From Bifidobacterium crudilactis (GTDB lineage: Bacteria > Actinomycetota > Actinomycetes > Actinomycetales > Bifidobacteriaceae), in NCBI RefSeq assembly GCF_000738005.1, contig NZ_JHAL01000001.1:183108-247107 (forward strand): a stretch of DNA of 64,000 nt. The letters run 5' to 3'. The position numbers and the translations under genes are program-made. Every line of letters starts with the position of its first letter. Positions within the stretch are counted from its first letter, which is position 1. A model generated the notes under the pieces. The model worked only from the letters and a program-made list of their open reading frames with translations, made no database searches and was not told the DNA's origin. Shown here in pieces: positions 1 through 64,000 of this stretch.

Positions 1-1024
<1,024 letters not shown>

Positions 1025-1103
1025 GCGGGCGCTGCCAGCAGCGGTTCACCATGGTGGACCAGCATGCGAGAGATACAGAAACGATTGAAGCTAAGGAATA
1101 ACA

Positions 1104-3767
1104 GTGGCAGACGATACTCATTCACAGAATCCCGATGAGGGGCAGCCGAATGAATCAGGCGGCGCTCTTGAACCATTGAGCCCGCAAGAGCTTGATAACA
1201 CGGATTACGGTCTGATCAGCGGCGAACGCATCCAGGCCATGGATTTGCAGCAGGAGATGCGCGAATCCTACCTGGCCTATGCACTGTCGGTGATTGTCGA
1301 ACGCGCGTTGCCGGATGTTCGAGACGGTATGAAGCCGGTGCACCGCCGTGTGATCTATGCGATGTACGACGGGGGATACCGCCCTGATCGCGGATACAAC
1401 AAATGCTCCCGCGTTGTCGGTGATGTGATGGGTAAATACCACCCGCACGGTGACTCGGCAATCTACGACACCCTCGTCCGTATGGCGCAGTCCTGGTCGA
1501 TGCGATACATGTTGGTGGACGGGCAGGGAAACTTCGGTTCCCCCGGTGACGATCCTGCAGCAGCCATGCGTTACACGGAATGCCGTATGGCGCCGTTGGC
1601 TATGGAGATGGTACGCGACATCGACAAGGACACCGTTGATTTCGCGCCGAATTACGACGGTAAAACCCAGGAACCGACTGTTCTGCCCTCACGCTTCCCG
1701 AACCTTCTGGTCAATGGTTCGGCAGGCATCGCCGTCGGCATGGCCACGAACATACCTCCGCATAATATGCGCGAGGTGGCCGAAGGCGTGCATTGGGCCC
1801 TTGACCATCCTGAGGCCACTCGCGAGGAATTGCTGGAGTCTCTGATATCCATCATCAAGGGACCTGATTTCCCGACCGGAGCGACGATTCTCGGGCACAA
1901 GGGTATCGAACAGGCATATCGAACGGGTCGTGGGCTCATCACGATGCGGGCCGTGGTGAATACCGAGGAAATCAAGGGCCGCATGTGCCTGGTGGTCACC
2001 GAGCTGCCCTATCAGGTCAATCCCGACCGTCTCGCGTCATCGATACGAGAAGGCGTGCGCGACGGCAAGATTCAGGGCATCGCCGATATGCGAGACGAGA
2101 CATCAGGGCGTACGGGGCAGCGTCTGGTGCTGGTCCTCAAACGCGATGCCGTACCCAAGGTCGTCCTCAACAACCTCTACAAGCATTCCCAGCTGCAGCA
2201 GACCTTCGGCGCGAATATGCTCGCCTTGGTCGACGGCGTGCCCAGGACCCTGTCGATTGATGCCTTCATCCGGCATTGGGTGAACCACGAGCTCGACGTG
2301 GTCGAACGTCGTACGAAGTATTTGAAGCGCGAGGCCGAAGAGCGCGACCATATCCTGCAGGGCTATCTCAAGGCTCTCGACATGATAGACGAGGTCATCT
2401 CGCTGATTCGCGGATCGCGGGATGTGGAAACCGCACGAACAGGGTTGATGAGTCTGCTCGATGTGGACAACGTGCAGGCCGACGCCATCTTGGCGATGCA
2501 GCTTCGCCGTCTTGCGGCACTTGAACGTCAGAAAATCATTGACGAGCACGAAGAGCTTATGCGCCGCATTGCCGATTACGATGACATTCTCGCCAAGCCC
2601 GAACGTCAGCGCAAGATAGTCGGAGACGAACTCGACGAGATCGTCGGCAAATACAGCGACGAACGCCGAACCAAGATTCTTCCGTATTCGGGAGAGATGA
2701 ACGTCGAGGATTTGATCGCCGAGGAGAATGTGGTGGTGACAGTCACCCATTCCGGGTTCATCAAGCGCACCAAGGCCGAGGAATACCGTGCACAGCATCG
2801 TGGAGGCAAGGGCATCAAGGGTGCCAAGCTGCGTGAGGATGACGTGGTCGACCACTTCTTCCTGACCAGCACGCATAACTGGCTGCTCTTCTTCACCAAC
2901 AGAGGTCGGGTTTACAGAATCAAGGCGTACGAGATTCCCGAAGGGTCGCGAGATTCCAAGGGGCAGCACGTCGCCAATCTTCTGCAGTTCGGACCGGAAG
3001 AGAAGATTCAGCAGGTGCTGTCCATCCACGACTACGACGAGGCGCAGTATCTGGTTCTCGCCACGCGCACCGGCAAAGTCAAGAAAACACGTCTGAGCGA
3101 ATACGATTCCCCACGACAGGGCGGTCTGATTGCCGTGCGGTTGATGGATATCGAGGATTCGACGGACGGGTTGCAGGATGAGTTGGTGGGTGCGGCCCTA
3201 TGCAACGCCAAGGACGACATCATTCTGGTCTCGCGTCTCGGCATGAGCGTGAAATTCCCGGCCGAGGACGGCACGCTTCGCCCGATGGGACGTCAGACCG
3301 CAGGTGTTCAGGGAATGCGTTTCCGCGAAGGGGATTCCATGCTGAGCATGGACGTGGTTCCTGAGGAATCAGAGGATGATTTGCTCGTGGTGACCAACGA
3401 GGGCTACGCAAAGCGCACGGCACTCTCCGAGTACCGTCTGCAGGGACGAAACGGTTTCGGCGTCAAGGCCATTCAGCTTGTCGAAGGCCGTGGTTCGCTG
3501 GTCGGCGCCGTCGTCGTAAACGAGGACGACCAGATACTCGCCATCATGAAATCCGGGAAGGTCATTCGCTCCAATGTCAACGAGGTGAAAAGAACCGGTC
3601 GCACCACGCAGGGAGTGACGCTGGCCAAACCGGACAAGGGTGACGAGATTCTTTCCATCGCGCGCAACGAGGAAAGCGAAGACGAGGTCGAGGCGGTGGA
3701 GGCTCAGGCCGAAAACGCGGAAAACGGTGCCGAATCTGCTGAGATTGTGGAAAAGCCGGCAGAATAG
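1104..3767 (+). CDS. gyrA: DNA gyrase subunit A
   Basis: Breakage-reunion subunit of DNA gyrase, 887 residues, full length for the family. It starts with GTG at 1104, seven bases after an AAGGAA ribosome site. The catalytic tyrosine is Tyr157 in RYTEC, and the quinolone-resistance region (HGDSAIYD) carries Ser118 and Asp122, matching the wild-type residues at E. coli positions 83 and 87. The C-terminal half shows repeated beta-pinwheel blades of GyrA-box type (for example QGGLIAVRL). The last 40 residues are an acidic Glu/Ala-rich tail. An N-terminal extension of about 35 residues precedes the conserved core, as in other actinobacteria. Confidence 0.98.
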
Positions 3768-3833
3768 TCCAAGCGGTCAAGTTTGACTGGTAGCCTCACA
3801 TCAGATGTCAGGCAAATCGAACAAGGAGAAGCG

Positions 3834-4406
3834 ATGAGCCAGAATACAGGTGAACCGATCGACTCGCATGACGAGAACGGTGAACAGCAGGAGCAGTCGG
3901 GGCGCACTGCACGTTCATTCTCGTCCAAGCCGTTGATCAGTACCGAAGCGGCTGGCCAGCATGCCGCGGGAGCAGGTGCCGCACTTCCTTTGAGCACCCC
4001 CAAATCCGCCGTCTCTTCGGGTGCGAAGAAGCCTTCGGTACCCAGAGCCCGGAGAATGCGTCTGTCGTTGACCAGGATCGATCCCTGGTCGATTACCAAG
4101 GTGTCATTCCTCCTGGCCATTGCCGGAGCCATTATTCAGATCGTCGCCATGGCCCTGATCTGGTTGCTGCTGAACTCCATCGGTCTTTTCGACAATGTGA
4201 CCCAGCTGCTTTCCAAAACCGGTCTCGATGCCGGAGGGTTCGATTTCAGCAGCGTGCTGAGCCTGAGCACGGTACTGAGCGCGGTAACCATTTTCTCGAT
4301 TTTCGAGGTCGTGCTGGTGGTCGTGCTGGCAACGATCGTCGCGTTCCTGTACAACATCGTCAGCTCATTGGTAGGTGGCGTGCATGTTACCTTGGGCGAC
4401 GACTGA
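3834..4406 (+). CDS. DUF3566 transmembrane protein downstream of gyrA
   Basis: Membrane protein of 190 residues. The open frame extends upstream to a TTG at 3783, but ATG 3834 follows an AAGGAGAAG site and is the better start. Residues 1 to about 75 are polar and probably disordered (Gln, Ser and Ala rich). They are followed by a basic segment (RARRMRLSLTRIDPWS) and two or three hydrophobic helices. DUF3566 proteins immediately downstream of gyrA are a recognised actinobacterial arrangement; their role is unknown. A strong hairpin follows, suggesting it ends the gyrase transcript. Confidence 0.85.
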   Translation: MSQNTGEPIDSHDENGEQQEQSGRTARSFSSKPLISTEAAGQHAAGAGAALPLSTPKSAVSSGAKKPSVPRARRMRLSLTRIDPWSITKVSFLLAIAGAIIQIVAMALIWLLLNSIGLFDNVTQLLSKTGLDAGGFDFSSVLSLSTVLSAVTIFSIFEVVLVVVLATIVAFLYNIVSSLVGGVHVTLGDD

Positions 4407-4421
4407 ACACCACTGAAAATC

Positions 4422-4467
4422 AGCAAACAGCGCAGTTCGCCGACATGGGCGACCTGCGCTGTTTGCT
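4422..4467 (+). terminator. Hairpin terminator after the gyrase operon
   Basis: A perfect 14-base stem (AGCAAACAGCGCAG at 4422-4435 with its complement at 4454-4467) encloses an 18-base interior that can itself pair in part. No long T-run follows, so this is inferred from stem strength and position between two operons. Confidence 0.7.
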
Positions 4468-4529
4468 AAGTATCGCCATAAGCGATGCCACACATCGGCG
4501 GATATGAAAAAGCCAGAGGGAGGGCGATC

Positions 4530-5756
4530 ATGGACGGCCTGGATGTTCGTGCCACACACTTGCCCGATGGTCTGCCCGGCGATCAGTGGCAGGACGATGA
4601 TGTCATTGCAGGATACCAACGGCGTACGGTCGTTCTCGGACAGGACAGCGAAGGCGACTCGATCGCGACCTTCATCAGGAAAGCGCCAGCGTCGGATGAT
4701 GCGGACGAGAAACGGCACGGGCGATGCTTGCGGAAGCTGTGGGCGCGTACCCGGACGACAGTGTTCCATACGCCGGAACGTCGCCCGAGGCCAAAGGCGA
4801 TCATGTACATCCATGGATGGAACGATTACTTCTATCGGCGGCACGTATCGGAATATTGGGAAAGCCTGGGCGTGCGTTTCTATGCCGTGGATCTGCGCAG
4901 ATACGGCCGAAGTCTACGAAGCGGAGAGATATCCGGATATATCGATGACCTGCATGAGTACAGGGCGGAACTCAACGCCCTGCATGACCTTGTCGTTGAG
5001 GAACAAGGCCCGGACGTACGCATCATGGTGGTCGGGCACTCCCAAGGAGGCTTGATAGCTTCGTTGTGGATGAACACGGACCATCCCACGCATGTCACCG
5101 CCATGGCATTGAACTCCCCGTGGCTTGAACTACAGGGCAATCGGATGCTTCGCATCATCTCGACCCCGGTGCTCAAAGGGCTGCTGCTCAGAGGTGCGCA
5201 CAGTGCATTGCCTATACCCGACCCGGGTTTCTACCAGCGAACGATACTCAGGAAACTCGGAGGGCAATGGGATTACGATGCCTATCCCTTCTCGGATGAG
5301 CAGCAGTTCCTTCCACGGGCCGGATGGCTGGAAGCGATTTACCGGGCTCAGGCGGAAATAGCAGGCGGCCTTGATATCCAGGTCCCAGTTCTGGTGAGCA
5401 CTTCGGACCGCACGATGCTGCAGTTGACCTGGGACGAGAGGATGAGGGAGAGCGACTCAGTGCTGGACGTCATAGCCATACGGGAGGCGGCGCTCAAGCT
5501 GGGGGATTTGGTTACCATCGCGACCATTCACCAGGGCATACACGACCTGACGATGTCATACCCCCGTCCGCGAAGAAGGTATTTCGCGATGGTCACCCGA
5601 TGGTCGGCACAGAATGCCTGGCATGAGGAATTCCCCGAGCAGGCGGTCGCTGATGCCCTCGCCACCGTCAGCGCGGCGGGGGAGCGAACGACGAACAGCT
5701 TCGACGATGTCGTTCGACAGAACGATTTCGAGGCTTCGACAACGGGAATAGTCTGA
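4530..5756 (+). CDS. Alpha/beta hydrolase, lysophospholipase / monoacylglycerol lipase type
   Basis: Serine hydrolase of about 408 residues in the S33 / hydrolase-4 group. The open frame reaches 4485, but ATG 4530 has a GAGGGAGGG ribosome site and is preferred. Seen: the oxyanion-hole region YIHGWNDYF, the nucleophile elbow GHSQGG and a late His in TIHQGIHDLTMS that would complete the Ser-Asp-His triad. There is no signal peptide, so it is probably cytoplasmic or membrane-associated. The substrate cannot be read from sequence. The next gene (VanZ-RDD) begins five bases after this stop, with its ribosome site overlapping it, so the two are co-transcribed and probably translationally coupled. 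Confidence 0.8.
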   Translation: MDGLDVRATHLPDGLPGDQWQDDDVIAGYQRRTVVLGQDSEGDSIATFIRKAPASDDADEKRHGRCLRKLWARTRTTVFHTPERRPRPKAIMYIHGWNDYFYRRHVSEYWESLGVRFYAVDLRRYGRSLRSGEISGYIDDLHEYRAELNALHDLVVEEQGPDVRIMVVGHSQGGLIASLWMNTDHPTHVTAMALNSPWLELQGNRMLRIISTPVLKGLLLRGAHSALPIPDPGFYQRTILRKLGGQWDYDAYPFSDEQQFLPRAGWLEAIYRAQAEIAGGLDIQVPVLVSTSDRTMLQLTWDERMRESDSVLDVIAIREAALKLGDLVTIATIHQGIHDLTMSYPRPRRRYFAMVTRWSAQNAWHEEFPEQAVADALATVSAAGERTTNSFDDVVRQNDFEASTTGIV

Positions 5757-5760
5757 GGAT

Positions 5761-6804
5761 ATGCTCGGATTCCTCGGATACTTCAGCGTCTCCTTCATCA
5801 CCGCAGTCGCCATATGGCCTGTCGTCTCGCTGATATTGACCATACCGATTCTCGCGGTGATCTATCACCGATATCACGCCTTGCATTTCACGGCGGCATT
5901 CTCGGCGTATCTCGTGGTGCTGTATCTGCTGGCGCTGGTGTGCTTCACCTTGTGGCCCATGCCCGATAATCCCGCTGCATTCTGCGCAAGCCATCATCTG
6001 CACGCGCAGTTGAATCCCTTCGAATTTCTGACGGATGTTTCGCGGGGCGGGCTTTACGCCATACTTCAGATCGTGATGAACGTGTTGTTCTTCGTCCCTT
6101 TGGGCTTCATCATGTCAAGGGTGTTCCGGTGGCGTTTCACCGTGGCTCTTCCCATGTGCTTCGCGACATCCCTGATGATCGAAACGGCGCAGCTCACCGG
6201 GGCATTCGGTTTCTATCCATGCTCCTACAGACTGTTCGATGTGGACGACCTGCTGTGGAACACCGTGGGCGGAGTCATAGGTTTTCTGATGGCGTTGGCA
6301 TTCGCCAGGTGGATTCCCGTACGCACGAAGGCCGCTGATGATGTGGTTACTCGTCCCGGGTTCATTCATCGCGTGGTGTCCTTGGCGATTGACCTGACGT
6401 GCATCTACGGCCTTGCAGGCACTCTCGGGCTGGGATTCGTCGTTGTGGTGGTGAAGGCAGGCACCTACAACATGAACGGAACGTATGGTTTCGCAGGAAT
6501 GACGATTACCTCATCAGGCATGAGAATCGTCGTGCTCGCCCTTATGGCGATGTCGTTCCTCATATTCGAGCTGATGATGCCGGTACTTGCCAGAGGGCAG
6601 ACCCTGGGCGGGCGATTCACGCATATGACCGTGGAGGGCAAAGAACGTACAGGATGGCGACGCACGGCCTTCTATGCCGGACGGACCGTCGTCCTGGCTG
6701 CGGTCCTGGGGCCCTGGGGAATTCCTGCGTTGTCCTTTGCCGTGGTGCTGGTTCTGCTGATATTTTGGCTCGTGAAACGTCAGATGCCTTATGATCTGAT
6801 CTGA
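5761..6804 (+). CDS. VanZ-like membrane protein fused to an RDD domain
   Basis: Polytopic membrane protein of 347 residues. The first 190 residues form a VanZ-like domain: several helices, the FVPLGF motif, and a conserved IETAQ followed by DVDDLLWNTVGG. The second half begins with an RDD-type motif (RVVSLAIDLTCIYG) and three more hydrophobic segments. VanZ of enterococci gives low-level teicoplanin resistance; RDD domains are found in small transporters and membrane-quality proteins. The function of the fusion is not known. It is coupled to the lipase-like gene upstream, hinting at a joint lipid or envelope role (inference). Confidence 0.8.
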   Translation: MLGFLGYFSVSFITAVAIWPVVSLILTIPILAVIYHRYHALHFTAAFSAYLVVLYLLALVCFTLWPMPDNPAAFCASHHLHAQLNPFEFLTDVSRGGLYAILQIVMNVLFFVPLGFIMSRVFRWRFTVALPMCFATSLMIETAQLTGAFGFYPCSYRLFDVDDLLWNTVGGVIGFLMALAFARWIPVRTKAADDVVTRPGFIHRVVSLAIDLTCIYGLAGTLGLGFVVVVVKAGTYNMNGTYGFAGMTITSSGMRIVVLALMAMSFLIFELMMPVLARGQTLGGRFTHMTVEGKERTGWRRTAFYAGRTVVLAAVLGPWGIPALSFAVVLVLLIFWLVKRQMPYDLI

Positions 6805-6820
6805 TTCGGCCAGTCAGAGC

Positions 6821-6934
6821 CGTTTGTGTAGGGAATTTGTTGGAGATGGCGAGTGGCGGTATTGCTGGACATTGCAATACCGCCACTCGCCCTTCGGTGA
6901 TGTCTGTTGTTTCAGAAATAATCCCTACACACGC
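6821..6934. repeat. Convergent-intergenic inverted motif pair, copy 1
   Basis: Arms CGTTTGTGTAGGGA (6821-6834) and its imperfect complement (6920-6934, ATCCCTACACACGCG) bracket a hairpin between converging genes. The same arms recur at 32676-32789 (also 114 bases long) and, turned outward, at 52291-52427. Only the arms are shared between copies; the interiors differ. Confidence 0.7.
6848..6891. terminator. Bidirectional hairpin between VanZ-RDD and gabT
   Basis: Perfect 18-base stem (6848-6865 with 6874-6891) and an eight-base loop, lying between converging genes that end at 6804 (+) and 6950 (-). It sits inside the copy 1 repeat arms. No long T-run is adjacent, so termination is inferred from stem strength. 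Confidence 0.75.
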
Positions 6935-6949
6935 GGATTGATGACCTGT

Positions 6950-8335
6950 TTAGCGGGCGCTTTCTTCGATGATGATGGCTTTAAGGACATCCAGGGCTTC
7001 GTTGAGCTCATCGTCCGTGATGACCAGGGGTGGCAGGAGTCTGATGACGTTGCCGTTGATGCCGCAGGTCAGCATGATGAGTCCGGCCTGCATGGCCTTG
7101 GCGACGATGCGAGCGACCAGGGGCTTGTTGGGCTGCATGCTTCCGGACTCGACGAATTCGATGGCCTGCATGGCTCCCAGACCACGCACTTCGGCAACGG
7201 TATCCAGAGATTCCACCAAGGGATTCAGCGAAGATGCGATTACGGAGGAGATATGCCGCGAACGCTCGTTGAGGTCCTTGCTTTCCATAATCGAAATCGC
7301 AGCCAATGCCGCGGCGCAGGACACCGGATTGCCGCCATAGGTGCCACCGATGCCTCCCGGCTGGACGCTATCCATGATTTCAGCCCGTCCGGTGACTGCG
7401 GAAATCGGCATGCCGCCTCCAAGAGCCTTGGCGGTGGTGATGAGATCAGGAACGACTCCGAAGTGATCGGAGGCGAACCATTCGCCGGTGCGGCAGAATC
7501 CCGACTGGATTTCATCGGAGACATAGAGAACGCCGTTCTCATGTGCCCACTCGGACAAGGTTTTGAGGAAGCCCTCGGCCGGGACGATGAAGCCGCCCTC
7601 GCCCTGCAGCGGTTCTGCGATGATCGCAGCGACGTTCTCATGACCTACCAGCAGTTCGATTTTCTCGATGCTGTCTTTCGCCGCTGCTACACCATCGCTG
7701 CCGAATGCGTCACGAAGCGGGTATGAGTAGGGAACAGGGTAGATATCGGGGGCAAAGGCACCGAATCCACGCTTGTACGGCGAGGATTTCGTGGTCATGG
7801 CCATCGTCAGATTGGTTCGTCCGTGAAATGCGTTCTCCATCACGATCACCGCTGAACGTCCCGTGTATTTACGGGCGATTTTGACGGCGTTCTCGACGGC
7901 TTCCGCACCCGAATTCAACAGCACGCTTTTCTTCGGGAAATCGCCTGGGGTATGTTCCGCGAGTTTCTCGCAGACCTCGACATAGCTCTCATACGGAGTT
8001 GTGGCGAAATTGGTGTGCGTCAGTTTGGCCACGGCCGTCTGAACCGCCTCGACGACCTCCGGTGCGGCGTTGCCGACCCCTGTGACCGCGATACCTGCGG
8101 CGAGATCGATGAAACGATTGCCGTCTACATCGGTGATGGTCGATCCCGAAGCGCTTTGCGCGAAGACCGGCATATAGGCTCCGACACCGGCGCTGACGGC
8201 CTGATGATGCCGCGTGGTCAAGGCCTGGGACTTCGGGCCGGGAATCGAGGTACGCAGTTCGCGGGCCCGCTGGGGGATATCCGACACGGTGGAAATGGGG
8301 GTTGCGGAGAAGCTGTCTGTGGACATGACTGTCAT
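6950..8335 (-). CDS. gabT: Class III aminotransferase, 4-aminobutyrate (GABA) transaminase type
   Basis: PLP-dependent omega-aminotransferase of 461 residues (458 from the second ATG at 8326, which has the better-spaced AGAAAG site). Seen: the NSGAEAVENA phosphate-binding region, SDEIQSGF with the cofactor-orienting Asp274, and the Schiff-base Lys303 in TAKALGGGMP. The expected reaction is GABA + 2-oxoglutarate to succinate semialdehyde + glutamate, but beta-alanine or 5-aminovalerate cannot be excluded. It is the last gene of a four-gene operon with an amidase, a permease and a semialdehyde-reductase-like enzyme. Classical GabD (succinate-semialdehyde dehydrogenase) is absent from the window. 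Confidence 0.85.
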   Translation of the reverse strand: MTVMSTDSFSATPISTVSDIPQRARELRTSIPGPKSQALTTRHHQAVSAGVGAYMPVFAQSASGSTITDVDGNRFIDLAAGIAVTGVGNAAPEVVEAVQTAVAKLTHTNFATTPYESYVEVCEKLAEHTPGDFPKKSVLLNSGAEAVENAVKIARKYTGRSAVIVMENAFHGRTNLTMAMTTKSSPYKRGFGAFAPDIYPVPYSYPLRDAFGSDGVAAAKDSIEKIELLVGHENVAAIIAEPLQGEGGFIVPAEGFLKTLSEWAHENGVLYVSDEIQSGFCRTGEWFASDHFGVVPDLITTAKALGGGMPISAVTGRAEIMDSVQPGGIGGTYGGNPVSCAAALAAISIMESKDLNERSRHISSVIASSLNPLVESLDTVAEVRGLGAMQAIEFVESGSMQPNKPLVARIVAKAMQAGLIMLTCGINGNVIRLLPPLVITDDELNEALDVLKAIIIEESAR

Positions 8336-8371
8336 TCTTTCTGTGAAGTTACGGGTATGTAGGGTTTGGTG

Positions 8372-9223
8372 CTATTCGAATGAGGTGGCCACGGCGCTGA
8401 TGTCGTCGTGAGCGTGGCCCTTGCCATCTGACTGTGCATAGAGATCCATGACCAATGACAGCAGATCGTTGCGGAATCCGACTGAATCCATCACGGCTTT
8501 CATCAGCCCGAGGTCCTTCTCCAAAGCCGAGACCTCGAATTGGGGACTGTAGTCCTTCGTTATCGCCTTGCCGCCCTTGATATGGGCATATGGCGAGTCG
8601 GACGTTCCCCCGGCGATGACGTCCAGGAACAGTTGAGGATCGACGTTCTGGCGTTCCAGGACCTTGACCGACTGACAGGCCGCCGCGGTGATGCAGCCCA
8701 GCCAGAGGTTGCAGGCCAACTTCACCGCGGTGCCGTCACCGACCTGCGGGCCGCAGTGGACGAGTTTCTTTGATATGGCGTCAAGGAAGGGTGCCGCCTG
8801 TTCGAACAGCGTCTGCTCGCCGCCGCCGATGAGAATGAGTTGCGAGGAATTCGCCTGGTCCTTGCTCCCCATCATCATCGTTTCGATAAGATGCAGGTCA
8901 TGTGCTTTGGCGAATTCACGGACCTTTGCGGAGCCTTCGGTGCCGATGGTGGACATCTGTATCCACACCGCATCGGCTGGGGCAGCCTGATAGGACCTCT
9001 CCAATACGTCCACGACGCTGGCCGCATCGAAGACCACGATGGCGATCACGTCCGCATTGGACACGGCAGCGGCGAGCTCAGCCTCGGCTTTCAGACCGGG
9101 TCCTTCGAGTGCCTGTGCCCGTTCCACGGTGCGGTTCCATGCCGTTACCGAGAAGCCTTTGGAAGCCGCAACCGTGGCGATGCCACCACCCATGATGCCC
9201 GTACCCAAAACGGTGATATTCAT
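8372..9223 (-). CDS. Beta-hydroxyacid dehydrogenase family; probable semialdehyde reductase
   Basis: NAD(P)-dependent dehydrogenase of 283 residues in the 3-hydroxyisobutyrate dehydrogenase superfamily. The N-terminal Rossmann motif GTGIMGGG is visible, with the catalytic Lys168 in GDGTAVKLACN. The substrate loop reads MMMGSKDQANSSQL. Its G-S-K-x-x-A pattern resembles the glyoxylate / succinate-semialdehyde reductase branch (GLYR type) more than the SGG form of true 3-hydroxyisobutyrate enzymes. Between a GABA aminotransferase (36 bases downstream) and a permease, the likely role is reduction of succinate semialdehyde to 4-hydroxybutyrate; this is inference. A clear AGGAAAGGAA ribosome site supports the start. 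Confidence 0.75.
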   Translation of the reverse strand: MNITVLGTGIMGGGIATVAASKGFSVTAWNRTVERAQALEGPGLKAEAELAAAVSNADVIAIVVFDAASVVDVLERSYQAAPADAVWIQMSTIGTEGSAKVREFAKAHDLHLIETMMMGSKDQANSSQLILIGGGEQTLFEQAAPFLDAISKKLVHCGPQVGDGTAVKLACNLWLGCITAAACQSVKVLERQNVDPQLFLDVIAGGTSDSPYAHIKGGKAITKDYSPQFEVSALEKDLGLMKAVMDSVGFRNDLLSLVMDLYAQSDGKGHAHDDISAVATSFE

Positions 9224-9259
9224 GATTGTTCCTTTCCTCGATGAGGTGTGTTGAGGTAT

Positions 9260-10648
9260 TCATTCCGCTTCGTATTCAGGCGGATTGTGTTTGAATCCTT
9301 TGGTCAATGCAGCCAGGATGACGATGCCGATGGCAAGCCAGGAGAGTCCGAGTACCAACGCCTGTTTGTCGAGATTGATAAGCAGATAAGCGCAGAAGAG
9401 CGAGCCCAATGTGGGGAAGGCGATATTGCGCAGCCATCCGCCCGGCATCAGCTTCGCCCTGGTTTCCGGCGAGACTTTGAAATATGAGGCTATGACGCTG
9501 ACGTTGACCAGTGTGAATGCGGTGAAAGCCCCGAAATTGACGAAGGAGGTCGAAGTCGCCACATCAAGGAACATGGCGATGAGGCCTACGATGCCGACAA
9601 GCAGGATGCTGAGCACCGGAGTGTTGAATTTCGAGCTGAGTCGGCCGAAGATTTTTTTGGGCAGCACGCCGTCGCGTCCCATGACATAGAGCAGACGCGA
9701 CGCGCTGGCCTGTGTGGCGATGCCCGAAGTGAACTGCCCGAAGCACAGACCTGCGATGAAGATGGCCGTAAAGAGATTCCCGCCTATCTGCCCCGCGATT
9801 TCAAACGCCGCTGATGATGCATTGTCGAAGGTGCCACCGGGGTGAACCAACTGCGTGGTGTAGGCGACGATGATGAAAATCAAGCCGCCGACCGCCGCGA
9901 CGAGCATGATGGCTTTCGGCATCGTTTTACGAGGATTCTTGGTTTCCTCGGAAAGCGTGGTCACTGCATCGAATCCCAGGAAGGAATAAGCGGCTATGGC
10001 TGCGCCGGCAACGATGCCCGAGACGCCAGAACCCGAACCCAGGAACGGTTGGGTGCTGAATGCGGAGGCGACGCCGCCACCCACGATGACGCTACGCAGG
10101 GAAAGAACGACGAAGATGCCGATGACCAGAGCCTGGAAGCTCATCAGTGCAAAATTCACCTTGTCGGCGACATTGAGGCCGAAGATGTTCAAAACGGTCG
10201 TGACAATCACGAAGCCAAGAATCCACACCCAGATGGGCACGCCGGGGAATTCGGCATTGAGATATGACGCGCCGATGAGCCAGACGACCATGGGCAGGAA
10301 CAGATAGTCGAGAAGCACGGCCCAACCCACCAGGAATCCGAGCTTGGGATTAATCGATTTGCCGATGTAGGTGTATGCCGAGCCCGATTCGGGGTACAAC
10401 ACGGACATCCTACCGTAGCTGCCTGCGGTGAAGAGCATGGCGACCAGGGCAACGGTGTAGGACATCGCCGTGGCTCCATGCGAGAGTTCGGCGATGACGC
10501 CGAAGGTGCCGAGGACGATGATGGGCGTCATATACGCCAGACCGAACATCATGACGGAGCGCAGGCCCATCGTGCGCTTCAACTTAGGTTCTGCCGTGTG
10601 CTCCGCGGCGATGGCCTGTTCGCCGCTTCCAAGTGTTCCTGCGGTCAT
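9260..10648 (-). CDS. APC-superfamily amino-acid permease (GABA / amine uptake candidate)
   Basis: Polytopic transporter of 462 residues with about 12 hydrophobic helices. The first helix carries the APC motif GLAYMTPIIVLG, followed by PESGSAYTY and later GFDAVTTLSEETKNPRKTMP. The open frame runs to 10879, but that extension overlaps the amidase gene and is low-complexity. ATG 10648 has an AAAGGACC site and gives the standard length. It belongs to the APC family of amino-acid and polyamine antiporters. Operon position suggests the substrate of the neighbouring aminotransferase, such as GABA or a related amine or amide. Confidence 0.85.
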   Translation of the reverse strand: MTAGTLGSGEQAIAAEHTAEPKLKRTMGLRSVMMFGLAYMTPIIVLGTFGVIAELSHGATAMSYTVALVAMLFTAGSYGRMSVLYPESGSAYTYIGKSINPKLGFLVGWAVLLDYLFLPMVVWLIGASYLNAEFPGVPIWVWILGFVIVTTVLNIFGLNVADKVNFALMSFQALVIGIFVVLSLRSVIVGGGVASAFSTQPFLGSGSGVSGIVAGAAIAAYSFLGFDAVTTLSEETKNPRKTMPKAIMLVAAVGGLIFIIVAYTTQLVHPGGTFDNASSAAFEIAGQIGGNLFTAIFIAGLCFGQFTSGIATQASASRLLYVMGRDGVLPKKIFGRLSSKFNTPVLSILLVGIVGLIAMFLDVATSTSFVNFGAFTAFTLVNVSVIASYFKVSPETRAKLMPGGWLRNIAFPTLGSLFCAYLLINLDKQALVLGLSWLAIGIVILAALTKGFKHNPPEYEAE

Positions 10649-10733
10649 CTGATGGTCCTTTCGACGGGCGAGTGGGTTTGGGGGAAATGGGTGACGTGGA
10701 ATGGGTAAGGGGAGATTCGGGAAGGTGAGGAAG

Positions 10734-11687
10734 TCAGCGTCGTCTGCCGGGTCCGGATTGCGGGTGCCAGCGGGCGGCACTGATGTGGCCTTCATAGAGT
10801 GGTAGGAGGATGTCGTCGTCATCGGGTCTGAACTGCTCCCAAAGTCTGTTGCTCCCCGCCGTTCCGATGCGGCGGACATGGTCGACCATATCGAGGTCGA
10901 TGGTGCGGGTCAGCAAGGCTTCCTCGTCGCCTCGGCAGACATCAAGAAGCTCACCTTCGGCGTCGACCAGGACCGAATCGCCCACACCCTGAGGCGCGGC
11001 GGCGTTCACACTGGCGACGAAGACCTGGTTGGTGATTGCCGTGGCGCGTGCCAGTACGAGTTCCTGTCTGCGGTCCGGAGTCGTGGTGCGTACCAGATTG
11101 AGGATGAGGTCGGCGCCGAGCCACGCGACCTGGCGGGCGATTTCAGGGAACCATGCGTCATAGCAGATTGTCAGGCCGAGGCGTCCTTTGCCCGGCAGGT
11201 CAACGACGGTAAAGGAATTCCCTGGAATATACCGCTCATAAGGCCTCCAGGGGCAGATTTTGCGGTAGCTGCCGACGAGCAGGCCATCCGGAGAGAATAC
11301 GGCTGCGGTGTTGTATATTCCTCCAGACGGATTGCGTTCGCAGAAGGTACCTGGAACGAGCCAGATGCCATGCTTCTTGGCAAGATTCGCGCACTTGGAG
11401 AGCAGGGAATCGGACGCTTCGACCACGGAGACGGGTTGCGAGGAGGTGTCGGGAAATTCCACGGCGGCGGCCTCCTGTGCCCGATTCGCATCCTCCTCGT
11501 TGAGCGAGCCGGTGCCGAATAGGTGCATCTCGGGGAAAGCCACCAGTTCCGGACTGTTTCCTGCCGCATCGTGGCCGGCGCAGATTGCGGCGACTGTTTG
11601 TGCGAAGCGGTCGAAGGACTCATCGTCGGAGAGCGGAATCTGGGCGTATTGCGCCAACGCGATGGTGAAATTTCGTGTATCCGTCAT
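10734..11687 (-). CDS. Carbon-nitrogen hydrolase (nitrilase superfamily amidase)
   Basis: 317-residue cytoplasmic amidase with the complete nitrilase triad: Glu53 (FPEMHLFG), Lys143 (YRKICPW) and Cys175 (TICYDAWFPE). Branch features resemble aliphatic and omega-amidases such as 5-aminopentanamidase or N-carbamoylputrescine hydrolase; exact specificity cannot be fixed. It is the first gene of the operon and is transcribed away from a PucR regulator. The likely role is releasing an omega-amino acid and ammonia from an amide before transamination (inference from context). A GAAGGAA ribosome site precedes ATG 11687. Confidence 0.8.
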   Translation of the reverse strand: MTDTRNFTIALAQYAQIPLSDDESFDRFAQTVAAICAGHDAAGNSPELVAFPEMHLFGTGSLNEEDANRAQEAAAVEFPDTSSQPVSVVEASDSLLSKCANLAKKHGIWLVPGTFCERNPSGGIYNTAAVFSPDGLLVGSYRKICPWRPYERYIPGNSFTVVDLPGKGRLGLTICYDAWFPEIARQVAWLGADLILNLVRTTTPDRRQELVLARATAITNQVFVASVNAAAPQGVGDSVLVDAEGELLDVCRGDEEALLTRTIDLDMVDHVRRIGTAGSNRLWEQFRPDDDDILLPLYEGHISAARWHPQSGPGRRR

Positions 11688-11777
11688 ATCGATTCCTTCG
11701 ATGAGGCGATGCCAACTGGTCCCCTAAGCTTCGATGCGAAGCGTTGCTCTCAACCTAGAAGGAGGGAGGTGGAAGAT

Positions 11778-11831
11778 ATATGGCCAGAATGGATAAAATA
11801 TGCCTAAGATATGTCCATAATGGCACCATAT
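11778..11831. promoter_or_regulatory. Candidate PucR operator: spaced ATATG repeats
   Basis: In the 200-base divergent region, three direct repeats begin at 11778 (ATATGGCCA), 11798 (ATATGCCT) and 11809 (ATATGTCC), spaced 20 and 11 bases, about two and one helical turns. An inverted partner (TGGCACCATAT) ends at 11831. The arrangement between the amidase operon and pucR suggests an activator site. Confidence 0.45.
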
Positions 11832-11895
11832 TGCATGGCCTGTCCTACTCGGAGGAGCGTCGGTCACGCGGACCGCATGCAGAATGAAGGGGATA

Positions 11896-13482
11896 ATGAC
11901 GATTTCATTGCGTAGTCTGCTGGCCCGCTCCGACCTGCATCTGCAAGTGGTGGTCCCAGGCCATCCGGAATCGGTGGATGCGCCGATTTCATGGGTTCAT
12001 TCCACCGAGCTCGCCGATCCGACACCCTATCTGGAAGGCGGTGAACTGATACTGCTGACCGGACTCGCAATGGCTGACGACGTCGCCAACGACGAGCAGC
12101 GGCAATACGCCAGAAGACTGGTCAAGGCGGGCATTCGGGGGATTGGCTTCGGCGTGGGTGTCAGACATCAGCGTATTCCGACATGGCTTGTGGAGCAATG
12201 CACGCAATATGGCTTGCCGTTGTTCAGCGTTCCCGCCCCGACGCCATTCATCGCGATCACCAAGGAGGTGTCGAGAAAGCTCACCGATGAGAGACAGCGG
12301 GGCTTCGCGCGCGCCTATAACGACCAGCGTCAGCTCATGCGATCCGTGCATACGCTGTATCCGGTGAGCTCAATCGTCTCCAAGCTTGCCGAGATTATCG
12401 GCGGATGGGCGGCATTGATCAATCCGGCGGGAACGGTTATCGAGTCTTCGCACCGTTTTCTGCCCGTGCACATCGATGCCTTGGGCGACGCCCTGACCTT
12501 CAGTGTTCTGGGAGAGGCGAAATTCATCAATGTCAAAGGCTATGACGTGGCGGTGTTCCATGTCGCCTCGCCGGCGGGAGACACCTTGGGGTATCTGGTG
12601 GCCGGCAGAAAAGGGGTCACGGGGTCGTTGGACCATACACCGGTTGTGGCCGCAGTCTCCTTGCTTTCTCTGGCCATAAGCCGCTCCACGGATGCCAACA
12701 GGGTGCTTTCGCGGCTGAGGGCCTCGATGGTGCGTCGATGTCTGGAAGGCCATGCCGCTTCGGTGCGCCCGTACGCCCATGACCTATGGGATGGCATGCC
12801 GGCTGAACCCTTGTGCGCCATGCGATTACTCGGCGATATGAGTGCCCTGGAGGCAGCGCAGCGTCTGGTCGAGCCCTTCCGCAAATCCCTGGTCAAGAAC
12901 CTCAATCCTGTGGTGTTCGGCATGGTTGAGGATGATCTGTGGATCATCGTTTCCCAGTCCAACGTCTCGGAATGGGTCAGTCAGCTCGGCAGGGACGGCA
13001 GCGTGGTGTTGGGTGTCTCATCGGCGTCGACCTGGCTGGACATGGCTCGGGCCAGACACGAGGCGTATCAGGCCGCGGCTGAGGCGAAAACCACCGGTGC
13101 CGCTTCGGTGCAATACGGACAAGGCAGTGCCGCGGGGACCTTGGAGAATCTGTTGGAACCTTCTTTGCTACGGGCATTCGCAGATCTTAAACTCGCGCCT
13201 TTGCGGAATGTGACCTTCAATCTTTCCACAGGTCCGCATACCGACCGTGATGCCGCCACGGATGGCGACTCCTTGAGTGTGGGGGCGATCGAGGTGCTGC
13301 ACGCGTGGATCGAAGCGCAGGGGAAGATGGAAGAGGCCGCCAGAACGCTGGAGATTCACAGACATACGATGAGCAAATACATGGCCCGTATCGCCAGATT
13401 GCTGTCCGTCGATCTGAAGGATCCCGGTGCGGTGGCCGAACTCTGGTTCGCCTGCCGATACGCTCGGCCGGTACGTCGGTAG
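11896..13482 (+). CDS. PucR-family transcriptional regulator
   Basis: About 528 residues. The N-terminal PucR domain (roughly 1-125; SLRSLLARSDLHLQVVVPG onward) is a small-molecule sensing domain. The middle resembles the GGDEF-like CdaR region, and the C-terminal 60 residues are the PucR-type helix-turn-helix (AARTLEIHRHTMSKYMARI). ATG 11884 is in frame but has no ribosome site; ATG 11896 follows AAGGGG at rather short spacing. PucR regulators activate purine, proline or GABA operons; the Corynebacterium glutamicum gab operon activator GabR is of this type. Divergent placement indicates control of the amidase-permease-dehydrogenase-gabT operon, probably as an activator responding to the amino acid or its semialdehyde. 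Confidence 0.85.
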   Translation: MTISLRSLLARSDLHLQVVVPGHPESVDAPISWVHSTELADPTPYLEGGELILLTGLAMADDVANDEQRQYARRLVKAGIRGIGFGVGVRHQRIPTWLVEQCTQYGLPLFSVPAPTPFIAITKEVSRKLTDERQRGFARAYNDQRQLMRSVHTLYPVSSIVSKLAEIIGGWAALINPAGTVIESSHRFLPVHIDALGDALTFSVLGEAKFINVKGYDVAVFHVASPAGDTLGYLVAGRKGVTGSLDHTPVVAAVSLLSLAISRSTDANRVLSRLRASMVRRCLEGHAASVRPYAHDLWDGMPAEPLCAMRLLGDMSALEAAQRLVEPFRKSLVKNLNPVVFGMVEDDLWIIVSQSNVSEWVSQLGRDGSVVLGVSSASTWLDMARARHEAYQAAAEAKTTGAASVQYGQGSAAGTLENLLEPSLLRAFADLKLAPLRNVTFNLSTGPHTDRDAATDGDSLSVGAIEVLHAWIEAQGKMEEAARTLEIHRHTMSKYMARIARLLSVDLKDPGAVAELWFACRYARPVRR

Positions 13483-13559
13483 CTTCACCCCGCGTAAAAG
13501 GTGTAATACGATGGGGAAGGTTGGGCTATTCCAGCTTGGAAAGAAACGGGAGAAGAACG

Positions 13560-14873
13560 ATGCAGGCCGTCAGTCTGTATGCCAGAATCTTTGAGATTCC
13601 GGGGACGAAATCATTTTCCGCTGCGGCGGCGCTGGCGCGCTTGCCGATTTCGATGATTCCCCTCGGCACGGTGCTGGCCATCAACAGCATCTACGGTGAC
13701 TGGACGAGTTCCGGCATCGTGAGCGCACTGAACGTGATCGGCATAGCATCCGGAACGCCGCTCTTCGCAAGACTATTCGACCGCTATGGGCAGCATGCGG
13801 TGGGAAGAGTCGCCGTGGTGCTGTCCATCGGCAGCATGCTCGTATTCGCTGTTGCCGTGCTGCTGAGAGCTCCGTTGTGGTTGCTCGTCATCCTGGCCTT
13901 CGTGATGGGCGCGACGCAGTTCTCCTTCGGGGCGCTGGTGAGAACGCGCTGGTCATGGGTGCTTGGGCGTTCAGGACATAGTGAACTGCTGACCACGGCC
14001 TATGCCTTCGAATCCGCAGTCGACGAGCTGATTTTCATCGTCGGGCCCATTTTCGCCACGGTTCTGGCCACTTCGGTGCACCCGGTCTCACAGCTGTTCG
14101 TACCTGCCTTGGCGCTCTGCGTCGGAGGTTTCGCCTTCTTCTCCCTGGTGGACACACAGCCATCCTTCGTGCGGAAAGCATCTGCCGCCGAAGCCGAGAC
14201 GGTAAGGGAAGCGCGGCATTCAGGAACCAGCGGCCAGAGCCGAGCTGAGGGCCTCGGCAGCGGTGACAAGTCGTTCGGGGCAATCGCCCGTCGACTGCTG
14301 CCCTTGTTTCCCGGAGTGCTGTCGGTGATGCTGAGTTACATGCTGCTGAACCTGGCGTTCAATGGCTACGATGTGAGCATTGTGGCCCTCACCAAAGCTC
14401 AGGGCAAGGCCGGCCTGGTCGGGGTCATGGTCGCTGTTTTCGCCTCGGGCTCCTTGGTGGGAGGGCTCGTATACGGTTCTCGAAGCTGGAGACGATCACT
14501 CTGGACACGCTATTGCGTGCTGCTGTTCCTGTTGGGATTGGGATATCTGTCGTTCCGTCTGGCATTGAGCAATCTGCTGGTGCTCGGATTGCTGCAATTC
14601 GTAGCGGGGCTGTTCATCGCACCCACCATCGCCACCTGCAATATGATCGTTCAGCATGCAGTGGCCTCGGAACACCTGACCGAAGGGCTTTCGTGGCTAG
14701 GTGCCCTCGGAGCTCTGGGTGCCTCGGCGGGGTCGGCCATCACCGGCGTGGTGCTTGATGCGCACGGGCCCGAACAGGGCTTTGCCATTCCTTGGATTGC
14801 TACCCTGATTGCCAGTGCAATAGTCGCTCTGCACATCGTCGTCGGCAGGCACCGGAGGCTGCCGGTGAGGTAA
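13560..14873 (+). CDS. MFS transporter, putative efflux protein
   Basis: Twelve-helix major facilitator of 437 residues. The frame is open from 13305, but that part overlaps pucR in another frame; ATG 13560 follows GGGAGAAG and is the real start. Motif A is degenerate (ARLFDRYGQHAVGR after helix 2), which still marks an MFS N-domain. A charged, Ser/Glu-rich central loop at residues 205-240 separates the two halves. The substrate is unknown; the family includes drug and sugar exporters. A small hairpin follows the stop. Confidence 0.8.
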   Translation: MQAVSLYARIFEIPGTKSFSAAAALARLPISMIPLGTVLAINSIYGDWTSSGIVSALNVIGIASGTPLFARLFDRYGQHAVGRVAVVLSIGSMLVFAVAVLLRAPLWLLVILAFVMGATQFSFGALVRTRWSWVLGRSGHSELLTTAYAFESAVDELIFIVGPIFATVLATSVHPVSQLFVPALALCVGGFAFFSLVDTQPSFVRKASAAEAETVREARHSGTSGQSRAEGLGSGDKSFGAIARRLLPLFPGVLSVMLSYMLLNLAFNGYDVSIVALTKAQGKAGLVGVMVAVFASGSLVGGLVYGSRSWRRSLWTRYCVLLFLLGLGYLSFRLALSNLLVLGLLQFVAGLFIAPTIATCNMIVQHAVASEHLTEGLSWLGALGALGASAGSAITGVVLDAHGPEQGFAIPWIATLIASAIVALHIVVGRHRRLPVR

Positions 14874-14892
14874 GTCGCTGTAAATATCTTGG

Positions 14893-14911
14893 CCCGCCTG
14901 ATATGGGCGGG
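14893..14911 (+). terminator. Short GC hairpin after the MFS gene
   Basis: CCCGCC (14893-14898) pairs with GGCGGG (14906-14911) across a seven-base loop and is followed by a T/G-rich stretch. It lies between converging genes (the MFS gene and the toxin gene). Confidence 0.5.
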
Positions 14912-14951
14912 TTGTTGGCGGACTTGCGTGCTAATTTGTGCGGGTATTCGC

Positions 14952-15218
14952 TTAGCGGTAGACGGTACTTCGATGTTCGATGCTGAACACATGCACAATG
15001 AGTTCGTTGTCCTGGATTATGCACAGGACCCGGTACTTGCCAATACGGTAGCGCCATTCTCCTGCCCTGTTCGCGCTCAGAGGTTTGCCGAAGGCGCGGG
15101 GGTTGTCGCAGCCTTCGAGCCGGTCGGTGATCCAGTCGGTGATGATTCTCGCGTCGAAGCGGTCCATCTTCCTGAGTTGTTTGAGCGCGGCCGGGGTCAG
15201 ACGAACGTGGTAGCTCAC
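14952..15218 (-). CDS. RelE/YafQ-type toxin of a toxin-antitoxin pair
   Basis: Basic 88-residue protein with the compact RelE/ParE fold pattern: an N-terminal strand (YHVRLTPAALKQLRKMD), a central GEWRYRIGKYRVLCII strand pair and a C-terminal HVFSIEHRSTVY. RelE toxins cut mRNA in the ribosome; the conserved C-terminal Arg and Tyr are present. It starts with GTG at 15218, four bases inside the antitoxin gene (GTGA overlap), so translation is coupled to the antitoxin, the usual order. ParE-like gyrase poisoning is less likely given the sequence pattern. Confidence 0.85.
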   Translation of the reverse strand: MSYHVRLTPAALKQLRKMDRFDARIITDWITDRLEGCDNPRAFGKPLSANRAGEWRYRIGKYRVLCIIQDNELIVHVFSIEHRSTVYR

Positions 15219-15430
15219 AGATCGAGTTCCTTCTTCACCTGGTCGAGGGTGTACCTGGTGCCGTCGTCGGCTTCGATAGCGTCTCGTAGGGCTGCGAGGT
15301 CGTGCGCGTCCTCAATCTTCTCGAGCATGGCCGTGCGGGCGAAATCGCTGACACTCATGCCGTGGAACCCGGCATACTCCTTGATGAGTTTTGCATCCGT
15401 GTCATCGACTCTCATGGTCATCGTGGTCAT
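15215..15430 (-). CDS. RelB/DinJ-type antitoxin
   Basis: 71-residue acidic protein. The N-terminal MTMRVDDTDAKLIKEYAGF is a ribbon-helix-helix DNA-binding region and the C-terminal acidic segment (EADDGTRYTLDQVKKELDL) would wrap the toxin. ATG 15430 has a perfect AGGAGG site eight bases upstream; an upstream GTG at 15439 is in frame but lies on top of that site. Antitoxins of this type repress their own operon, and a palindrome is present just upstream. Confidence 0.85.
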   Translation of the reverse strand: MTTMTMRVDDTDAKLIKEYAGFHGMSVSDFARTAMLEKIEDAHDLAALRDAIEADDGTRYTLDQVKKELDL

Positions 15431-15445
15431 CGCCACCACCTCCTG

Positions 15446-15458
15446 AATACATTGTATT
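15446..15458. promoter_or_regulatory. Palindromic operator of the toxin-antitoxin operon
   Basis: AATACATTGTATT is a perfect 6-1-6 palindrome 16 bases upstream of the antitoxin start, next to its ribosome site. It is a fitting target for the ribbon-helix-helix antitoxin (inference). Confidence 0.55.
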
Positions 15459-15552
15459 ACCGTTCGCGCAACATCCGTGTTTACAGTGAGCTTGAAGAAC
15501 AGCTAAACCACCAAGTATGTGTTGCACGGTTCCTAGGAATCCTGCGGTATGT

Positions 15553-16320
15553 TCACACGACCGCTGCCGAGGTGATGGCCAGAAAGGCCGCTACGGCATG
15601 GCAGACGTATCCGACGATGGTTCCCGCGTGAAAGACCTCATGATATTCGAACCAGCCGGGGAAAGGATTCGGGCGGCGCATCGCAAAGCAGCATGCCCCG
15701 GCGATGTAGGCTGCCCCGCCGACGGCCAGGAGGATAGTGACCGCGTGGCCATGGTTCGGCGCATTCCACAGCAAGGGCAGGAGCAGTACGGCCGTGAGTC
15801 CCAGAACCACATAGATGGTGGTGAAGAGCCAATCGTGATTTTCGTGCCATATGGCGTGACACACGGATCCGAGGAACGCCACGGTCCAGATGATGGCAAG
15901 GTACGTCCAACGAAGCGGGGTATGAAGCGTGAGCAGGAACACGGTGTTCGTGCCCGCGATGATGATGAAGATATTGGCGTAATCGATCTGACACAGGATG
16001 GTATTCATCCGTCGGCCCCAACGGCCTACATGAAGCATGGCGCTGTTGCCGAACAGGAGCATGGTGCTCAGCGCATAAATGGAGGCGCCGATCTTCAGCT
16101 CTCCTGAGGGGGCCAGCGCGATCAGGACCATCGAGGCGATGACGCTGACCGGGAACGCCATCAGATGGAGAATTCCCCGCAATCGTGGTTTTTGAATACG
16201 ATCGGAAATCTGTGTCGTCACCGGAACTTCGCCGGAGGAGCGAATTTGACCGAGTCTGTCCGATGCAGTCACTTTGGCTGCTGGCATTTGGCTGTTGACA
16301 GGCCTCGATGCAGTACTCAT
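15553..16320 (-). CDS. TrhA / hemolysin III (PAQR) family membrane protein
   Basis: About 255 residues: a hydrophilic N-terminus of 50, then seven hydrophobic helices. Conserved family residues are seen in order: RGILH before helix 1, SAMLH near helix 2, CQIDYANI in helix 3 and the C-terminal HEVFHAGTIVGYVCH metal-site motif. PAQR proteins are membrane-fluidity sensors or hydrolase-like proteins; the name hemolysin is historical. ATG 16320 is chosen over an in-frame GTG at 16329 because of the upstream GGGTGG, but this is not certain. Confidence 0.85.
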   Translation of the reverse strand: MSTASRPVNSQMPAAKVTASDRLGQIRSSGEVPVTTQISDRIQKPRLRGILHLMAFPVSVIASMVLIALAPSGELKIGASIYALSTMLLFGNSAMLHVGRWGRRMNTILCQIDYANIFIIIAGTNTVFLLTLHTPLRWTYLAIIWTVAFLGSVCHAIWHENHDWLFTTIYVVLGLTAVLLLPLLWNAPNHGHAVTILLAVGGAAYIAGACCFAMRRPNPFPGWFEYHEVFHAGTIVGYVCHAVAAFLAITSAAVV

Positions 16321-16430
16321 ATTCGCCACCCTACGCTTTGTTCATGTAACGATATGGTGACTTGCTGGCAGTGAAATCAGAGAATCCTGAACGAGCGGTG
16401 GGCATAGGTCGTCGACGTTTCCCCAAGGGC

Positions 16431-17468
16431 TCAGAGGACGTTCGCTCTGGGGCCCGATATGTCCTTGCGGCGCCGGTGCATATGGGGCCGATGCAGCTCC
16501 GAAAGTACTATGGCGAAGAAAATGAGCGCGAAGCCGACCAGATTCGTGGGACTGATGTGCTCATGTACCAGCACCACGGAAAACAGCAGGCCGAACAGGC
16601 TTTCGGTGCAGAGAATCAGAGAGCCTTGGGCCGCGGGCACCTTGGAGAAAGCAAGATTCTGGAAGTTCTGGGCGACCAGAGTAGATCCGATGATGAGGTA
16701 TGCCAGAGAGGCGAGCGTGGTCCAACTGAAAGCCGCCGCCTGCGGAATCGGATCGGTGATGAGCGCGCCACCGGTGAAGAGCGTCGCGGCAGTGGCGAAT
16801 TCGATGAGTGTCAGCATGAGCATGTCGAACTTCTTGGCGAACATTCCCGACAGGACCAGATTGATGGCGAACAGTACCGCGCCGATCAAGGTGAGCGTAT
16901 CTCCCTGGCCGAGACTGAGACTGGCCCCGACTTTCGGGATGGCGATGAAGCCTACGCCGAACAGGCAGATCATGGCTGCAAGAATATGACGGGCCGCGGG
17001 ACGTTGCTTGGCGATTATCCACACCAGAAAGGGGACGAACACGCAATACGTTGCGGTCAGAAAGGCGTTGCGGCCGGGTTCGGTCAGCGCAAGGCCGCGC
17101 ATCTGGAACATGAAGGCTATCCAGTAGGTGAACCCGAGCAGTATTCCCGGTACCAACAGATGCGTCAGGTGCGTTCTGCGAATTCTGCGCCAAAGCAATA
17201 CCACCATAATGGCCACGCTCAGGCACAGTCGTATCGCCATCATCCATTGCACGGAGAGGGTTTCAAGGGCGATTTTGGAAAAGGTATAGCCGCCTCCCCA
17301 TGTGGCCGCGGCGATGATGAGCATTCCTCGCGCGGTCCATGGTGAAAGACGCAGTAATTCAGGTTCAGCGGTCCCCACGGTTACGAGTGTAAACGGACGG
17401 GTATCGTGACCACGCCGAGATGTCTGGGTTGTTTTCCGCGGTCCGTGAGTTTTCTGTGTCGATGGCAT
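16431..17468 (-). CDS. EamA-family (DMT) transporter
   Basis: 345-residue membrane protein with ten predicted helices in two EamA repeats (WGGGYTFSKIAL at the start of the first; QGDTLTLIGAVLFAINLVLSG opening the second). A hydrophilic stretch of about 45 residues precedes helix 1; the true start may be internal because ATG 17468 lacks a clear ribosome site. The family exports amino acids, nucleotides or drugs, with substrate not predictable here. It is divergent from the next gene, with an 85 to 120-base shared promoter region. Confidence 0.8.
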   Translation of the reverse strand: MPSTQKTHGPRKTTQTSRRGHDTRPFTLVTVGTAEPELLRLSPWTARGMLIIAAATWGGGYTFSKIALETLSVQWMMAIRLCLSVAIMVVLLWRRIRRTHLTHLLVPGILLGFTYWIAFMFQMRGLALTEPGRNAFLTATYCVFVPFLVWIIAKQRPAARHILAAMICLFGVGFIAIPKVGASLSLGQGDTLTLIGAVLFAINLVLSGMFAKKFDMLMLTLIEFATAATLFTGGALITDPIPQAAAFSWTTLASLAYLIIGSTLVAQNFQNLAFSKVPAAQGSLILCTESLFGLLFSVVLVHEHISPTNLVGFALIFFAIVLSELHRPHMHRRRKDISGPRANVL

Positions 17469-17586
17469 GAAGACCGGTCGCTGCAGCGTGCTCGCGATTC
17501 GCTGAATCGGGGACAGGGAAGTACGCTTACGGGCAAATCAGACGATACGCATATCGGTGTGTGACGATTGGAACATGGGATCAGCA

Positions 17587-18657
17587 ATGATGGATATGTC
17601 CGTAGATGTATCGGGACTGCCAATCGACACAACCGCACCGGTTCTGGTGACCGGTGCCAACGGCTATGTGGCGAGTTGGGTGGTCAAAGGCCTGTTGGAT
17701 GCCGGTGTAACCGTGCATGCGGCGGTCCGCAACCCGAAGGATGAGCATAAGGTCGGTCATCTGCTGAGGCTGGCTGAAGGTGCTCCGGGCGAGCTCAGGC
17801 TGTTCGCCGCGGATCTGCTCAAGCCCCGCTCCTATGTGAAGGCCATGCAGGGGTGTGCGGTGGTGTTCCATATGGCTTCGCCCTTTGTCCGCAAGGTCTC
17901 GGAACCGATGCGTGATTTGGTGAAACCGGCGTTGGAAGGCACCAGAAACGTGCTGAATAGCGCCAGCGAGACCTCCGAGGTCCGTCGTGTGGTGCTTACC
18001 AGCTCAGTGGCCGCCATCTATAGCGATGCGGTCGATGTGGAGCGTCGGCCCGGTGGCATCATCACCGAATCCCAGTGGAACGATACTTCCACGACCACGC
18101 GTGAGCCATATTCCTATTCCAAAACATTGGCGGAACGAGAGGCCTGGCATATCGCCCGGGCTCAGCATCAGTGGCGTCTGGTGGTGGTTAACCCCGCACT
18201 GGTTATCGGCCCGGCATTGAATCCCAGGCCGAGCAGTGACAGCTTTACCATCGTCGAGCAGATGATCGGCGGCACGGGAAGGTTCGGTCTACCCAGAATC
18301 GGGGTCAGCGTGGTGGATGTGCGTGATGTCGCCAGGGCGCATATCGCGGCGGCCTTCCTTCCTGATGCCCATGGTCGCCACATCCTTGCTTCCGAGGACA
18401 CGGACACCTTGGCGCTCGCGAAGAGCCTGAAGCCTCGATTCGGCAACAGCCTGCCCCTGCCTGACAGGGCGATACCCAAGGCGCTGGTATTTGCCGCAGC
18501 ACCGTTGATCGGCCTCGGTCGGGGATACGTGCGGCGGAATGTCGGGCATGTGCTGCGGGCGGATTCGAGAAAAAGTCGACAGGAGCTCGGTATGCGGTAT
18601 CGTCCGGCACAGGAATCCATGGAGGACATGGTCCAGAGCATGCTTGGCCGCGACTAA
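17587..18657 (+). CDS. NAD-dependent epimerase/dehydratase (dihydroflavonol-reductase-like)
   Basis: Extended short-chain dehydrogenase of about 356 residues. The Rossmann motif VTGANGYVASW is near the N-terminus; the catalytic Ser sits in VLTSSVAAIY and the YSYSKTLAE motif supplies Tyr and Lys. The pattern matches aldehyde / dihydroflavonol 4-reductase-like enzymes, which reduce a carbonyl with NADPH. Several in-frame starts exist from GTG 17557; ATG 17587 after GGGA is the best guess. It is a single gene followed by a long inverted repeat. Confidence 0.75.
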   Translation: MMDMSVDVSGLPIDTTAPVLVTGANGYVASWVVKGLLDAGVTVHAAVRNPKDEHKVGHLLRLAEGAPGELRLFAADLLKPRSYVKAMQGCAVVFHMASPFVRKVSEPMRDLVKPALEGTRNVLNSASETSEVRRVVLTSSVAAIYSDAVDVERRPGGIITESQWNDTSTTTREPYSYSKTLAEREAWHIARAQHQWRLVVVNPALVIGPALNPRPSSDSFTIVEQMIGGTGRFGLPRIGVSVVDVRDVARAHIAAAFLPDAHGRHILASEDTDTLALAKSLKPRFGNSLPLPDRAIPKALVFAAAPLIGLGRGYVRRNVGHVLRADSRKSRQELGMRYRPAQESMEDMVQSMLGRD

Positions 18658-18670
18658 AACAGCCGCAACG

Positions 18671-18743
18671 AGATAACTGCACTAAAAGTACAGCAATTCG
18701 GTCATCTATTGGTGAAAAAGCTGCACTTTTAGTGCAGTTATCT
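18671..18743. terminator. Long-armed inverted repeat between converging genes
   Basis: Arms of 23 bases (18671-18693 and 18721-18743) match with one mismatch across a 27-base loop. Each arm also contains its own small palindrome (CTGCACT with AGTGCAG). It lies between the epimerase end (18657) and the Rrf2 regulator end (18759), so it probably ends both transcripts. Confidence 0.6.
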
Positions 18744-18758
18744 TCGTAAAGAGCCCTG

Positions 18759-19226
18759 TTAGAGGAACGAAGCGACGATTTCGGCGTTTTTAGGGTCGGT
18801 GTTGACGGCTGAAGTGGATATGCTTCGCAGAATGTCCGCGAGTGTGACCTGTTTCATCTCGTTTTCCGCAGCCTGCTGCAGCCGGTCGTACTCCTTTTCG
18901 AGGGCCTGCTGGATATTCGCGCCGATGATGCACCGCGGATTGGTATGGTCATCGACCTCGATAAGCCGGGCATCCTCGTTGACGCTGATGAACACGTCGT
19001 ACAAGGTTATGTCTTCGACCGGTCGGCTCAATGTCGGCTTCGGACGTCCGTTCACCGTATGAATCAGGCCGTGTTGCCGCAACTTGCCCATGATTTTCCG
19101 GACGTTCGTCGGGTTCGTTTCTATGCTCGCCGCGAGAATGTCGCTGGTGACCGCATCACTTTCCGAGAACACGGCGATGTAGGCGAGAATGTGCACGGCA
19201 TCGCTGAGTTGCGTGGAATATCGCAT
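18759..19226 (-). CDS. Rrf2-family transcriptional regulator with a single cysteine
   Basis: 155-residue winged-helix regulator. The start at ATG 19226 follows AGGAGG; the frame is open six codons further. The helix-turn-helix covers about residues 20-50 (SDILAASIETNPTNVRKIMG). The sensor segment holds one Cys only (NPRCIIGANIQQAL), unlike the three-Cys iron-sulfur IscR/NsrR class. It therefore resembles YwnA/HypR-type redox or electrophile sensors. Divergent from the NmrA-like oxidoreductase, with a palindrome between them, it probably represses that gene. Confidence 0.8.
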   Translation of the reverse strand: MRYSTQLSDAVHILAYIAVFSESDAVTSDILAASIETNPTNVRKIMGKLRQHGLIHTVNGRPKPTLSRPVEDITLYDVFISVNEDARLIEVDDHTNPRCIIGANIQQALEKEYDRLQQAAENEMKQVTLADILRSISTSAVNTDPKNAEIVASFL

Positions 19227-19345
19227 TCCTGTGCCTCCTCTCATGTGCTCGTGTGAGTTCTCTCGAAGTTCGACTATAACCGCACCGCTTCACAGTGACT
19301 CGACTTGAGGCGACTTGACTTGACGGAGAGAACTCACTACTATCA

Positions 19346-19368
19346 GCTGTACATTATAAATATACAGC
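19346..19368. promoter_or_regulatory. Candidate Rrf2 operator
   Basis: GCTGTACAT and its near-complement ATATACAGC form a 23-base AT-rich dyad 63 bases before the oxidoreductase start, in the divergent region. Rrf2 proteins bind dyads of about this size. Confidence 0.5.
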
Positions 19369-19431
19369 AAAACACATGTGACGTCTTCTCAACGGGACTT
19401 CGGTGAGAGGGCGGTAATGGAGGGGACGACT

Positions 19432-20283
19432 ATGACATATTTGGTAACTGGAGCAACCGGTGGTTTGGGCGGATACGCACTCGAATATCTGAAGAAGATG
19501 GTGCCTGTCTCGGACATCATCGCGCTGGCACGGAACGAAGAAAAGGCCGCATCGCTCAGAGGCCAGGGAATCACGGTTCGCATCGGGGATTATGGCGATA
19601 CGGATTCGCTGAAGGAAGCCTTCAAGGGCGTTGACCGCCTGCTGTTCATCTCCGGCGCTCCGGGCAATCGTCAGGCCGAACATACCAACGTGGTGAACGA
19701 AGCCAAGGAGGCCGGTGTCTCGTTCATCGCCTACACCAGCTTTGCCAATGCCAGCAATGTGGACAACATGCTTTCCACGGACCATCAGTTCACCGAGCAG
19801 CTGATCGAGCGGTCTGGTATCGCTCACACCTTCCTGCGCAACAACTGGTACCTCGAAAACGAGACCACGTTGTTGAAGATGGCACTCGACAGCGGCGAGC
19901 TGGATTACTCCGCAGGCGATGCGACCGTCGGATGGGCTCTGAAGCGGGAATATGCAGAGGCGGCGGCACGCGTCCTGTCCGGACAGCAGGAAACCCCCGA
20001 TATTCTGGAACTCTCAGGTGAGCCGCATACCTATGGTGAACTGGCACAAGCCCTGTCGAAGGCATCCGGGAAGGCGGTCAGCGCGCGTGACCTTGACGCT
20101 GACGGCTTCACGGAGGCTCTGAAAGGCCATGGGCTTCCCGAGGAGGCGGCGCAAGGGATACTCGGCATCCAGCAGCTGATAAAAGCCGGCGATCTCGAGC
20201 TGACCTCGGGGGATTTCGAAACAACGCTCGGTCATCCCCTCCTGTCGCTTGAAGATGGCCTCAAGGAAGTGCTGAGTCTCTAG
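19432..20283 (+). CDS. NmrA-like NAD(P)H-binding oxidoreductase (quinone oxidoreductase 2 type)
   Basis: 283-residue atypical short-chain dehydrogenase. VTGATGGLGGYALEYL binds the dinucleotide; DYGDTDSLKEAFKGVDRLLFISG and FIAYTSFANAS are typical of the QOR2/YtfG and NmrA group, which reduce quinones or act as redox sensors. ATG 19432 has GGAGGGG seven bases upstream; the frame extends to 19378 without a better site. With the divergent single-Cys Rrf2 regulator it forms a small electrophile- or quinone-response unit (inference). Confidence 0.8.
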   Translation: MTYLVTGATGGLGGYALEYLKKMVPVSDIIALARNEEKAASLRGQGITVRIGDYGDTDSLKEAFKGVDRLLFISGAPGNRQAEHTNVVNEAKEAGVSFIAYTSFANASNVDNMLSTDHQFTEQLIERSGIAHTFLRNNWYLENETTLLKMALDSGELDYSAGDATVGWALKREYAEAAARVLSGQQETPDILELSGEPHTYGELAQALSKASGKAVSARDLDADGFTEALKGHGLPEEAAQGILGIQQLIKAGDLELTSGDFETTLGHPLLSLEDGLKEVLSL

Positions 20284-20311
20284 AGAATCCCCTCTTCAGG
20301 CAATCCAAACT

Positions 20312-20355
20312 ATGCCATAGGCTGTTGCCCCAAGTGGGTATGCTGCCTATGGCAT
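20312..20355 (+). terminator. Hairpin after the NmrA-like gene
   Basis: Perfect 11-base arms (ATGCCATAGGC at 20312-20322, complement at 20345-20355) with a 22-base loop that holds a smaller GCCC/GGGT pairing. It ends 27 bases before the next gene. Confidence 0.5.
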
Positions 20356-20382
20356 TACTGTTAGTGAATCTTGGAGGACCAC

Positions 20383-21168
20383 GTGTTGTACAGCGAAGAA
20401 CGAGGTGACGGCACGCCGCTGCTGCTGATTCATGGTTTCGGTGTGGACCATCGGATTCTCGCATCACTGAGCTCAATGATTGACGACCTGGGTGGTTGGA
20501 GGCAGATATTCATCGACCTGCCCGGCCATGGCAAAAGCCCTGCCGAAGATGTCAACAGCTCACAGGATGTCGTTGACGCGGTCGAGAGCTGGATTCGTGG
20601 GCATCTGGGAGGCGAGTCCTTCGCGGTGCTCGGCAATTCCTTCGGCGGCATGGTCGCACGTTGCGTCGCCCATGATATGCGTGAGCAGGTCCTGGGCCTT
20701 GCAACCCTCGCGGGGGTCTTCGTCAATGACCACGATCAACGGTCGCTGCCCAGGACAACTGTTCTGCACGAGGACCATGAACTCATCGCGTCACTTGGCG
20801 CCATGGCCGAGGACTACACGCAGATGGCCGTCGTGCAGAATGCGGAGCATGCCGCGGCATTCGAGAAATATGTGCTTCCGGGCCTGAAATCCTCCGACCG
20901 GGAGGCTTTGAAGCGTATATCTGCGCATTACTCGCTGGACCAGGAGCCCGAGGACGCGCATCCCGAGCCCTTCGCGCGACCCAGTCTGTTCATCACAGGA
21001 CGACAGGACCAGGTGGTGGGATACACCGATGCGTGGAATCGCATCGAGCATTATCCGCGAGGCACATACACCGTGCTCGATGCCGCAGGGCACAATGTGC
21101 ATCTTGAACAGTCAACGGTCACCGAAGCGCTGGTGCGGGAGTGGCTCAGGAGGATGCGGGAAGACTGA
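20383..21168 (+). CDS. Alpha/beta hydrolase
   Basis: Cytoplasmic hydrolase of 261 residues. The frame opens at a TTG (20371), but GGAGGACC at 20373 is a ribosome site and points to the GTG start at 20383. Seen: LLLIHGFGVDHR (oxyanion hole), nucleophile elbow GNSFGGMV, a FITGRQDQVVGY acid region and AAGHNVHLEQ with the catalytic His. The pattern resembles hydrolases that act on small esters or C-C bonds (MhpC/BioH-like). The substrate is unknown. It converges with the MFS gene, 23 bases apart. Confidence 0.8.
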   Translation: MLYSEERGDGTPLLLIHGFGVDHRILASLSSMIDDLGGWRQIFIDLPGHGKSPAEDVNSSQDVVDAVESWIRGHLGGESFAVLGNSFGGMVARCVAHDMREQVLGLATLAGVFVNDHDQRSLPRTTVLHEDHELIASLGAMAEDYTQMAVVQNAEHAAAFEKYVLPGLKSSDREALKRISAHYSLDQEPEDAHPEPFARPSLFITGRQDQVVGYTDAWNRIEHYPRGTYTVLDAAGHNVHLEQSTVTEALVREWLRRMRED

Positions 21169-21191
21169 ACGACCCTGCATCCTCGGGAAGC

Positions 21192-22856
21192 TCAGACCTG
21201 TTTCTTGATCGGATCGGGATCGGGGATTTCCTCCGGTGTATAGTTGGGCAGTCTGCCTGCGGGAATGATGGCGACACCGCTCAGGGCGGCCATTATCAGG
21301 AGACCGGTTTTCAGAGCGGAAAGACGTGCTTGTTCATTCAGCGACACTGCCGCGTCGACCTGCTCAGGGGTAGCGGTCGTCGTAGCAAGCACTTCTTTGA
21401 GGTGATCGTTCGACACGAAGTTGGTGTTGTCCAGATCGACCTGTGAAGTCAGGTCCTTCGGTAGGTCGACATTGCTGCCGTCGCTCAGGGCGAGTGTGAC
21501 GTTGCCTGCGAGCAGACCGACCATCAGTGCTCCGGCGAGTGCCGTACCGACTGCCGAGGCCAGATTCTGCGTCGTGCCTCTGATGGAACCGACATCGCCG
21601 GCCAGTTCTTTCGGTGCCGAAGTGACCAGAACGTTGAAAACCAGAGTGACCAGGGAACCCTGTCCAACGCCGAAGATGAACAGTCCCAGAATGGTGGGGA
21701 AGGTCTCCCAGTTATTGTTCACCACATATGCCAACCAGAGCAGCGCAAAGGTGGTGAGTCCGAAGGAGAAGACGCCGATCTGACGTGGAGTGAAGCGCTT
21801 GTACACGCGAACCACCAGCATGGCGGTGAAGAATACGGTCAGGTTGAAGGGCAGCATCGCCATCGATGTGCTGAATGCGCTTCTGCCCTGGACTATCTGG
21901 ATGTAGAGCGGAATGGTGAAATTCAGTGCAGCTTCCATGGCGACCACGATGAACATGGCGAATACCGCTGAACGCTCACGTGAGGACTTCAGAATGCCGA
22001 GTTCGACAAGCGGCTCCTTGCCTTCGGCGGAACGTTTGCGTGTCCACATGGTGAATAGCTGGACGAGGATGATGCCGACCACGATGAGCAGTGGTGCGGG
22101 TGACATGCCGAGGATGTTGAACGGCGCGGAAGACGTGGCTCGTAGCAGACCCCATCCATTGAGATTATTCACGCCCAAGGTGAGCAGGACGATGCCCAAA
22201 CCTATGAGCGGGGCCCCGATGACATCTATGCTTATCGTCTTGTCGCCGTGATCGCCGCGCAAACGGAAGCTGAATATGAATACGGTGACGGCGAGCACAA
22301 GCACGATACCGAATACGGGACGCCAACCGACGAGTGTGGCGAGAGTGCCTCCGATGAGGAATGCGCTCACACCGGAGAGCGCTCTGGCCGAGCCGAGCGA
22401 ACCGATTGCCGTTGCCTGCTGGGCGCCATGATAGTTCTCGGCGATCAACGCGACCAGGGAGGGGACGATGATCGCGGCCGAAGCACCGGCAAGCGCCTGG
22501 GCGACGATGACCCACACCACTGATTGCGCCAATACCATGCAGAGCGCGGAAATGGCGAAAATGCCGACTACGACTCGGAATATATGCACCCAGCCGATGC
22601 GCTGCCCGAGTTTGGCGCCGACCATGACCAGGGCGGCCACGACTAGACCGTATGTCACGATAGCTGTTGAGACGCTGGTTGGCGGAACGCCGAAATCTTC
22701 GACCATGCCTCCCATGGACACGGGCAAAGCCGCAACGTTGAAGGACATCAGCACCTGTGCGAGGAATAATCCGACCATCGGCACCCAGGAGTTGCGGGTC
22801 ACCGCCGCGAATTCCGTCGTCACCGGTGCCTTATCTGTTGTTCGTGGTTCCGTCAT
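21192..22856 (-). CDS. DHA2-family MFS drug exporter (14-helix type)
   Basis: 554-residue membrane protein with about 14 hydrophobic helices, long for MFS and typical of EmrB/QacA exporters. It carries the motif-A region GAKLGQRIGWVHIFR and a motif-C-like GSLGSARALSGVSAFLIGG. A soluble extracytoplasmic loop of about 60 residues precedes the last helix (DGSNVDLPKDLTSQVDLDNTNF onward). It starts 51 bases after the glutaminase stop on the same strand, so the two are likely co-transcribed. Substrates of the family are lipophilic cations and other toxic organics. Confidence 0.8.
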   Translation of the reverse strand: MTEPRTTDKAPVTTEFAAVTRNSWVPMVGLFLAQVLMSFNVAALPVSMGGMVEDFGVPPTSVSTAIVTYGLVVAALVMVGAKLGQRIGWVHIFRVVVGIFAISALCMVLAQSVVWVIVAQALAGASAAIIVPSLVALIAENYHGAQQATAIGSLGSARALSGVSAFLIGGTLATLVGWRPVFGIVLVLAVTVFIFSFRLRGDHGDKTISIDVIGAPLIGLGIVLLTLGVNNLNGWGLLRATSSAPFNILGMSPAPLLIVVGIILVQLFTMWTRKRSAEGKEPLVELGILKSSRERSAVFAMFIVVAMEAALNFTIPLYIQIVQGRSAFSTSMAMLPFNLTVFFTAMLVVRVYKRFTPRQIGVFSFGLTTFALLWLAYVVNNNWETFPTILGLFIFGVGQGSLVTLVFNVLVTSAPKELAGDVGSIRGTTQNLASAVGTALAGALMVGLLAGNVTLALSDGSNVDLPKDLTSQVDLDNTNFVSNDHLKEVLATTTATPEQVDAAVSLNEQARLSALKTGLLIMAALSGVAIIPAGRLPNYTPEEIPDPDPIKKQV

Positions 22857-22907
22857 TGTTCCTCCAGAGGATTGTTCAGAGAACGTTCATCATTGCGGCA
22901 TCGTTCG

Positions 22908-23975
22908 CTACTCATCGTTATCCGTGTCTTTCTTTCCTGAATCTGATGATGTGGTCTCGGATGCAGGCGTACCGGGTGAAGAAGCATCGTGTGCAGAGGC
23001 AAAGAGATTCAACCCCAGCGCACGTGAAAGATACGCCGCCGCGATTTGGCCTCGTACGCTGTTGCCCGCCTCATCCAAACGAGGTGCATAGCTTCCCACG
23101 GCCCCTTTTCCGGGGGCGACGGTGAGCAGGCCGCCGGCGACGCCTGATTTTCCGGGAAGTCCTATTTCCACCAGCCATTCCCCTGAGCGTTCGTACAATC
23201 CGGCCGTGGCCATAACGGCCAGGGCGTCGCGTGCGACCTGTTCCCCCACGACACGTTTGCCGGTAACCGGATTCACTCCGCCATCCGCAAGCGTCGCGCC
23301 CATAACCGAGAGATCATGGGCGTCAACCAGCAGAGAGCACTGGCGTGTGTAGACGTCAACCGTTTCGTCACTGTCTCCCTTGAGACACCCATAGCCGCTG
23401 AGCAGTCTGGCGATACCTTGGTTGCGTTGGTTCGTGAGCGCCTCCGAGCGGTAAACGCCATCATCCAAGGTGAGCGGCCGGCCCGCGAATGCGGAAAGCC
23501 CCGACTGAATGAACTCCCACCGTTCTGCGCCGCTGTTTCCGGGGACTCGGGAGGTGGTGGCAATGGCACCGGCATTGACCATCGGATTCAATGGATGCCC
23601 GCCGTTGAGTTCAAGGGCCATAACCGAGTTGAAGGGCAGCCCCGTCGCGTTGACGCCAATGGCGGTCAGCACCTCTTCATGGCCAAGCGCCTCGCACACC
23701 AGGGCATATACAAAAACCTTCGAGATGGATTGAATCGAGAAGACATGACCATACGAGCCGAGTTGGTGGGTGCGGCCGTTCGTCTCGGTGATCGCTATGC
23801 CGAAGACCTCAGGGTCTGCATCCGCCAGTGCGGGGATATAGTCCGCCACCTTGCCCTCATGATGCTGCAACGCACGCTCACATGCGCGTCCAAGAACGCC
23901 ATCCACCACCGAAACGGCCGGCAGCCTCCCCGTGGCGGCGTATTGTCGAATATCCGAAACATCAAGATCCCACAT
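22908..23975 (-). CDS. glsA: Glutaminase A
   Basis: Hydrolyses glutamine to glutamate and ammonia in the cytoplasm. It has 355 residues, about 45 longer than the usual 310. The serine-dependent glutaminase motif S-x-x-K is Ser83-Ile-Ser-Lys86 in FSIQSISKVF, and MVNAGAIATTS and GKSGVAGGL are diagnostic. The last 35 residues are Ser/Asp/Lys-rich and look disordered. Ammonia release by glutaminase is a known acid-stress defence in gut and fermentative bacteria. It is the first gene before a DHA2 exporter; the stop-to-start gap is 51 bases. Confidence 0.9.
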   Translation of the reverse strand: MWDLDVSDIRQYAATGRLPAVSVVDGVLGRACERALQHHEGKVADYIPALADADPEVFGIAITETNGRTHQLGSYGHVFSIQSISKVFVYALVCEALGHEEVLTAIGVNATGLPFNSVMALELNGGHPLNPMVNAGAIATTSRVPGNSGAERWEFIQSGLSAFAGRPLTLDDGVYRSEALTNQRNQGIARLLSGYGCLKGDSDETVDVYTRQCSLLVDAHDLSVMGATLADGGVNPVTGKRVVGEQVARDALAVMATAGLYERSGEWLVEIGLPGKSGVAGGLLTVAPGKGAVGSYAPRLDEAGNSVRGQIAAAYLSRALGLNLFASAHDASSPGTPASETTSSDSGKKDTDNDE

Positions 23976-24547
23976 CGGAACACCTTCCCCCTACAGTGCA
24001 CACAACAACAGCATAGTTGATTCATTGAGCCTGAAACGTCTTGGTTTCACTGGGTATGGCGTGGCTCGCACGTGTGCAGGAAGATGAGGCCTTGAGCCTG
24101 GACGGTTTTCCGCACGCTGCCGGAAGGCGTTATACGGGAGAGGGGGATGGCCCCGGCGAAGAGAAAGAGTGGGGAAACCGGGGCCTTGAATTCAGTATGA
24201 ACGACCTATCTCAATGGAGCGATGGGGAAAGCATGGAAGCAGCTGACAATCCTGTGACCAATCGGTGAAGCGGGCCCCAGCGGCGCGATGGACGTCGCAA
24301 GGCGATGTGGGCGAGGTCACAGTGAATTACGGTCATATGGTGTAGATGGTCATTGTGAAACGAGACGGCAATAGACATAATGAATGATTGCAATCGTCGA
24401 ATGCCGACCACCGTCCTTGGTATCCGAAGGGACAGGCGCATCGCCATTACCAAGGCATTACAAGGCATTGCCAGGTATTGCCAGGCGCGTTGAGTATGGG
24501 TGCGGAACAGGGATTGCCGGTGCACAGGGCACATATGAGGAGGAACA
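23976..24547. other. 572-base intergenic region between glsA and the acetolactate synthase
   Basis: It should hold the divergent promoters of glsA (-) and the TPP enzyme (+). I see no convincing gene: the open frames here lack family motifs and ribosome sites. The only structure noted is the short tandem repeat at 24445-24485. Confidence 0.5.
24445..24485 (+). repeat. Four tandem copies of a 10-11 base unit
   Basis: Copies read CATTACCAAGG, CATTACAAGG, CATTGCCAGG and TATTGCCAGG, about 60 bases before the acetolactate synthase start. The repeat could be polymerase slippage or a leader element. Confidence 0.6.
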
Positions 24548-26296
24548 TTGGAAGACGCGAGAACCACGGAACTCGATCCGGCGACCGAAGCGAAAGCCGA
24601 GGTGAATGCGGAACCGGCGCTTTCCGAGGTTGCGGAGCGGCGCAGGAACACCGCCGACCTCATCGTCGAATGTCTGGTGAACGAAGGAGTCGAGGTTATC
24701 TTCGGCATTCCAGGCGAGGAGAACATCACGCTGATGGAGGCTATCGAGCGGGACGGACGCATTCGTTTCGTGCTGACCCGCCACGAACAGGGCGCGGGTT
24801 TCATGGCCTCGACCTATGCCTATCTCACCGGAAAACCCGGTGTGTGCCTGTCCACGCTTGGGCCGGGTGCGCTCAATCTGATGCTTCCCGTGGCACAGGC
24901 GAATGCCAGCACCACACCTCTTGTGGCAATATGCGCGCAGGGCTCATTGAATCGTCTGTATAAGGAATCCCATCAGATCGTCGATCTCGAGTCGCTGTTC
25001 AGACCGATAACGCAATGGACGTCAATGGTGATGGACCCGAATTCCTCACCTGAGATGGTGCGGAAGGCCTTTTCGATGGCCCAACATGCACGGCCCGGCG
25101 CAACCTGCCTGATCATCCCCGAAGACGTGGCGGAAAAACCCGTCGATGTGGATGCGCATCCTCTCGCCCTGCCAAGACCCTTGCACACCATTCCCACGGA
25201 CGGCATCATTCAAGAGGCCGTGGAACTGATACGCAATGCGAAGCACCCCATCATTCTCGCGGGCAACGGCATCTCGCGCTCGCATGCGGAACAACAGCTG
25301 ATGATGTTCGCCGAGCAGTGCAATGTTCCGGTCGCCACAACCTTCGAGGGCAAGGGCGTATTCCCCGACGACCATCCGAACGCGCTGGGCGTGGTCGGTT
25401 TCATGCACCACGACTATGAGAACTTTGCATTCGATACGGCCGATCTGATTCTGGCATTGGGATTCTCCATCCAGCAGTTCGACCCGAAGAAAATCAATCC
25501 GCATAACGACAAGACGATTATCCACATCAACACCTTCGTGGAAGATTCCGATGCGCACTACTCCACGGCGTTGAACATCAGGGCGGATATAGGGGCCACG
25601 CTGTATGCGCTCACCACCAAACTGCGTGAGCAGAATGTCAGCTTCGACACCAGCCAGCCGAAAATCCGAGAGCTGCTGCATGCCGAAACGATTTCCTGCG
25701 CCAACGATCCGGCATTTCCGATGAAACCGCAGCGAGTGGTGTACGACACTCGACGTGCGGTGAGAAGAGACTGGACGACACTGGTCGATACCGGTGCGTT
25801 GAAGATGTGGATGGCCCGCCTGTACCCCACGTATCAGACCGACACCTGTCTCATCGACAACTCCTTGTCCACCATGGGCTGGACGCTGCCGGGAGCTGTC
25901 GGCGTCTCGATTGCGCAGCCATCCAAACCCGTGCTTGCAGTGATGGGCGACGGCAGTTTCATGATGAATATTCAGGAGATTGAAACGGCGGTCAGGTGCG
26001 GCTGCCGTATGGTCGTTCTCGTGTGGGTCGACGAATCATACGGCCTGATCAAATGGAAGATGGACATTCACGCCGGAAAACACGAGTACGTCGATTTCAA
26101 CAACCCCGATGTCGTCGCGCTCGCGGCCAGTTTCGGCGCCAAAGGTCACGAAATCACCAGTGCGGATGAACTGTATCCGGTGCTGCGCCGGGCCATGTGC
26201 AGCGGAAGCGGCGTCGACATCATCGCCTGCCCCGTGGATTACCGCGAGAATATGCGCCTGATCAGTCAACTGGGTGAACTCGACTATACCGACTGA
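24548..26296 (+). CDS. alsS: Acetolactate synthase, catabolic AlsS-like
   Basis: Thiamine-diphosphate enzyme of 582 residues that would join two pyruvates into 2-acetolactate. It starts with TTG at 24548 behind a strong AGGAGG site. Catalytic Glu80 lies in TRHEQGAGFMA, and the cofactor motif starts at Gly467 (GDGSFMMNIQEIETAV) and ends in VWVDESYG. No regulatory IlvN-type subunit or acetolactate decarboxylase gene is adjacent, which fits the stand-alone catabolic type; a different pyruvate-using TPP enzyme is possible. The first 34 residues are a charged extension not typical of the family. Role suggested: pyruvate overflow and neutral-product formation. Confidence 0.7.
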   Translation: MEDARTTELDPATEAKAEVNAEPALSEVAERRRNTADLIVECLVNEGVEVIFGIPGEENITLMEAIERDGRIRFVLTRHEQGAGFMASTYAYLTGKPGVCLSTLGPGALNLMLPVAQANASTTPLVAICAQGSLNRLYKESHQIVDLESLFRPITQWTSMVMDPNSSPEMVRKAFSMAQHARPGATCLIIPEDVAEKPVDVDAHPLALPRPLHTIPTDGIIQEAVELIRNAKHPIILAGNGISRSHAEQQLMMFAEQCNVPVATTFEGKGVFPDDHPNALGVVGFMHHDYENFAFDTADLILALGFSIQQFDPKKINPHNDKTIIHINTFVEDSDAHYSTALNIRADIGATLYALTTKLREQNVSFDTSQPKIRELLHAETISCANDPAFPMKPQRVVYDTRRAVRRDWTTLVDTGALKMWMARLYPTYQTDTCLIDNSLSTMGWTLPGAVGVSIAQPSKPVLAVMGDGSFMMNIQEIETAVRCGCRMVVLVWVDESYGLIKWKMDIHAGKHEYVDFNNPDVVALAASFGAKGHEITSADELYPVLRRAMCSGSGVDIIACPVDYRENMRLISQLGELDYTD

Positions 26297-26335
26297 GCCT
26301 GCAGCGAGACATGACCGTCGGTAGGGGAGCTGCGG

Positions 26336-27463
26336 TCACATGCCGGGGTGCCGGAGCTTCCCGGAAATATAGTCCCGGCATATGGCCACGATGCGTTCGG
26401 CGGCATGCCCGTCCCCATAGGGGTTTACCGCAGTAGACATCGCCCGGTACTCCCGCTGATCGTTCAGCAGCTCGGTCATGGCGTTGCGCACCGCTTCGGT
26501 TTCGGTCCCGATTACCTTGAGGGTTCCTGCCGTGACGCCTTCGGGGCGTTCGGTTGAATCACGCAGCACCAGCACGGGCTTGTTCAATGACGGGGCCTCT
26601 TCCTGCACTCCGCCGGAGTCCGTCATGATGAAGTAGCTCTGCGAGGCCAGACCGTGAAAATCGGTGACATCCAAGGGTTCTATCAGGTGAACGCCCTCGA
26701 CGTCGTCAAAGATCTCGTGTGCCACCTGTTGCACGCGTGGACTCAGATGCACCGGATATATGACATCAAGGTCCGGTGTGGCCAGGACGACATTTCTGAT
26801 GGCCGTAAAGGTATTCCTCATGGCTTGACCCTGGTTCTCGCGTCGATGCATGGTCAGCAGAATGAATTTGTGCCCTTGAGGAATCGCTTCGAGAACGGGA
26901 TGATGATAATCGGCATGAACCGTGTATTTCAAAGCGTCTATGGCCGTGTTCCCCGTGATGAAAATCCGTGATTCGGGATGGTGTTCCTGCAGGAGGTTGT
27001 CTTTGCTCAGCTGCGTGGGCGCAAAATACAGATCGGCGATGTCGTCGGTGAGCATGCGGTTCATTTCCTCGGGATACGGGGAATACTTATCCCAGGTGCG
27101 CAGGCCCGCTTCGACATGACCAACGGGAATCTGATGATAGAAGGCGCTGAGACCGGCCGCCATGGTTGTGGTGGTGTCACCGTGGACCAGAACCAGGTCT
27201 GGCCGATGCTCGTCCAGAACCGGATCGAGCCCGAGTATGACTTTGCTGGTGATTTGGGAAAGCGTCTGCTGCCTGGCCATCACCTTCAGGTCGGCGTCCG
27301 GGTGAATGTCGAAGATATCCAGAACCTGCTGCAGCATCTCCTTGTGCTGACCGGTCAGCACGACGATGGGTGTGGTGTCCGGGTTGGCATCGATGGCTTT
27401 GATAACCGGAGCCATCTTGATTGCTTCGGGCCGTGTGCCGAAGATGGTCATTATTTTCTGCAT
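26336..27463 (-). CDS. wecB: UDP-N-acetylglucosamine 2-epimerase (non-hydrolysing)
   Basis: Interconverts UDP-GlcNAc and UDP-ManNAc in the cytoplasm. It has 375 residues, standard length. Motifs in order: GTRPEAIKMAPV (residues 9-20), VHGDTTTTMAAGL, GHVEAGLRTWDKYSPYPEEMNR, the UDP-binding MTDSGGVQEEAP and RDSTERPEGV. Its ATG lies directly after the stop of the GH8 gene (one base between), so it is translationally coupled as the last gene of the exopolysaccharide operon. UDP-ManNAc supplied here is the natural donor for a poly-ManNAc synthase. Confidence 0.93.
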   Translation of the reverse strand: MQKIMTIFGTRPEAIKMAPVIKAIDANPDTTPIVVLTGQHKEMLQQVLDIFDIHPDADLKVMARQQTLSQITSKVILGLDPVLDEHRPDLVLVHGDTTTTMAAGLSAFYHQIPVGHVEAGLRTWDKYSPYPEEMNRMLTDDIADLYFAPTQLSKDNLLQEHHPESRIFITGNTAIDALKYTVHADYHHPVLEAIPQGHKFILLTMHRRENQGQAMRNTFTAIRNVVLATPDLDVIYPVHLSPRVQQVAHEIFDDVEGVHLIEPLDVTDFHGLASQSYFIMTDSGGVQEEAPSLNKPVLVLRDSTERPEGVTAGTLKVIGTETEAVRNAMTELLNDQREYRAMSTAVNPYGDGHAAERIVAICRDYISGKLRHPGM

Positions 27464-27464
27464 C

Positions 27465-28601
27465 CTAATGGTTATCTCCCATCACTGCCATGACGGTTAG
27501 CGTGGCATCGTAGTAATTCGTGGTCGTCAGTGTTTCCGTAAGCATGCTCTGCCGGTATGCTTTCAGGCGGCTGTACCCTTGAAAGCGTTCGAGGTTCGCC
27601 GCGAAGGTCAGGGGAGCCGTGAAGCTGTTCGAAGTGTAGTCGTTGAGACGGTTGCCTGCCAGCGAATACCCCGCGGTTATGGTCTCCTGAGACTCGAAGA
27701 ACTTCAGCAGCTTCGAAACGACCTTTCCTGCACGCGAATCGTCGCTCGAAGCCAGCATCATCGGTGTGCGGCATGCGTTCGAGGAATAATCGCCATCGAA
27801 CTTCGTCGCGACGGTTTTCCCTTTGACCGGTCGGGCGCCGGTGTCCGTCACCCAAGCGAAATCAGGGAGAAGGCCGGTCTGCTGTTGATCGCTCAGATTC
27901 ACCATGCGATCCAGCATGGCATTGTTCACCGTCGACCATCGAGCGTCGCCCGATAAGGTGTGGAACGCTTCAAAAAAAGTCGGCATGACATCGGAGGTGC
28001 GCATCAGATTGTAGTATTCGGACTGCTTGTCGGCCCAGTTGCCGACGGTGAGCGTTTGAGTCTCTGTGTTGTATTCATACGCGAGTATGTCGTCAATCAG
28101 TTTGCGTTCGATTGACTGGTAATAGCTTCTGCGGCCTGGCCAAGACGAACTGGCCAGATGAAGGCTGTATGCAATGTAGAGATCGCCATCGGTCGCGCTG
28201 TTGGCATGGCTTTTCCAGGTCTGATTGTTCTTCTCGAGCTTCCACTGCATCAGGTAGGTCTCGGTGTCCCGATGCTCTCCGACGACATCACGGTGTTCGA
28301 GATAGAAGTTCAGCAGGTCATCGAAGTTCTGTTGTGTGGCCCAGCCTTTGCCGCCTGCAATGGCGGTGAGATACATGCCGTAACCCTGCCCTTCGGAGAG
28401 CGCCACGGGATTGGATCTGTCGTTGCTGGTGTTGATGAAAGCCTGATTCCCGCTCTCCTGCATCACGTATTCCTGTTGCCATTGCCTGTACAGTTTGTGC
28501 TGCATGCCTGTGGTGCTCCCAACCCGCACGAATATCATGGTGGCGATATAGGCGATGGTGATTACGGCGGCCAAGGTCCACATGAGTGATAGGCGCTTCA
28601 T
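27465..28601 (-). CDS. Membrane-anchored glycoside hydrolase family 8
   Basis: 378 residues. An uncleaved N-terminal helix (about residues 7-26) anchors a GH8 catalytic domain outside the cell. The family motif VALSEGQGYGMYL holds the proposed acid Glu70, and SATDGDLYIAYSL holds Asp138. GH8 enzymes (BcsZ, PssZ) accompany BcsA-like synthases and trim the nascent beta-1,4-glycan. Here it lies between the GT2 synthase and the epimerase. Substrate could be poly-beta-1,4-ManNAc, cellulose or another beta-glycan; the epimerase neighbour favours the first (inference). AGGGGG ribosome site. Confidence 0.88.
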   Translation of the reverse strand: MKRLSLMWTLAAVITIAYIATMIFVRVGSTTGMQHKLYRQWQQEYVMQESGNQAFINTSNDRSNPVALSEGQGYGMYLTAIAGGKGWATQQNFDDLLNFYLEHRDVVGEHRDTETYLMQWKLEKNNQTWKSHANSATDGDLYIAYSLHLASSSWPGRRSYYQSIERKLIDDILAYEYNTETQTLTVGNWADKQSEYYNLMRTSDVMPTFFEAFHTLSGDARWSTVNNAMLDRMVNLSDQQQTGLLPDFAWVTDTGARPVKGKTVATKFDGDYSSNACRTPMMLASSDDSRAGKVVSKLLKFFESQETITAGYSLAGNRLNDYTSNSFTAPLTFAANLERFQGYSRLKAYRQSMLTETLTTTNYYDATLTVMAVMGDNH

Positions 28602-28610
28602 CCAAACCCC

Positions 28611-29924
28611 CTAGTTGTTGAATCTTTTGGTTTTCACCCAGACACTGCCATCCCTGTGGAACAGGGCGTCCAGGCCCACGGAAATCACGGCATGAAGTGA
28701 GACGATGATGAATAATTGCGAATACGTGAAATACGATGCCAAGGCTATCCATATCTGATTGGTGGTGGCCTGCCCGAATTGCGTGGACATCGCTATCGAT
28801 ATCTGCAGCAGGTACAGGATGATCATCAGCAACCAATTGATCAGCAGCACTTGCATGATCGCCGTGTTGTTCTCACCAAAGGTGAATGGGATTGATAATG
28901 CGGGATTGAACGCTCTGGCTATGAGAAAAGCGATGTTGGAGAGGAAGATGATATTCGACAGCACTATTGCCGCGTCGAACCAGAAGAATGTTGCCGAGTA
29001 ATACATCACCTCAAGTTTGACCCGCCAATTGCTGCGATTGAAGAGATGCTTGAAGTTGTGGATAACCACCTGGTAATTGCCCTTCGCCCAGCGCAGGCGT
29101 TGAAAATAGTAATCGTGCAGGCGTTCTGGCTCCTGCTGGAAGGCTTCGGAGTTATATGCCAGAGCAATCAGCTTGCCGCTTTGCATGATTTTGAAGGAGA
29201 TGTCCGTATCTTCGGTAAGTGCTCCGTCGCTCCATCCACCAATCGATTTGGCGAAATCGCGATTGATGATGAAATTTGTTCCGGGGATGCGTCCGATTTT
29301 GAACATATGCCATATCGCGCAGTGCTGTATCCTCTGGGTGACGACGATTTCCTGATTGATGCATTTCGTCAGAAAATTCTGTTGCGCGTTTCTGGTCTTG
29401 TTTCTGCCGAACACAGCCATGTATCGTTCCGGATTCTCGATGGCTTTTCTGACCAGAAAGTACAGGGCGTTCTTCTCGGGCATCGCATCGGCGTCATACA
29501 CGCCGATGTATTCTCCCTGGGCCATCGGCAGTGCGTCATTCAAGACGCCGGCTTTGCCTCCTGTCCCCACCCTCTCGATGATTTGGACGTCTCGATTACG
29601 GTATTCGGGCAGGTTCGCTACCTGCCTCATCGCCTCCGCGGTCCGATCGTTGCAGTTGTCCGCGAATAGCAACAGCTCGACCTGTTCGGGAGGATAGTTG
29701 AGTTCCAGAATCGCTCGAACCGTCTGGGCGATAACTATTTCTTCGTTATGCGCCGGGACGACGATCGTCACTTTGGGGTAGGAAGGCAGGGCTGTGACGA
29801 AAACCAGTTCCTTGCTCTGCTGCAACCAGAAATGAACGGCTCCTGCAAGGGTGGTCATGGATACCAGCAAGGATATCCATATAGTGATTAACGCGAAAAT
29901 CATGAAAGCTTCTGATATCACCAT
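28611..29924 (-). CDS. Family 2 processive glycosyltransferase (BcsA/PssC/PgaC-like polysaccharide synthase)
   Basis: 437-residue integral membrane synthase. One helix at residues 7-34 precedes the GT-A domain. TIVVPAHNEE (about 53) binds the nucleotide, the metal-binding DAD is 144-146, the catalytic base lies in TEDTD (237-241), and QRLRW (275-279) marks processive synthases. Four or so helices follow, forming an export channel. There is no PilZ domain, so control must come from other subunits. It is coupled to GH8 and WecB, and preceded by a 49-residue membrane peptide, a GGDEF-like protein and a membrane protein. Product likely a beta-linked homopolymer. Confidence 0.9.
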   Translation of the reverse strand: MVISEAFMIFALITIWISLLVSMTTLAGAVHFWLQQSKELVFVTALPSYPKVTIVVPAHNEEIVIAQTVRAILELNYPPEQVELLLFADNCNDRTAEAMRQVANLPEYRNRDVQIIERVGTGGKAGVLNDALPMAQGEYIGVYDADAMPEKNALYFLVRKAIENPERYMAVFGRNKTRNAQQNFLTKCINQEIVVTQRIQHCAIWHMFKIGRIPGTNFIINRDFAKSIGGWSDGALTEDTDISFKIMQSGKLIALAYNSEAFQQEPERLHDYYFQRLRWAKGNYQVVIHNFKHLFNRSNWRVKLEVMYYSATFFWFDAAIVLSNIIFLSNIAFLIARAFNPALSIPFTFGENNTAIMQVLLINWLLMIILYLLQISIAMSTQFGQATTNQIWIALASYFTYSQLFIIVSLHAVISVGLDALFHRDGSVWVKTKRFNN

Positions 29925-29942
29925 ACTGTTACCTTGTCGTCG

Positions 29943-30092
29943 TCATTCTGTGGTCTGATCGAGCTTCTGCTGTTGCAGCATCGATCGTTCAACCCGAAAA
30001 TAGATAATCCATTGGCACGCGAAAAAAATCACCATCGCTACTGAGAACAGCGCGGTAATCAGCACGGCGACCCACCAGAATACTACAATCAT
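29943..30092 (-). CDS. 49-residue membrane peptide in the exopolysaccharide operon
   Basis: Small gene not obvious at usual length cut-offs. ATG 30092 shares its first base with the stop of the upstream gene (TGATG junction) and follows GGAG; the stop is 18 bases before the GT2 start. It encodes one strongly hydrophobic helix (about residues 3-30, VVFWWVAVLITALFSVAMV) and a short charged tail (VERSMLQQQKLDQTTE). Synthase operons of the Bcs, Pga and Pss kinds commonly carry such small subunits (for example PgaD- or PssD-like), so it is probably an accessory or regulatory subunit of the synthase. No specific homologue is recognised. Confidence 0.75.
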   Translation of the reverse strand: MIVVFWWVAVLITALFSVAMVIFFACQWIIYFRVERSMLQQQKLDQTTE

Positions 30093-30571
30093 CAGGAGCG
30101 CTCTCCTTGCAGATACTCGACCACTAGATCCGTTTCCATCTGACGACGCAGCTGGTTGAGGGTCTCGTCGAGAGTCGGATATTGCGTGACGTTGGCATCA
30201 TCGATTACCACCTTTCCCCATTTGAACTGGGGGACGGCTTCCAGGCAGCGCACCTGATTCAGCTGTTCCTTGGTGTATGAGTTCCGCTTCTCGTATGTCT
30301 CGGTGGAGAGCTGATGCGAAATGATCAGAAAGGTTCCGTGGCCGAGATAGTACAGTGATTCGGAAGGCAGACGACTGTCCTTCAGCACTCTGGCCATCTG
30401 CCTGAGTGCTTCGTCGTAATCAGCGGGATGGAATTGTTTGAACTGAGTGTTATGCGCCCAGTGAATCGCGGTAACGGTGAACGAAAGCTCCAGATCGATG
30501 TCATCCTTAATGAAACGGGTGGCTTTGAGGTACATCTTGCTGGCGTTGTGTTCCGTTTGCAGTTTTGTCAC
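30092..30571 (-). CDS. Degenerate GGDEF-like cytoplasmic protein of the exopolysaccharide operon
   Basis: 159 residues, start GTG 30571, overlapping the previous stop by four bases (GTGA). Residues 28-85 follow the GGDEF core pattern (FTVTAIHWAHNTQFKQF in place of the strand plus metal site, then DEALRQMARVLKDSR, then YYLGHGTFLII where active enzymes read R-x-GGDEF). The signature is GHGTF, so cyclase activity is not expected. An RxxD inhibitory site is not present in its usual place. The Listeria pss system and Pseudomonas PelD use degenerate GGDEF domains as c-di-GMP receptors; this one may be a receptor or just a scaffold. The assignment is by motif pattern only. Confidence 0.6.
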   Translation of the reverse strand: MTKLQTEHNASKMYLKATRFIKDDIDLELSFTVTAIHWAHNTQFKQFHPADYDEALRQMARVLKDSRLPSESLYYLGHGTFLIISHQLSTETYEKRNSYTKEQLNQVRCLEAVPQFKWGKVVIDDANVTQYPTLDETLNQLRRQMETDLVVEYLQGERS

Positions 30572-30954
30572 TTGGTCGTAGTGCTGGGTATATCTCTCGA
30601 TGTCATGCCGATTGACATTGATCCAGCCGAAGCGGATGACAATGAACCACCGAGCGCCATGAGACCGGCGCTAATCGGAAAGACCGCGAGAAGCACGATT
30701 TTTGACGCGAGCGATACGGGAACGTCTCCCAGTAGCAGAATGGCTCCACCGATAGTGGTGAGCAGCAGAATCACCCACGTCGACACGACATTGGGAAGCA
30801 ATGCGCCCGTAGCCAGACCGATGATGAGCAGAACGACTGTGGCAAGAGATATCTCGGGCGTGAGGAGTTCGACGTAATACAGGGCTATCGTAATCGCTGA
30901 AAGCACGATAAGCAGCGTCACGATGCCGGATGTGATGATATGGCTTTTTTTCAA
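30568..30954 (-). CDS. Four-helix membrane protein, first gene of the exopolysaccharide operon
   Basis: 128 residues, start TTG 30954 behind GAGGAG. Hydrophobic segments at about 8-30, 37-54, 58-78 and 84-105 are followed by a Ser/Thr-rich cytoplasmic tail. The gene overlaps the GGDEF-like gene by four bases. Together the two resemble a single membrane-anchored degenerate GGDEF protein (as in PelD-like receptors) that has been split into two coupled genes. No family is recognised from the helices alone. Confidence 0.6.
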   Translation of the reverse strand: MKKSHIITSGIVTLLIVLSAITIALYYVELLTPEISLATVVLLIIGLATGALLPNVVSTWVILLLTTIGGAILLLGDVPVSLASKIVLLAVFPISAGLMALGGSLSSASAGSMSIGMTSRDIPSTTTK

Positions 30955-31492
30955 AACGGTTTCTCCTCATACGTGTTGTTGCCAATTGCAGGCAGACATG
31001 CCATTGGGGTAGCGGCCACCAACTGGCAAGACCTGGGAACGCGCTGAAGCAGTTGCTCTGCGTGTCAGCGCTGCGGTTGACTGCTAATTGAACTCGGTTC
31101 TGAGACTGAGCATCGTGGACTCGATCTTCCGTGTGAAGCTTCTGCGTGCGATGGATACTGTAGAAGCAGGGATACAGTATCCCGAAAGGATTCGTTCACA
31201 CACCGCCATGGTTCCCGAGGCACAGTTGCTGTCTTGAGAAATCCTGGTGTGCTTGTTGCCATATTGCATAACCAGCTAACAATATTGACCGTGGTGTGCT
31301 TGCATATGCATGTTATCCGCCCAACCGTAACCGTGCATCACGAATAGTATCTGAAACTTGGTTTCTAGATTTATAGTACACCAGCCCGAGACAATTTCGG
31401 TGCTTGGGGTAGTTACTCTCATAACGATATGGGGCATATTTCGAAGTTCTGCAAACGTCACATCCTGGGAAGATTACAGTCGGAGAAACCAT
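30955..31492. other. 538-base intergenic region upstream of the exopolysaccharide operon
   Basis: It should contain the operon promoter. Seen: a 10-base stem (GGATACTGTA at 31153-31162 with 31173-31182), and an 11-base direct repeat TGGTGTGCTTG at 31245-31255 and 31292-31302. Short open frames on the minus strand (about 60 residues) have no recognisable motif or ribosome site. Base composition is more AT-rich than in neighbouring genes. Confidence 0.5.
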
Positions 31493-31523
31493 AAAAAACC
31501 TCGGAAAACTGGTGTTTCCGAGG
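31493..31523 (-). terminator. Rho-independent terminator of the tRNA operon
   Basis: On the minus strand a nine-base stem (31515-31523 with 31499-31507), seven-base loop and a run of six T (31498-31493) follow tRNA-Ala directly. A textbook intrinsic terminator. Confidence 0.88.
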
Positions 31524-31532
31524 GGTGAACTG

Positions 31533-31605
31533 TGGAGCTAGCCGGGTTCGAACCGGCGACCCTCTGCTTGCAAAGCAGATGCGCTACCAGCTGCGCCATA
31601 GCCCC
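31533..31605 (-). tRNA. tRNA-Ala (anticodon TGC)
   Basis: 73-base gene with a seven-base acceptor stem (GGGGCTA with TAGCTCC), D arm, anticodon loop reading CTTTGCAAG (anticodon TGC) and GGTTCGAACC T arm. CCA is not encoded. It lies 24 bases downstream of tRNA-Ile in the same transcript. Confidence 0.96.
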
Positions 31606-31629
31606 GAAATCTGTTGCGAGAATATCGCG

Positions 31630-31703
31630 TGGGCCCGGGAGGACTTGAACCTCCGACCTCATCCTTATCAGGGATGCGCTCTAACCACCTGAGCTACGGG
31701 CCC
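31630..31703 (-). tRNA. tRNA-Ile (anticodon GAT)
   Basis: 74-base gene: acceptor GGGCCCG paired with CGGGCCC, D arm AGCTCAGGTGGTTAGAGC, anticodon loop CTGATAA (GAT) and T arm GGTTCAAGTCC. It is first in a two-tRNA operon with tRNA-Ala. In several actinobacteria this pair sits right after gyrA; here it is 27 kb away. Confidence 0.96.
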
Positions 31704-32014
31704 AACTACGCATGACTTGAAAATCACACGACTGCCCACAATAGTGGCACTTTATTGAGATGTCAATTTGTGTCGCATGAGAGGCTGCAATCGGTGTGTT
31801 GCCTGCCGTGACGAGCTTTGTGGCGTCTGTGGCAGCGCCGAGAGATGTTGCCGGCAATGGCTCTGCCGCGGTACGGCCGGAGCCATCCAGAAAACATCCA
31901 GAAAACACAGGCCGGCGGGGCGCCCGTGAAGCTCGTATACATATACGGCACCTTTGCATACAGTCACGTTGCCGTCATGCAAGCGGTATCCAGTCCTTGC
32001 GGGAAGATATCGGT
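31704..32014. other. 311-base region between tRNA-Ile and the YgjP gene
   Basis: It holds the tRNA promoter on the minus strand (31738-31766). The rest, an open frame continuing upstream of the YgjP start, shows no conserved protein sequence and is taken as leader or non-coding. Confidence 0.5.
31738..31766 (-). promoter_or_regulatory. Promoter of the tRNA-Ile/tRNA-Ala operon
   Basis: Read on the minus strand: TTGACA (31766-31761), a 17-base spacer, and TATTGT (31743-31738). This places the start of transcription about 28 bases before tRNA-Ile. The match to the housekeeping sigma consensus is strong. Confidence 0.8.
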
Positions 32015-32638
32015 ATGTCAAGCGCTCCACGGCCACAAGCCTCATACTCCGGCCGACGTGGGTACAAACAGTCTCAGATGCGGTGGAAAGCCGAGACGAT
32101 TCAGGTCAGCCATGGCAGAGTCAAGAATCTGTACCTGCGAGTCAAGCCGCCGGACGGCCGAATCGAGATTACAGCGCCTCTGAGGATGCCGGATCATGCG
32201 ATTCTTGAGTTCGTTGATTCCCGTGAATCCTGGATACGCAAGACGCGGAACAGGCTTTCCGCCGCCATGAGTTCGGTGCCTCCGGAGGGGAAGCCCGAGT
32301 GGGACGAGGCCGCCGTCGACCGTGCCAAGTCAAGCATCAATGCACGCCTTCCGGAGCTGCTGCAGCGGTGGGTTCCTGTGGTCGGACGTGAACCGTCCTC
32401 GATTTCCTTGAGGCTGATGACCTCGCGCTGGGGTTCCTGCACTCCGGCAACGCGAAGGATTCGCCTCAACGTCGAGCTTGCTCGGCTGGACCCCAGGTTT
32501 CTGGAGTACGTGCTGGTGCATGAGCTGACTCATCTATATGTGCACGGGCATGGTCCGGAATTCCAACGGCGTATGGATATGTATCTTCCGCAGTGGAGAA
32601 TGCTGAGAAAAGAGCTCAATACCCATCTCATCGTGTGA
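32015..32638 (+). CDS. YgjP-type (DUF45, M48-like) metallopeptidase domain protein
   Basis: 207 residues from ATG 32015 (GGGAAG nine bases upstream); the frame is open to 31796 but the extra part is not conserved. The zinc motif HELTH (His169, Glu170, His173) is followed by HGHGPEF, where His179 is the probable third ligand. Upstream MTSRWGSCTPATRRIRLN is the diagnostic YgjP motif. These small cytoplasmic proteins often sit near restriction or housekeeping genes; their substrate is unclear. It is transcribed alone and converges with lacI. Confidence 0.88.
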   Translation: MSSAPRPQASYSGRRGYKQSQMRWKAETIQVSHGRVKNLYLRVKPPDGRIEITAPLRMPDHAILEFVDSRESWIRKTRNRLSAAMSSVPPEGKPEWDEAAVDRAKSSINARLPELLQRWVPVVGREPSSISLRLMTSRWGSCTPATRRIRLNVELARLDPRFLEYVLVHELTHLYVHGHGPEFQRRMDMYLPQWRMLRKELNTHLIV

Positions 32639-32675
32639 AATCAACCAAGGTCACACTCGAATTGCGCCCATCTTG

Positions 32676-32789
32676 CGTTTGTGTAGGGATTTATCCTTAT
32701 ACGCGACATATTGAATGAGGAGACCGTTGATATTTCAACGGTCTCCTCATTGATTTAGCTTCGTGTACTGTCAAATCCCTACACAAACA
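32676..32789. repeat. Convergent-intergenic inverted motif pair, copy 2
   Basis: Perfect 16-base arms: GTTTGTGTAGGGATTT (32677-32692) and its complement (32773-32788). The element is 114 bases, the same span as copy 1, and encloses a hairpin. The flanking genes converge (YgjP ends 32638, LacI ends 32812). Confidence 0.75.
32714..32751. terminator. Bidirectional hairpin between the YgjP gene and lacI
   Basis: Perfect 17-base stem (32714-32730 with 32735-32751) closed by a four-base loop, inside the copy 2 arms. It is a very strong structure on both strands. Confidence 0.75.
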
Positions 32790-32811
32790 TTCAGTGGAGG
32801 ACAATAACCCT

Positions 32812-33930
32812 CTACACAGCGCCCAAGGGGCCTTCGCAGCTCTCTCTCAGTAGGACGTGCACCGGCATTTCGGTGGAGTAGGGCGGATCGTCAGGGTGCT
32901 CGATACGTTTGACGACGGTGCTGACTGCGGCCCGGCCGAGATTGACCATCGGCTGGCGCACCGTGGTGAGCCGCGGGTGTGAGGTGTCGGACTCCTCGAT
33001 ACCGTCGAAACCGGTGACGATGACGTCTTCGGGGACGTGAAGTCCTGCCTGCGTGAGGGCGTCGAGTGCACCCAGAGCCATCTGGTCGTTGGCACATACC
33101 AGTGCCTGGGGGAGGTCTCCGCGTGCGATGAGGTCATTGGTGATGTTCTTCGCCGTGGGCCTGGAGAATTTCCCTCGGTAGATGGGAATGGATTCAGGGC
33201 TGATGCCCTTTGCCGCGAGGCCCTCCTGAAAGCCCACATACCGCTTGTGGTTATCGGGGGAATCATCCGGTCCGGCCATATATATGAAGCGACTGACCTG
33301 ATGCGCGTCGACGAGATGCTCGACCAGGGTCTTCATGCCTTTGCGATTGCTGACACGGACGAGGTCCATCTTGTTTTCGCCGCCGATTGGCGCGTCCGCG
33401 ACCATGACCAGGGGGATACGTGAATACAGCGATTCCACGAGCCTGTCCGGTACGCTCCTCGCCAGAATAATCAGGCCATCCACTTTGCCGATCATGTCGT
33501 GAACCAACTGGTTGACATCCGACTCGCCACGGCCCAAACCGATGCTGACCATCAAGGACAATCCCTGGCTCCACGATTCGAGTTCGCAGCCGCGAAGCAC
33601 ATGGTCGAAGTAGAGCGAGTCGCGGTGGCTTTTCCCTACGACCTGCCGGTCAACGGATATTTCTGCGGTGTCGTGATTCATGAGTTCGAAATCACCCAGT
33701 GTCTCGAGTTCGTCGACATTGGGGAGCACCAGCCCTATGATGCCTGTTCTGCGTGCTGCAAGACTTCGCGCGCTGCCGCTGGGCACGTATCCGAGCAGCT
33801 GGATGGCGGCCTCGATGGATTCGCGCGTCGTCTGCCTGACGCTTTGCGGTTTGCGGAGCGCTCGCGAAACGGTGGCGATGGACACTCCCGCCTGTTCCGC
33901 CACATCATAGACCGTAGGTTTCTTGGCCAC
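32812..33930 (-). CDS. LacI-family transcriptional regulator
   Basis: 372 residues. GTG 33930 is chosen because GGAGGG just upstream is its ribosome site; the in-frame TTG at 33942 lies on it. The helix-turn-helix (PTVYDVAEQAGVSIATVSRAL, about residues 5-25) and hinge (GYVPSGSARSLAARRT) are canonical, followed by a periplasmic-binding-protein-like sugar domain. It is transcribed away from the ABC transporter / GH94 / GH3 locus, and AGCGCT-centred palindromes lie in the shared region, so it is the likely repressor of glycan uptake and use, with a sugar as inducer. Confidence 0.9.
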   Translation of the reverse strand: MAKKPTVYDVAEQAGVSIATVSRALRKPQSVRQTTRESIEAAIQLLGYVPSGSARSLAARRTGIIGLVLPNVDELETLGDFELMNHDTAEISVDRQVVGKSHRDSLYFDHVLRGCELESWSQGLSLMVSIGLGRGESDVNQLVHDMIGKVDGLIILARSVPDRLVESLYSRIPLVMVADAPIGGENKMDLVRVSNRKGMKTLVEHLVDAHQVSRFIYMAGPDDSPDNHKRYVGFQEGLAAKGISPESIPIYRGKFSRPTAKNITNDLIARGDLPQALVCANDQMALGALDALTQAGLHVPEDVIVTGFDGIEESDTSHPRLTTVRQPMVNLGRAAVSTVVKRIEHPDDPPYSTEMPVHVLLRESCEGPLGAV

Positions 33931-33981
33931 GTCGCCCTCCAAAACCAGTTTTCATACATTTCTTTCACGAATGAGCATAAC

Positions 33982-34017
33982 AATAGCGCTTAATTCGCGT
34001 TCGTGAGAGCGCTATCA
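33982..34017. promoter_or_regulatory. Two LacI-type operators beside lacI
   Basis: AATAGCGCTTAA (33982-33993) and TGAGAGCGCTATCA (34004-34017) share an AGCGCT core, 23 bases centre to centre. The second is a 14-base dyad (TGA...TCA ends), typical of LacI-family sites. They lie 50-90 bases upstream of lacI. Confidence 0.6.
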
Positions 34018-34100
34018 TTCGGCGTGTCGAGAAGGTTAGGTTACAGAAACGTTGAAAAATCAACACTTCAAGCAATGTAAGAAAATGTAAATTCATCGAC

Positions 34101-34129
34101 TTGCGCAACTCAATGTAAGCGCATACAGT
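34101..34129 (+). promoter_or_regulatory. Promoter with overlapping LacI-type operator before the ABC transporter
   Basis: TGTAAGCGCATACA (34114-34127) is a near-perfect dyad with an AAGCGC core. A possible -35 TTGCGC (34101-34106) and -10 TACAGT (34124-34129) are 17 bases apart, so the dyad overlaps the -10. Binding there would block transcription. The promoter boxes are weak matches. Confidence 0.5.
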
Positions 34130-34232
34130 TGTTTCAAGTCAAGGCTGGTTACCCACGTGGTTTCGGTGACCGGTAGACGCGCGTCGGGTAACTCACCGCG
34201 CATCCTTGTCAACGAGGACAGAAAGAACATCA

Positions 34233-35882
34233 ATGATGAAGAAGAGAATCGCAATGCGGATCTCCGCAGCGCTGGTAGCCGCCGCAACCTTGTTCGGCGT
34301 AGCAGCATGCGGAAACAGCACCGCAACTAGTTCAGGCGACGGAAGTTCAAGCTCCGAGCTGCTCTTTGGGGGAGACAGCGGAAGCCCTACTTTCGTGCGC
34401 AACTTCAACCCATTCTCGACGAGCAAGCGCATCGGCATCAATTTCATGTACGAGCCGCTTGAGGTCGTCAATGCCATAGACGGCACCTCAACCCCATTCC
34501 TGGCCACCGGCCATAAAATCGTCGATCCCCAAACGATCGAATACACCGTTCGCGACGGCGTCAAGTGGTCCGATGGGACCGCTTTCACGGCAAAGGACGT
34601 TGTCTACACCTTCAACCTCATCAAGAAGAACGCCGCACTGGACACCCTTGGCGTCTGGCAGCACCTGGACTCCGTGGAGTCCTCGGGCAGCACGGTGACC
34701 TTCCATCTCAAGACCGCTGATGTTCCGGCCGTGACCATCATCAACCAGCAGCTGATCGTTCCGGAGCACATCTGGACGAAGGTCAGCGATCCCGTCAAGT
34801 GGACCAACGAGAACCCCGTTTCAACCGGCCCATACCAGTTGGATACCTTCACTCCCAACCAGTACACGCTGAAGAAGAACACCAGCTACTGGCAGAAGGA
34901 TAAGGTCGCGGCCGAGAAGATCGTGCTCCCCGCCTCCAACAAGCAGCTCGATCTGGTCAACAAGGGCTATGACTGGGCATATTCGTACATGACCAACGTG
35001 GACAAGACCTGGGTCGGCGCCAACAAGCAACACAACCACTACTGGTTCCCTCCGGGCGGCACCGTCTCGCTCTTCCCGAACCTCACCAAGGCTCCTTATA
35101 ACGACGTCAACTTCCGTAAGGGACTGAGCTACGCCATCGACCGCAGCAAGATCGCCAAGGATGCCGAGGAAGGATACGTCGAGGGGGCAACCCAGACGGG
35201 TCTGCTTCTGCCCAACCAGGAGAAGTGGATCAACACCTCCATCGCCAACAAGGGCAACATCGACCAGGACAAGTCGACCGCGCTGGACTACTTCGCCAAG
35301 GCCGGATACACCGAGAAGGACGGCAAGCTCGTCGACTCGAACGGCACTCAGCTGGTGCTCAACATCACCGTACCGAACGGATACACGGACTGGCTCCGTG
35401 GCGTCCAGACCCTGCAGTCCCAGCTCTCCGCCCTGGGTATCTCCGTGAAGCTGACCCAACCTCAGCCCGCGGCCTACACTCAGGCACAGAACAACGGTGA
35501 CTTCGACCTGATCGTCTCCTCCTTCGGTGGCAGCGGCAGCATCTTCCAGGACTACAACAACCTGCTCAACAGCGAGTTCGCGCTTCCTGTCGGACAGTCC
35601 ACGACCGCCAACTTCCAGCGTTACAAGAACGACGACACCGACAAGCTCCTTGCCGAGCTCAAGGTGGCCACTTCCGAAAGCGACCAGAAGAAGATCGTCG
35701 ACCAGCTCCAGAGCGTGGTCTACGACCAGGTGCCTGTGGTCGGTATGTTCTACGGCGGACTCTGGGGCCTGTACAGCACCAAGAAGTTCACTGGTTGGCC
35801 AAGTGCCGACAACCCCTATGCTCCTCCGAGCACATGGACCCAGGCCAACCTCTTGATCGTCACCAACCTCAAGAAGGCCTGA
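34233..35882 (+). CDS. ABC transporter substrate-binding lipoprotein (SBP_bac_5, oligopeptide/oligosaccharide type)
   Basis: 549 residues from ATG 34233 (upstream TTG 34206 has no site). A basic start, hydrophobic stretch and lipobox VAAC with Cys26 make it a lipoprotein on the outer face of the membrane. The body has the family-5 pattern: FLATGHKIVDPQTIEYTVRDGVKWSDG and DVVYTFNLI, then NEGYD-like loops. Family-5 proteins bind peptides, but a well-known branch binds beta-gluco- and other oligosaccharides (Thermotoga). Position with GH94 and GH3 enzymes and a LacI regulator favours a glycan. A hairpin follows the gene. Confidence 0.88.
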   Translation: MMKKRIAMRISAALVAAATLFGVAACGNSTATSSGDGSSSSELLFGGDSGSPTFVRNFNPFSTSKRIGINFMYEPLEVVNAIDGTSTPFLATGHKIVDPQTIEYTVRDGVKWSDGTAFTAKDVVYTFNLIKKNAALDTLGVWQHLDSVESSGSTVTFHLKTADVPAVTIINQQLIVPEHIWTKVSDPVKWTNENPVSTGPYQLDTFTPNQYTLKKNTSYWQKDKVAAEKIVLPASNKQLDLVNKGYDWAYSYMTNVDKTWVGANKQHNHYWFPPGGTVSLFPNLTKAPYNDVNFRKGLSYAIDRSKIAKDAEEGYVEGATQTGLLLPNQEKWINTSIANKGNIDQDKSTALDYFAKAGYTEKDGKLVDSNGTQLVLNITVPNGYTDWLRGVQTLQSQLSALGISVKLTQPQPAAYTQAQNNGDFDLIVSSFGGSGSIFQDYNNLLNSEFALPVGQSTTANFQRYKNDDTDKLLAELKVATSESDQKKIVDQLQSVVYDQVPVVGMFYGGLWGLYSTKKFTGWPSADNPYAPPSTWTQANLLIVTNLKKA

Positions 35883-35901
35883 CACCAGGTCCCCTGATTC
35901 T

Positions 35902-35935
35902 CGGTGCCCGCTCCATCACCTCCGGGTGGGCACCG
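35902..35935 (+). terminator. Intercistronic hairpin after the binding-protein gene
   Basis: Eight-base stem (35902-35909 with 35928-35935). Such hairpins often stabilise the binding-protein mRNA or weaken read-through, raising binding protein over permease. It is not a full terminator. Confidence 0.45.
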
Positions 35936-36027
35936 TTGGATTGCAACGGGTGGTGTCGATGGTTGAGCAGTCGGGAAGCCATCATTCACCGCCCGTGTTT
36001 TAATGCCAATACGCGAAAGGTCATCTC

Positions 36028-37008
36028 GTGCGTTACTTTCTAGGGAAAATCGGTTTATTCCTGCTGACACTGTGGGCTGCAGTGACTGTCAATTTCATAC
36101 TTCCGAGGATGATGCCCGGTTCGCCTGCTGATGCAGCAATAGCGAAACTCGCACAGAACGGCCCGGTAACCCCGGCGCTTCGTGCTTCGATCGAAGCACA
36201 GCTCGGTGTGCCGAAAGGCAACCTTCTCAGCCAGTACTTCCAATACCTCAACAATGTGGTTCACCTGAACTTCGGTGTTTCCTACAGCAACTTCCCCGCC
36301 AATGTTTCCGACCTCGTCGGCGCCGCTCTGCCTTGGACGATTACTCTGGTCGGTGTCGTGACCATCCTGTCCTTCGTCATCGGAACAGTGCTCGGCGCTG
36401 TGATGGCCTGGAAGCGCGGAAGCGCAGTGGATGCGACCGGCAGCGTAGGAAGCTCGTTCCTGTCGGCATTCCCTCCATTCTGGCTTGCGCTTATGCTGCT
36501 GTACTTCCTGGGATACGTCACCGGATTGTTCCCGACATCGGGTTCGTATTCCGCCAGCGCGGTTCCTGAATTGAGTTTCGCCTTCTTCTCAGACGCCCTC
36601 TACCACGCCATCCTTCCCGGCCTGACCATTCTCATCACCTCACTCGGTGGCTGGATTATGGGCATGCGCAACACGATGATCAGCACCCTCGGTGATGACT
36701 ACGTGACATTCGCCGAAGCCAATGGTCTGCACCAGAATACGGTGATGCTGAAATACGCGGCCCGTAACGCTCTGCTGCCAAACCTCACATCCTTCGGCCT
36801 GGTGCTTGGCGGCGTCGTCGGTGGCTCCTTGCTGGTGGAACAGGTCTTCAACTACCCCGGCGTCGGTCTGCTCCTTTTCCAAGCCGTTACCAACCAGGAT
36901 TACCCGCTTATGCAGGCGTTGTTCCTGATGATTACCGTGAGCGTGCTCATCGCCAACTTCATCGTTGATGTGCTCTACGGCGTGCTCGATCCAAGGACCA
37001 GAAGGTGA
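36028..37008 (+). CDS. ABC transporter permease (DppB/OppB-like)
   Basis: 326 residues, GTG start with AAAGGT upstream. Six helices; the N-terminal GKIGLFLLTLWAAVTVNFILPRMMPGSP is the DppB signature and ANGLHQNTVMLKYAARNALLPNLTSFG is the EAA loop that docks on the ATPase. It forms a heterodimer with the next gene product. Its stop overlaps the second permease start. Confidence 0.9.
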   Translation: MRYFLGKIGLFLLTLWAAVTVNFILPRMMPGSPADAAIAKLAQNGPVTPALRASIEAQLGVPKGNLLSQYFQYLNNVVHLNFGVSYSNFPANVSDLVGAALPWTITLVGVVTILSFVIGTVLGAVMAWKRGSAVDATGSVGSSFLSAFPPFWLALMLLYFLGYVTGLFPTSGSYSASAVPELSFAFFSDALYHAILPGLTILITSLGGWIMGMRNTMISTLGDDYVTFAEANGLHQNTVMLKYAARNALLPNLTSFGLVLGGVVGGSLLVEQVFNYPGVGLLLFQAVTNQDYPLMQALFLMITVSVLIANFIVDVLYGVLDPRTRR

Positions 37009-37970
37009 GTTCCATGACATCGACTTCACAAACTTCTCATTCGCAGGCACCCAGGCGCAACACCAAGCCTGAAGGTGCACAGCATAACAGCGACAACGCG
37101 CTGGTCCGCGGCCTGAAGGTCGCCGGCCGAGGCATCGCGACGGTATGGAGTGTTCCGAAGGCTCGTTTCGGCATCATCCTGCTCTCGTTGATCATCCTCA
37201 TCGCCGTGTTCGCACCGCTTCTGAGCCCATACGACCCCAAGGCCAGCGAGTTCGAGGCAGGTGCCGCACCTTCGATCGACCACTGGCTCGGCACGACGGG
37301 CAACGGGCAGGATGTGCTTTCCCAGCTGATATGGGGTGGACGCATCTCCGTGATGGTGGCTCTGGTCGGCGGTCTGCTCTCCACCTGCATAGCGGTTATC
37401 GTCGGTTTGAGCTGGGGCTATATTCGTTCCTTCATGGGTGAATTCGTCGGATTCATCGTGAACCTGTTCCTGGTCATCCCATCCCTGCCTCTGATGATCG
37501 TCGTGGCTGCATACCTCCAGAACGGCGGTATGGGAGTCATCATCCTCGTTATCGTGCTCACCGGCTGGGCCTGGGGCTCACGAGTTCTCAGAAGCCAGAC
37601 GCAGACGCTGCGCTCTCGAGATTTCGTCACCGCGGCTTCATTCAGCGGCGACAGCTCGCCACGAATCATCTTCCACGAGATATTCCCCAATATGCTGTCA
37701 CTGATCATCAACAACTTCTTCGGTGCCGCAACGGCCGCCGCGCTTGCCGAGGCGGGTCTGGAATTCCTCGGTCTCGGGGATTCCACCACGGTCAGCTGGG
37801 GAACGATGATCTATTGGGCGCAGAACAACAACGTCCTGCTTACCGGGCAATGGGCACTGCTGCTGGCGCCTGGCCTGATGATTGCACTGCTCGCGGTTTC
37901 CATGACCTTCATCAACTTTGGTGTCGACCGTTTGAGCAATCCGCGTCTGCGTGAAGGGAGCTCACGATGA
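37005..37970 (+). CDS. ABC transporter permease (DppC/OppC-like)
   Basis: 321 residues. GTG 37005 overlaps the previous stop by four bases; ATG 37014 is an alternative. A polar N-terminal tail of about 50 residues precedes helix 1 ([25 protein letters not shown], then the [15 protein letters not shown] motif of DppC proteins). The EAA loop ([25 protein letters not shown]) is clear. It pairs with DppB in the membrane. Its end overlaps the ATPase start by four bases. Confidence 0.9.
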
Positions 37971-39619
37971 GCCTGCTGAAAGTCCAGAACCTTTCAATCG
38001 AATACGACACCCCCGGTGTCGAAGCGGTTAAAGCTGTGACCGACGTCAACCTTGAGTTGGAACAGGGTGAGTTTGTCGGACTTGTAGGTGAATCAGGGTC
38101 GGGTAAGTCCACCCTCGGTTTTGCCATCACACGTCTGTCAAAGCCCCCGGCACGCATCAGCGAAGGCAGCGTGCTGTTCGACGGCAAGGACATCACCACG
38201 CTGAGTGACGAGGAACTGCGTCGCCAGCGTCAGGGCGGTTTCGCCATGGTGCTGCAATCCGGTATGAACGCATTGAACCCCGTCCGTACGGTCCGAAAGC
38301 ATTTCCAGGATATTTTCAAAGCGCACAAGCATGTGGCAAAGGATCGTTGGGAAGCTCGCTCCGAGGAGCTCATCGGTAAGGTCGGTCTGCCGAAGAACAC
38401 GCTTTCGAGATACCCCGGCGAGCTGTCCGGCGGTATGCGTCAGCGTGTATCCATCGCCCTGGCGCTGTCGCTCGACCCTAAGCTGATGGTGTTCGACGAG
38501 CCGACGACGGCACTCGATGTGCTGGTCCAGCATGATGTGATGCGGACCATCCGTGAGCTGCAGAAGTCGGAAGGCTTCACCGCCGTGCTGATCAGCCACG
38601 ATCTGGGAGTAGTGCTCGAATCCACGGAGCGCGTGCTGGTGATGCATAACGGGCATATCGTCGAGGATGCCTCCAGCGTCGATATCCTCAGCCATCCCAA
38701 GGATGAGTACACGAAGATGCTGCTGAGCCACTATGGCGATCCTCGTGCCGAAGAGGTTTCGGTGCCCGGTCTCAGTCCGCGCGGCACCACGAAGTATGAG
38801 GGTGCGGCTCAGGACCTGGACAGCCTGACGATTACGGTCGACGACATTTCGAAGGTCTATCCGGGACGTAAGCGCGGCGAGGAAGAGGTCAAAGCCGTCA
38901 GCAACGTGAGCTTCTCGCTCAAGCCCGGAGAGTCATTGGCATTGGTGGGTGCTTCCGGTTCGGGAAAGTCGACCATCGCGAAGATGATCACCGGTGTGGA
39001 GGACCCCAGCGCGGGCACGATCACTCTGGGGAAGCGGCGCATCGACCGCATGCACGGCAAACGGGACCTGCGCAAGCTGCATTCGGACATCCAGATGGTG
39101 TTCCAGGACCCATACGCGGCTCTGAACCCACTGCACAACGTCGAATACATCCTTACCCGCCCGATTCTGAACTATACGAATCTGCGCGGTGAGGAAGCGC
39201 GCAAGCGTATGCTCGAGTTGCTCGAAACAGTCGGGTTGACGCCCGTGGAGCAATTCGCCGCCAAGCTGCCGCATCAGCTCTCGGGAGGCCAGCGTCAGCG
39301 CGTGGTCATCGCCAGGGCTTTGGCGAGCAATCCCAAGGTGCTGGTCGCCGATGAACCGGTTTCGATGTTGGATATGACGTTGCGTGCGGGCATTCTGGCG
39401 TTGCTTGATGATCTCAGAGTCCGGTTGAACGTCAGCATGCTGTACATCACCCACGATCTGTTGAGCGCTCGTCTGATCACCGATCGGATCATGGTGCTGA
39501 ATCACGGGCAGATAGTCGAGCGCGGCAAGACTGCTGAAGTCCTGCAGCACCCGACGGACCCGTACACCATTCGCCTGCTTGATGCCATTCCGAAGCTGGA
39601 AGCGCATAAGGAGTCGTGA
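37967..39619 (+). CDS. Fused double ATPase of an Opp-type ABC transporter (DppD-DppF)
   Basis: 550 residues with two complete ATPase domains. Domain 1: Walker [10 protein letters not shown] (41-49), signature LSGGMRQR, Walker [10 protein letters not shown]. Domain 2: Walker [10 protein letters not shown] (about 327), signature LSGGQRQR, Walker [10 protein letters not shown]. In most Opp systems these are two genes; fusion makes a fixed heterodimer. ATG overlaps the upstream permease stop. Energises import of the oligosaccharide (or peptide) bound by the lipoprotein. Confidence 0.92.
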
Positions 39620-39694
39620 TGCCGGCGCAGTGCTCGGACGACACGGTTCCGGCACTGCGACCAGCAATCGAGCAGATATGACCGAGGAGTAGCA

Positions 39695-40600
39695 ATGAGT
39701 ATTGATCATCGCGCCGCAGCAGTCTCGGACAAGATTCGTCCCGGACAGGCATTCGGCGCACTACCGATTCCCGACGGGGTGGAAGCCTTGATAATCGACG
39801 CTTCCGTCGGCCCACTGACAGCCATTCACGGTATAGTCCCGGATGGGGTGAGCACCAAGGGCACCGCCCTCTTCATTCCCGGATTTACCGGCAGCAAAGA
39901 AGATTTCTATGAGATCTTCGCGCTGCTTCCCGGCATGGGATGGGACGTCTGGGCATATTCGCAACGTGGCCAGGGCGATTCCGTGGCGCCCAAAGGCATC
40001 GAATCATACAGCAGAGAACACACCGCCGCGGATGCGCTTGAAGTGGCGGGGATCATCGCCGATGCCACGGGATGCGACGGCATACATCTGCTCGGCCACA
40101 GCTTTGGCGGTCTGGTCGCCCAGGCTACCGTCATCAAGGATTCCCAACCGTTCAGAAGCCTGACCCTGATGAGTTCGGGCCCTCACGGATGGCCCGGGCG
40201 CAAAGCCGATATTCGTCAGCGTCTTCTGGACAGCAACGGCGTCGACCTTTGGCGTCTTGACAATCCGGACAAGGCGGACTGGCCGGACGACAAGCTGGAT
40301 AGGCTTCAGGGCTTCCTGCGGGAGCGCTCGGAAAGAACCAGCACCGATCAGCTCATCGGTGCGATAGATCAGCTTGCCAATGTTCACGACACCACCTTCG
40401 AGGTCAAGGACACCGGATTGCCGGTTCTGGTGTTTCACGGCGTGAACGACAACTGGGCGTGGCCGCAGGAGTGGCAGCGCCGTATGGCGACATTGCTGGG
40501 CGCGCGATACGAGATCATCCCCGATGCCGCACATTGCCCGAACGGTGAGAATCCGGTACCAACCGCCGCGCTGCTCGATGATTTCTGGTCGAAGCACTGA
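39695..40600 (+). CDS. Alpha/beta hydrolase in the glycan locus
   Basis: 301-residue cytoplasmic hydrolase; ATG 39695 behind GAGGAG. Motifs: ALFIPGFTGSKEDFYE (oxyanion hole), nucleophile elbow GHSFGGLV and the final IIPDAAHCPNGENP with the catalytic His. It lies between the transporter and the GH94 gene, 75 bases after the former, so it probably takes part in the same pathway. One idea is removal of acyl substituents from imported glycan (inference only). It has no carbohydrate-esterase signature that I recognise. Confidence 0.75.
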   Translation: MSIDHRAAAVSDKIRPGQAFGALPIPDGVEALIIDASVGPLTAIHGIVPDGVSTKGTALFIPGFTGSKEDFYEIFALLPGMGWDVWAYSQRGQGDSVAPKGIESYSREHTAADALEVAGIIADATGCDGIHLLGHSFGGLVAQATVIKDSQPFRSLTLMSSGPHGWPGRKADIRQRLLDSNGVDLWRLDNPDKADWPDDKLDRLQGFLRERSERTSTDQLIGAIDQLANVHDTTFEVKDTGLPVLVFHGVNDNWAWPQEWQRRMATLLGARYEIIPDAAHCPNGENPVPTAALLDDFWSKH

Positions 40601-40624
40601 CGGAATCGCAAGACACGGTATGGG

Positions 40625-40634
40625 TGAGCGCTCT
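40625..40634. promoter_or_regulatory. AGCGCT palindrome upstream of the GH94 gene
   Basis: TGAGCGCTCT shares the AGCGCT core of the lacI-proximal sites and lies in the 180-base gap before the GH94 gene. Possibly a second operator of the same regulon. Confidence 0.4.
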
Positions 40635-40782
40635 GCTGATTGCGACAACAAGCACAAGTGAATTGCCGTCTCAGGGACAACGGCCAACACGATAGGGCGT
40701 TGGCTGCCGGAGACGAATACCGCACATCCGGCGGCCGGGGATACGACGGTCGCCGCCAATACTGAGAACGAAGGATATGACC

Positions 40783-43700
40783 ATGACTGTTGACAACCGG
40801 GAATCCCAGATTCCTGATAACCAGAACGAATCGTGGGCGGACTGGAAGCAGAAGCAGGAGTCCGATCTGAGCATCACGAATGGAGATGCCCGCATCGCAT
40901 TCACCGAATTCGGTGATATCGCCAGCATCAGTTCAGGAGAACTCCAGATCTCGCAGTATGCTCCGGGCGCACACGACGCGGGTATCGCAGGTATCTGGTT
41001 GCGTCGTCATGACCAGTCGGGAATCGTCAGCGTTCCGCTCATCGGAGTACGCTCGCGTTCTTCCTGGGGTCTATCGTCACGCACCGCCGTCTGGGAAGGC
41101 TCTGACCTCGGCGTTTCGTGGACCGTTACACTCGTCATCGATCCGCACGCACCGACATGGGCGTGGCATGTGGACGTCAATCCGCAGAATGCCGCGTCGG
41201 CCTCAGCCGGACAGGCACAATGGGACATCGTCACCGATCAGGATCTTGCGCTGGCACCCAAGGCTCAGGCACTCACCAGCGAACCGTACATATCGCAGTA
41301 CGTCACCTACAGAAGCGTCGATCTGCCTGACTACGGACGTGTTGTGGCCGCCCGACAGACGATGTCCTGCGCTCCCGCTTTGCCACTGCTGGTCAGCGCC
41401 ATCAAGGAAGGTGCCCAGGCGCATCTCACCGACGGATTCGACTTCTATGGCAAGAACGCGCGACTGGGTGCCCATCCGCAGATGCTGGATAACCCGACCT
41501 GGGACGGTGGATTCACCAACCAGTATGAATTCGGCATGATTGCGTTGTTGTCGGCTTCTCAGAAGTCCGCTCCCGAGATGGGCGAGAGGCATCTGGAGTG
41601 GACGCAGGTATTTGCTTTCGACCCTGACTTCCGCGGCGAGATGCCCGAAGCCTGCGAGGAATACACGAAACGTGCATTCGCCGGTCTGGACGATGTTCTC
41701 CGTGATGCCACGAGTGATGCGCAAAGCATCCAGCTGACACCCGCAGGGCATGCGAAGAGTTCCGATGCGCATGCACCTTCGCTGCTTGCCACGGCGCCTG
41801 TGCTGGACGGCGATGACCTGGATGATGACGCCTTCCTCTCGCTGGGCGACGGCGTCGCAGCCGATCAGGAATCTGATGAGAGCGGACACGTGCTTTCGTA
41901 TTTCGCGGATCGAGCATCGCATGTGGTCTCCAAGGCCAAGGAGCTGTTGGTAAGCCGTTCGCACGGGCAGATTCTGCTCGCCGGAAGCGTGCAGAATCCA
42001 GAGCATCCCGTCCTTGCCACCACGTCGTATGCACCGGGAGTCTTTGCCTCTCATATCGTCTTCGGCAATACCAACATGAACCGACTGATTTCCGTGCAGC
42101 GCACGAGCCTGAATCTTCTGCGCTCGCAGGGCATACGCATCCTGGTTCGCAGGAACGACCAGTGGCAGGTACTCGGCGTCCCCTCCGCATTCGTCATGGA
42201 GCTCGGCGCTTCAAAGTGGATATATCGTTTCGGAGAGCAGAGCATTACCGTAACGGTGGCCGCATGCGCACACCGTGACGCCCTCGAACTTGAATTCGAG
42301 TCGAGCGAAGCCATGGATGTCATGCTCACCGCTGATGTGGAATTCCCGGAAAACTGGAACGCCGAGCTGCATACCCTCCCCGGGAATGCCTCGGCGGTGG
42401 AGTTCTCTCCGGAAAGCGGCAGTTCGATCGACGGTCATTGCCCAGGGCTGAGGTATGTGTTCGCAAGCTCGGATGCCACGATCGGCGGCGACGGACCCTT
42501 GTTCGGACTGGAATCCTCCGCATCGGAAGGCACGGCGGTACTGACCTTCAGCAGCGCTCATGTGACCGGGCTCAGATTGGCCGTCGCGGCGAGCATGGAT
42601 GGGTCCGAAGCGGCTCTCGAATGCACCGCTGCGGTGCTTGCAGACGAAACTCCTCTTGCCGATGAACTGCAGGCGCAGTTCGAATACATCAACGGCTTCA
42701 TGGATGATTTCAGCATCTCCGATGGCGGCAGACTGAACGAGTGGAACGAGGGTGCGCCCTGGTTCGTTCAGAACGCCCTGGTGCATTTCCTGTCGCCGCA
42801 CGGTCTCGAACAGTACTCGGGCGCGGCCTGGGGCACGCGTGACGTCTGCCAGGGGCCGTTCGAAATGGCCTTGGCGTTCGGGCATTTCGATATCGCCCAT
42901 GACATCATTCTCAAGGTCTTCGGTCATCAGAATCCCGATGGCTCGCTGCCGCAGTGGTTCATGTTCGACGAATACGCTGAGATGTTCCAGCATGACTCCC
43001 ACGGTGATATCCCCGTATGGCCGTTGATGGCGGTTTACGAATACCTGGAGGCGGGCGGTGACCGGGCTCTTCTCGAAGAACAGGTGGACTTCTGGGATGA
43101 CGTGGAGCGCACGACGGGCAAGCCCACGGTGGCGGACCATCTTGAACAGACCCTTGACTACATCCGCACGCATCGTGTGCCGGGAACCGAACTCTTCTGC
43201 TACGGGGAAGGCGACTGGGACGACACCCTTCAGCCGGCACAGCAGTCGATGAAGAAGGAGATGGCCTCTACCTGGACCATAGCCCTGCTGTTCCAGGCGA
43301 CAACAGCGCTGCATCGTCTGCTGAAGGAAGTCGGCTACGACGACCTTGCCCGCGAGTTCGATGCCGAGGCTCAAGGCATCAAGCAGCAGTTCGCCAAGAA
43401 CTTCATCTACGACGATGTGCTCGCCGGCTATGTGGTATTCACGGATGACGGCCCCATGCCGGTGATTCATCCCGAGGACACCCGAACCGGACTGCATTAT
43501 CGTCTGATTCCGATGACCCGATCGATCATCGCCGGGTTGTTGACGCCGGAAGGCGCTCAGAGCCACGAGCAACTGATCGAAGAACACCTGCACTACCCTG
43601 ACGGCGTGCGTCTGATGAATCGTCCCGCACACTATCAGGACGGCATCACCACGTACTTCAAGCGCGGAGAGCAGGCCGCGAATATCGGTCGCGAGATCGG

Positions 43701-44292
43701 CCTGATGTATACGCACGCCCATATCCGCTACACCGAAGCCCTGTCGCAACTGGGCCGCGATTCCGTGGCGGAGGAGCTGCTCCGCATCAGCCCCGTGAAC
43801 CAGTTCAAGCGACTCGACACCAGCGAGATACGTCAGCGCAACTGCTACTTCGCGTCCTCCGACGCCGATTTCCCCGACAGGTACACGGCGGCGGATCAGT
43901 GGGACCGTTTGAAGGCTGATGCGAAAGACCCGATCGGAGTGCGAGGCGGATGGCGTGTCTACTCCTCGGGACCGGGAATCTACCTGCGTCAGATGGTTCA
44001 GCACGTGTTCGGTCTGCAGCTGCATACTGACAGCGTGTCAATCGACCCGATTCTGCAGCTGCAGGATGACGGCGTGAGCGTGCAGCTGTCGCTGTTCGGC
44101 AGCAAACGCACCTTGCGCTATCACCTGAGCGACGACGACGCCCCGGTAACGGTGTCCGTCGGCGGTCGGCGCCTGGATGCAGACGCCTACGATCTCCCGT
44201 ATCGACGAGGTGGTCTTGTGGTCGGCGAGAAGGCCCTCGAAGGGGCCGATGTCATTGACATCAGCGTCGGTGTCCATCGCTCGACAATCTGA
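40783..44292 (+). CDS. GH94 glycoside phosphorylase, probable 1,2-beta-oligoglucan phosphorylase
   Basis: 1169 residues; ATG 40783 has GAAGGA eight bases upstream (40777 also possible). There is no signal peptide, so it is cytoplasmic. The N-terminal beta-sandwich region (to about 600) is followed by the alpha6/alpha6 barrel with GAAWGTRDVCQGP, HQNPDGSLPQWFMFDEYAEM and the catalytic motif GEGDWDDTLQP (Gly812 to Pro819, with Asp815/816). The DWDDTLQ motif and length are closer to Listeria 1,2-beta-oligoglucan phosphorylase (about 1080 residues) than to cellobiose phosphorylase (about 820). Expected reaction: oligo-beta-1,2-glucan + phosphate to glucose 1-phosphate + shortened chain. GH3 downstream would cut the remaining sophorose. 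Confidence 0.78.
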   Translation: MTVDNRESQIPDNQNESWADWKQKQESDLSITNGDARIAFTEFGDIASISSGELQISQYAPGAHDAGIAGIWLRRHDQSGIVSVPLIGVRSRSSWGLSSRTAVWEGSDLGVSWTVTLVIDPHAPTWAWHVDVNPQNAASASAGQAQWDIVTDQDLALAPKAQALTSEPYISQYVTYRSVDLPDYGRVVAARQTMSCAPALPLLVSAIKEGAQAHLTDGFDFYGKNARLGAHPQMLDNPTWDGGFTNQYEFGMIALLSASQKSAPEMGERHLEWTQVFAFDPDFRGEMPEACEEYTKRAFAGLDDVLRDATSDAQSIQLTPAGHAKSSDAHAPSLLATAPVLDGDDLDDDAFLSLGDGVAADQESDESGHVLSYFADRASHVVSKAKELLVSRSHGQILLAGSVQNPEHPVLATTSYAPGVFASHIVFGNTNMNRLISVQRTSLNLLRSQGIRILVRRNDQWQVLGVPSAFVMELGASKWIYRFGEQSITVTVAACAHRDALELEFESSEAMDVMLTADVEFPENWNAELHTLPGNASAVEFSPESGSSIDGHCPGLRYVFASSDATIGGDGPLFGLESSASEGTAVLTFSSAHVTGLRLAVAASMDGSEAALECTAAVLADETPLADELQAQFEYINGFMDDFSISDGGRLNEWNEGAPWFVQNALVHFLSPHGLEQYSGAAWGTRDVCQGPFEMALAFGHFDIAHDIILKVFGHQNPDGSLPQWFMFDEYAEMFQHDSHGDIPVWPLMAVYEYLEAGGDRALLEEQVDFWDDVERTTGKPTVADHLEQTLDYIRTHRVPGTELFCYGEGDWDDTLQPAQQSMKKEMASTWTIALLFQATTALHRLLKEVGYDDLAREFDAEAQGIKQQFAKNFIYDDVLAGYVVFTDDGPMPVIHPEDTRTGLHYRLIPMTRSIIAGLLTPEGAQSHEQLIEEHLHYPDGVRLMNRPAHYQDGITTYFKRGEQAANIGREIGLMYTHAHIRYTEALSQLGRDSVAEELLRISPVNQFKRLDTSEIRQRNCYFASSDADFPDRYTAADQWDRLKADAKDPIGVRGGWRVYSSGPGIYLRQMVQHVFGLQLHTDSVSIDPILQLQDDGVSVQLSLFGSKRTLRYHLSDDDAPVTVSVGGRRLDADAYDLPYRRGGLVVGEKALEGADVIDISVGVHRSTI

Positions 44293-44325
44293 ATACGCAT
44301 CTGAAACAACGATCTGAATGTGCAT

Positions 44326-44363
44326 TGCGGCCCCGTCCGGGAGGAATCTGTGACGGGGCCGCA
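44326..44363 (+). terminator. Hairpin between the GH94 and GH3 genes
   Basis: Perfect 12-base GC-rich stem (TGCGGCCCCGTC at 44326-44337, complement at 44352-44363) ending 18 bases before the GH3 start. It may attenuate read-through or stabilise the upstream message rather than stop it. Confidence 0.5.
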
Positions 44364-44381
44364 CGCGAATAAGGGGAAATC

Positions 44382-46535
44382 ATGGAACAATCACAACTGA
44401 CAGACCTGCTTGGTCAGATGACGCTCGATGAAAAGATCGGGCAGCTGCTGCAGATCACCGGAGATTTTTACTCAGACAAGGCCGAAGAGCGTACCGGCCC
44501 GATGACGCAGTTGGGACTTGACGAAGACGATCTGGCCAATGCCGGTACGGTGCTCGGAGTCACAGGAGCCGAAGAATGCCGCAAAATCCAGACCGCCTAT
44601 ATGAAGCGCAACCGTCTGCATATTCCCACGCTGTTCATGGGTGATGTGATTCACGGATTCCGCACCATCTTCCCGATTCCGCTGGGTTTGGCCTCATCCT
44701 GGGACGAAAGCGCCGCAGAAACGATGGCACGGGTCTCCGCGCACGAAGCCTCGGTTTCAGGACTCTTCGTGACCTTTTCCCCGATGGTCGATCTCGTTCG
44801 CGACGCCCGTTGGGGGCGCGTGATGGAATCCACGGGTGAGGACCCGTATCTCAACGGCAAGCTGGCAGCGGCGATGGTCCATGGATATCAGGGTGACGAT
44901 CTGCTCGCAGACACCACCCGTGTTGCGGCATGCGTCAAGCATTTCGCCGCATATGGCGCCGCCGTCGCCGGACGCGACTACAACACCGTGGATATGTCGG
45001 AACGGCAGTTGCGGGACATGTACCTGCCCGGATACAAAACTGCCATCGACGCCGGCGCCAAGCTGGTGATGACCTCCTTCAACACCGTCGACGGTGTACC
45101 GGCCTCGGGCAACCGTCATCTCTTCCGCGACATCCTGCGGCGTGAATGGGGATTCGATGGCGTGGTGATTTCCGACTTCGGTGCGGTCAAGGAGATGATC
45201 TCGCACGGTGTCGCCGCCGATGAGCGCGATGCGGCGAAGCTCGCCATCAAGGCCGGTGTGGATATCGAGATGATGACGGTCTGCTACCTGCGTCATCTGA
45301 AGGATCTCATCGTTTCGGGAGAGGTGCCCGAACAGGTGCTCGACGAGAGCGTGATGCGTATCCTTGAATTGAAGAATGATCTGGGATTGTTCGAGAACCC
45401 CCTCCGCGGCGCCGACGCGGAGGCCGAACGGACCGTGGTCATGAGCAAGCAGCACCGCGATGCGGCAAGACGGGTCGCCGAGGAATCCATGGTGTTGCTG
45501 AAGAACGATGACGCCACGCTTCCGCTGGATGCGTCCCGAAAGATTGCCTTGCTGGGTCCCGCTGCGAAGTCCACCGATCTCTTGGGTGCATGGTCGTGGA
45601 AAGGTCAGGAAGACGATGTCGCGGCCCTCGACGTGTCGTTGCGCGAGGCGGGCATCCAGGTCAGCACGGTCGATGGCGATTTCGATTATCTTCAGCCCTC
45701 CGATCAGGCCGTCGAAGAGGCCGTGAGGGTGGCCAAGGATGCGGATGTCGTCGTTCTGGCCCTTGGTGAGCCTTCATACATGAGCGGAGAGGCGTCGAGC
45801 CGTTCCGATATTCGTCTGCCGCAGGCACAGCTCGACCTGTTCAAGGCCGTTGCCGCGGTGAACGACCGGATCATCGTGACGCTGTTCAACGGACGTCCCC
45901 TGGACCTGAGCGACATTCAGTCGGCGAAGGCCATTGTGGAGGCATGGTTCCCGGGCACCGAGGGCGGTCGGGCGTTGGCCGACGTGCTGACCGGTGCTGT
46001 GAACCCATCCGCGAAGTTGACGATGTCCTTCCCCGTGAGCGTCGGACAGGTGCCGATCTACTACAACGTCGACAATACAGGCCGCCCGTATGAGAACGAT
46101 CCCGAGGGCAAGTACGTCTCGAAGTATCTCGATGTGTCGAATTATGCGGCATACCCCTTCGGTTTCGGACTGAGCTACAGCAAGTTCGAGTATGGAGAGG
46201 TCAAAGTCGAGGACCATGAATTCGACGCCGACAATCCGCTGAAGGTCAGTGTCGAGCTGCGCAATGTTTCGGAGCGCGAGGGCACGGAAATCGTGCAGTG
46301 CTACGTCCACGATCTTGTCGGGGAAGTGGTGCGGCCGATCAAGCAGCTCAAGGGCTACGAACGCGTGACACTCGCCGCAGGCGAGAGCAGGACCGTCACC
46401 TTCACCATCACCGAGGAGGATGTCCGCTACGTTCATGCCGATTACGAGCTGGACAGCGATCCCGGTGATTTCGATGTGATGGTCGGCCCCAACAGCCGTG
46501 ACCTGAGCAAGGCTGTCCGCGTGCATCTCTTCTGA
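44382..46535 (+). CDS. GH3 beta-glucosidase
   Basis: 717-residue cytoplasmic beta-glucosidase (no signal peptide). The ATG follows AAGGGGAAA. Residues 1-300 form the TIM barrel; the nucleophile is Asp265 in DGVVISDFGAV. The alpha/beta sandwich follows (about 370-560) with AILLLGPAAKS-like KIALLGPAAKS, then a fibronectin-III-like end (FGLSYSKFEYGEV onward). Typical GH3 substrates are beta-glucosides. The size and partnership with the GH94 enzyme match the Listeria sophorose-active beta-glucosidase next to 1,2-beta-oligoglucan phosphorylase. Product: glucose. Confidence 0.88.
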   Translation: MEQSQLTDLLGQMTLDEKIGQLLQITGDFYSDKAEERTGPMTQLGLDEDDLANAGTVLGVTGAEECRKIQTAYMKRNRLHIPTLFMGDVIHGFRTIFPIPLGLASSWDESAAETMARVSAHEASVSGLFVTFSPMVDLVRDARWGRVMESTGEDPYLNGKLAAAMVHGYQGDDLLADTTRVAACVKHFAAYGAAVAGRDYNTVDMSERQLRDMYLPGYKTAIDAGAKLVMTSFNTVDGVPASGNRHLFRDILRREWGFDGVVISDFGAVKEMISHGVAADERDAAKLAIKAGVDIEMMTVCYLRHLKDLIVSGEVPEQVLDESVMRILELKNDLGLFENPLRGADAEAERTVVMSKQHRDAARRVAEESMVLLKNDDATLPLDASRKIALLGPAAKSTDLLGAWSWKGQEDDVAALDVSLREAGIQVSTVDGDFDYLQPSDQAVEEAVRVAKDADVVVLALGEPSYMSGEASSRSDIRLPQAQLDLFKAVAAVNDRIIVTLFNGRPLDLSDIQSAKAIVEAWFPGTEGGRALADVLTGAVNPSAKLTMSFPVSVGQVPIYYNVDNTGRPYENDPEGKYVSKYLDVSNYAAYPFGFGLSYSKFEYGEVKVEDHEFDADNPLKVSVELRNVSEREGTEIVQCYVHDLVGEVVRPIKQLKGYERVTLAAGESRTVTFTITEEDVRYVHADYELDSDPGDFDVMVGPNSRDLSKAVRVHLF

Positions 46536-46630
46536 GGTGTGAGCGTTCCCGTGCTGCGCGAAGAGCTTGGCGGACAGGCGTATCGACCTTCTTTACGCCG
46601 TGTCCGCACTGTTTCGCGTCGTTGATACGG

Positions 46631-46667
46631 CTGGGGCCCGAACGGTTTGATACCGTTCGGGCCCCAG
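46631..46667. terminator. Bidirectional terminator between GH3 gene and dps
   Basis: Perfect 16-base GC-rich stem (46631-46646 with 46652-46667), loop TTGAT, between converging genes (ends 46535 and 46685). Confidence 0.85.
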
Positions 46668-46684
46668 TGCGTTACGGGGTTCAA

Positions 46685-47164
46685 TCACACGAGGTGTGAG
46701 CGCATGAACCACTGGAACTTCTCGAGCTCCTGCACGTGATCCTGGACGATATTCGAGCTGATGACATCCAGCTCATCCAGCTCTGCGATGGCCTTGCGGT
46801 CGTCGGCGATGAAGGAGTCGTAGTACTCGACCAAAGCCTTCAGGAAGCTTTCCGTGGAGTGACGGCCGGTCAGGTCGATGCCCTTCCAGGAGCGGTTGCG
46901 AAGAATCGCGTCAGGACGGCCGTCAGGCGAGCCGCCCAGGGTGGCGATGCGCTCTGCGGTTTCATCCGCCTGTGCGAGAACGGCCTCCACTTCGGGGTCG
47001 ATCATCTCATGTACGGCGATGAAGTTCGGTCCGGTGACATTCCAGTGTGCATGCTTGAGTACCAGAGCAGCCTCCTGCTCCTGGCTCAGGCGATTCTGCA
47101 GAATGGAAATGATTTTCTCGGAAGCCGCTTCATCCAATCCCGGAACGGTGAATTGCAATGCCAT
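46685..47164 (-). CDS. dps: Dps-family ferritin-like DNA-protection protein
   Basis: 159 residues from ATG 47164 (GGGAG site; frame open nine codons upstream). Dps dodecamers oxidise Fe2+ with H2O2 and store it. Ferroxidase residues fit: His40 in HAHWNVTG, His52, Asp56 and Glu71. The charged N-terminal DNA-binding tail of E. coli Dps is absent. Separate from its neighbours; 166 bases lie between it and the CNNM gene upstream. Confidence 0.92.
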   Translation of the reverse strand: MALQFTVPGLDEAASEKIISILQNRLSQEQEAALVLKHAHWNVTGPNFIAVHEMIDPEVEAVLAQADETAERIATLGGSPDGRPDAILRNRSWKGIDLTGRHSTESFLKALVEYYDSFIADDRKAIAELDELDVISSNIVQDHVQELEKFQWFMRSHLV

Positions 47165-47330
47165 GTTGTTCTCCCTTACTGCTGAGTGCATTCGTTCTGC
47201 CCTGAACGGCGACCACGCTTTCGCGTATCGTCCTGCGGGCCTTGGCTACAACTGTAGGTGGCCTGACTGCTTTCTCAAAATGGGACTTGTTCTGTAAGCG
47301 TCATCGGGAGGTCGGCGTCATGCTCGAAGA

Positions 47331-48659
47331 TCAGGCGGGAACGGTTATGCCCTCCAGCGCCTGCGGGTCTTCGCGTCGTGTCACTTCGATGCTCCCTATG
47401 CGTCGTCCGTCGACCTTGGTGACCGTCATATCGTAACCGCCATCGGAATGGAGGACCTCGCCGATTTCGCCCATTCGGCCGGTATGCGCAAGGAAGAACC
47501 CGGCCACTGTTTCGTATGGGCCATCCTCCAGTTCGATTCCGGTGAGATCCGCGAAATCCTGCAGGGTCATCCCGCCCTCCACCGTCACAGCGCCATTGAC
47601 GAAGGCATGTTGCGGCTCCTTCTTCGCCGGGTGGTCGTCCGGAAGGTCATATTCGTCGCGTATGTCGCCGACAAGCTCCTCGGTCATGTCCTCAAGGGTG
47701 ACGATGCCGTCTGTTCCGCCGTATTCATCGATGACTACGGCCAGATGGATGCCGCGTTTTCGCAACAGCTCCAGGCTGGGCAGCAGTTTGGATGTGCCGG
47801 GCAGAGAGATGCCTTCGCGCACCACATCGCGCACGGTGGCAGCCTGCGGGTCACGGATGTCAAGAAGATCGCGGACGTGGACGAAACCGAGTACGTCATC
47901 GAAGTCCTTCCCGCTGACGGGATACCTGGAATACGGTTCGTTGCGAACGAAAGCTGCCGCTTCCGCCAGCGGCATGTCCCCGTCGAGGAACACGACATCG
48001 GCACGCGGGCGCATGACCTCGGCGACAATGGTTTCCGAAGCGTCGAACACGTCATCCAGGATGGTGCGTTCATCCTTGCTCAGACGGGTATTGGAAGATA
48101 CCAAGACGCGCAGCTCATCATCGCTCACCTGGGTTTCCGCCTGCTGCGGGTCGAAGCCGAGCATGCGTACCAAACCGTTGGTGTTCTTGCCGATGAGCCA
48201 GATCAAAGGACGGCAGACGCGTGAGAATATGTCGATTGCAGGAACGGCGGCACGCGCGATCTGCTCTCCGCGCTGCATGGCGATGCGTTTGGGGACCATC
48301 TCCGAGACCACGATGGAGAAGTAGGCGATGACTATGGTAAGTACCACCGTGACCAGCGGGGATGCGAAATTCACCGGGACGCCCCAGCTTTCGAACACCG
48401 GAATCAGGAATGGTGCTATCGAGGACGCACCCACCGACGAGGACAGAAAGCCCGAAAGCGTGACGCCGATCTGCACGGTCGAGAGGAAGGTGTTGGGGTC
48501 CCTGGCGATTTTGCCTACGCGTGCACCGCGGGCGTCCTCCTGCTCCATGCGCTCCACCTGCGAGCTGCGCAGAGAGACCAGCGCGAGTTCGGTACCCGAG
48601 AACACGGCTCCGATAAGTAGAAATACAATAATCAGAACAACATTAAGCCATAGTGACAT
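47331..48659 (-). CDS. CNNM/CorC (hemolysin C-like) transporter with CBS domains
   Basis: 442 residues. An N-terminal DUF21 domain with four helices (1-190), then a CBS pair (about 205-330; VMRPRADVVFLDGDMPL, HVRDLLDIR and DEYGGTDGIVTLEDMTEELVGDI) and a C-terminal CorC_HlyC domain (about 350-430). The family takes part in Mg2+ (or Co2+) efflux; the hemolysin name is historical. A dyad (GTGTGC/GCACAC) lies 40-57 bases before the start and is shared with the ahpC upstream region. Confidence 0.9.
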   Translation of the reverse strand: MSLWLNVVLIIVFLLIGAVFSGTELALVSLRSSQVERMEQEDARGARVGKIARDPNTFLSTVQIGVTLSGFLSSSVGASSIAPFLIPVFESWGVPVNFASPLVTVVLTIVIAYFSIVVSEMVPKRIAMQRGEQIARAAVPAIDIFSRVCRPLIWLIGKNTNGLVRMLGFDPQQAETQVSDDELRVLVSSNTRLSKDERTILDDVFDASETIVAEVMRPRADVVFLDGDMPLAEAAAFVRNEPYSRYPVSGKDFDDVLGFVHVRDLLDIRDPQAATVRDVVREGISLPGTSKLLPSLELLRKRGIHLAVVIDEYGGTDGIVTLEDMTEELVGDIRDEYDLPDDHPAKKEPQHAFVNGAVTVEGGMTLQDFADLTGIELEDGPYETVAGFFLAHTGRMGEIGEVLHSDGGYDMTVTKVDGRRIGSIEVTRREDPQALEGITVPA

Positions 48660-48698
48660 ACCTCTAAGATACGTGAGGGGTGGCTATTTGCGCTGAAA

Positions 48699-48716
48699 GT
48701 GTGCAAATTCGCACAC
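48699..48716. promoter_or_regulatory. Dyad upstream of the CNNM gene
   Basis: GTGTGCAAATTCGCACAC: an 18-base dyad with perfect six-base arms and AATT centre, 40-57 bases before the CNNM start. A close relative is at 49495-49510. Confidence 0.5.
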
Positions 48717-48754
48717 GACATGCCAATACCTGCGGGAGTAAGGCTTCGGCGCAG

Positions 48755-49387
48755 TCAGAAGGAGAGCACCTCGACCTTGCCCGTGGTGAGGAGGTAGCGT
48801 GCCCCGACGATCATGATCTGCTCGGAGGCGACCGCATCCCTCAGTATGGAGGATCGGTCCACCAGCTGCTCGATGGTGCGAGCCACATGAACGCGCTCAT
48901 AGTCGTCCGTGGTGTCGAGGTCGGAGTCCTGTGCCGCAAGCACCGAAGCGCCTACCTGACGTACGACAATCGAGTCCGAATCCTCGGCCTTGCCGAGTTT
49001 CAGACCCTGGATTGCGGATTCGACGGCGCCACAGTGTTCATGGCCCATCACCACGATCAGATTCACATGCAGTGCCTGCACTGAAAACTCCAGCGAGGCA
49101 ACGACCGCTTCGTCGAGAATCTCGCCTGCCGTACGAATGGTGAACAAGTCGCCGAGTCCCTGATCGAAGACGATTTCAGGAGGTACTCGCGAATCGGAGC
49201 AGGAGAGCACGGTTGCGAAAGGATGCTGGCCGTCTATGAGCTGTTCGCGGCTTTCCTTGTCCTGCCAGGGATGCTCCGCTTCGCCCTGCGAGAAACGGCG
49301 ATTGCCTGCAAGCATTCTGCTCCATGTACCTGTTGCCAGATCGGTATCCGGACGGTCGATAGCCGATGCGTTATCGCGTTGCTCCAT
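48755..49387 (-). CDS. Beta-class carbonic anhydrase
   Basis: 210 residues from ATG 49387 (GGGGG nine bases upstream; a TTG at 49393 is too close to that site). Interconverts CO2 and bicarbonate. Zinc ligands: Cys63 in CSDSR (with Asp65 and Arg67), then His116 and Cys119 in GHEHCG. Bicarbonate is the substrate of PEP carboxylase, encoded 6 kb away, and supply is important for anaplerosis in CO2-poor conditions. 95 bases upstream of the CNNM gene on the same strand; divergent from ahpC. Confidence 0.94.
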   Translation of the reverse strand: MEQRDNASAIDRPDTDLATGTWSRMLAGNRRFSQGEAEHPWQDKESREQLIDGQHPFATVLSCSDSRVPPEIVFDQGLGDLFTIRTAGEILDEAVVASLEFSVQALHVNLIVVMGHEHCGAVESAIQGLKLGKAEDSDSIVVRQVGASVLAAQDSDLDTTDDYERVHVARTIEQLVDRSSILRDAVASEQIMIVGARYLLTTGKVEVLSF

Positions 49388-49494
49388 ACTCAATGCCCCC
49401 TGTTGACGGTCACCTCATCCTACTCTTGGGAAATCGTGAAGTCCCAAGGTGTCTAGAGCATTATCGCCCCTGGGCGGCCTTGACGCTCGAGGAT

Positions 49495-49510
49495 GTGTGC
49501 AAACTCACAC
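49495..49510. promoter_or_regulatory. Dyad in the carbonic anhydrase / ahpC divergent region
   Basis: GTGTGCAAACTCACAC resembles the dyad before the CNNM gene (GTGTGCAAA shared). It lies about 110 bases before carbonic anhydrase and 140 before ahpC. A TTGACG at 49480-49485 is a possible -35 box. Confidence 0.45.
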
Positions 49511-49646
49511 CGCTGTGCGCGAGAGCTCATGTATCTGTCAGCATCGACGGGCTAGCATTGATGGCACCAGACCTTCCACAGAACGTCCGGTGAGCGGACG
49601 CTCGTCCAGGGGGACAGGAAAGACCATCCGTCGAAAGGGGATAGCA

Positions 49647-50210
49647 ATGACGCTGCTGCAGCATGAGCTGACAGATTTCACTGTGCAGTCATACCAAAAC
49701 AACGAGTTCCACGAAGTCACCAAGGAAGACGTGCTCGGACACTGGTCCGTGTTCTTCTTCTATCCTGCGGACTTCACCTTCGTATGTCCTACCGAGCTCG
49801 AAGACCTCGCCGAGAAGTACGCTGACTTCCAAAAGGCCGGTTGCGAGGTGTACTCAGTGTCTTGCGATACGCACTTCGTGCACAAGGCCTGGCATGACGC
49901 CAACGAGAAGATCGCCAAGATCGCCTATCCGATGCTGGCCGACCCGACCGCGACGCTTGCCAAGGACCTCGACACCTATAACGAGGCCGATGGCACCGCC
50001 GAGCGCGGCGATTTCATCGTCAGCCCCGAAGGCAAGGTTGTGGCCTACGAAGTCATCTCCTCGAATGTGGGTCGTAATGCCGAAGAGATTCTGCGCCGCG
50101 TCCAGGCATCGCAGTTCGTCTATGCGCATGGCGACCAGGTCTGCCCGGCCAAGTGGGAGCCAGGCGATGAGACCATCGCTCCCAGCCTTGACCTCGTTGG
50201 TCAGCTCTGA
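49647..50210 (+). CDS. ahpC: Peroxiredoxin AhpC
   Basis: 187 residues from ATG 49647 (AAAGGGG six bases upstream; the open frame reaches back to 49449 without conservation). Reduces H2O2 and organic peroxides. Peroxidatic Cys47 is in FTFVCPTELEDLAEKY and the resolving Cys166 in QVCPAKW, the typical two-Cys Prx1/AhpC class. The reductase-encoding gene follows 178 bases downstream. Major peroxide defence of a catalase-poor anaerobe. Confidence 0.96.
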   Translation: MTLLQHELTDFTVQSYQNNEFHEVTKEDVLGHWSVFFFYPADFTFVCPTELEDLAEKYADFQKAGCEVYSVSCDTHFVHKAWHDANEKIAKIAYPMLADPTATLAKDLDTYNEADGTAERGDFIVSPEGKVVAYEVISSNVGRNAEEILRRVQASQFVYAHGDQVCPAKWEPGDETIAPSLDLVGQL

Positions 50211-50388
50211 TTCGAGGATGATGCCGACGACCCTGAGAGGGTGAGGCCATACCTGTAATGCCGTCTTGGCCGCGAGATTCGTCATATGGTTTCCCGCGGC
50301 CAACGCATATGACGGGCATGGAACAGCCGTCTTATCAAGGGTGTTGCCGGGTGCGGCAGGATGATTTCAAAGCGTTGAAGGAGCGTTA

Positions 50389-52185
50389 ATGACACAAGGA
50401 AGTGCTGCGACTACAGCGGCCAAAACAACTGATCCCGATCTCTACGATGTGGTGGTCATCGGAGGCGGTCCTGCGGGTCTGACCGCAGGACTGTATCTTG
50501 CACGTGCCCGTTACCGCACGTTGATTCTCGAGAAAGAGGATTTCGGCGGCCAGATTACCATCACCGCCGAAGTGGTGAACTATCCCGGTATTGCGAAGAC
50601 CACAGGCAAGGCGCTCACCGATACGATGCACGCCCAGGCCAAGGATTTCGGAGCCGAGTTCAAAAGCGCCGAAGCCACGGGAATCGACATCGAGGGCGAT
50701 GTCAAAGTCGTGCACACCAACCGCGGCGACATTCGCACCTTTGGCGTACTGATCGCCAGCGGTGCGAGTCCACGGAAACTCGGTTTCCAAGGTGAGAATG
50801 AGTACGCCGGTCGCGGTGTGGCATACTGCGCCACCTGCGATGGTGAGTTCTTCACGGGTAAGGAAGTGCTGGTCGTCGGCGGTGGGTTCGCCGCCGCCGA
50901 AGAGTCCGTGTTTCTGACGAAATATGCGAGCAAGGTGACCCTGCTCGTACGCGAGGAGGATTTCACCTGCGACGCCGGTGTGGCCCAGGAAGCCAAGGAC
51001 GACCCGAATATCGAGATTCACTACCACACGGAGTTGGATGAGGTCTCAGCAGGTCAGGGAGGACTCACCGAAGCCACGATCCACGACGTGCATACCGGTG
51101 AATCGAAGCTGTGGAAACCATCCACCAGCGACACCTTCGGCGTCTTCGTGTTCGCCGGATACGTGCCGCAGACGAGTGTTGTCAAGGGTCTTGTGGACCT
51201 CGATGACTACGGATACGTGATTACCGACACCCATTTGCAGACTTCGGTCGAGGGCATCTATGCAGCAGGCGACCTCTGTCAGAAGCACCTTCGTCAGGTG
51301 GTCACAGCCACCGCCGACGGTGCGTCCGCAGCAGTCGAGCTTGAGCGCTATGCCTCGCAGCTCTCCGATAAGACCGGGCTGCTCCCCGTTCGTCCCACAG
51401 GTTCCAAGAGCAACAAGGAAACCACATCGACCCCTGCGGGCACGTCGCCTGCACCCGCACCGACGCCGCAGGCCACGGATTCAGCCAAGGCCGCGCAAGG
51501 CGCTTCCGCAGTGTTCTCCGACGATGTCAAGGCACAGCTCAGCATGGTGTTCTCACGGCTGGTGAAGCCTGCCGTGCTGCAACTCGAGCTGGATGGCACG
51601 CCGCTGTCCAAAGAGCTTCGAGGATTCATATCGGAAGTCGTCGCGATCAGCGGCGGCAAGCTCAGCAGTGTGGTCAGCGATGACGTCGCATCGGTGGACG
51701 ACGAAGGCAAGGCCAGCTTCGACCCCGCAGGAGTGCTGCCGGTCGCCAGGCCATGCGTGCGTATCTGCACAACCGATGCCGATGGCAGTCTGCATCCTAC
51801 GGGACTGGCGTTCCACGGCGTGCCGAGCGGACATGAGTTCAATTCCTTCGTGCTGGGCATCTATAACGCCGCAGGTCCGGGTCAGCCGCTCGAAGATGAC
51901 GTCAAGGAACGTATCGCCGAACTTTCCAAGCCTGTCGATGTGATGCTCCTGGTGTCTCTGACCTGCACGATGTGCCCTGAAACGGTGCTCTCCTCGCAGC
52001 GTATCGCCGCCGCCAACCCCAAGGTGCGTGCCGAGGCCTATGATGTCTCGCACTTCCCTGAGCTCAAGGAACAGTACGGGGTTATGAGCGTGCCATGCAT
52101 CGTCATCAATCGTGACGACGGTTCCCAGACGGTCGAATTCGGTAAGAAGAGCGTTCCGCAAATGCTTGATCTTATCGGAGCATAG
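50389..52185 (+). CDS. Thioredoxin-reductase/AhpF-like flavoprotein with the AhpF N-terminal domain moved to its C-terminus
   Basis: 598 residues. Residues 15-325 form a thioredoxin-reductase module: FAD motif GGGPAG (25-30), redox CATC (Cys147, Cys150), NADPH motif GGGFAAAEES (164-173). A Pro/Ala/Thr-rich linker (about 340-372) follows. Residues 375-598 resemble the two-thioredoxin-fold N-terminal domain of AhpF (GHEFNSFVLGIY; TCTMCPETV with Cys526 and Cys529; MSVPCIVIN). In E. coli AhpF this domain is first, so the order is swapped. It presumably transfers electrons from NADPH or NADH to AhpC encoded just upstream. Annotated elsewhere as trxB or ahpF. Confidence 0.88.
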   Translation: MTQGSAATTAAKTTDPDLYDVVVIGGGPAGLTAGLYLARARYRTLILEKEDFGGQITITAEVVNYPGIAKTTGKALTDTMHAQAKDFGAEFKSAEATGIDIEGDVKVVHTNRGDIRTFGVLIASGASPRKLGFQGENEYAGRGVAYCATCDGEFFTGKEVLVVGGGFAAAEESVFLTKYASKVTLLVREEDFTCDAGVAQEAKDDPNIEIHYHTELDEVSAGQGGLTEATIHDVHTGESKLWKPSTSDTFGVFVFAGYVPQTSVVKGLVDLDDYGYVITDTHLQTSVEGIYAAGDLCQKHLRQVVTATADGASAAVELERYASQLSDKTGLLPVRPTGSKSNKETTSTPAGTSPAPAPTPQATDSAKAAQGASAVFSDDVKAQLSMVFSRLVKPAVLQLELDGTPLSKELRGFISEVVAISGGKLSSVVSDDVASVDDEGKASFDPAGVLPVARPCVRICTTDADGSLHPTGLAFHGVPSGHEFNSFVLGIYNAAGPGQPLEDDVKERIAELSKPVDVMLLVSLTCTMCPETVLSSQRIAAANPKVRAEAYDVSHFPELKEQYGVMSVPCIVINRDDGSQTVEFGKKSVPQMLDLIGA

Positions 52186-52235
52186 GCGGAAATAAGACCG
52201 AGTCCGAAAGCATCGGATTTCCGACCGATTGTTCA

Positions 52236-52284
52236 AATGCCTGTGTGGGCACCGTGACACGTTCGCGGTGCCCACACAGGCATT
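52236..52284 (+). terminator. Hairpin terminator after the AhpF-like gene
   Basis: Perfect 19-base stem (52236-52254 with 52266-52284) with an 11-base loop, followed by TGTTGTATT. Confidence 0.8.
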
Positions 52285-52290
52285 GTTGTA

Positions 52291-52427
52291 TTCCAATCCC
52301 TACACAAACGAAGGACGGATTTCCCGGACATTCCATGGGAAGCTCATATTGTCAACGATTGCAACGCTTTCGGAGCATTGTACAAGTTGGTCTTTTCGGG
52401 TGGGGTCCGTTTGTGTAGGGATTGGAA
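52291..52427. repeat. Convergent-intergenic inverted motif pair, copy 3 (arms facing the other way)
   Basis: Perfect 20-base arms: TTCCAATCCCTACACAAACG (52291-52310) and its complement (52408-52427). The element is 137 bases. The inside has a smaller hairpin with a TTCG loop (52362-52380). The arms point opposite to copies 1 and 2. The flanking genes converge (ends 52185 and 52442). Confidence 0.75.
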
Positions 52428-52441
52428 AGTAGACATTCCTA

Positions 52442-53719
52442 TTATGACTGTGCGACCACCTTATGAGGCACGTTGACGCGGGAAACGAGCCATATGGACA
52501 GCAGTGCGACGGCATAGAGCACGGTAATCACAGGAATGACCGCTGCGTAGCGGTGAGCCTGATCCGAGGCATGCGACACCACGAAGGAAGCCAGCTGGTT
52601 GCCCGAAAGTCCGGCGATTGCCCAGGCGCTGAGGGTCAGACCATGGGTCGTTGACACGGCCTTGATGCCGAAATGCTGGTCCAACAGCACCGGCAGCGTC
52701 GAGAATCCGCCGCCGTAACCGGCATTGATGAGGAAGAGCATGGCCAGAACGGCCCAAAGCAAGGCATTGCCGATGCTGTTGGTGACCAGCTGCAAGGCGC
52801 ATACGGCAATCGACATGATGAAGATGATCTTGTAGCTGCTCTCGCGGCGTTTCATGTGGTCTGAGAGCGTGGCGAAGCCCAGGCGCCCGACCGCGTTGAA
52901 TACCGCATCGACTGCCAGAACGGTGCCGATGATGCCGGTGATGGCCAGAGAGAACTCGCTGGCGGACATGCCCGCATACTGTGGCAATTGGTGAAGGAGG
53001 TCCTTGAGAATGTCTTTCTCCTGGGAAATGAGCGCAAGACCGCAGGTGATGTTCAGATAGAAGGCAATCCAGATTCCCCAGAACAGTGGTTTCTTGAGCA
53101 GTGCGCGTCTGTTGGTCGCCGAGGACGGCTTTTCATAGACATAGCCTTGCGGACGTTTGATAAGCAGGAAGCCGCCGAGCATCATGATGGCGTACACCAC
53201 CGAGAGGATATAGAACATGTTGACCAGCCCAAAGGATTCGATGAGGAATTCCATGACCGGACTGGCGATGGCTTTGGCCAGACCGAAGCCGGCGACCGCG
53301 ATGCCCGTCGCCATGCCCTTGTTGCTCGAGAACCATAGCATCAGATTCTTCACCGGCGTCAGATAGCCGATGCCAAGGCCGACACCCATGACCGCCCCGT
53401 AAAAAATGAATACACCCGGAACGAAATGCATGGCGATGCTGACACCGGTCCCGGCGAAACCGACAACGAAGCAGATGGTGGAGATCAGCGCGGATTTCTT
53501 GATGTCCCTTTCGACCATCGGCCCGAGGAAGGCGGCGGACATGCCCAGGAAGAAAATCGCCAATGAGAAACCCCACTCGATGGTTCCGGGGGAGACCTTG
53601 AGCTCATCTGCGATCAACTGCTTGAATACGCTCCAGCAATAGACGGTTCCTATGGAAATGTGCAGCAACAAAGCGGGTATGACGGCACGAACCCAGCGAT
53701 TATCCGGCAACAATGTCAT
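52442..53719 (-). CDS. OFA-family MFS transporter (oxalate/formate antiporter type)
   Basis: 425 residues from ATG 53719 (GAGAGGG about nine bases upstream; the frame extends 11 codons further). Twelve helices. Features of the oxalate/formate antiporter family: GTVYCWSVFKQ early in helix 1, MGVGLGIGYLTPVKNLMLWF and GMATGIAVAGFGLAKAIASP. Family members exchange small carboxylates or act in monocarboxylate transport. No oxalate enzymes are nearby, so substrate remains open. Transcribed alone. Confidence 0.83.
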   Translation of the reverse strand: MTLLPDNRWVRAVIPALLLHISIGTVYCWSVFKQLIADELKVSPGTIEWGFSLAIFFLGMSAAFLGPMVERDIKKSALISTICFVVGFAGTGVSIAMHFVPGVFIFYGAVMGVGLGIGYLTPVKNLMLWFSSNKGMATGIAVAGFGLAKAIASPVMEFLIESFGLVNMFYILSVVYAIMMLGGFLLIKRPQGYVYEKPSSATNRRALLKKPLFWGIWIAFYLNITCGLALISQEKDILKDLLHQLPQYAGMSASEFSLAITGIIGTVLAVDAVFNAVGRLGFATLSDHMKRRESSYKIIFIMSIAVCALQLVTNSIGNALLWAVLAMLFLINAGYGGGFSTLPVLLDQHFGIKAVSTTHGLTLSAWAIAGLSGNQLASFVVSHASDQAHRYAAVIPVITVLYAVALLSIWLVSRVNVPHKVVAQS

Positions 53720-54095
53720 TCGGGTTTTCCCTCTCCGCAGAGGGTTGCGCACATGGGAATCACGGCGGCTGTGGTCCTCTGCATGTTCAAAGTAACATCT
53801 TTTCTGCTTCCGATTCCTTGCGAATCAAACGTTGATTATGAGATAGATAACATAACTGGTGTGTGCTTCGGCGTGTCCACCTCGGCGTATTCAACGCGAA
53901 GCTCCGAGTGCGGTGATTCCGGGTGGGATAGGGCTCCTGTCGAGACGCGGGGATGGATGTGCGAGGAGGGGCCCCACGCCCTGCGCCGTTGCAGGAAGCC
54001 GAGTCCGACCTCGCATAGATATTTATACACCATGACCAATATAAACCGCATGTTGCTCGTCAGAAGCGGTCGGGCAGAAAAGCGGTGATGCCGTC
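53720..54095. other. 376-base intergenic region between the OFA transporter and the S66 peptidase
   Basis: Both flanking genes are on the minus strand, so it holds the transporter promoter and the peptidase 3' end. Open frames crossing it show no motif. It contains an AT-rich patch (about 53828-53862). I see no further structure. Confidence 0.5.
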
Positions 54096-55145
54096 TTATA
54101 CGTCGTAGTCGGCGATCACGGTCCGGTTCGCACCGTCGAGTGTGATGGTGCCGCCATGCGGGATGATCCACTGGGGTCGGGTATGGCCGAATGGCACCCC
54201 GACGCACACCACGGCTTGGGGATTGTAGATGGCTATTTGGCCGAGAATCGCGTCGCGTTGCTCATGACGCAGGGCTGACCGTTCCTCAGCGGATGGCATC
54301 GGCGCGGATAACTCGCTAACTGGTGGCCGAGCTACGAGGACACCAACAGCCGCTTGGAGCAGGCCACGTTCACCAAGGGATCGAAGCCAACGTTTCACGG
54401 CTAGGGCGGAGGGCAGCTCCTCGCTGCTTTCCAGCAGAAGAATCACTCCTTCAAGGTCGGCTAGCGAAGGCATTCGCCCGGCCATCGCAATCTCGTCTAT
54501 CACCTCGATGCAACCGCCCCACGTGCGAGCAGTGACGGTTTTCTGCGGGCCGGCCCACTCCCACGGTTCCGTGGCTTCGCGCCTCCCGAATTCAGTCAGC
54601 GCTCTTGGATTCTCCCAAGGGATTCCAAAATCCTCGGATTCGGCCGTTTGGGTGAGTTCGATGCTGCCGCCTTCGATGAGCGCGGCTCGCAAGGAGCGCA
54701 GATGAATGTCATCCACTCGTGGCCCTGCGCCGAGATGAACCTGGGTCGACCCGCCATAGAAACTGGGGACTCCCGAATTCCAAAGCAGGTTATGAAGATT
54801 GGTGTTGTCGCTGTAGCCGAAGAACGGCTTTGGATTGGCGGCGATGACGGAGGGGTCGATGTGTGCAATGACGGTGATCTGGTCATCGCCGCCGATTGTG
54901 GCCATCACAGCGCGAATATCCGGGTCCGCGAATGCTGCTTCGATATCGGCGGCACGTGCTTCGGCGCTGGCGCCAAGCTGTCGTGTAGTGGGATATTCCA
55001 CCGGAATCAGACCCGTTGACTCGGACAGTCGGCGCAGGGCCTGCTCATGCACGGAAGGTGCAACGGCTGGAGCGGCGAATGCCGGGGATATGACCGCAAT
55101 GCGATCGCCCCGTCTGGCTTTGGGCAGGGATTTGAAAGAGCGCAC
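54096..55145 (-). CDS. S66-family peptidase (LD-carboxypeptidase / MccF-like)
   Basis: 349 residues, GTG start after AGGAGG. Motifs of the S66 family: GDRIAVISPA at the start, MATIGGDDQ, and the nucleophile loop FFGYSDNTNLH with Ser in GYSD. The C-terminal EVIDEIAMAGRMPSL and VGVPFGHTRPQW complete the catalytic Glu-His pattern. LD-carboxypeptidases trim muropeptides in the cytoplasm, while MccF members detoxify microcin-C-like aminoacyl adenylates; the closer match is MccF-like. Confidence 0.88.
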   Translation of the reverse strand: MRSFKSLPKARRGDRIAVISPAFAAPAVAPSVHEQALRRLSESTGLIPVEYPTTRQLGASAEARAADIEAAFADPDIRAVMATIGGDDQITVIAHIDPSVIAANPKPFFGYSDNTNLHNLLWNSGVPSFYGGSTQVHLGAGPRVDDIHLRSLRAALIEGGSIELTQTAESEDFGIPWENPRALTEFGRREATEPWEWAGPQKTVTARTWGGCIEVIDEIAMAGRMPSLADLEGVILLLESSEELPSALAVKRWLRSLGERGLLQAAVGVLVARPPVSELSAPMPSAEERSALRHEQRDAILGQIAIYNPQAVVCVGVPFGHTRPQWIIPHGGTITLDGANRTVIADYDV

Positions 55146-55308
55146 GACTGTCCTCCTGAGGTCCTAGGTCATCTCATCCTACGCGGCATCCGGTGACAGG
55201 TATCAGACGTGTGTCCGTCGTTCCGGTTCATGGCCGTTCTCCCGAACGACAAGCACAGGGCATTGCCCTGGTGATTCGTTATGAGCAAGGCGGCGACCGG
55301 CATACGAA

Positions 55309-55342
55309 AATCCCGCACACCGGGTTGGCGGTGCGCGGGATT
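55309..55342 (-). terminator. Terminator of ppc
   Basis: A 13-base stem with one mismatch (55330-55342 with 55309-55321), followed on the minus strand by a short T run (TTTT). It lies 26 bases after the ppc stop. Confidence 0.7.
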
Positions 55343-55367
55343 CTCACTGAAAGGTTCGGAACTCGAA

Positions 55368-58124
55368 TCATCCGGTGTTCTGGAGGCCGGCGGCGACTCC
55401 GGAAACGGTGCAGAGAATCAGGTAGATGAACTCCGCCTGCTGACTCGTGCTGAGCTCCTCCTTGTCGTTTCTCCGACGCAGGGAGCGCAGCGCGCGAACC
55501 TGAGTGACCGACAGGGCATCCACATACGGCGAGCGGATGCGGATTGCCTGGCCGAGCACATGACGATGCTGCAGGGGCCATTTGTCTCCGACGATCTTCA
55601 ACACCCACTTGCGCGTGAGGTCCATCTCGTCGAGGACCTTCTGTGACAGATCATCGCGGTCGCCAAGAGCAAGATACATCTTTGCGATGCGTTCGTCAGT
55701 CTTAGCGATGGACATCTCGATATTGTCGATGAAGGTGCTGAACAGCGGCCACTCCTCGTATGCCTTACGCATCGTGTCGAGGTCGTTGAACTGCTCGCAG
55801 GCGGTGCCGAGGCCGTACCAGGCGGCAAGGTTGATACGCGCCTGCGCCCACGAGAACACCCACGGAATCGTGCGCAAATCATCCAAGGATTTCGCGCCGA
55901 TGCCACGTTTCGCCGGTCTTGAACCAATCGGCAGCAGACCTACCTCGGTTAGAGGCGTGACAATCGAGAACCAGGGAGCGAAGTCCGGTGTACTCAGCAG
56001 GTCAAGGAAGCGGTTGTGAGATGCCTCATTGAGCGCGGCAGCCATCTTCGCGTATTTCTGAGTCATCTCGGTATTGCGCTTCTCGACGCTTGGTGCGGAT
56101 TGAAGCAACGTGGCCGCGGCTACGGACTCGATGTGGCGGATTGCCAGAATCGGGTTTCCGTAGCGCGCGAAGATGACCTCGCCCTGTTCAGTGAGCTTGA
56201 AACGGCAGTTGACCGAACCCACCGGTTGTGCGAGCACCGCACGGTTGGCCGGGCCGCCGCCTCTGCCGACAGCGCCGCCACGACCGTGGAAGAGCGTCAG
56301 ATCGATGTCATGGCTCAACGCCCATTTGGCGATGCGCTCCTGAGCAGAGTGCAAGGCCAAGGTCGCTGAAGTGGGGCCGGCGTCCTTCGACGAATCGGAG
56401 TAGCCGAGCATGACCTCCATCTTGTTGCCCGTGGCTTTGAGACGCGCCTGCACCTCGGGGATCTTGATGATCTCCTCGAGGGTGTCCACGGAGTTCTCCA
56501 GATCCTCAAGCTGCTCGAACAGGGGGATGACATCGATGGTGGGAACATCCTGCGGATGCGCGAAGGCGAGACGGTTCAGCTCGAAGACGTCCTTGACGTG
56601 CTGGGCCGACTTGGTGAAGGAGATGATGTAGCGGCGTGCAGCCTTGATGCCGTTGCGACGTTGGATCGAGCCCAGCGCGCGGAAGGTGTCCAGCACCTCA
56701 TGGGTCATCGGCTGCAGATCCCCGCGCTCGCCATGCAACCCATGCTCGCGGATGTCTTCCAGCGCCCGGGCGTGAACCACGGAGTGCTGGCGGAATTCCA
56801 TCTCGACCATGTGGAAGCCGAAGGTCTGAGCCTGCCAGATCAGATCCTGCAGAGGGCCGTACGCATGACGTGCGGCATTGGCCTCGGCCAACGAACGCTG
56901 CACGACCTTGAGATCGGCGATGAATTCATCGCAGCTCTTGTACATCAGGTCCGCGTCGCGCAGAATCGAGGCATGCAGACGGTCGGCGATGACGAGCACG
57001 ACCGAACGGTGCGGCTCCCGGCTGGAAATCACCGAGGCCTTATCCGTCAGACGTTCGCTCATCTCCTTCTGATGGCTCCACAGGTTCAGCAGCTCAGCGC
57101 TCGGAGGGGTGGTCTCGCTTTCGACCGTAAGGTTCTTGCCTACGGTTCTGGTGGCCTGCTCCAACTTGAACAGCACATGGTCGGTGAACTTACGGGCGAC
57201 CATACGGCTCACCTTGGCGGTGACATTGGGATTGCCGTCACGGTCCGAACCGATCCAACTGCCAGGATGGAAGAAGGCGGGGCAGACAGGCGCGACCCTT
57301 CCGGCCTTCTTGCCGAGTATCCAATCGTCGAAACGGCGGTACACCTTGGGAATGGTGTCGAAGAGCGTGTTGTCGAAGATGTCGATGATCGTGTCCGATT
57401 CCTCGACGGGAGTCGGCTTCTTCAAGCCGATGGGCGAAGTGCGGAACAAGGCGTCGATCTCGTTGTACAGACGGCGTTCGTTCTCTTCCAAATCCGAGCC
57501 ACCGAGCTTGGGGCGTTCCTCCAGGAGTTCGGCCACACGTCGGATCTTCCCCTCGACGGCCTTGCGGCGCGCCTCGGTCGGATGGGCGGTGAACACCGGG
57601 TGGAACTCGAGTTTTTCGAGCAGCTCCTCGGCCTTTGCGGGCCCCATTTCGTCAATCAGCTGATGATATGCGCCGGTCATCTCGTTGACGGGATCCGTGG
57701 CGGCGTTGAGGTCGACTTCGGCCTCGCGCTTATGCAATGCGGCGACACGGTAGTTCTCCTCGCACAGATTGGCGAGGTGGAAGTATGTGGTGAATGCCCG
57801 TGCCAGCAGTTGCGAGTCGTGCATCGAGATGCCGTCGATGAGTGCAACGGCTTTTTCGAGCCCATCCTCATCGGGGTGCGGGTCCTTGAGCACATCGCTG
57901 AAGTGCTCAGCACTGGCCTCGACTGCATTCTGCCGAAGATCATCGAATGATTCCAAGAGCTTTGGATCGAATTCCCCCAGGACGTCGCGAAGGATACGCA
58001 GGCACAGGTCCATGTCGTATTTCAGAGAATCGGGAAGATCACGCTCCTCCGGACCCTTCGTCCCGGTGCCGGAACTGACGATTCCGGCATCCGCAGCTTT
58101 GATTTGGTCGTTGTTATCTGCCAT
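55368..58124 (-). CDS. ppc: Phosphoenolpyruvate carboxylase
   Basis: 918 residues, full length; ATG 58124 behind AAAGGAGG. Converts PEP + bicarbonate to oxaloacetate + phosphate. Catalytic His181 is in FTAHPTEARRK, GYSDSSKDAGPTSATL carries the essential Lys, and FHGRGGAVGRGGGPANRA is the conserved Gly-rich loop. The sequence ends in the conserved NTG motif. Main anaplerotic enzyme of bifidobacteria, which lack pyruvate carboxylase. Divergent from the ThrE-like gene (207-base shared region). Confidence 0.97.
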   Translation of the reverse strand: MADNNDQIKAADAGIVSSGTGTKGPEERDLPDSLKYDMDLCLRILRDVLGEFDPKLLESFDDLRQNAVEASAEHFSDVLKDPHPDEDGLEKAVALIDGISMHDSQLLARAFTTYFHLANLCEENYRVAALHKREAEVDLNAATDPVNEMTGAYHQLIDEMGPAKAEELLEKLEFHPVFTAHPTEARRKAVEGKIRRVAELLEERPKLGGSDLEENERRLYNEIDALFRTSPIGLKKPTPVEESDTIIDIFDNTLFDTIPKVYRRFDDWILGKKAGRVAPVCPAFFHPGSWIGSDRDGNPNVTAKVSRMVARKFTDHVLFKLEQATRTVGKNLTVESETTPPSAELLNLWSHQKEMSERLTDKASVISSREPHRSVVLVIADRLHASILRDADLMYKSCDEFIADLKVVQRSLAEANAARHAYGPLQDLIWQAQTFGFHMVEMEFRQHSVVHARALEDIREHGLHGERGDLQPMTHEVLDTFRALGSIQRRNGIKAARRYIISFTKSAQHVKDVFELNRLAFAHPQDVPTIDVIPLFEQLEDLENSVDTLEEIIKIPEVQARLKATGNKMEVMLGYSDSSKDAGPTSATLALHSAQERIAKWALSHDIDLTLFHGRGGAVGRGGGPANRAVLAQPVGSVNCRFKLTEQGEVIFARYGNPILAIRHIESVAAATLLQSAPSVEKRNTEMTQKYAKMAAALNEASHNRFLDLLSTPDFAPWFSIVTPLTEVGLLPIGSRPAKRGIGAKSLDDLRTIPWVFSWAQARINLAAWYGLGTACEQFNDLDTMRKAYEEWPLFSTFIDNIEMSIAKTDERIAKMYLALGDRDDLSQKVLDEMDLTRKWVLKIVGDKWPLQHRHVLGQAIRIRSPYVDALSVTQVRALRSLRRRNDKEELSTSQQAEFIYLILCTVSGVAAGLQNTG

Positions 58125-58331
58125 TTGGCCTCCTTTGCCAAACCTCCGGTTGCTCGATCTACCAGCTTTCCGCGGCTCCTCCGCGGTTGTGTATAGCTGA
58201 TCGTTCCAAGCCCACAGCCTTTAGTTCAGCGCTTGCGTGCAACATTGTAAGTCCTCTTATGGGCAGTTGTATTACATGGGTCCATCCGCGGTCTGTGAAA
58301 TAGATAACGCGAACTCGCCCCGAGGTGCAGG

Positions 58332-59930
58332 GTGTGGAGTAGAAAAGAAGTTGTGGGCTTCGCAAAACGTTTCAGAGATAACAGTCATCAGGCGCAACGC
58401 GCCACGCAGGAGAGTGAGTCCGGCCAGGAGAAGATCTCGGCCTATCACACGCATTCCATTCCTCTGGACATGGAGGATATCGTCAGGGACCTCGACAAGC
58501 CTGTCACAGAAGCGGGTATCGCGGCGAAAGCCAGTCTGATTGTGAGAGTCGGGGCTCTGGACCTGTCATCGGGGACGGGAAGTTTTCGTGTTCGGGAGAT
58601 GATGCACCGCATCGCGTATCCTCTCGGGGTACATGTGCGGGCGGATGTGAATCTGACGGATATCGAGGCGACCTGCACCGACGGCAAGGACCGCATCACC
58701 GAAGTGGTTGACCTTCCCACCACCGGTGTCAATACCGAACGCATCTGGTTGTTGGAGCATTTCGCCGATTGGTTCAGCGTGAGCTGCGGACTAAGCAGTG
58801 TGTACCATCACGAAGCTTCCATTTCCAAGGCTTTGGTGACGCGTCTCGGCACCCCGGCCGCTGCGCTGTCGGCATTGAGGGCACTCGGCAGGGTGAAGGA
58901 GGCCATCAACCAGAAGAAGGACGACGACGGTGAATTCCACGGTCTTACCGTTCGTAAGGCCCATGCGAGGCTTGATGTCATCGAACGACGCAAGCCACTG
59001 TACCCTGCGTGGTTCGCAGCCATCGGCTCGGCCGTCGCATGCGCAGCCTTCGTGTTCCTGCTCGGTGGCGGGCCATTTGACATGGCCGGGGCTTTCGTAG
59101 GGGCGGGCATCGGCCATTTTGTGCGCAGACTCATGTTGGCGAAGCATCTCAATCAATTCTTCGTCACCTTCGTTTCCGTTGCGGTCGCCGCATTGGCCTG
59201 CGTCGGCATGCTGAGGTTCATCGGGATATTCAATCCGATAGCGCTCGCCCATGACACCGCCTACATCGGGGCGATGCTCTTCGTCATACCCGGCTTCCCT
59301 CTGGTGACCGGCGGCTTGGACATCGCCAAAATCGATTTCCCCTCCGGGCTGCAGCGTCTGATGTACGCATTGTCGATTATCCTGATGGCCACTTTCGCAG
59401 GCTGGGCCGTGGCCAGGGCAGTGTCGTTGAATCCGCAGGGTTTCGAACCTTTGGGGCTGGACCCGATGCTCAATGGCATATTGAGGTTCGGTGCGGCATT
59501 CGCCGGGGTATGGGGCTTCTCCGTCCTGTTCAACTCCCCGCAGCGCATGGCCTTCACGGCGGCCTTGATCGGTGCCATCACCGATACGATGCGTCTGGAA
59601 ATACAGGACCTGCTGAATGTGCCCCCGGAGGCCGCCGCCTTCTTCGGTGCCTTCGCAGCCGGATTGTTGGCCACGGCATGGAGGTCCTCGGTCCGCCGAG
59701 GGTGGCTGCCATCGCATCTCGGGTATCCGCGCATATGTCTGACCGTGCCGTCGATTGTCATCATGGTTCCCGGCCTGTATATGTACCGGGCGATGTTCTA
59801 TCTAGGACAGTTCTCCACATTGAATGCGTTGGACTGGGCGTTCCGGGCATTCATGGTCATCATCTGCCTGCCGGTAGGCCTGGCCATGGCTCGTGTCATC
59901 ACCGACAAATCCTGGCGCTACGACGTGTAG
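58332..59930 (+). CDS. ThrE-family threonine/serine exporter
   Basis: 532 residues as a two-domain exporter: an N-terminal soluble and membrane ThrE domain (about 50-330; VREMMHRIAYPLGVHVRADVNLTD and the PGFPLVTGGLDIAKID motif) and a ThrE_2-type domain (about 370-520; GFSVLFNSPQR, PGLYMYRAMF). Ten or so helices. Starting codon GTG 58332 is not well supported; ATG 58470 (MEDIVRDLD) is an alternative. The C. glutamicum homologue exports threonine and serine. Confidence 0.85.
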   Translation: MWSRKEVVGFAKRFRDNSHQAQRATQESESGQEKISAYHTHSIPLDMEDIVRDLDKPVTEAGIAAKASLIVRVGALDLSSGTGSFRVREMMHRIAYPLGVHVRADVNLTDIEATCTDGKDRITEVVDLPTTGVNTERIWLLEHFADWFSVSCGLSSVYHHEASISKALVTRLGTPAAALSALRALGRVKEAINQKKDDDGEFHGLTVRKAHARLDVIERRKPLYPAWFAAIGSAVACAAFVFLLGGGPFDMAGAFVGAGIGHFVRRLMLAKHLNQFFVTFVSVAVAALACVGMLRFIGIFNPIALAHDTAYIGAMLFVIPGFPLVTGGLDIAKIDFPSGLQRLMYALSIILMATFAGWAVARAVSLNPQGFEPLGLDPMLNGILRFGAAFAGVWGFSVLFNSPQRMAFTAALIGAITDTMRLEIQDLLNVPPEAAAFFGAFAAGLLATAWRSSVRRGWLPSHLGYPRICLTVPSIVIMVPGLYMYRAMFYLGQFSTLNALDWAFRAFMVIICLPVGLAMARVITDKSWRYDV

Positions 59931-59982
59931 CGCTGCGGTGCGCCGCAGCGCCCGGTGTGAGTGCTTGGCGTGTGAGCCAAGC

Positions 59983-60115
59983 TTGTGTAGTCGGCTCTGT
60001 GTTGTCGGCCCCGCGTAGTCAATCCTGTGTAGTTACAACGCTGTGTAGTCACAAACCCTGTGTAGTCACAAACCCTGCGTAGTCACCAACCTGTGTAGCC
60101 TACCCCGGCGTAGCC
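59983..60115. repeat. Degenerate tandem repeat, about nine copies of CTGTGTAGTCACAAAC
   Basis: Cores at 59983, 59997, 60011, 60025, 60041, 60058, 60075, 60091 and 60106 (consensus CTGTGTAGTC), spaced 14 to 17 bases, with the best-preserved copies at 60041-60090. It lies between converging thrE-like and trpS genes. Confidence 0.75.
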
Positions 60116-60141
60116 GCCCGGTGGTGTCGCCTGGTGACCGT

Positions 60142-61233
60142 TCAGTACTTCATGCCCATGGCTGCACGAACCTCGTCCAGGGTCTCCTCGGCGATGGCGT
60201 TGGCGCGGGCGTTGCCGTCACGTAGGACATCGCGTACGGAATCCATGTCCTTGGCCAGCTCGGCACGGCGCTCGCGGTGGGGGCCCAGGAATTCGTTGAC
60301 GGCCTCCGTGACGAACTTCTTGAGCGCGCCCGCACCTGATTCGCCGATTTCCTCGCCGATTTCCTCCGGACTGCGACCCGTGACCAATCCGGCGGTGGTG
60401 AGCAATGCGGATACCTGCGGCCGGTTGACAGGATCGAAGGTGATTCGGCGCTCGGAATCCGTGGGCGACTTCTTGATGAGTTTTGCGGTTTCCTCGGCGG
60501 TGGCACCCAGCATGATGGAGTTGCCGTAGGATTTGCTCATCTTGCGGCCGTCAAGTCCCGGAATTTCGGGGGCATCGGAAAGAATGGCCGCCGGCTCGGG
60601 GAAAACGGGATGTTTGGGCGCATACCGTTCATTGAAACGTCTGGCGATGGTGCGGGTGATTTCGACGTGGGGGAGATTGTCCTTGCCGATTGGGACCACA
60701 TTCGCCTTGCAGAAGAGGATGTCGCAGGCCTGATGCACGGGGTATGTCAGCAGCAGACCGGTCAGCGCGTGGCCACTGGCCTCCATCTCGGATTTCACCG
60801 TCGGGTTGCGGTGCAGCTCCGCCTCGGTCACCAGCGACAGGAACGGCAGCAGCAGCTGGTTCTCGGCGGGTACGGCGGAATGCGTGTAGATCATGGTCTT
60901 AGTTGGGTCGATTCCCGCAGCGAGGTAGTCGAGCACCAGATTCAGCACATTGTCGCCGATGTGTTCCGTGGTGTCACGGTCGGTGATGACCTGGTAGTCG
61001 GCGATGATGATGTTGGTGTGGACGCCTCGCTCCTGCATCTGCACGCGTCCGAGCAGAGAGCCGAAGTAATGGCCCAGATGCAGTTTGCCGGTCGGGCGAT
61101 CGCCGGTCAGCATAGTGTAACGTCCCGGAGCCTGCTCGAGCTTGCTCAGGGTGGCGTCCGAGAGTTTCTTAGCCGTAAGGAAGCTTGCGCTCATTTCATT
61201 GCCTGCCGCTGTCAGCTGCCGTTCATCCGTCAT
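60142..61233 (-). CDS. trpS: Tryptophanyl-tRNA synthetase
   Basis: 363 residues. Charges tRNA-Trp. HIGH-type motif HLGHYFGS and KMSKS motif GRKMSKSYGNS are present, so it is a class Ic synthetase. ATG 61233 has GGGGAT seven bases upstream; ATG 61194 is an in-frame alternative. A palindromic hairpin (61255-61272) lies 21 bases upstream. Divergent from the DUF3073 gene. Confidence 0.95.
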   Translation of the reverse strand: MTDERQLTAAGNEMSASFLTAKKLSDATLSKLEQAPGRYTMLTGDRPTGKLHLGHYFGSLLGRVQMQERGVHTNIIIADYQVITDRDTTEHIGDNVLNLVLDYLAAGIDPTKTMIYTHSAVPAENQLLLPFLSLVTEAELHRNPTVKSEMEASGHALTGLLLTYPVHQACDILFCKANVVPIGKDNLPHVEITRTIARRFNERYAPKHPVFPEPAAILSDAPEIPGLDGRKMSKSYGNSIMLGATAEETAKLIKKSPTDSERRITFDPVNRPQVSALLTTAGLVTGRSPEEIGEEIGESGAGALKKFVTEAVNEFLGPHRERRAELAKDMDSVRDVLRDGNARANAIAEETLDEVRAAMGMKY

Positions 61234-61254
61234 TGCCGTTATCCCCTGAGTTTC

Positions 61255-61272
61255 TGTGCAGAAAGCTGCACA
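61255..61272 (-). promoter_or_regulatory. Hairpin in the trpS leader
   Basis: TGTGCAG and CTGCACA close on an AAAG loop (7-base stem, 4-base loop), 21 bases before the trpS start. Either an operator or a leader hairpin; no T-box signature was found. Confidence 0.35.
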
Positions 61273-61401
61273 AAGAGCCGAAATCTTGCTTTTATCGTAA
61301 AAGTCTCAGCAGACAAGACAACAGGTGGTAACCTCTAATATGATGCAAATTTAGAACCGTATTGCCTATTGCTTGGGCACTTGACTGGCGAAGGGGGTCA
61401 G

Positions 61402-61947
61402 ATGGGCCGCGGACGTCAGAAGGCTAAACAGACGAAAATAGCCCGTAAGCTCAAATATCTGACAACTGATACCGATTATGACGAACTCGCGAAAGAGTTG
61501 AGCAGTCAGGAAGCTTCCGCTGAACAGGAAGCTTCGGCTGTGGGGGAAGAGTTCGGTCCGATCGAATCAGTGAGCTCACATACAGGGGACGAGCATTCGA
61601 TTCCCGGAGTTGACGATGATTTGGATGATTACGCCAAATGGGCCGCACAAGCGGCGGCCAAGGCCACGGCATCGGAGATGCCGGCGGCGCCGGTCGCGCG
61701 ACATCGTCACATACCGATTCCTGTGCCAAGTGCGTTGAAACCTAAACTGGAAAAGGTCAAGGCGCATCCGAAGTCGGAGGCCGCAAAGGAGCCCGGCAAC
61801 GGCTCGGACAGCAAACCGGCCGCAAAGCGGGCAGCCAAGACAGCGAAGGCATCTTCCGAGGCGAAGACCCCGGCGAAGAAGAGGTCTTCTGCGGCGGCAA
61901 AGACGAAAACAGCCGCCAAAAGCAAGGCAAAGTCCACTGCTAAATGA
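61402..61947 (+). CDS. DUF3073 protein with a lysine/alanine-rich tail
   Basis: 181 residues from ATG 61402 (AAGGGGG just upstream). The first 35 residues (MGRGRQKAKQTKIARKLKY onward) are the conserved actinobacterial DUF3073 head. The middle is acidic and variable. The last 60 residues are Lys/Ala/Pro/Ser-rich (KRAAKTAKASS and similar), resembling histone H1 or HU tails, so a nucleic-acid-binding role is plausible. No known enzyme motif. Confidence 0.8.
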   Translation: MGRGRQKAKQTKIARKLKYLTTDTDYDELAKELSSQEASAEQEASAVGEEFGPIESVSSHTGDEHSIPGVDDDLDDYAKWAAQAAAKATASEMPAAPVARHRHIPIPVPSALKPKLEKVKAHPKSEAAKEPGNGSDSKPAAKRAAKTAKASSEAKTPAKKRSSAAAKTKTAAKSKAKSTAK

Positions 61948-61958
61948 GGTCTGGGAGT

Positions 61959-62024
61959 TAACTGCTTCACCAGGACAGCTTTTCACGTGCATATTCGTCG
62001 AGAAGTTGCTTGGTGAAGCAGTTA
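61959..62024. terminator. Wide inverted repeat between DUF3073 and SCP-like genes
   Basis: Perfect 14-base arms (TAACTGCTTCACCA at 61959-61972 and complement at 62011-62024) separated by 38 bases that can partly pair. It lies between converging genes. Confidence 0.55.
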
Positions 62025-62046
62025 TCGTATTTCCGGTCATAACACC

Positions 62047-62451
62047 CTATACCAGCGGCAATAACGAGCTCAAATCGTCGCGTTCGCCTATGGCGCTGAT
62101 TCGTCCGGCCTCGCGTTCCGCGTCCCAGCTGCTGATCCCACAGGCCAGGCGGAGCCATACCTCAGGCTCCAATTCGATGGTGTCCGGCGGCGTGAGATTA
62201 TGGGGGTCCGAGTTGGGGCCATCGAGTATCTTGACGGCGGCCCATGGGGCCACGCGGACTTCCACGGCACCGCCTGGTGCCCTCATCGACAGTAGATACA
62301 AGGAGTAGCGCACGGCCATCCCGCAGTCTTTGCGCGGCAGGTCCACAGGGGCCGTGGGGTCACCCGCCTTCTTGTTGGACAGCGCTGCTGCTCGCCACTG
62401 CTCAAGGGCTAATCGGCCCGATTCAACATCCTGTTCTCTGATGACGCTCAT
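62047..62451 (-). CDS. Sterol-carrier-like small actinobacterial protein
   Basis: 134 residues from ATG 62451 (GTG 62457 is an alternative; no strong ribosome site). The pattern AVRYSLYLLSMRAPGGAVEVRVAPWAAV, then TPPDTIELEPEVWLRLA and the end IGERDDLSSLLPLV match a widely conserved actinobacterial protein annotated as sterol carrier family. Function unknown. Divergent from glgP. Confidence 0.75.
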   Translation of the reverse strand: MSVIREQDVESGRLALEQWRAAALSNKKAGDPTAPVDLPRKDCGMAVRYSLYLLSMRAPGGAVEVRVAPWAAVKILDGPNSDPHNLTPPDTIELEPEVWLRLACGISSWDAEREAGRISAIGERDDLSSLLPLV

Positions 62452-62590
62452 AGGCACATTCTTGCGCTAATGCTGGTCATCGGTCGTCGAAAGCCCCGAG
62501 ATTACCTGATGTTCATGTCGTCATGCCTGTCGCAACATGAAAAAGCGGGCATAATGATAAGCACGATTCGATCAGGAAAGAGGATTCTTC

Positions 62591-64000
62591 ATGACTGAAG
62601 TAACTGCACCGAAAGCGTCGCTATCGGGTTCGGAGTTTGCGAACGAAATCCGGAACAAATTGAAATACCAGCAGGGAGTCGAGCTGTCATCGGCCACACC
62701 CGCTGATATCTACGTCGCTGTGGCAGGGGCGGTACGAGATCATCTGGTTGATTCCTGGTCGCGGACGCGCAACGATATGGTCTCCGGCAATACCAAGGCT
62801 GTCGGTTATCTCAGTGCGGAGTTCCTGATCGGCAAACAGCTGTCCAACGCCTTGCTGAATGTGGGGCTGGACGAGCAATTCGCGCAGGCGGCGAAGGAAC
62901 TTGGTTTTTCGCAGGCCGAGGTACTTGCCGCTGAGCGTGAGCCGGGCTTGGGCAATGGTGGTCTTGGCCGTCTGGCTGCGTGCTATGTGGATTCGCTCGC
63001 TTCTCTTGGCGTTCCTGCATTCGGCTACGGCATTCGGTACCGCTACGGCATTTTTCGTCAGGAATTCGATGATGCCGGTCGGCAGGTCGAGAAGCCGGAT
63101 TATTGGCTGACCGAAGAGGAGCCCTGGGGTCACGCGGATTACCAGCGCTCGCAGCGTGTCTCCTTCGGGGGCGAAGTCGTGGAGAACGATGGCGTCACCG
63201 TATGGAAGCCGGCATGGTCAGTGCGCGCGGTCCCCGTGGATTACATGGTTCCGGGGTATCGCTCCGGCAGAGTCAACACCCTCCGCCTCTGGGAGTCCCG
63301 TTCATACGACGAATTCGACCTTGGAGCGTTCAACCGTTCCGAGTACATGGAGGCCGTCATCCCGCAGGTCGATGCGGAGAACATCACCAAGATTCTGTAT
63401 CCGGAGGATTCGACTCCGCAGGGCAAGCGCCTGCGTCTTGAGCAGCAGTACTTCTTCGTAGCCGCATCAATCCATGACGCCATCGCCACCTTCTACCCGG
63501 GTGAGGATCACCCCGACCTGCGTGGCTTCCCCGAGAAGATATGCTTCCAGTTGAACGACACCCATCCCGTCATCGGGATTCCGGAACTGATGCGCGTGCT
63601 GCTCGATGAGTATGGATACGACTGGGACACCGCTTGGGACATCACCACCAGAACCTTCAACTACACCTGCCACACCTTGCTGCCGGAGGCACTTGAGGTC
63701 TGGTCGGGCGAATTGATCGGCGAGCTGCTGCCGCGCCATCTGCAGATCATCGATCGTATCGACGCCCAATTCGTCGAGGGCCTTCAGGCGAAGGGCATAG
63801 ACGGCGAACAGATCGACCGGATGCGCATCTTGACGCGTGATGGCAACCCTCAGGTTCGCATGGCATTCCTGGCGACTGTCGGAGGGTCTCACGTCAACGG
63901 CGTCGCCGAGCTGCATTCTCAGCTGCTGCGAGATGTCACGCTGAAGGACTTCAGCGAGGTGTTCCCCGATCGCTTCACGAATGTGACCAACGGCGTCACG
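62591..64000 (+). CDS. glgP: Glycogen/maltodextrin phosphorylase, N-terminal part (cut by window edge)
   Basis: The first 470 codons are visible and remain open at the window end. ATG 62591 follows AGAGGA. Phosphorolysis of alpha-1,4-glucan to glucose 1-phosphate. Conserved phosphorylase features: NTKAVGYLSAEFLIG, GLGNGGLGRLAACYVDSLAS, GIRYRYGIFRQ and LNDTHPVIGIPELMR. The PLP-binding Lys lies beyond the edge. Confidence 0.96.
   Translation, partial: MTEVTAPKASLSGSEFANEIRNKLKYQQGVELSSATPADIYVAVAGAVRDHLVDSWSRTRNDMVSGNTKAVGYLSAEFLIGKQLSNALLNVGLDEQFAQAAKELGFSQAEVLAAEREPGLGNGGLGRLAACYVDSLASLGVPAFGYGIRYRYGIFRQEFDDAGRQVEKPDYWLTEEEPWGHADYQRSQRVSFGGEVVENDGVTVWKPAWSVRAVPVDYMVPGYRSGRVNTLRLWESRSYDEFDLGAFNRSEYMEAVIPQVDAENITKILYPEDSTPQGKRLRLEQQYFFVAASIHDAIATFYPGEDHPDLRGFPEKICFQLNDTHPVIGIPELMRVLLDEYGYDWDTAWDITTRTFNYTCHTLLPEALEVWSGELIGELLPRHLQIIDRIDAQFVEGLQAKGIDGEQIDRMRILTRDGNPQVRMAFLATVGGSHVNGVAELHSQLLRDVTLKDFSEVFPDRFTNVTNGVT

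Follow-up and report, generated by a model that had tools for sequence, protein, structure and literature searches.

A putative N-acetylmannosamine polymer cassette with a degenerate GGDEF-fold subunit in Bifidobacterium crudilactis

The window (the whole 64,000-nucleotide stretch of DNA that was analysed) contains six consecutive open reading frames, all on the minus strand; an ORF check of its sequence reproduces the positions and strand given in the original prediction. The ORFs comprise wecB, encoding a non-hydrolysing UDP-GlcNAc 2-epimerase of 375 aa (26336..27463; TIGR00236); a gene for a GH8 glycoside hydrolase of 378 aa (27465..28601; PF01270, 8.8e-26); a gene for a processive-type GT2 synthase of 437 aa, recognised as a relative of Listeria PssC by its domain, its motifs and comparison with PssC (28611..29924); a 49-aa membrane peptide, a conserved hydrophobic ORF found at the same spot across carriers (29943..30092); and the two halves of a PssE-like gene. 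The C-terminal half (159 aa from GTG, 30092..30571) is assigned as a GGDEF-fold domain by AlphaFold2 and structural matches, and the N-terminal half (128 aa from TTG, 30568..30954) as a membrane domain by alignment with relatives. From wecB through GH8 and GT2 to the peptide, 1, 9 and 18 bases are left between genes, followed by overlaps of 1 and 4 bases. The cassette starts ~545 bases past a terminator-like stem on the same strand (31499..31523, minus strand), which a terminator scan places 3' of tRNA-Ala. Terminator-like sites around the locus are not above chance (2 in the region, 4.7 expected), the promoter scan of the region gives 5 sites versus 4.6 expected, and an Rfam search finds two tRNAs and nothing else. 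The same gene types occur in identical order at dozens of other loci; therefore, the arrangement is not a matter of chance.

Alignment with relatives identifies the 128-aa and 159-aa ORFs as halves of a single gene. Both halves lie in one frame in 45 of the 46 loci where both are detected (a count that includes the related genome G024 despite a stop codon interrupting its frame), and the window is the exception. A DNA alignment with five relatives locates a one-base length difference parting the halves in the zone 30640..30660 (minus strand), and about the last 27 residues of the 128-aa ORF are out of frame relative to relatives. The subunit originally described as split thus carries a one-base frameshift confined to this genome and is not split by design; a two-gene sensor is likewise ruled out, since both ORFs are one gene in relatives. 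The frameshift would part the membrane half from the cytoplasmic half and leave the enzyme genes intact. The halves share a GTGA stop/start overlap of 4 bases, read directly from the sequence (30568..30571, minus strand), and this overlap could allow re-initiation of the 159-aa domain.

PssE is reported to be essential for exopolysaccharide in Listeria (PMC4125290). If the PssE-like protein is essential in the same way, the frameshift would silence the operon here, and the strain, having lost an essential subunit, would make no polymer. An operon in decay would also account for the nonsense codon that interrupts this gene independently in G024, a genome sharing the site of the cassette. However, GT2, GH8 and WecB each occupy one frame without stops in both G024 and the genome of the window (G000), the small peptide ORF is open in both, neither PssE-like half clearly evolves faster than its counterparts in relatives, and both halves could still be produced by way of the stop/start overlap. 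Nor do lesions clearly accumulate in the PssE-like gene: over all loci it has 5 of 14 (18% expected; P 0.10), or 7 of 16 if two near-start stops are counted (P 0.017), in a count restricted to genes covered to at least 85% (leaving out, for example, GT2 of L061 and L066), so that the excess is suggestive at most. We therefore regard decay as somewhat unlikely. An assembly or sequencing error in an intact gene would agree with the otherwise intact operon and with the reliance on one genome of the species, taken from an assembly, but in the zone no base is repeated four or more times in a row, and the gene is damaged differently in a near relative; we consider such an error unlikely.

GT2 aligns with Listeria PssC over its full length (31.5% identity, 438 columns, 236 bits), as compared with 108 bits for PgaC, 83 for BcsA and 27 for NfrB. 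PssC is thus the nearest characterised reference among those compared, in accordance with the link originally proposed. GT2 has the motifs DNCND (position 89), YDADA (143), TEDTD (237) and QRLRW (275), and a domain search of the protein finds no PilZ domain. Its best curated NCBIfam model is PgaC/IcaA (TIGR03937; 141 bits, under the cut-off of 422), and the CelA/BcsA model reaches 85 bits against a cut-off of 699. In a GT2 tree with distant outgroups, the cassette GT2s and the PssC/BcsB-linked GT2s form separate groups; NfrB and PgaC sit on very long branches in this tree, with NfrB inside the cassette group, and these placements are unreliable. The membrane GT2 would polymerise UDP-ManNAc and extrude the chain through its own membrane part.

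WecB matches the TIGR00236 equivalog with 503 bits (cut-off 210) among the NCBIfam models and, given this equivalog-level match, would convert UDP-GlcNAc to UDP-ManNAc. It is the single such match in G000. The cassette is carried by 4 of 27 genomes of the genus, and WecB is present in exactly these four, with one match each (chance 5.7e-5, relatedness disregarded), which bears out the predicted partnership of WecB with the cassette. Across 50 carriers, WecB is present in 49, and the sole miss is a genome with frameshifted GT2 and GH8. In 17 of 61 loci, a WecB match is missing from the fetched stretch. WecB is also widespread in lactic acid bacteria for reasons unrelated to the cassette. From this co-occurrence and the kinship to PssC, the chain is probably beta-linked ManNAc.

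The hydrolase matches PF01270 with 91 bits (cut-off 24) and contains the motifs SEGQGYGM (position 69) and ATDGDLYIAYSL (position 136). Its N-terminus, read by eye, is hydrophobic, which suggests a putative membrane anchor, and the enzyme would trim or release the chain outside the cell. The best PDB sequence matches are 5xd0, 7cju and 1v5c, ahead of BcsZ-type entries; the nearest solved relatives are annotated as glucanase or chitosanase, and the BcsZ model scores far below cut-off. The original prediction had credited the Listeria pss system with a GH8 hydrolase; its PssZ is GH8 according to its discoverers and GH126 according to CAZy (PMC7479077), whereas the cassette hydrolase is a PF01270 GH8. 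The 'family 8' genes described for L. johnsonii (PMC12188725) are glycosyltransferases and are ruled out as GH8.

Besides the loci without a WecB match and the wide occurrence of WecB in lactic acid bacteria, a ManNAc polymer has against it that GT2 shares no more than 31.5% identity with PssC and that the closest GH8 structures belong to chitosanases or glucanases, which a GlcN or Glc polymer would fit. GT2 might make a PNAG-, chitosan- or glucan-like chain, with WecB serving a side branch or another pathway, and PgaC/IcaA is indeed the best curated model for GT2. However, the match to that model is far under its cut-off, PssC outscores PgaC by 236 to 108 bits, WecB tracks the cassette within the genus, and the one carrier of 50 that lacks WecB has a broken cassette. 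We judge a polymer of another sugar to be unlikely, and infer the ManNAc polymer, its donor and the specificity of GH8 from the evidence above.

In 58 of the 60 loci scanned, the place of the small peptide is taken by a hydrophobic ORF, 45-78 aa long when counted from the first start codon. The 49-aa peptide has no match over cut-off among Pfam/NCBIfam-type models, PgaD and IcaD included, and two plasmid records examined list no gene at its place. An apparent fusion of the peptide to the GGDEF-like protein in streptococci (L040, L042, L044 and L047) is an artefact, since the frames hold stop codons; the peptide is a separate ORF in all four. The BcsB anchor, PgaD and IcaD act as partners beside other synthases, and the short membrane peptide would do the job of one of these.

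The predicted GGDEF fold of the 159-aa domain holds. The AlphaFold2 model has a pLDDT of 88.6, and the 50 matches listed by Foldseek and by VIA-align are GGDEF-domain proteins; structures of PelD and PssE are absent among the matches listed. A full-length PssE-like relative is predicted to have four N-terminal helices, the last of which continues as a stalk. At the sequence level, PF00990 matches 4 of 50 members at E<=0.1 (best 0.009), the best natural match of the family in a PDB sequence-profile search is the diguanylate cyclase DosC (E 0.5), and hhalign relates the family to Listeria PssE weakly (probability 27%, 81 columns). Among the 50 members, the GG[DE]EF signature occurs in none, the first (metal-binding) Asp position is His in 42 and Asp in 3, and the I-site RxxD is in register in none. 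These column counts show that, at the sequence level, the protein no longer has the residues needed to make c-di-GMP, nor the motif by which it is usually bound; with the signature lost, an active cyclase is ruled out. The family has its own conserved residues: R143, E146, E152 and Y153 are invariant in all 50, W38, H40 and Q46 are near-invariant, and RLPSE occurs in most members.

The genome of the window has no match to GGDEF or EAL in a search for these two domains. The original statement that c-di-GMP signalling is not established in bifidobacteria is incomplete for the genus: c-di-GMP enzymes are predicted in 2 of 27 genomes, and others are predicted in bifidobacterial pel loci (PMC7112168). 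G006, the one carrier of the same genus with a GGDEF-EAL protein, encodes it near its own PilZ-bearing synthase, and a tie to the cassette is ruled out. A Pss system under ordinary c-di-GMP control as in Listeria, with the degenerate domain still the receptor, is very improbable: the PssE-type architecture (membrane part plus GGDEF fold), the PssC-like GT2, a GGDEF protein in 14 of 50 carriers, and the joint presence of such a protein and an RxxD shifted by one residue in five Liquorilactobacillus members (5 of 50), both missing in the sixth (L028), speak for it, but the window's genome lacks a GGDEF or EAL match, no member has RxxD in register, 36 of 50 carriers lack a GGDEF match, and the G006 protein lies ~1.2 Mb from the cassette. 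The PssE-like protein descends from a signalling enzyme whose usual signal appears to be absent from the cell. With four membrane helices, a stalk and a GGDEF-fold domain, it would be a structural or regulatory subunit; most likely it responds to a different signal or serves as a scaffold, and it could bind c-di-GMP at another site.

The cassette resembles several known systems in part. The Bcs cellulose system (BcsA, BcsZ, BcsE and BcsF) works with a similar set: a GT2, a GH8, an accessory protein derived from GGDEF and a membrane peptide of ~60 aa. Unlike in that system, the CelA and BcsZ models are far below cut-off, there is no BcsB match and GT2 has no PilZ domain. The PNAG synthases PgaC/IcaA, with PgaD/IcaD, share the best NCBIfam model for GT2 and a small membrane partner, but that match has 141 of the required 422 bits, the six genes include no deacetylase and the peptide has no PgaD/IcaD family link. 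The Pss of Listeria monocytogenes (pssA-E, L115 3026-10185), reported to be a beta-1,4-ManNAc chain with galactose (PMC11439720), offers the nearest characterised GT2, a membrane part with a degenerate GGDEF partner comparable in length (284 aa, against ~260-320 in most relatives) and ManNAc as the likely common sugar. It differs in that the cassette has a short membrane peptide, GH8 and WecB instead of PssA, PssB and BcsB/PssD, a PssE-like protein without in-register RxxD, and a genome without a GGDEF/EAL match. By gene content, then, the cassette is not a full Pss operon: PssA and PssB (DUF2334) are not in the operon, and BcsB (PF03170) has no match in the window's genome and is absent in 47 of 50 carriers (present in 3). 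For E. coli NfrB/NfrA (NGR glycan), the synthase is proposed to use WecB-made UDP-ManNAc, and wecB is linked to the nfrB-type synthase gene where the other copy is missing (PMC8669469); NfrB, however, is barely detectable from the cassette GT2 (27 bits), carries an MshEN receptor and works with a partner in the outer membrane. The gts operon of Lactobacillus acidophilus (GtsA, GtsB, PdeB) also comes from a lactic acid bacterium, and its BcsA-like GT2 goes with a degenerate partner that descends from a c-di-GMP enzyme; that partner is EAL-derived and binds c-di-GMP, the genome has a cyclase, and the account of the operon consulted names no GH8 or WecB (PMC6123363).

The conserved gene order is found in lactic acid bacteria and bifidobacteria. 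In a GT2 tree, the six bifidobacterial rows group as a single clade (100/99), which is nested within Lactobacillaceae (98/89 with L011), and among 394 sampled genomes of the class, GT2 is found at E<=1e-60 in the window's genome alone. The host rpoB shows 89% identity to its counterparts in two genomes of named Bifidobacterium MAGs and 58-60% identity to those of four lactic acid bacteria over 828-845 aligned residues, which puts the host among bifidobacteria. Thus, the cassette belongs to lactic acid bacteria and some bifidobacteria carry it, and the bifidobacterial system envisaged originally is not general to the group. In L. sakei and L. plantarum, PssE-like matches also occur on 9 plasmid records, each of which is typed mobilizable. 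Divergence of the cassette between G000 and G024 is ruled out as proof of repeated replacement; synonymous sites in the neighbouring genes are just as saturated, and a single shared acquisition at this site therefore suffices.

On balance, we favour a horizontally acquired cassette of WecB, GT2, peptide and GH8 with a PssE-like subunit that is probably independent of c-di-GMP; its likely product is a surface polymer built from N-acetylmannosamine. More tentatively, it may represent a separate class of synthase in Gram-positive bacteria: a ~50-residue membrane microprotein replaces BcsB, a rebuilt, c-di-GMP-independent GGDEF subunit with its own residue set controls a ManNAc polymer in bacteria in which no GGDEF enzyme is found, and this subunit is being lost or uncoupled in one bifidobacterial branch. 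We recognised no published account of the cassette or its polymer in the literature searched, outside which most subscription journals lie. Several carriers are type strains, and the donor, polymer and ligand are therefore open to direct testing. The findings suggest a ManNAc-type surface polymer in some bifidobacteria as well as in lactobacilli, Weissella and streptococci. If the proposed class is real, loss or uncoupling of the GGDEF-derived subunit in the bifidobacterial branch would make the polymer constitutive. The subunit also illustrates how a signalling fold can persist after its signal has gone: the GGDEF fold is retained, together with new invariant residues, in genomes in which no GGDEF enzyme is found.

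The cassette comprises six minus-strand ORFs (window 26336–30954), encoding a 128-residue membrane protein, a 159-residue GGDEF-like protein, a 49-residue peptide, a GT2, a GH8, and WecB, and an ORF check of the window bears out all six as originally predicted. Family-model searches place WecB, GH8, and GT2 clearly in their families and return no match above any cut-off for the 49-, 128-, and 159-residue proteins. The GT2 has the expected motifs (DNCND 89, YDADA 143, TEDTD 237, and QRLRW 275), and the GH8 contains the stretches SEGQGYGM and ATDGDLYIAYSL.

Among the references tested, the closest relative of the window GT2 outside the cassette is an uncharacterised GT2 of Enterococcus faecalis (34%, 258 bits), followed by PssC, the GT2 of the Listeria exopolysaccharide system Pss (31.5%, 236 bits); Priestia GT2 (160 bits), PgaC (108), BcsA (83), and NfrB (27) score lower. 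In the Enterococcus faecalis locus (L118 6001–10196), the PssC-like GT2 is followed, past an unannotated gap, by a 286-residue protein with a negligible profile link to the PssE-like family. The original prediction took the cassette for a Pss-like operon, and its central idea holds once corrected. Judging from its sequence, the cassette is predicted to work like a Pss-type synthase. However, BcsB and an in-register I-site, features of a Listeria-type Pss, were looked for and are both lacking in the window cassette, and it is therefore not a Listeria-type Pss operon.

The same prediction proposed a dedicated supply of UDP-ManNAc. WecB is found in 49 of the 50 carriers (genomes with the cassette), the exception being G070, whose locus (L063) is frameshifted in GT2 and GH8. 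WecB serves other uses in lactic acid bacteria, and co-occurrence within the window's genus is therefore the stronger result: WecB is present in 4 of 27 genomes, exactly the four carriers, with one match each (chance of the overlap 5.7e-5, computed without regard to relatedness). As described in one report, Listeria Pss is built of β-1,4-linked ManNAc, every second residue carrying galactose (PMC11439720). Another report proposes that the E. coli NfrB synthase uses WecB-derived UDP-ManNAc, and links wecB to the NfrB-type synthase gene where the genome has no other copy (PMC8669469).

A hydrophobic ORF, mostly of 45–62 residues when the first start codon is taken, lies between the GGDEF-like gene and GT2 in 58 of the 60 scanned loci. 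The remaining two are L061, which is broken, and L011, where tblastn matches the window's peptide. The plasmid records of L. sakei and L. plantarum list no CDS at this position, in a gene table self-described as incomplete. BcsB was not found in 47 of 50 carriers, and the small peptide is therefore the best candidate for the membrane partner of the synthase.

The GGDEF subunit had been described as split, a description that does not extend beyond the window. The frame survey covered 65 loci (both halves detected in 46, the GGDEF-like part alone in 16, the GGDEF-like part undetected in 3), and the membrane and GGDEF-like parts form a single PssE-like frame in 45 of the 46, the window being the exception. 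In a DNA alignment with five bifidobacterial relatives, the window's linker differs in length by one base, and the relatives' stalk sequence continues in the window's other frame. The lesion in G024, a carrier of the same genus, is different, a nonsense codon within the membrane part. With the poor contig L067 left out, lesions affect the PssE-like gene in 7 of 52 covered loci (two near the start, perhaps outside the gene), GT2 in 4 of 61, GH8 in 3 of 62, and WecB in 2 of 44. Neither window half evolves clearly faster than in five other bifidobacterial copies, although the 159-residue half is by a narrow margin the furthest from the outgroup (48.4% versus 48.7–54.1%), and the window lesion is therefore young, an error, or tolerated. 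Conjecturally, both halves could be made via a GTGA overlap.

Neither a GGDEF nor an EAL protein was found in the window's genome. The search sample was drawn from 47 of the 61 loci, chosen without near-duplicates and short fragments, plus four genomes, and covered all of these but L009. GGDEF matches occur in 14 and EAL matches in 13 of the 50 carrier genomes searched, part of which are possibly incomplete MAGs (the raw EAL count of 14 of 51 takes in G023, which is no carrier). An EAL match lies within ~2 kb of a GGDEF match in 11 of the 13 EAL-positive carriers, indicating that c-di-GMP enzymes form a separate unit in most of the carriers that have them. In G006, of the same genus, a GGDEF-EAL protein of 841 residues lies near two GT2s (L090 6462–14492), one BcsA-like and bearing a PilZ domain (PF07238, 6e-10), the other of GtrA type; this bifidobacterial glycan locus is predicted to be under c-di-GMP control. 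A second genome of the genus, G023, has an 881-residue open frame matching GGDEF and EAL (L091, G023 C7 183000–202000). In five Liquorilactobacillus loci (L027, L030, L032, L033, and L059), the PssE-like protein has an RxxD shifted out of register by one residue, RLPD where most other PssE-like proteins have RLPS. All five genomes have a GGDEF match; a sixth, L028, has neither. On these motifs, some PssE-like members may still bind c-di-GMP, which counts against a loss of the signal, but the five rows are one group of relatives and residual binding is therefore only a lead.

A GT2 scan of GTDB species genomes gave 61 named loci (best-segment identity 64–83%), two in Bifidobacterium MAGs and the rest in Lactobacillaceae and Streptococcaceae. 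Where the contig permits, the genes run membrane plus GGDEF-like, short peptide, GT2, GH8; wecB lies downstream of these, except in streptococci and a few others, which have it upstream. The fetched stretch contains a wecB match in 44 of the 61 loci (a few are incomplete, lie at a contig end, or are divergent, as in L011) and none in 17. In the window's genus, the GGDEF-like protein is found in 4 of 27 genomes. The window and G024 share a cassette site beside tRNA-Ala and tRNA-Ile; in G006 and G016 the cassette sits elsewhere. The G023 stretch with the window's flanking genes has no cassette and no neighbouring acetolactate-synthase-like gene. The region up to the tRNAs is variable (window 20371–31700; L086 5210–15238; L085 3–16318), holding an MFS transporter, a glutaminase, an acetolactate-synthase-like gene, and the cassette in the window; the latter two in G024, with transporter and glutaminase unmatched; and transporter and glutaminase in G023, then ~12.7 kb of other genes including asparaginase-like, permease, and glutamine-synthetase-like ORFs (named by eye). 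The gene adjoining the tRNAs (window 31796–32638) is 68% identical to that of G024, far below the 92% of the neighbouring LacI regulator.

The PssE-like protein is also encoded on nine plasmid records (one L. sakei, eight L. plantarum; plasmid loci L116 and L117), all typed mobilizable. On pKCA54 of L. sakei, IS elements with IS30, IS5, and IS256 family transposases flank the cassette; in the L. plantarum stretch covered, which runs to the record end, no wecB is seen. At E<=1e-60, GT2 was found in 1 of 394 sampled class genomes, the window's own, the other carriers of the genus evidently lying outside the sample. At rpoB, the window's genome shares 98.4% identity with G023 and G024, ~89% with the genomes of the two named Bifidobacterium MAGs, and 58–60% with four lactic acid bacteria (828–845 aligned residues). 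A 53-row GT2 tree groups the six bifidobacterial rows in a single clade (100/99) that nests inside Lactobacillaceae, beside a Ligilactobacillus row (98/89). Because of this nesting, we infer that transfer ran from lactic acid bacteria to bifidobacteria, and the simplest reading is a single transfer followed by descent or movement among bifidobacteria.
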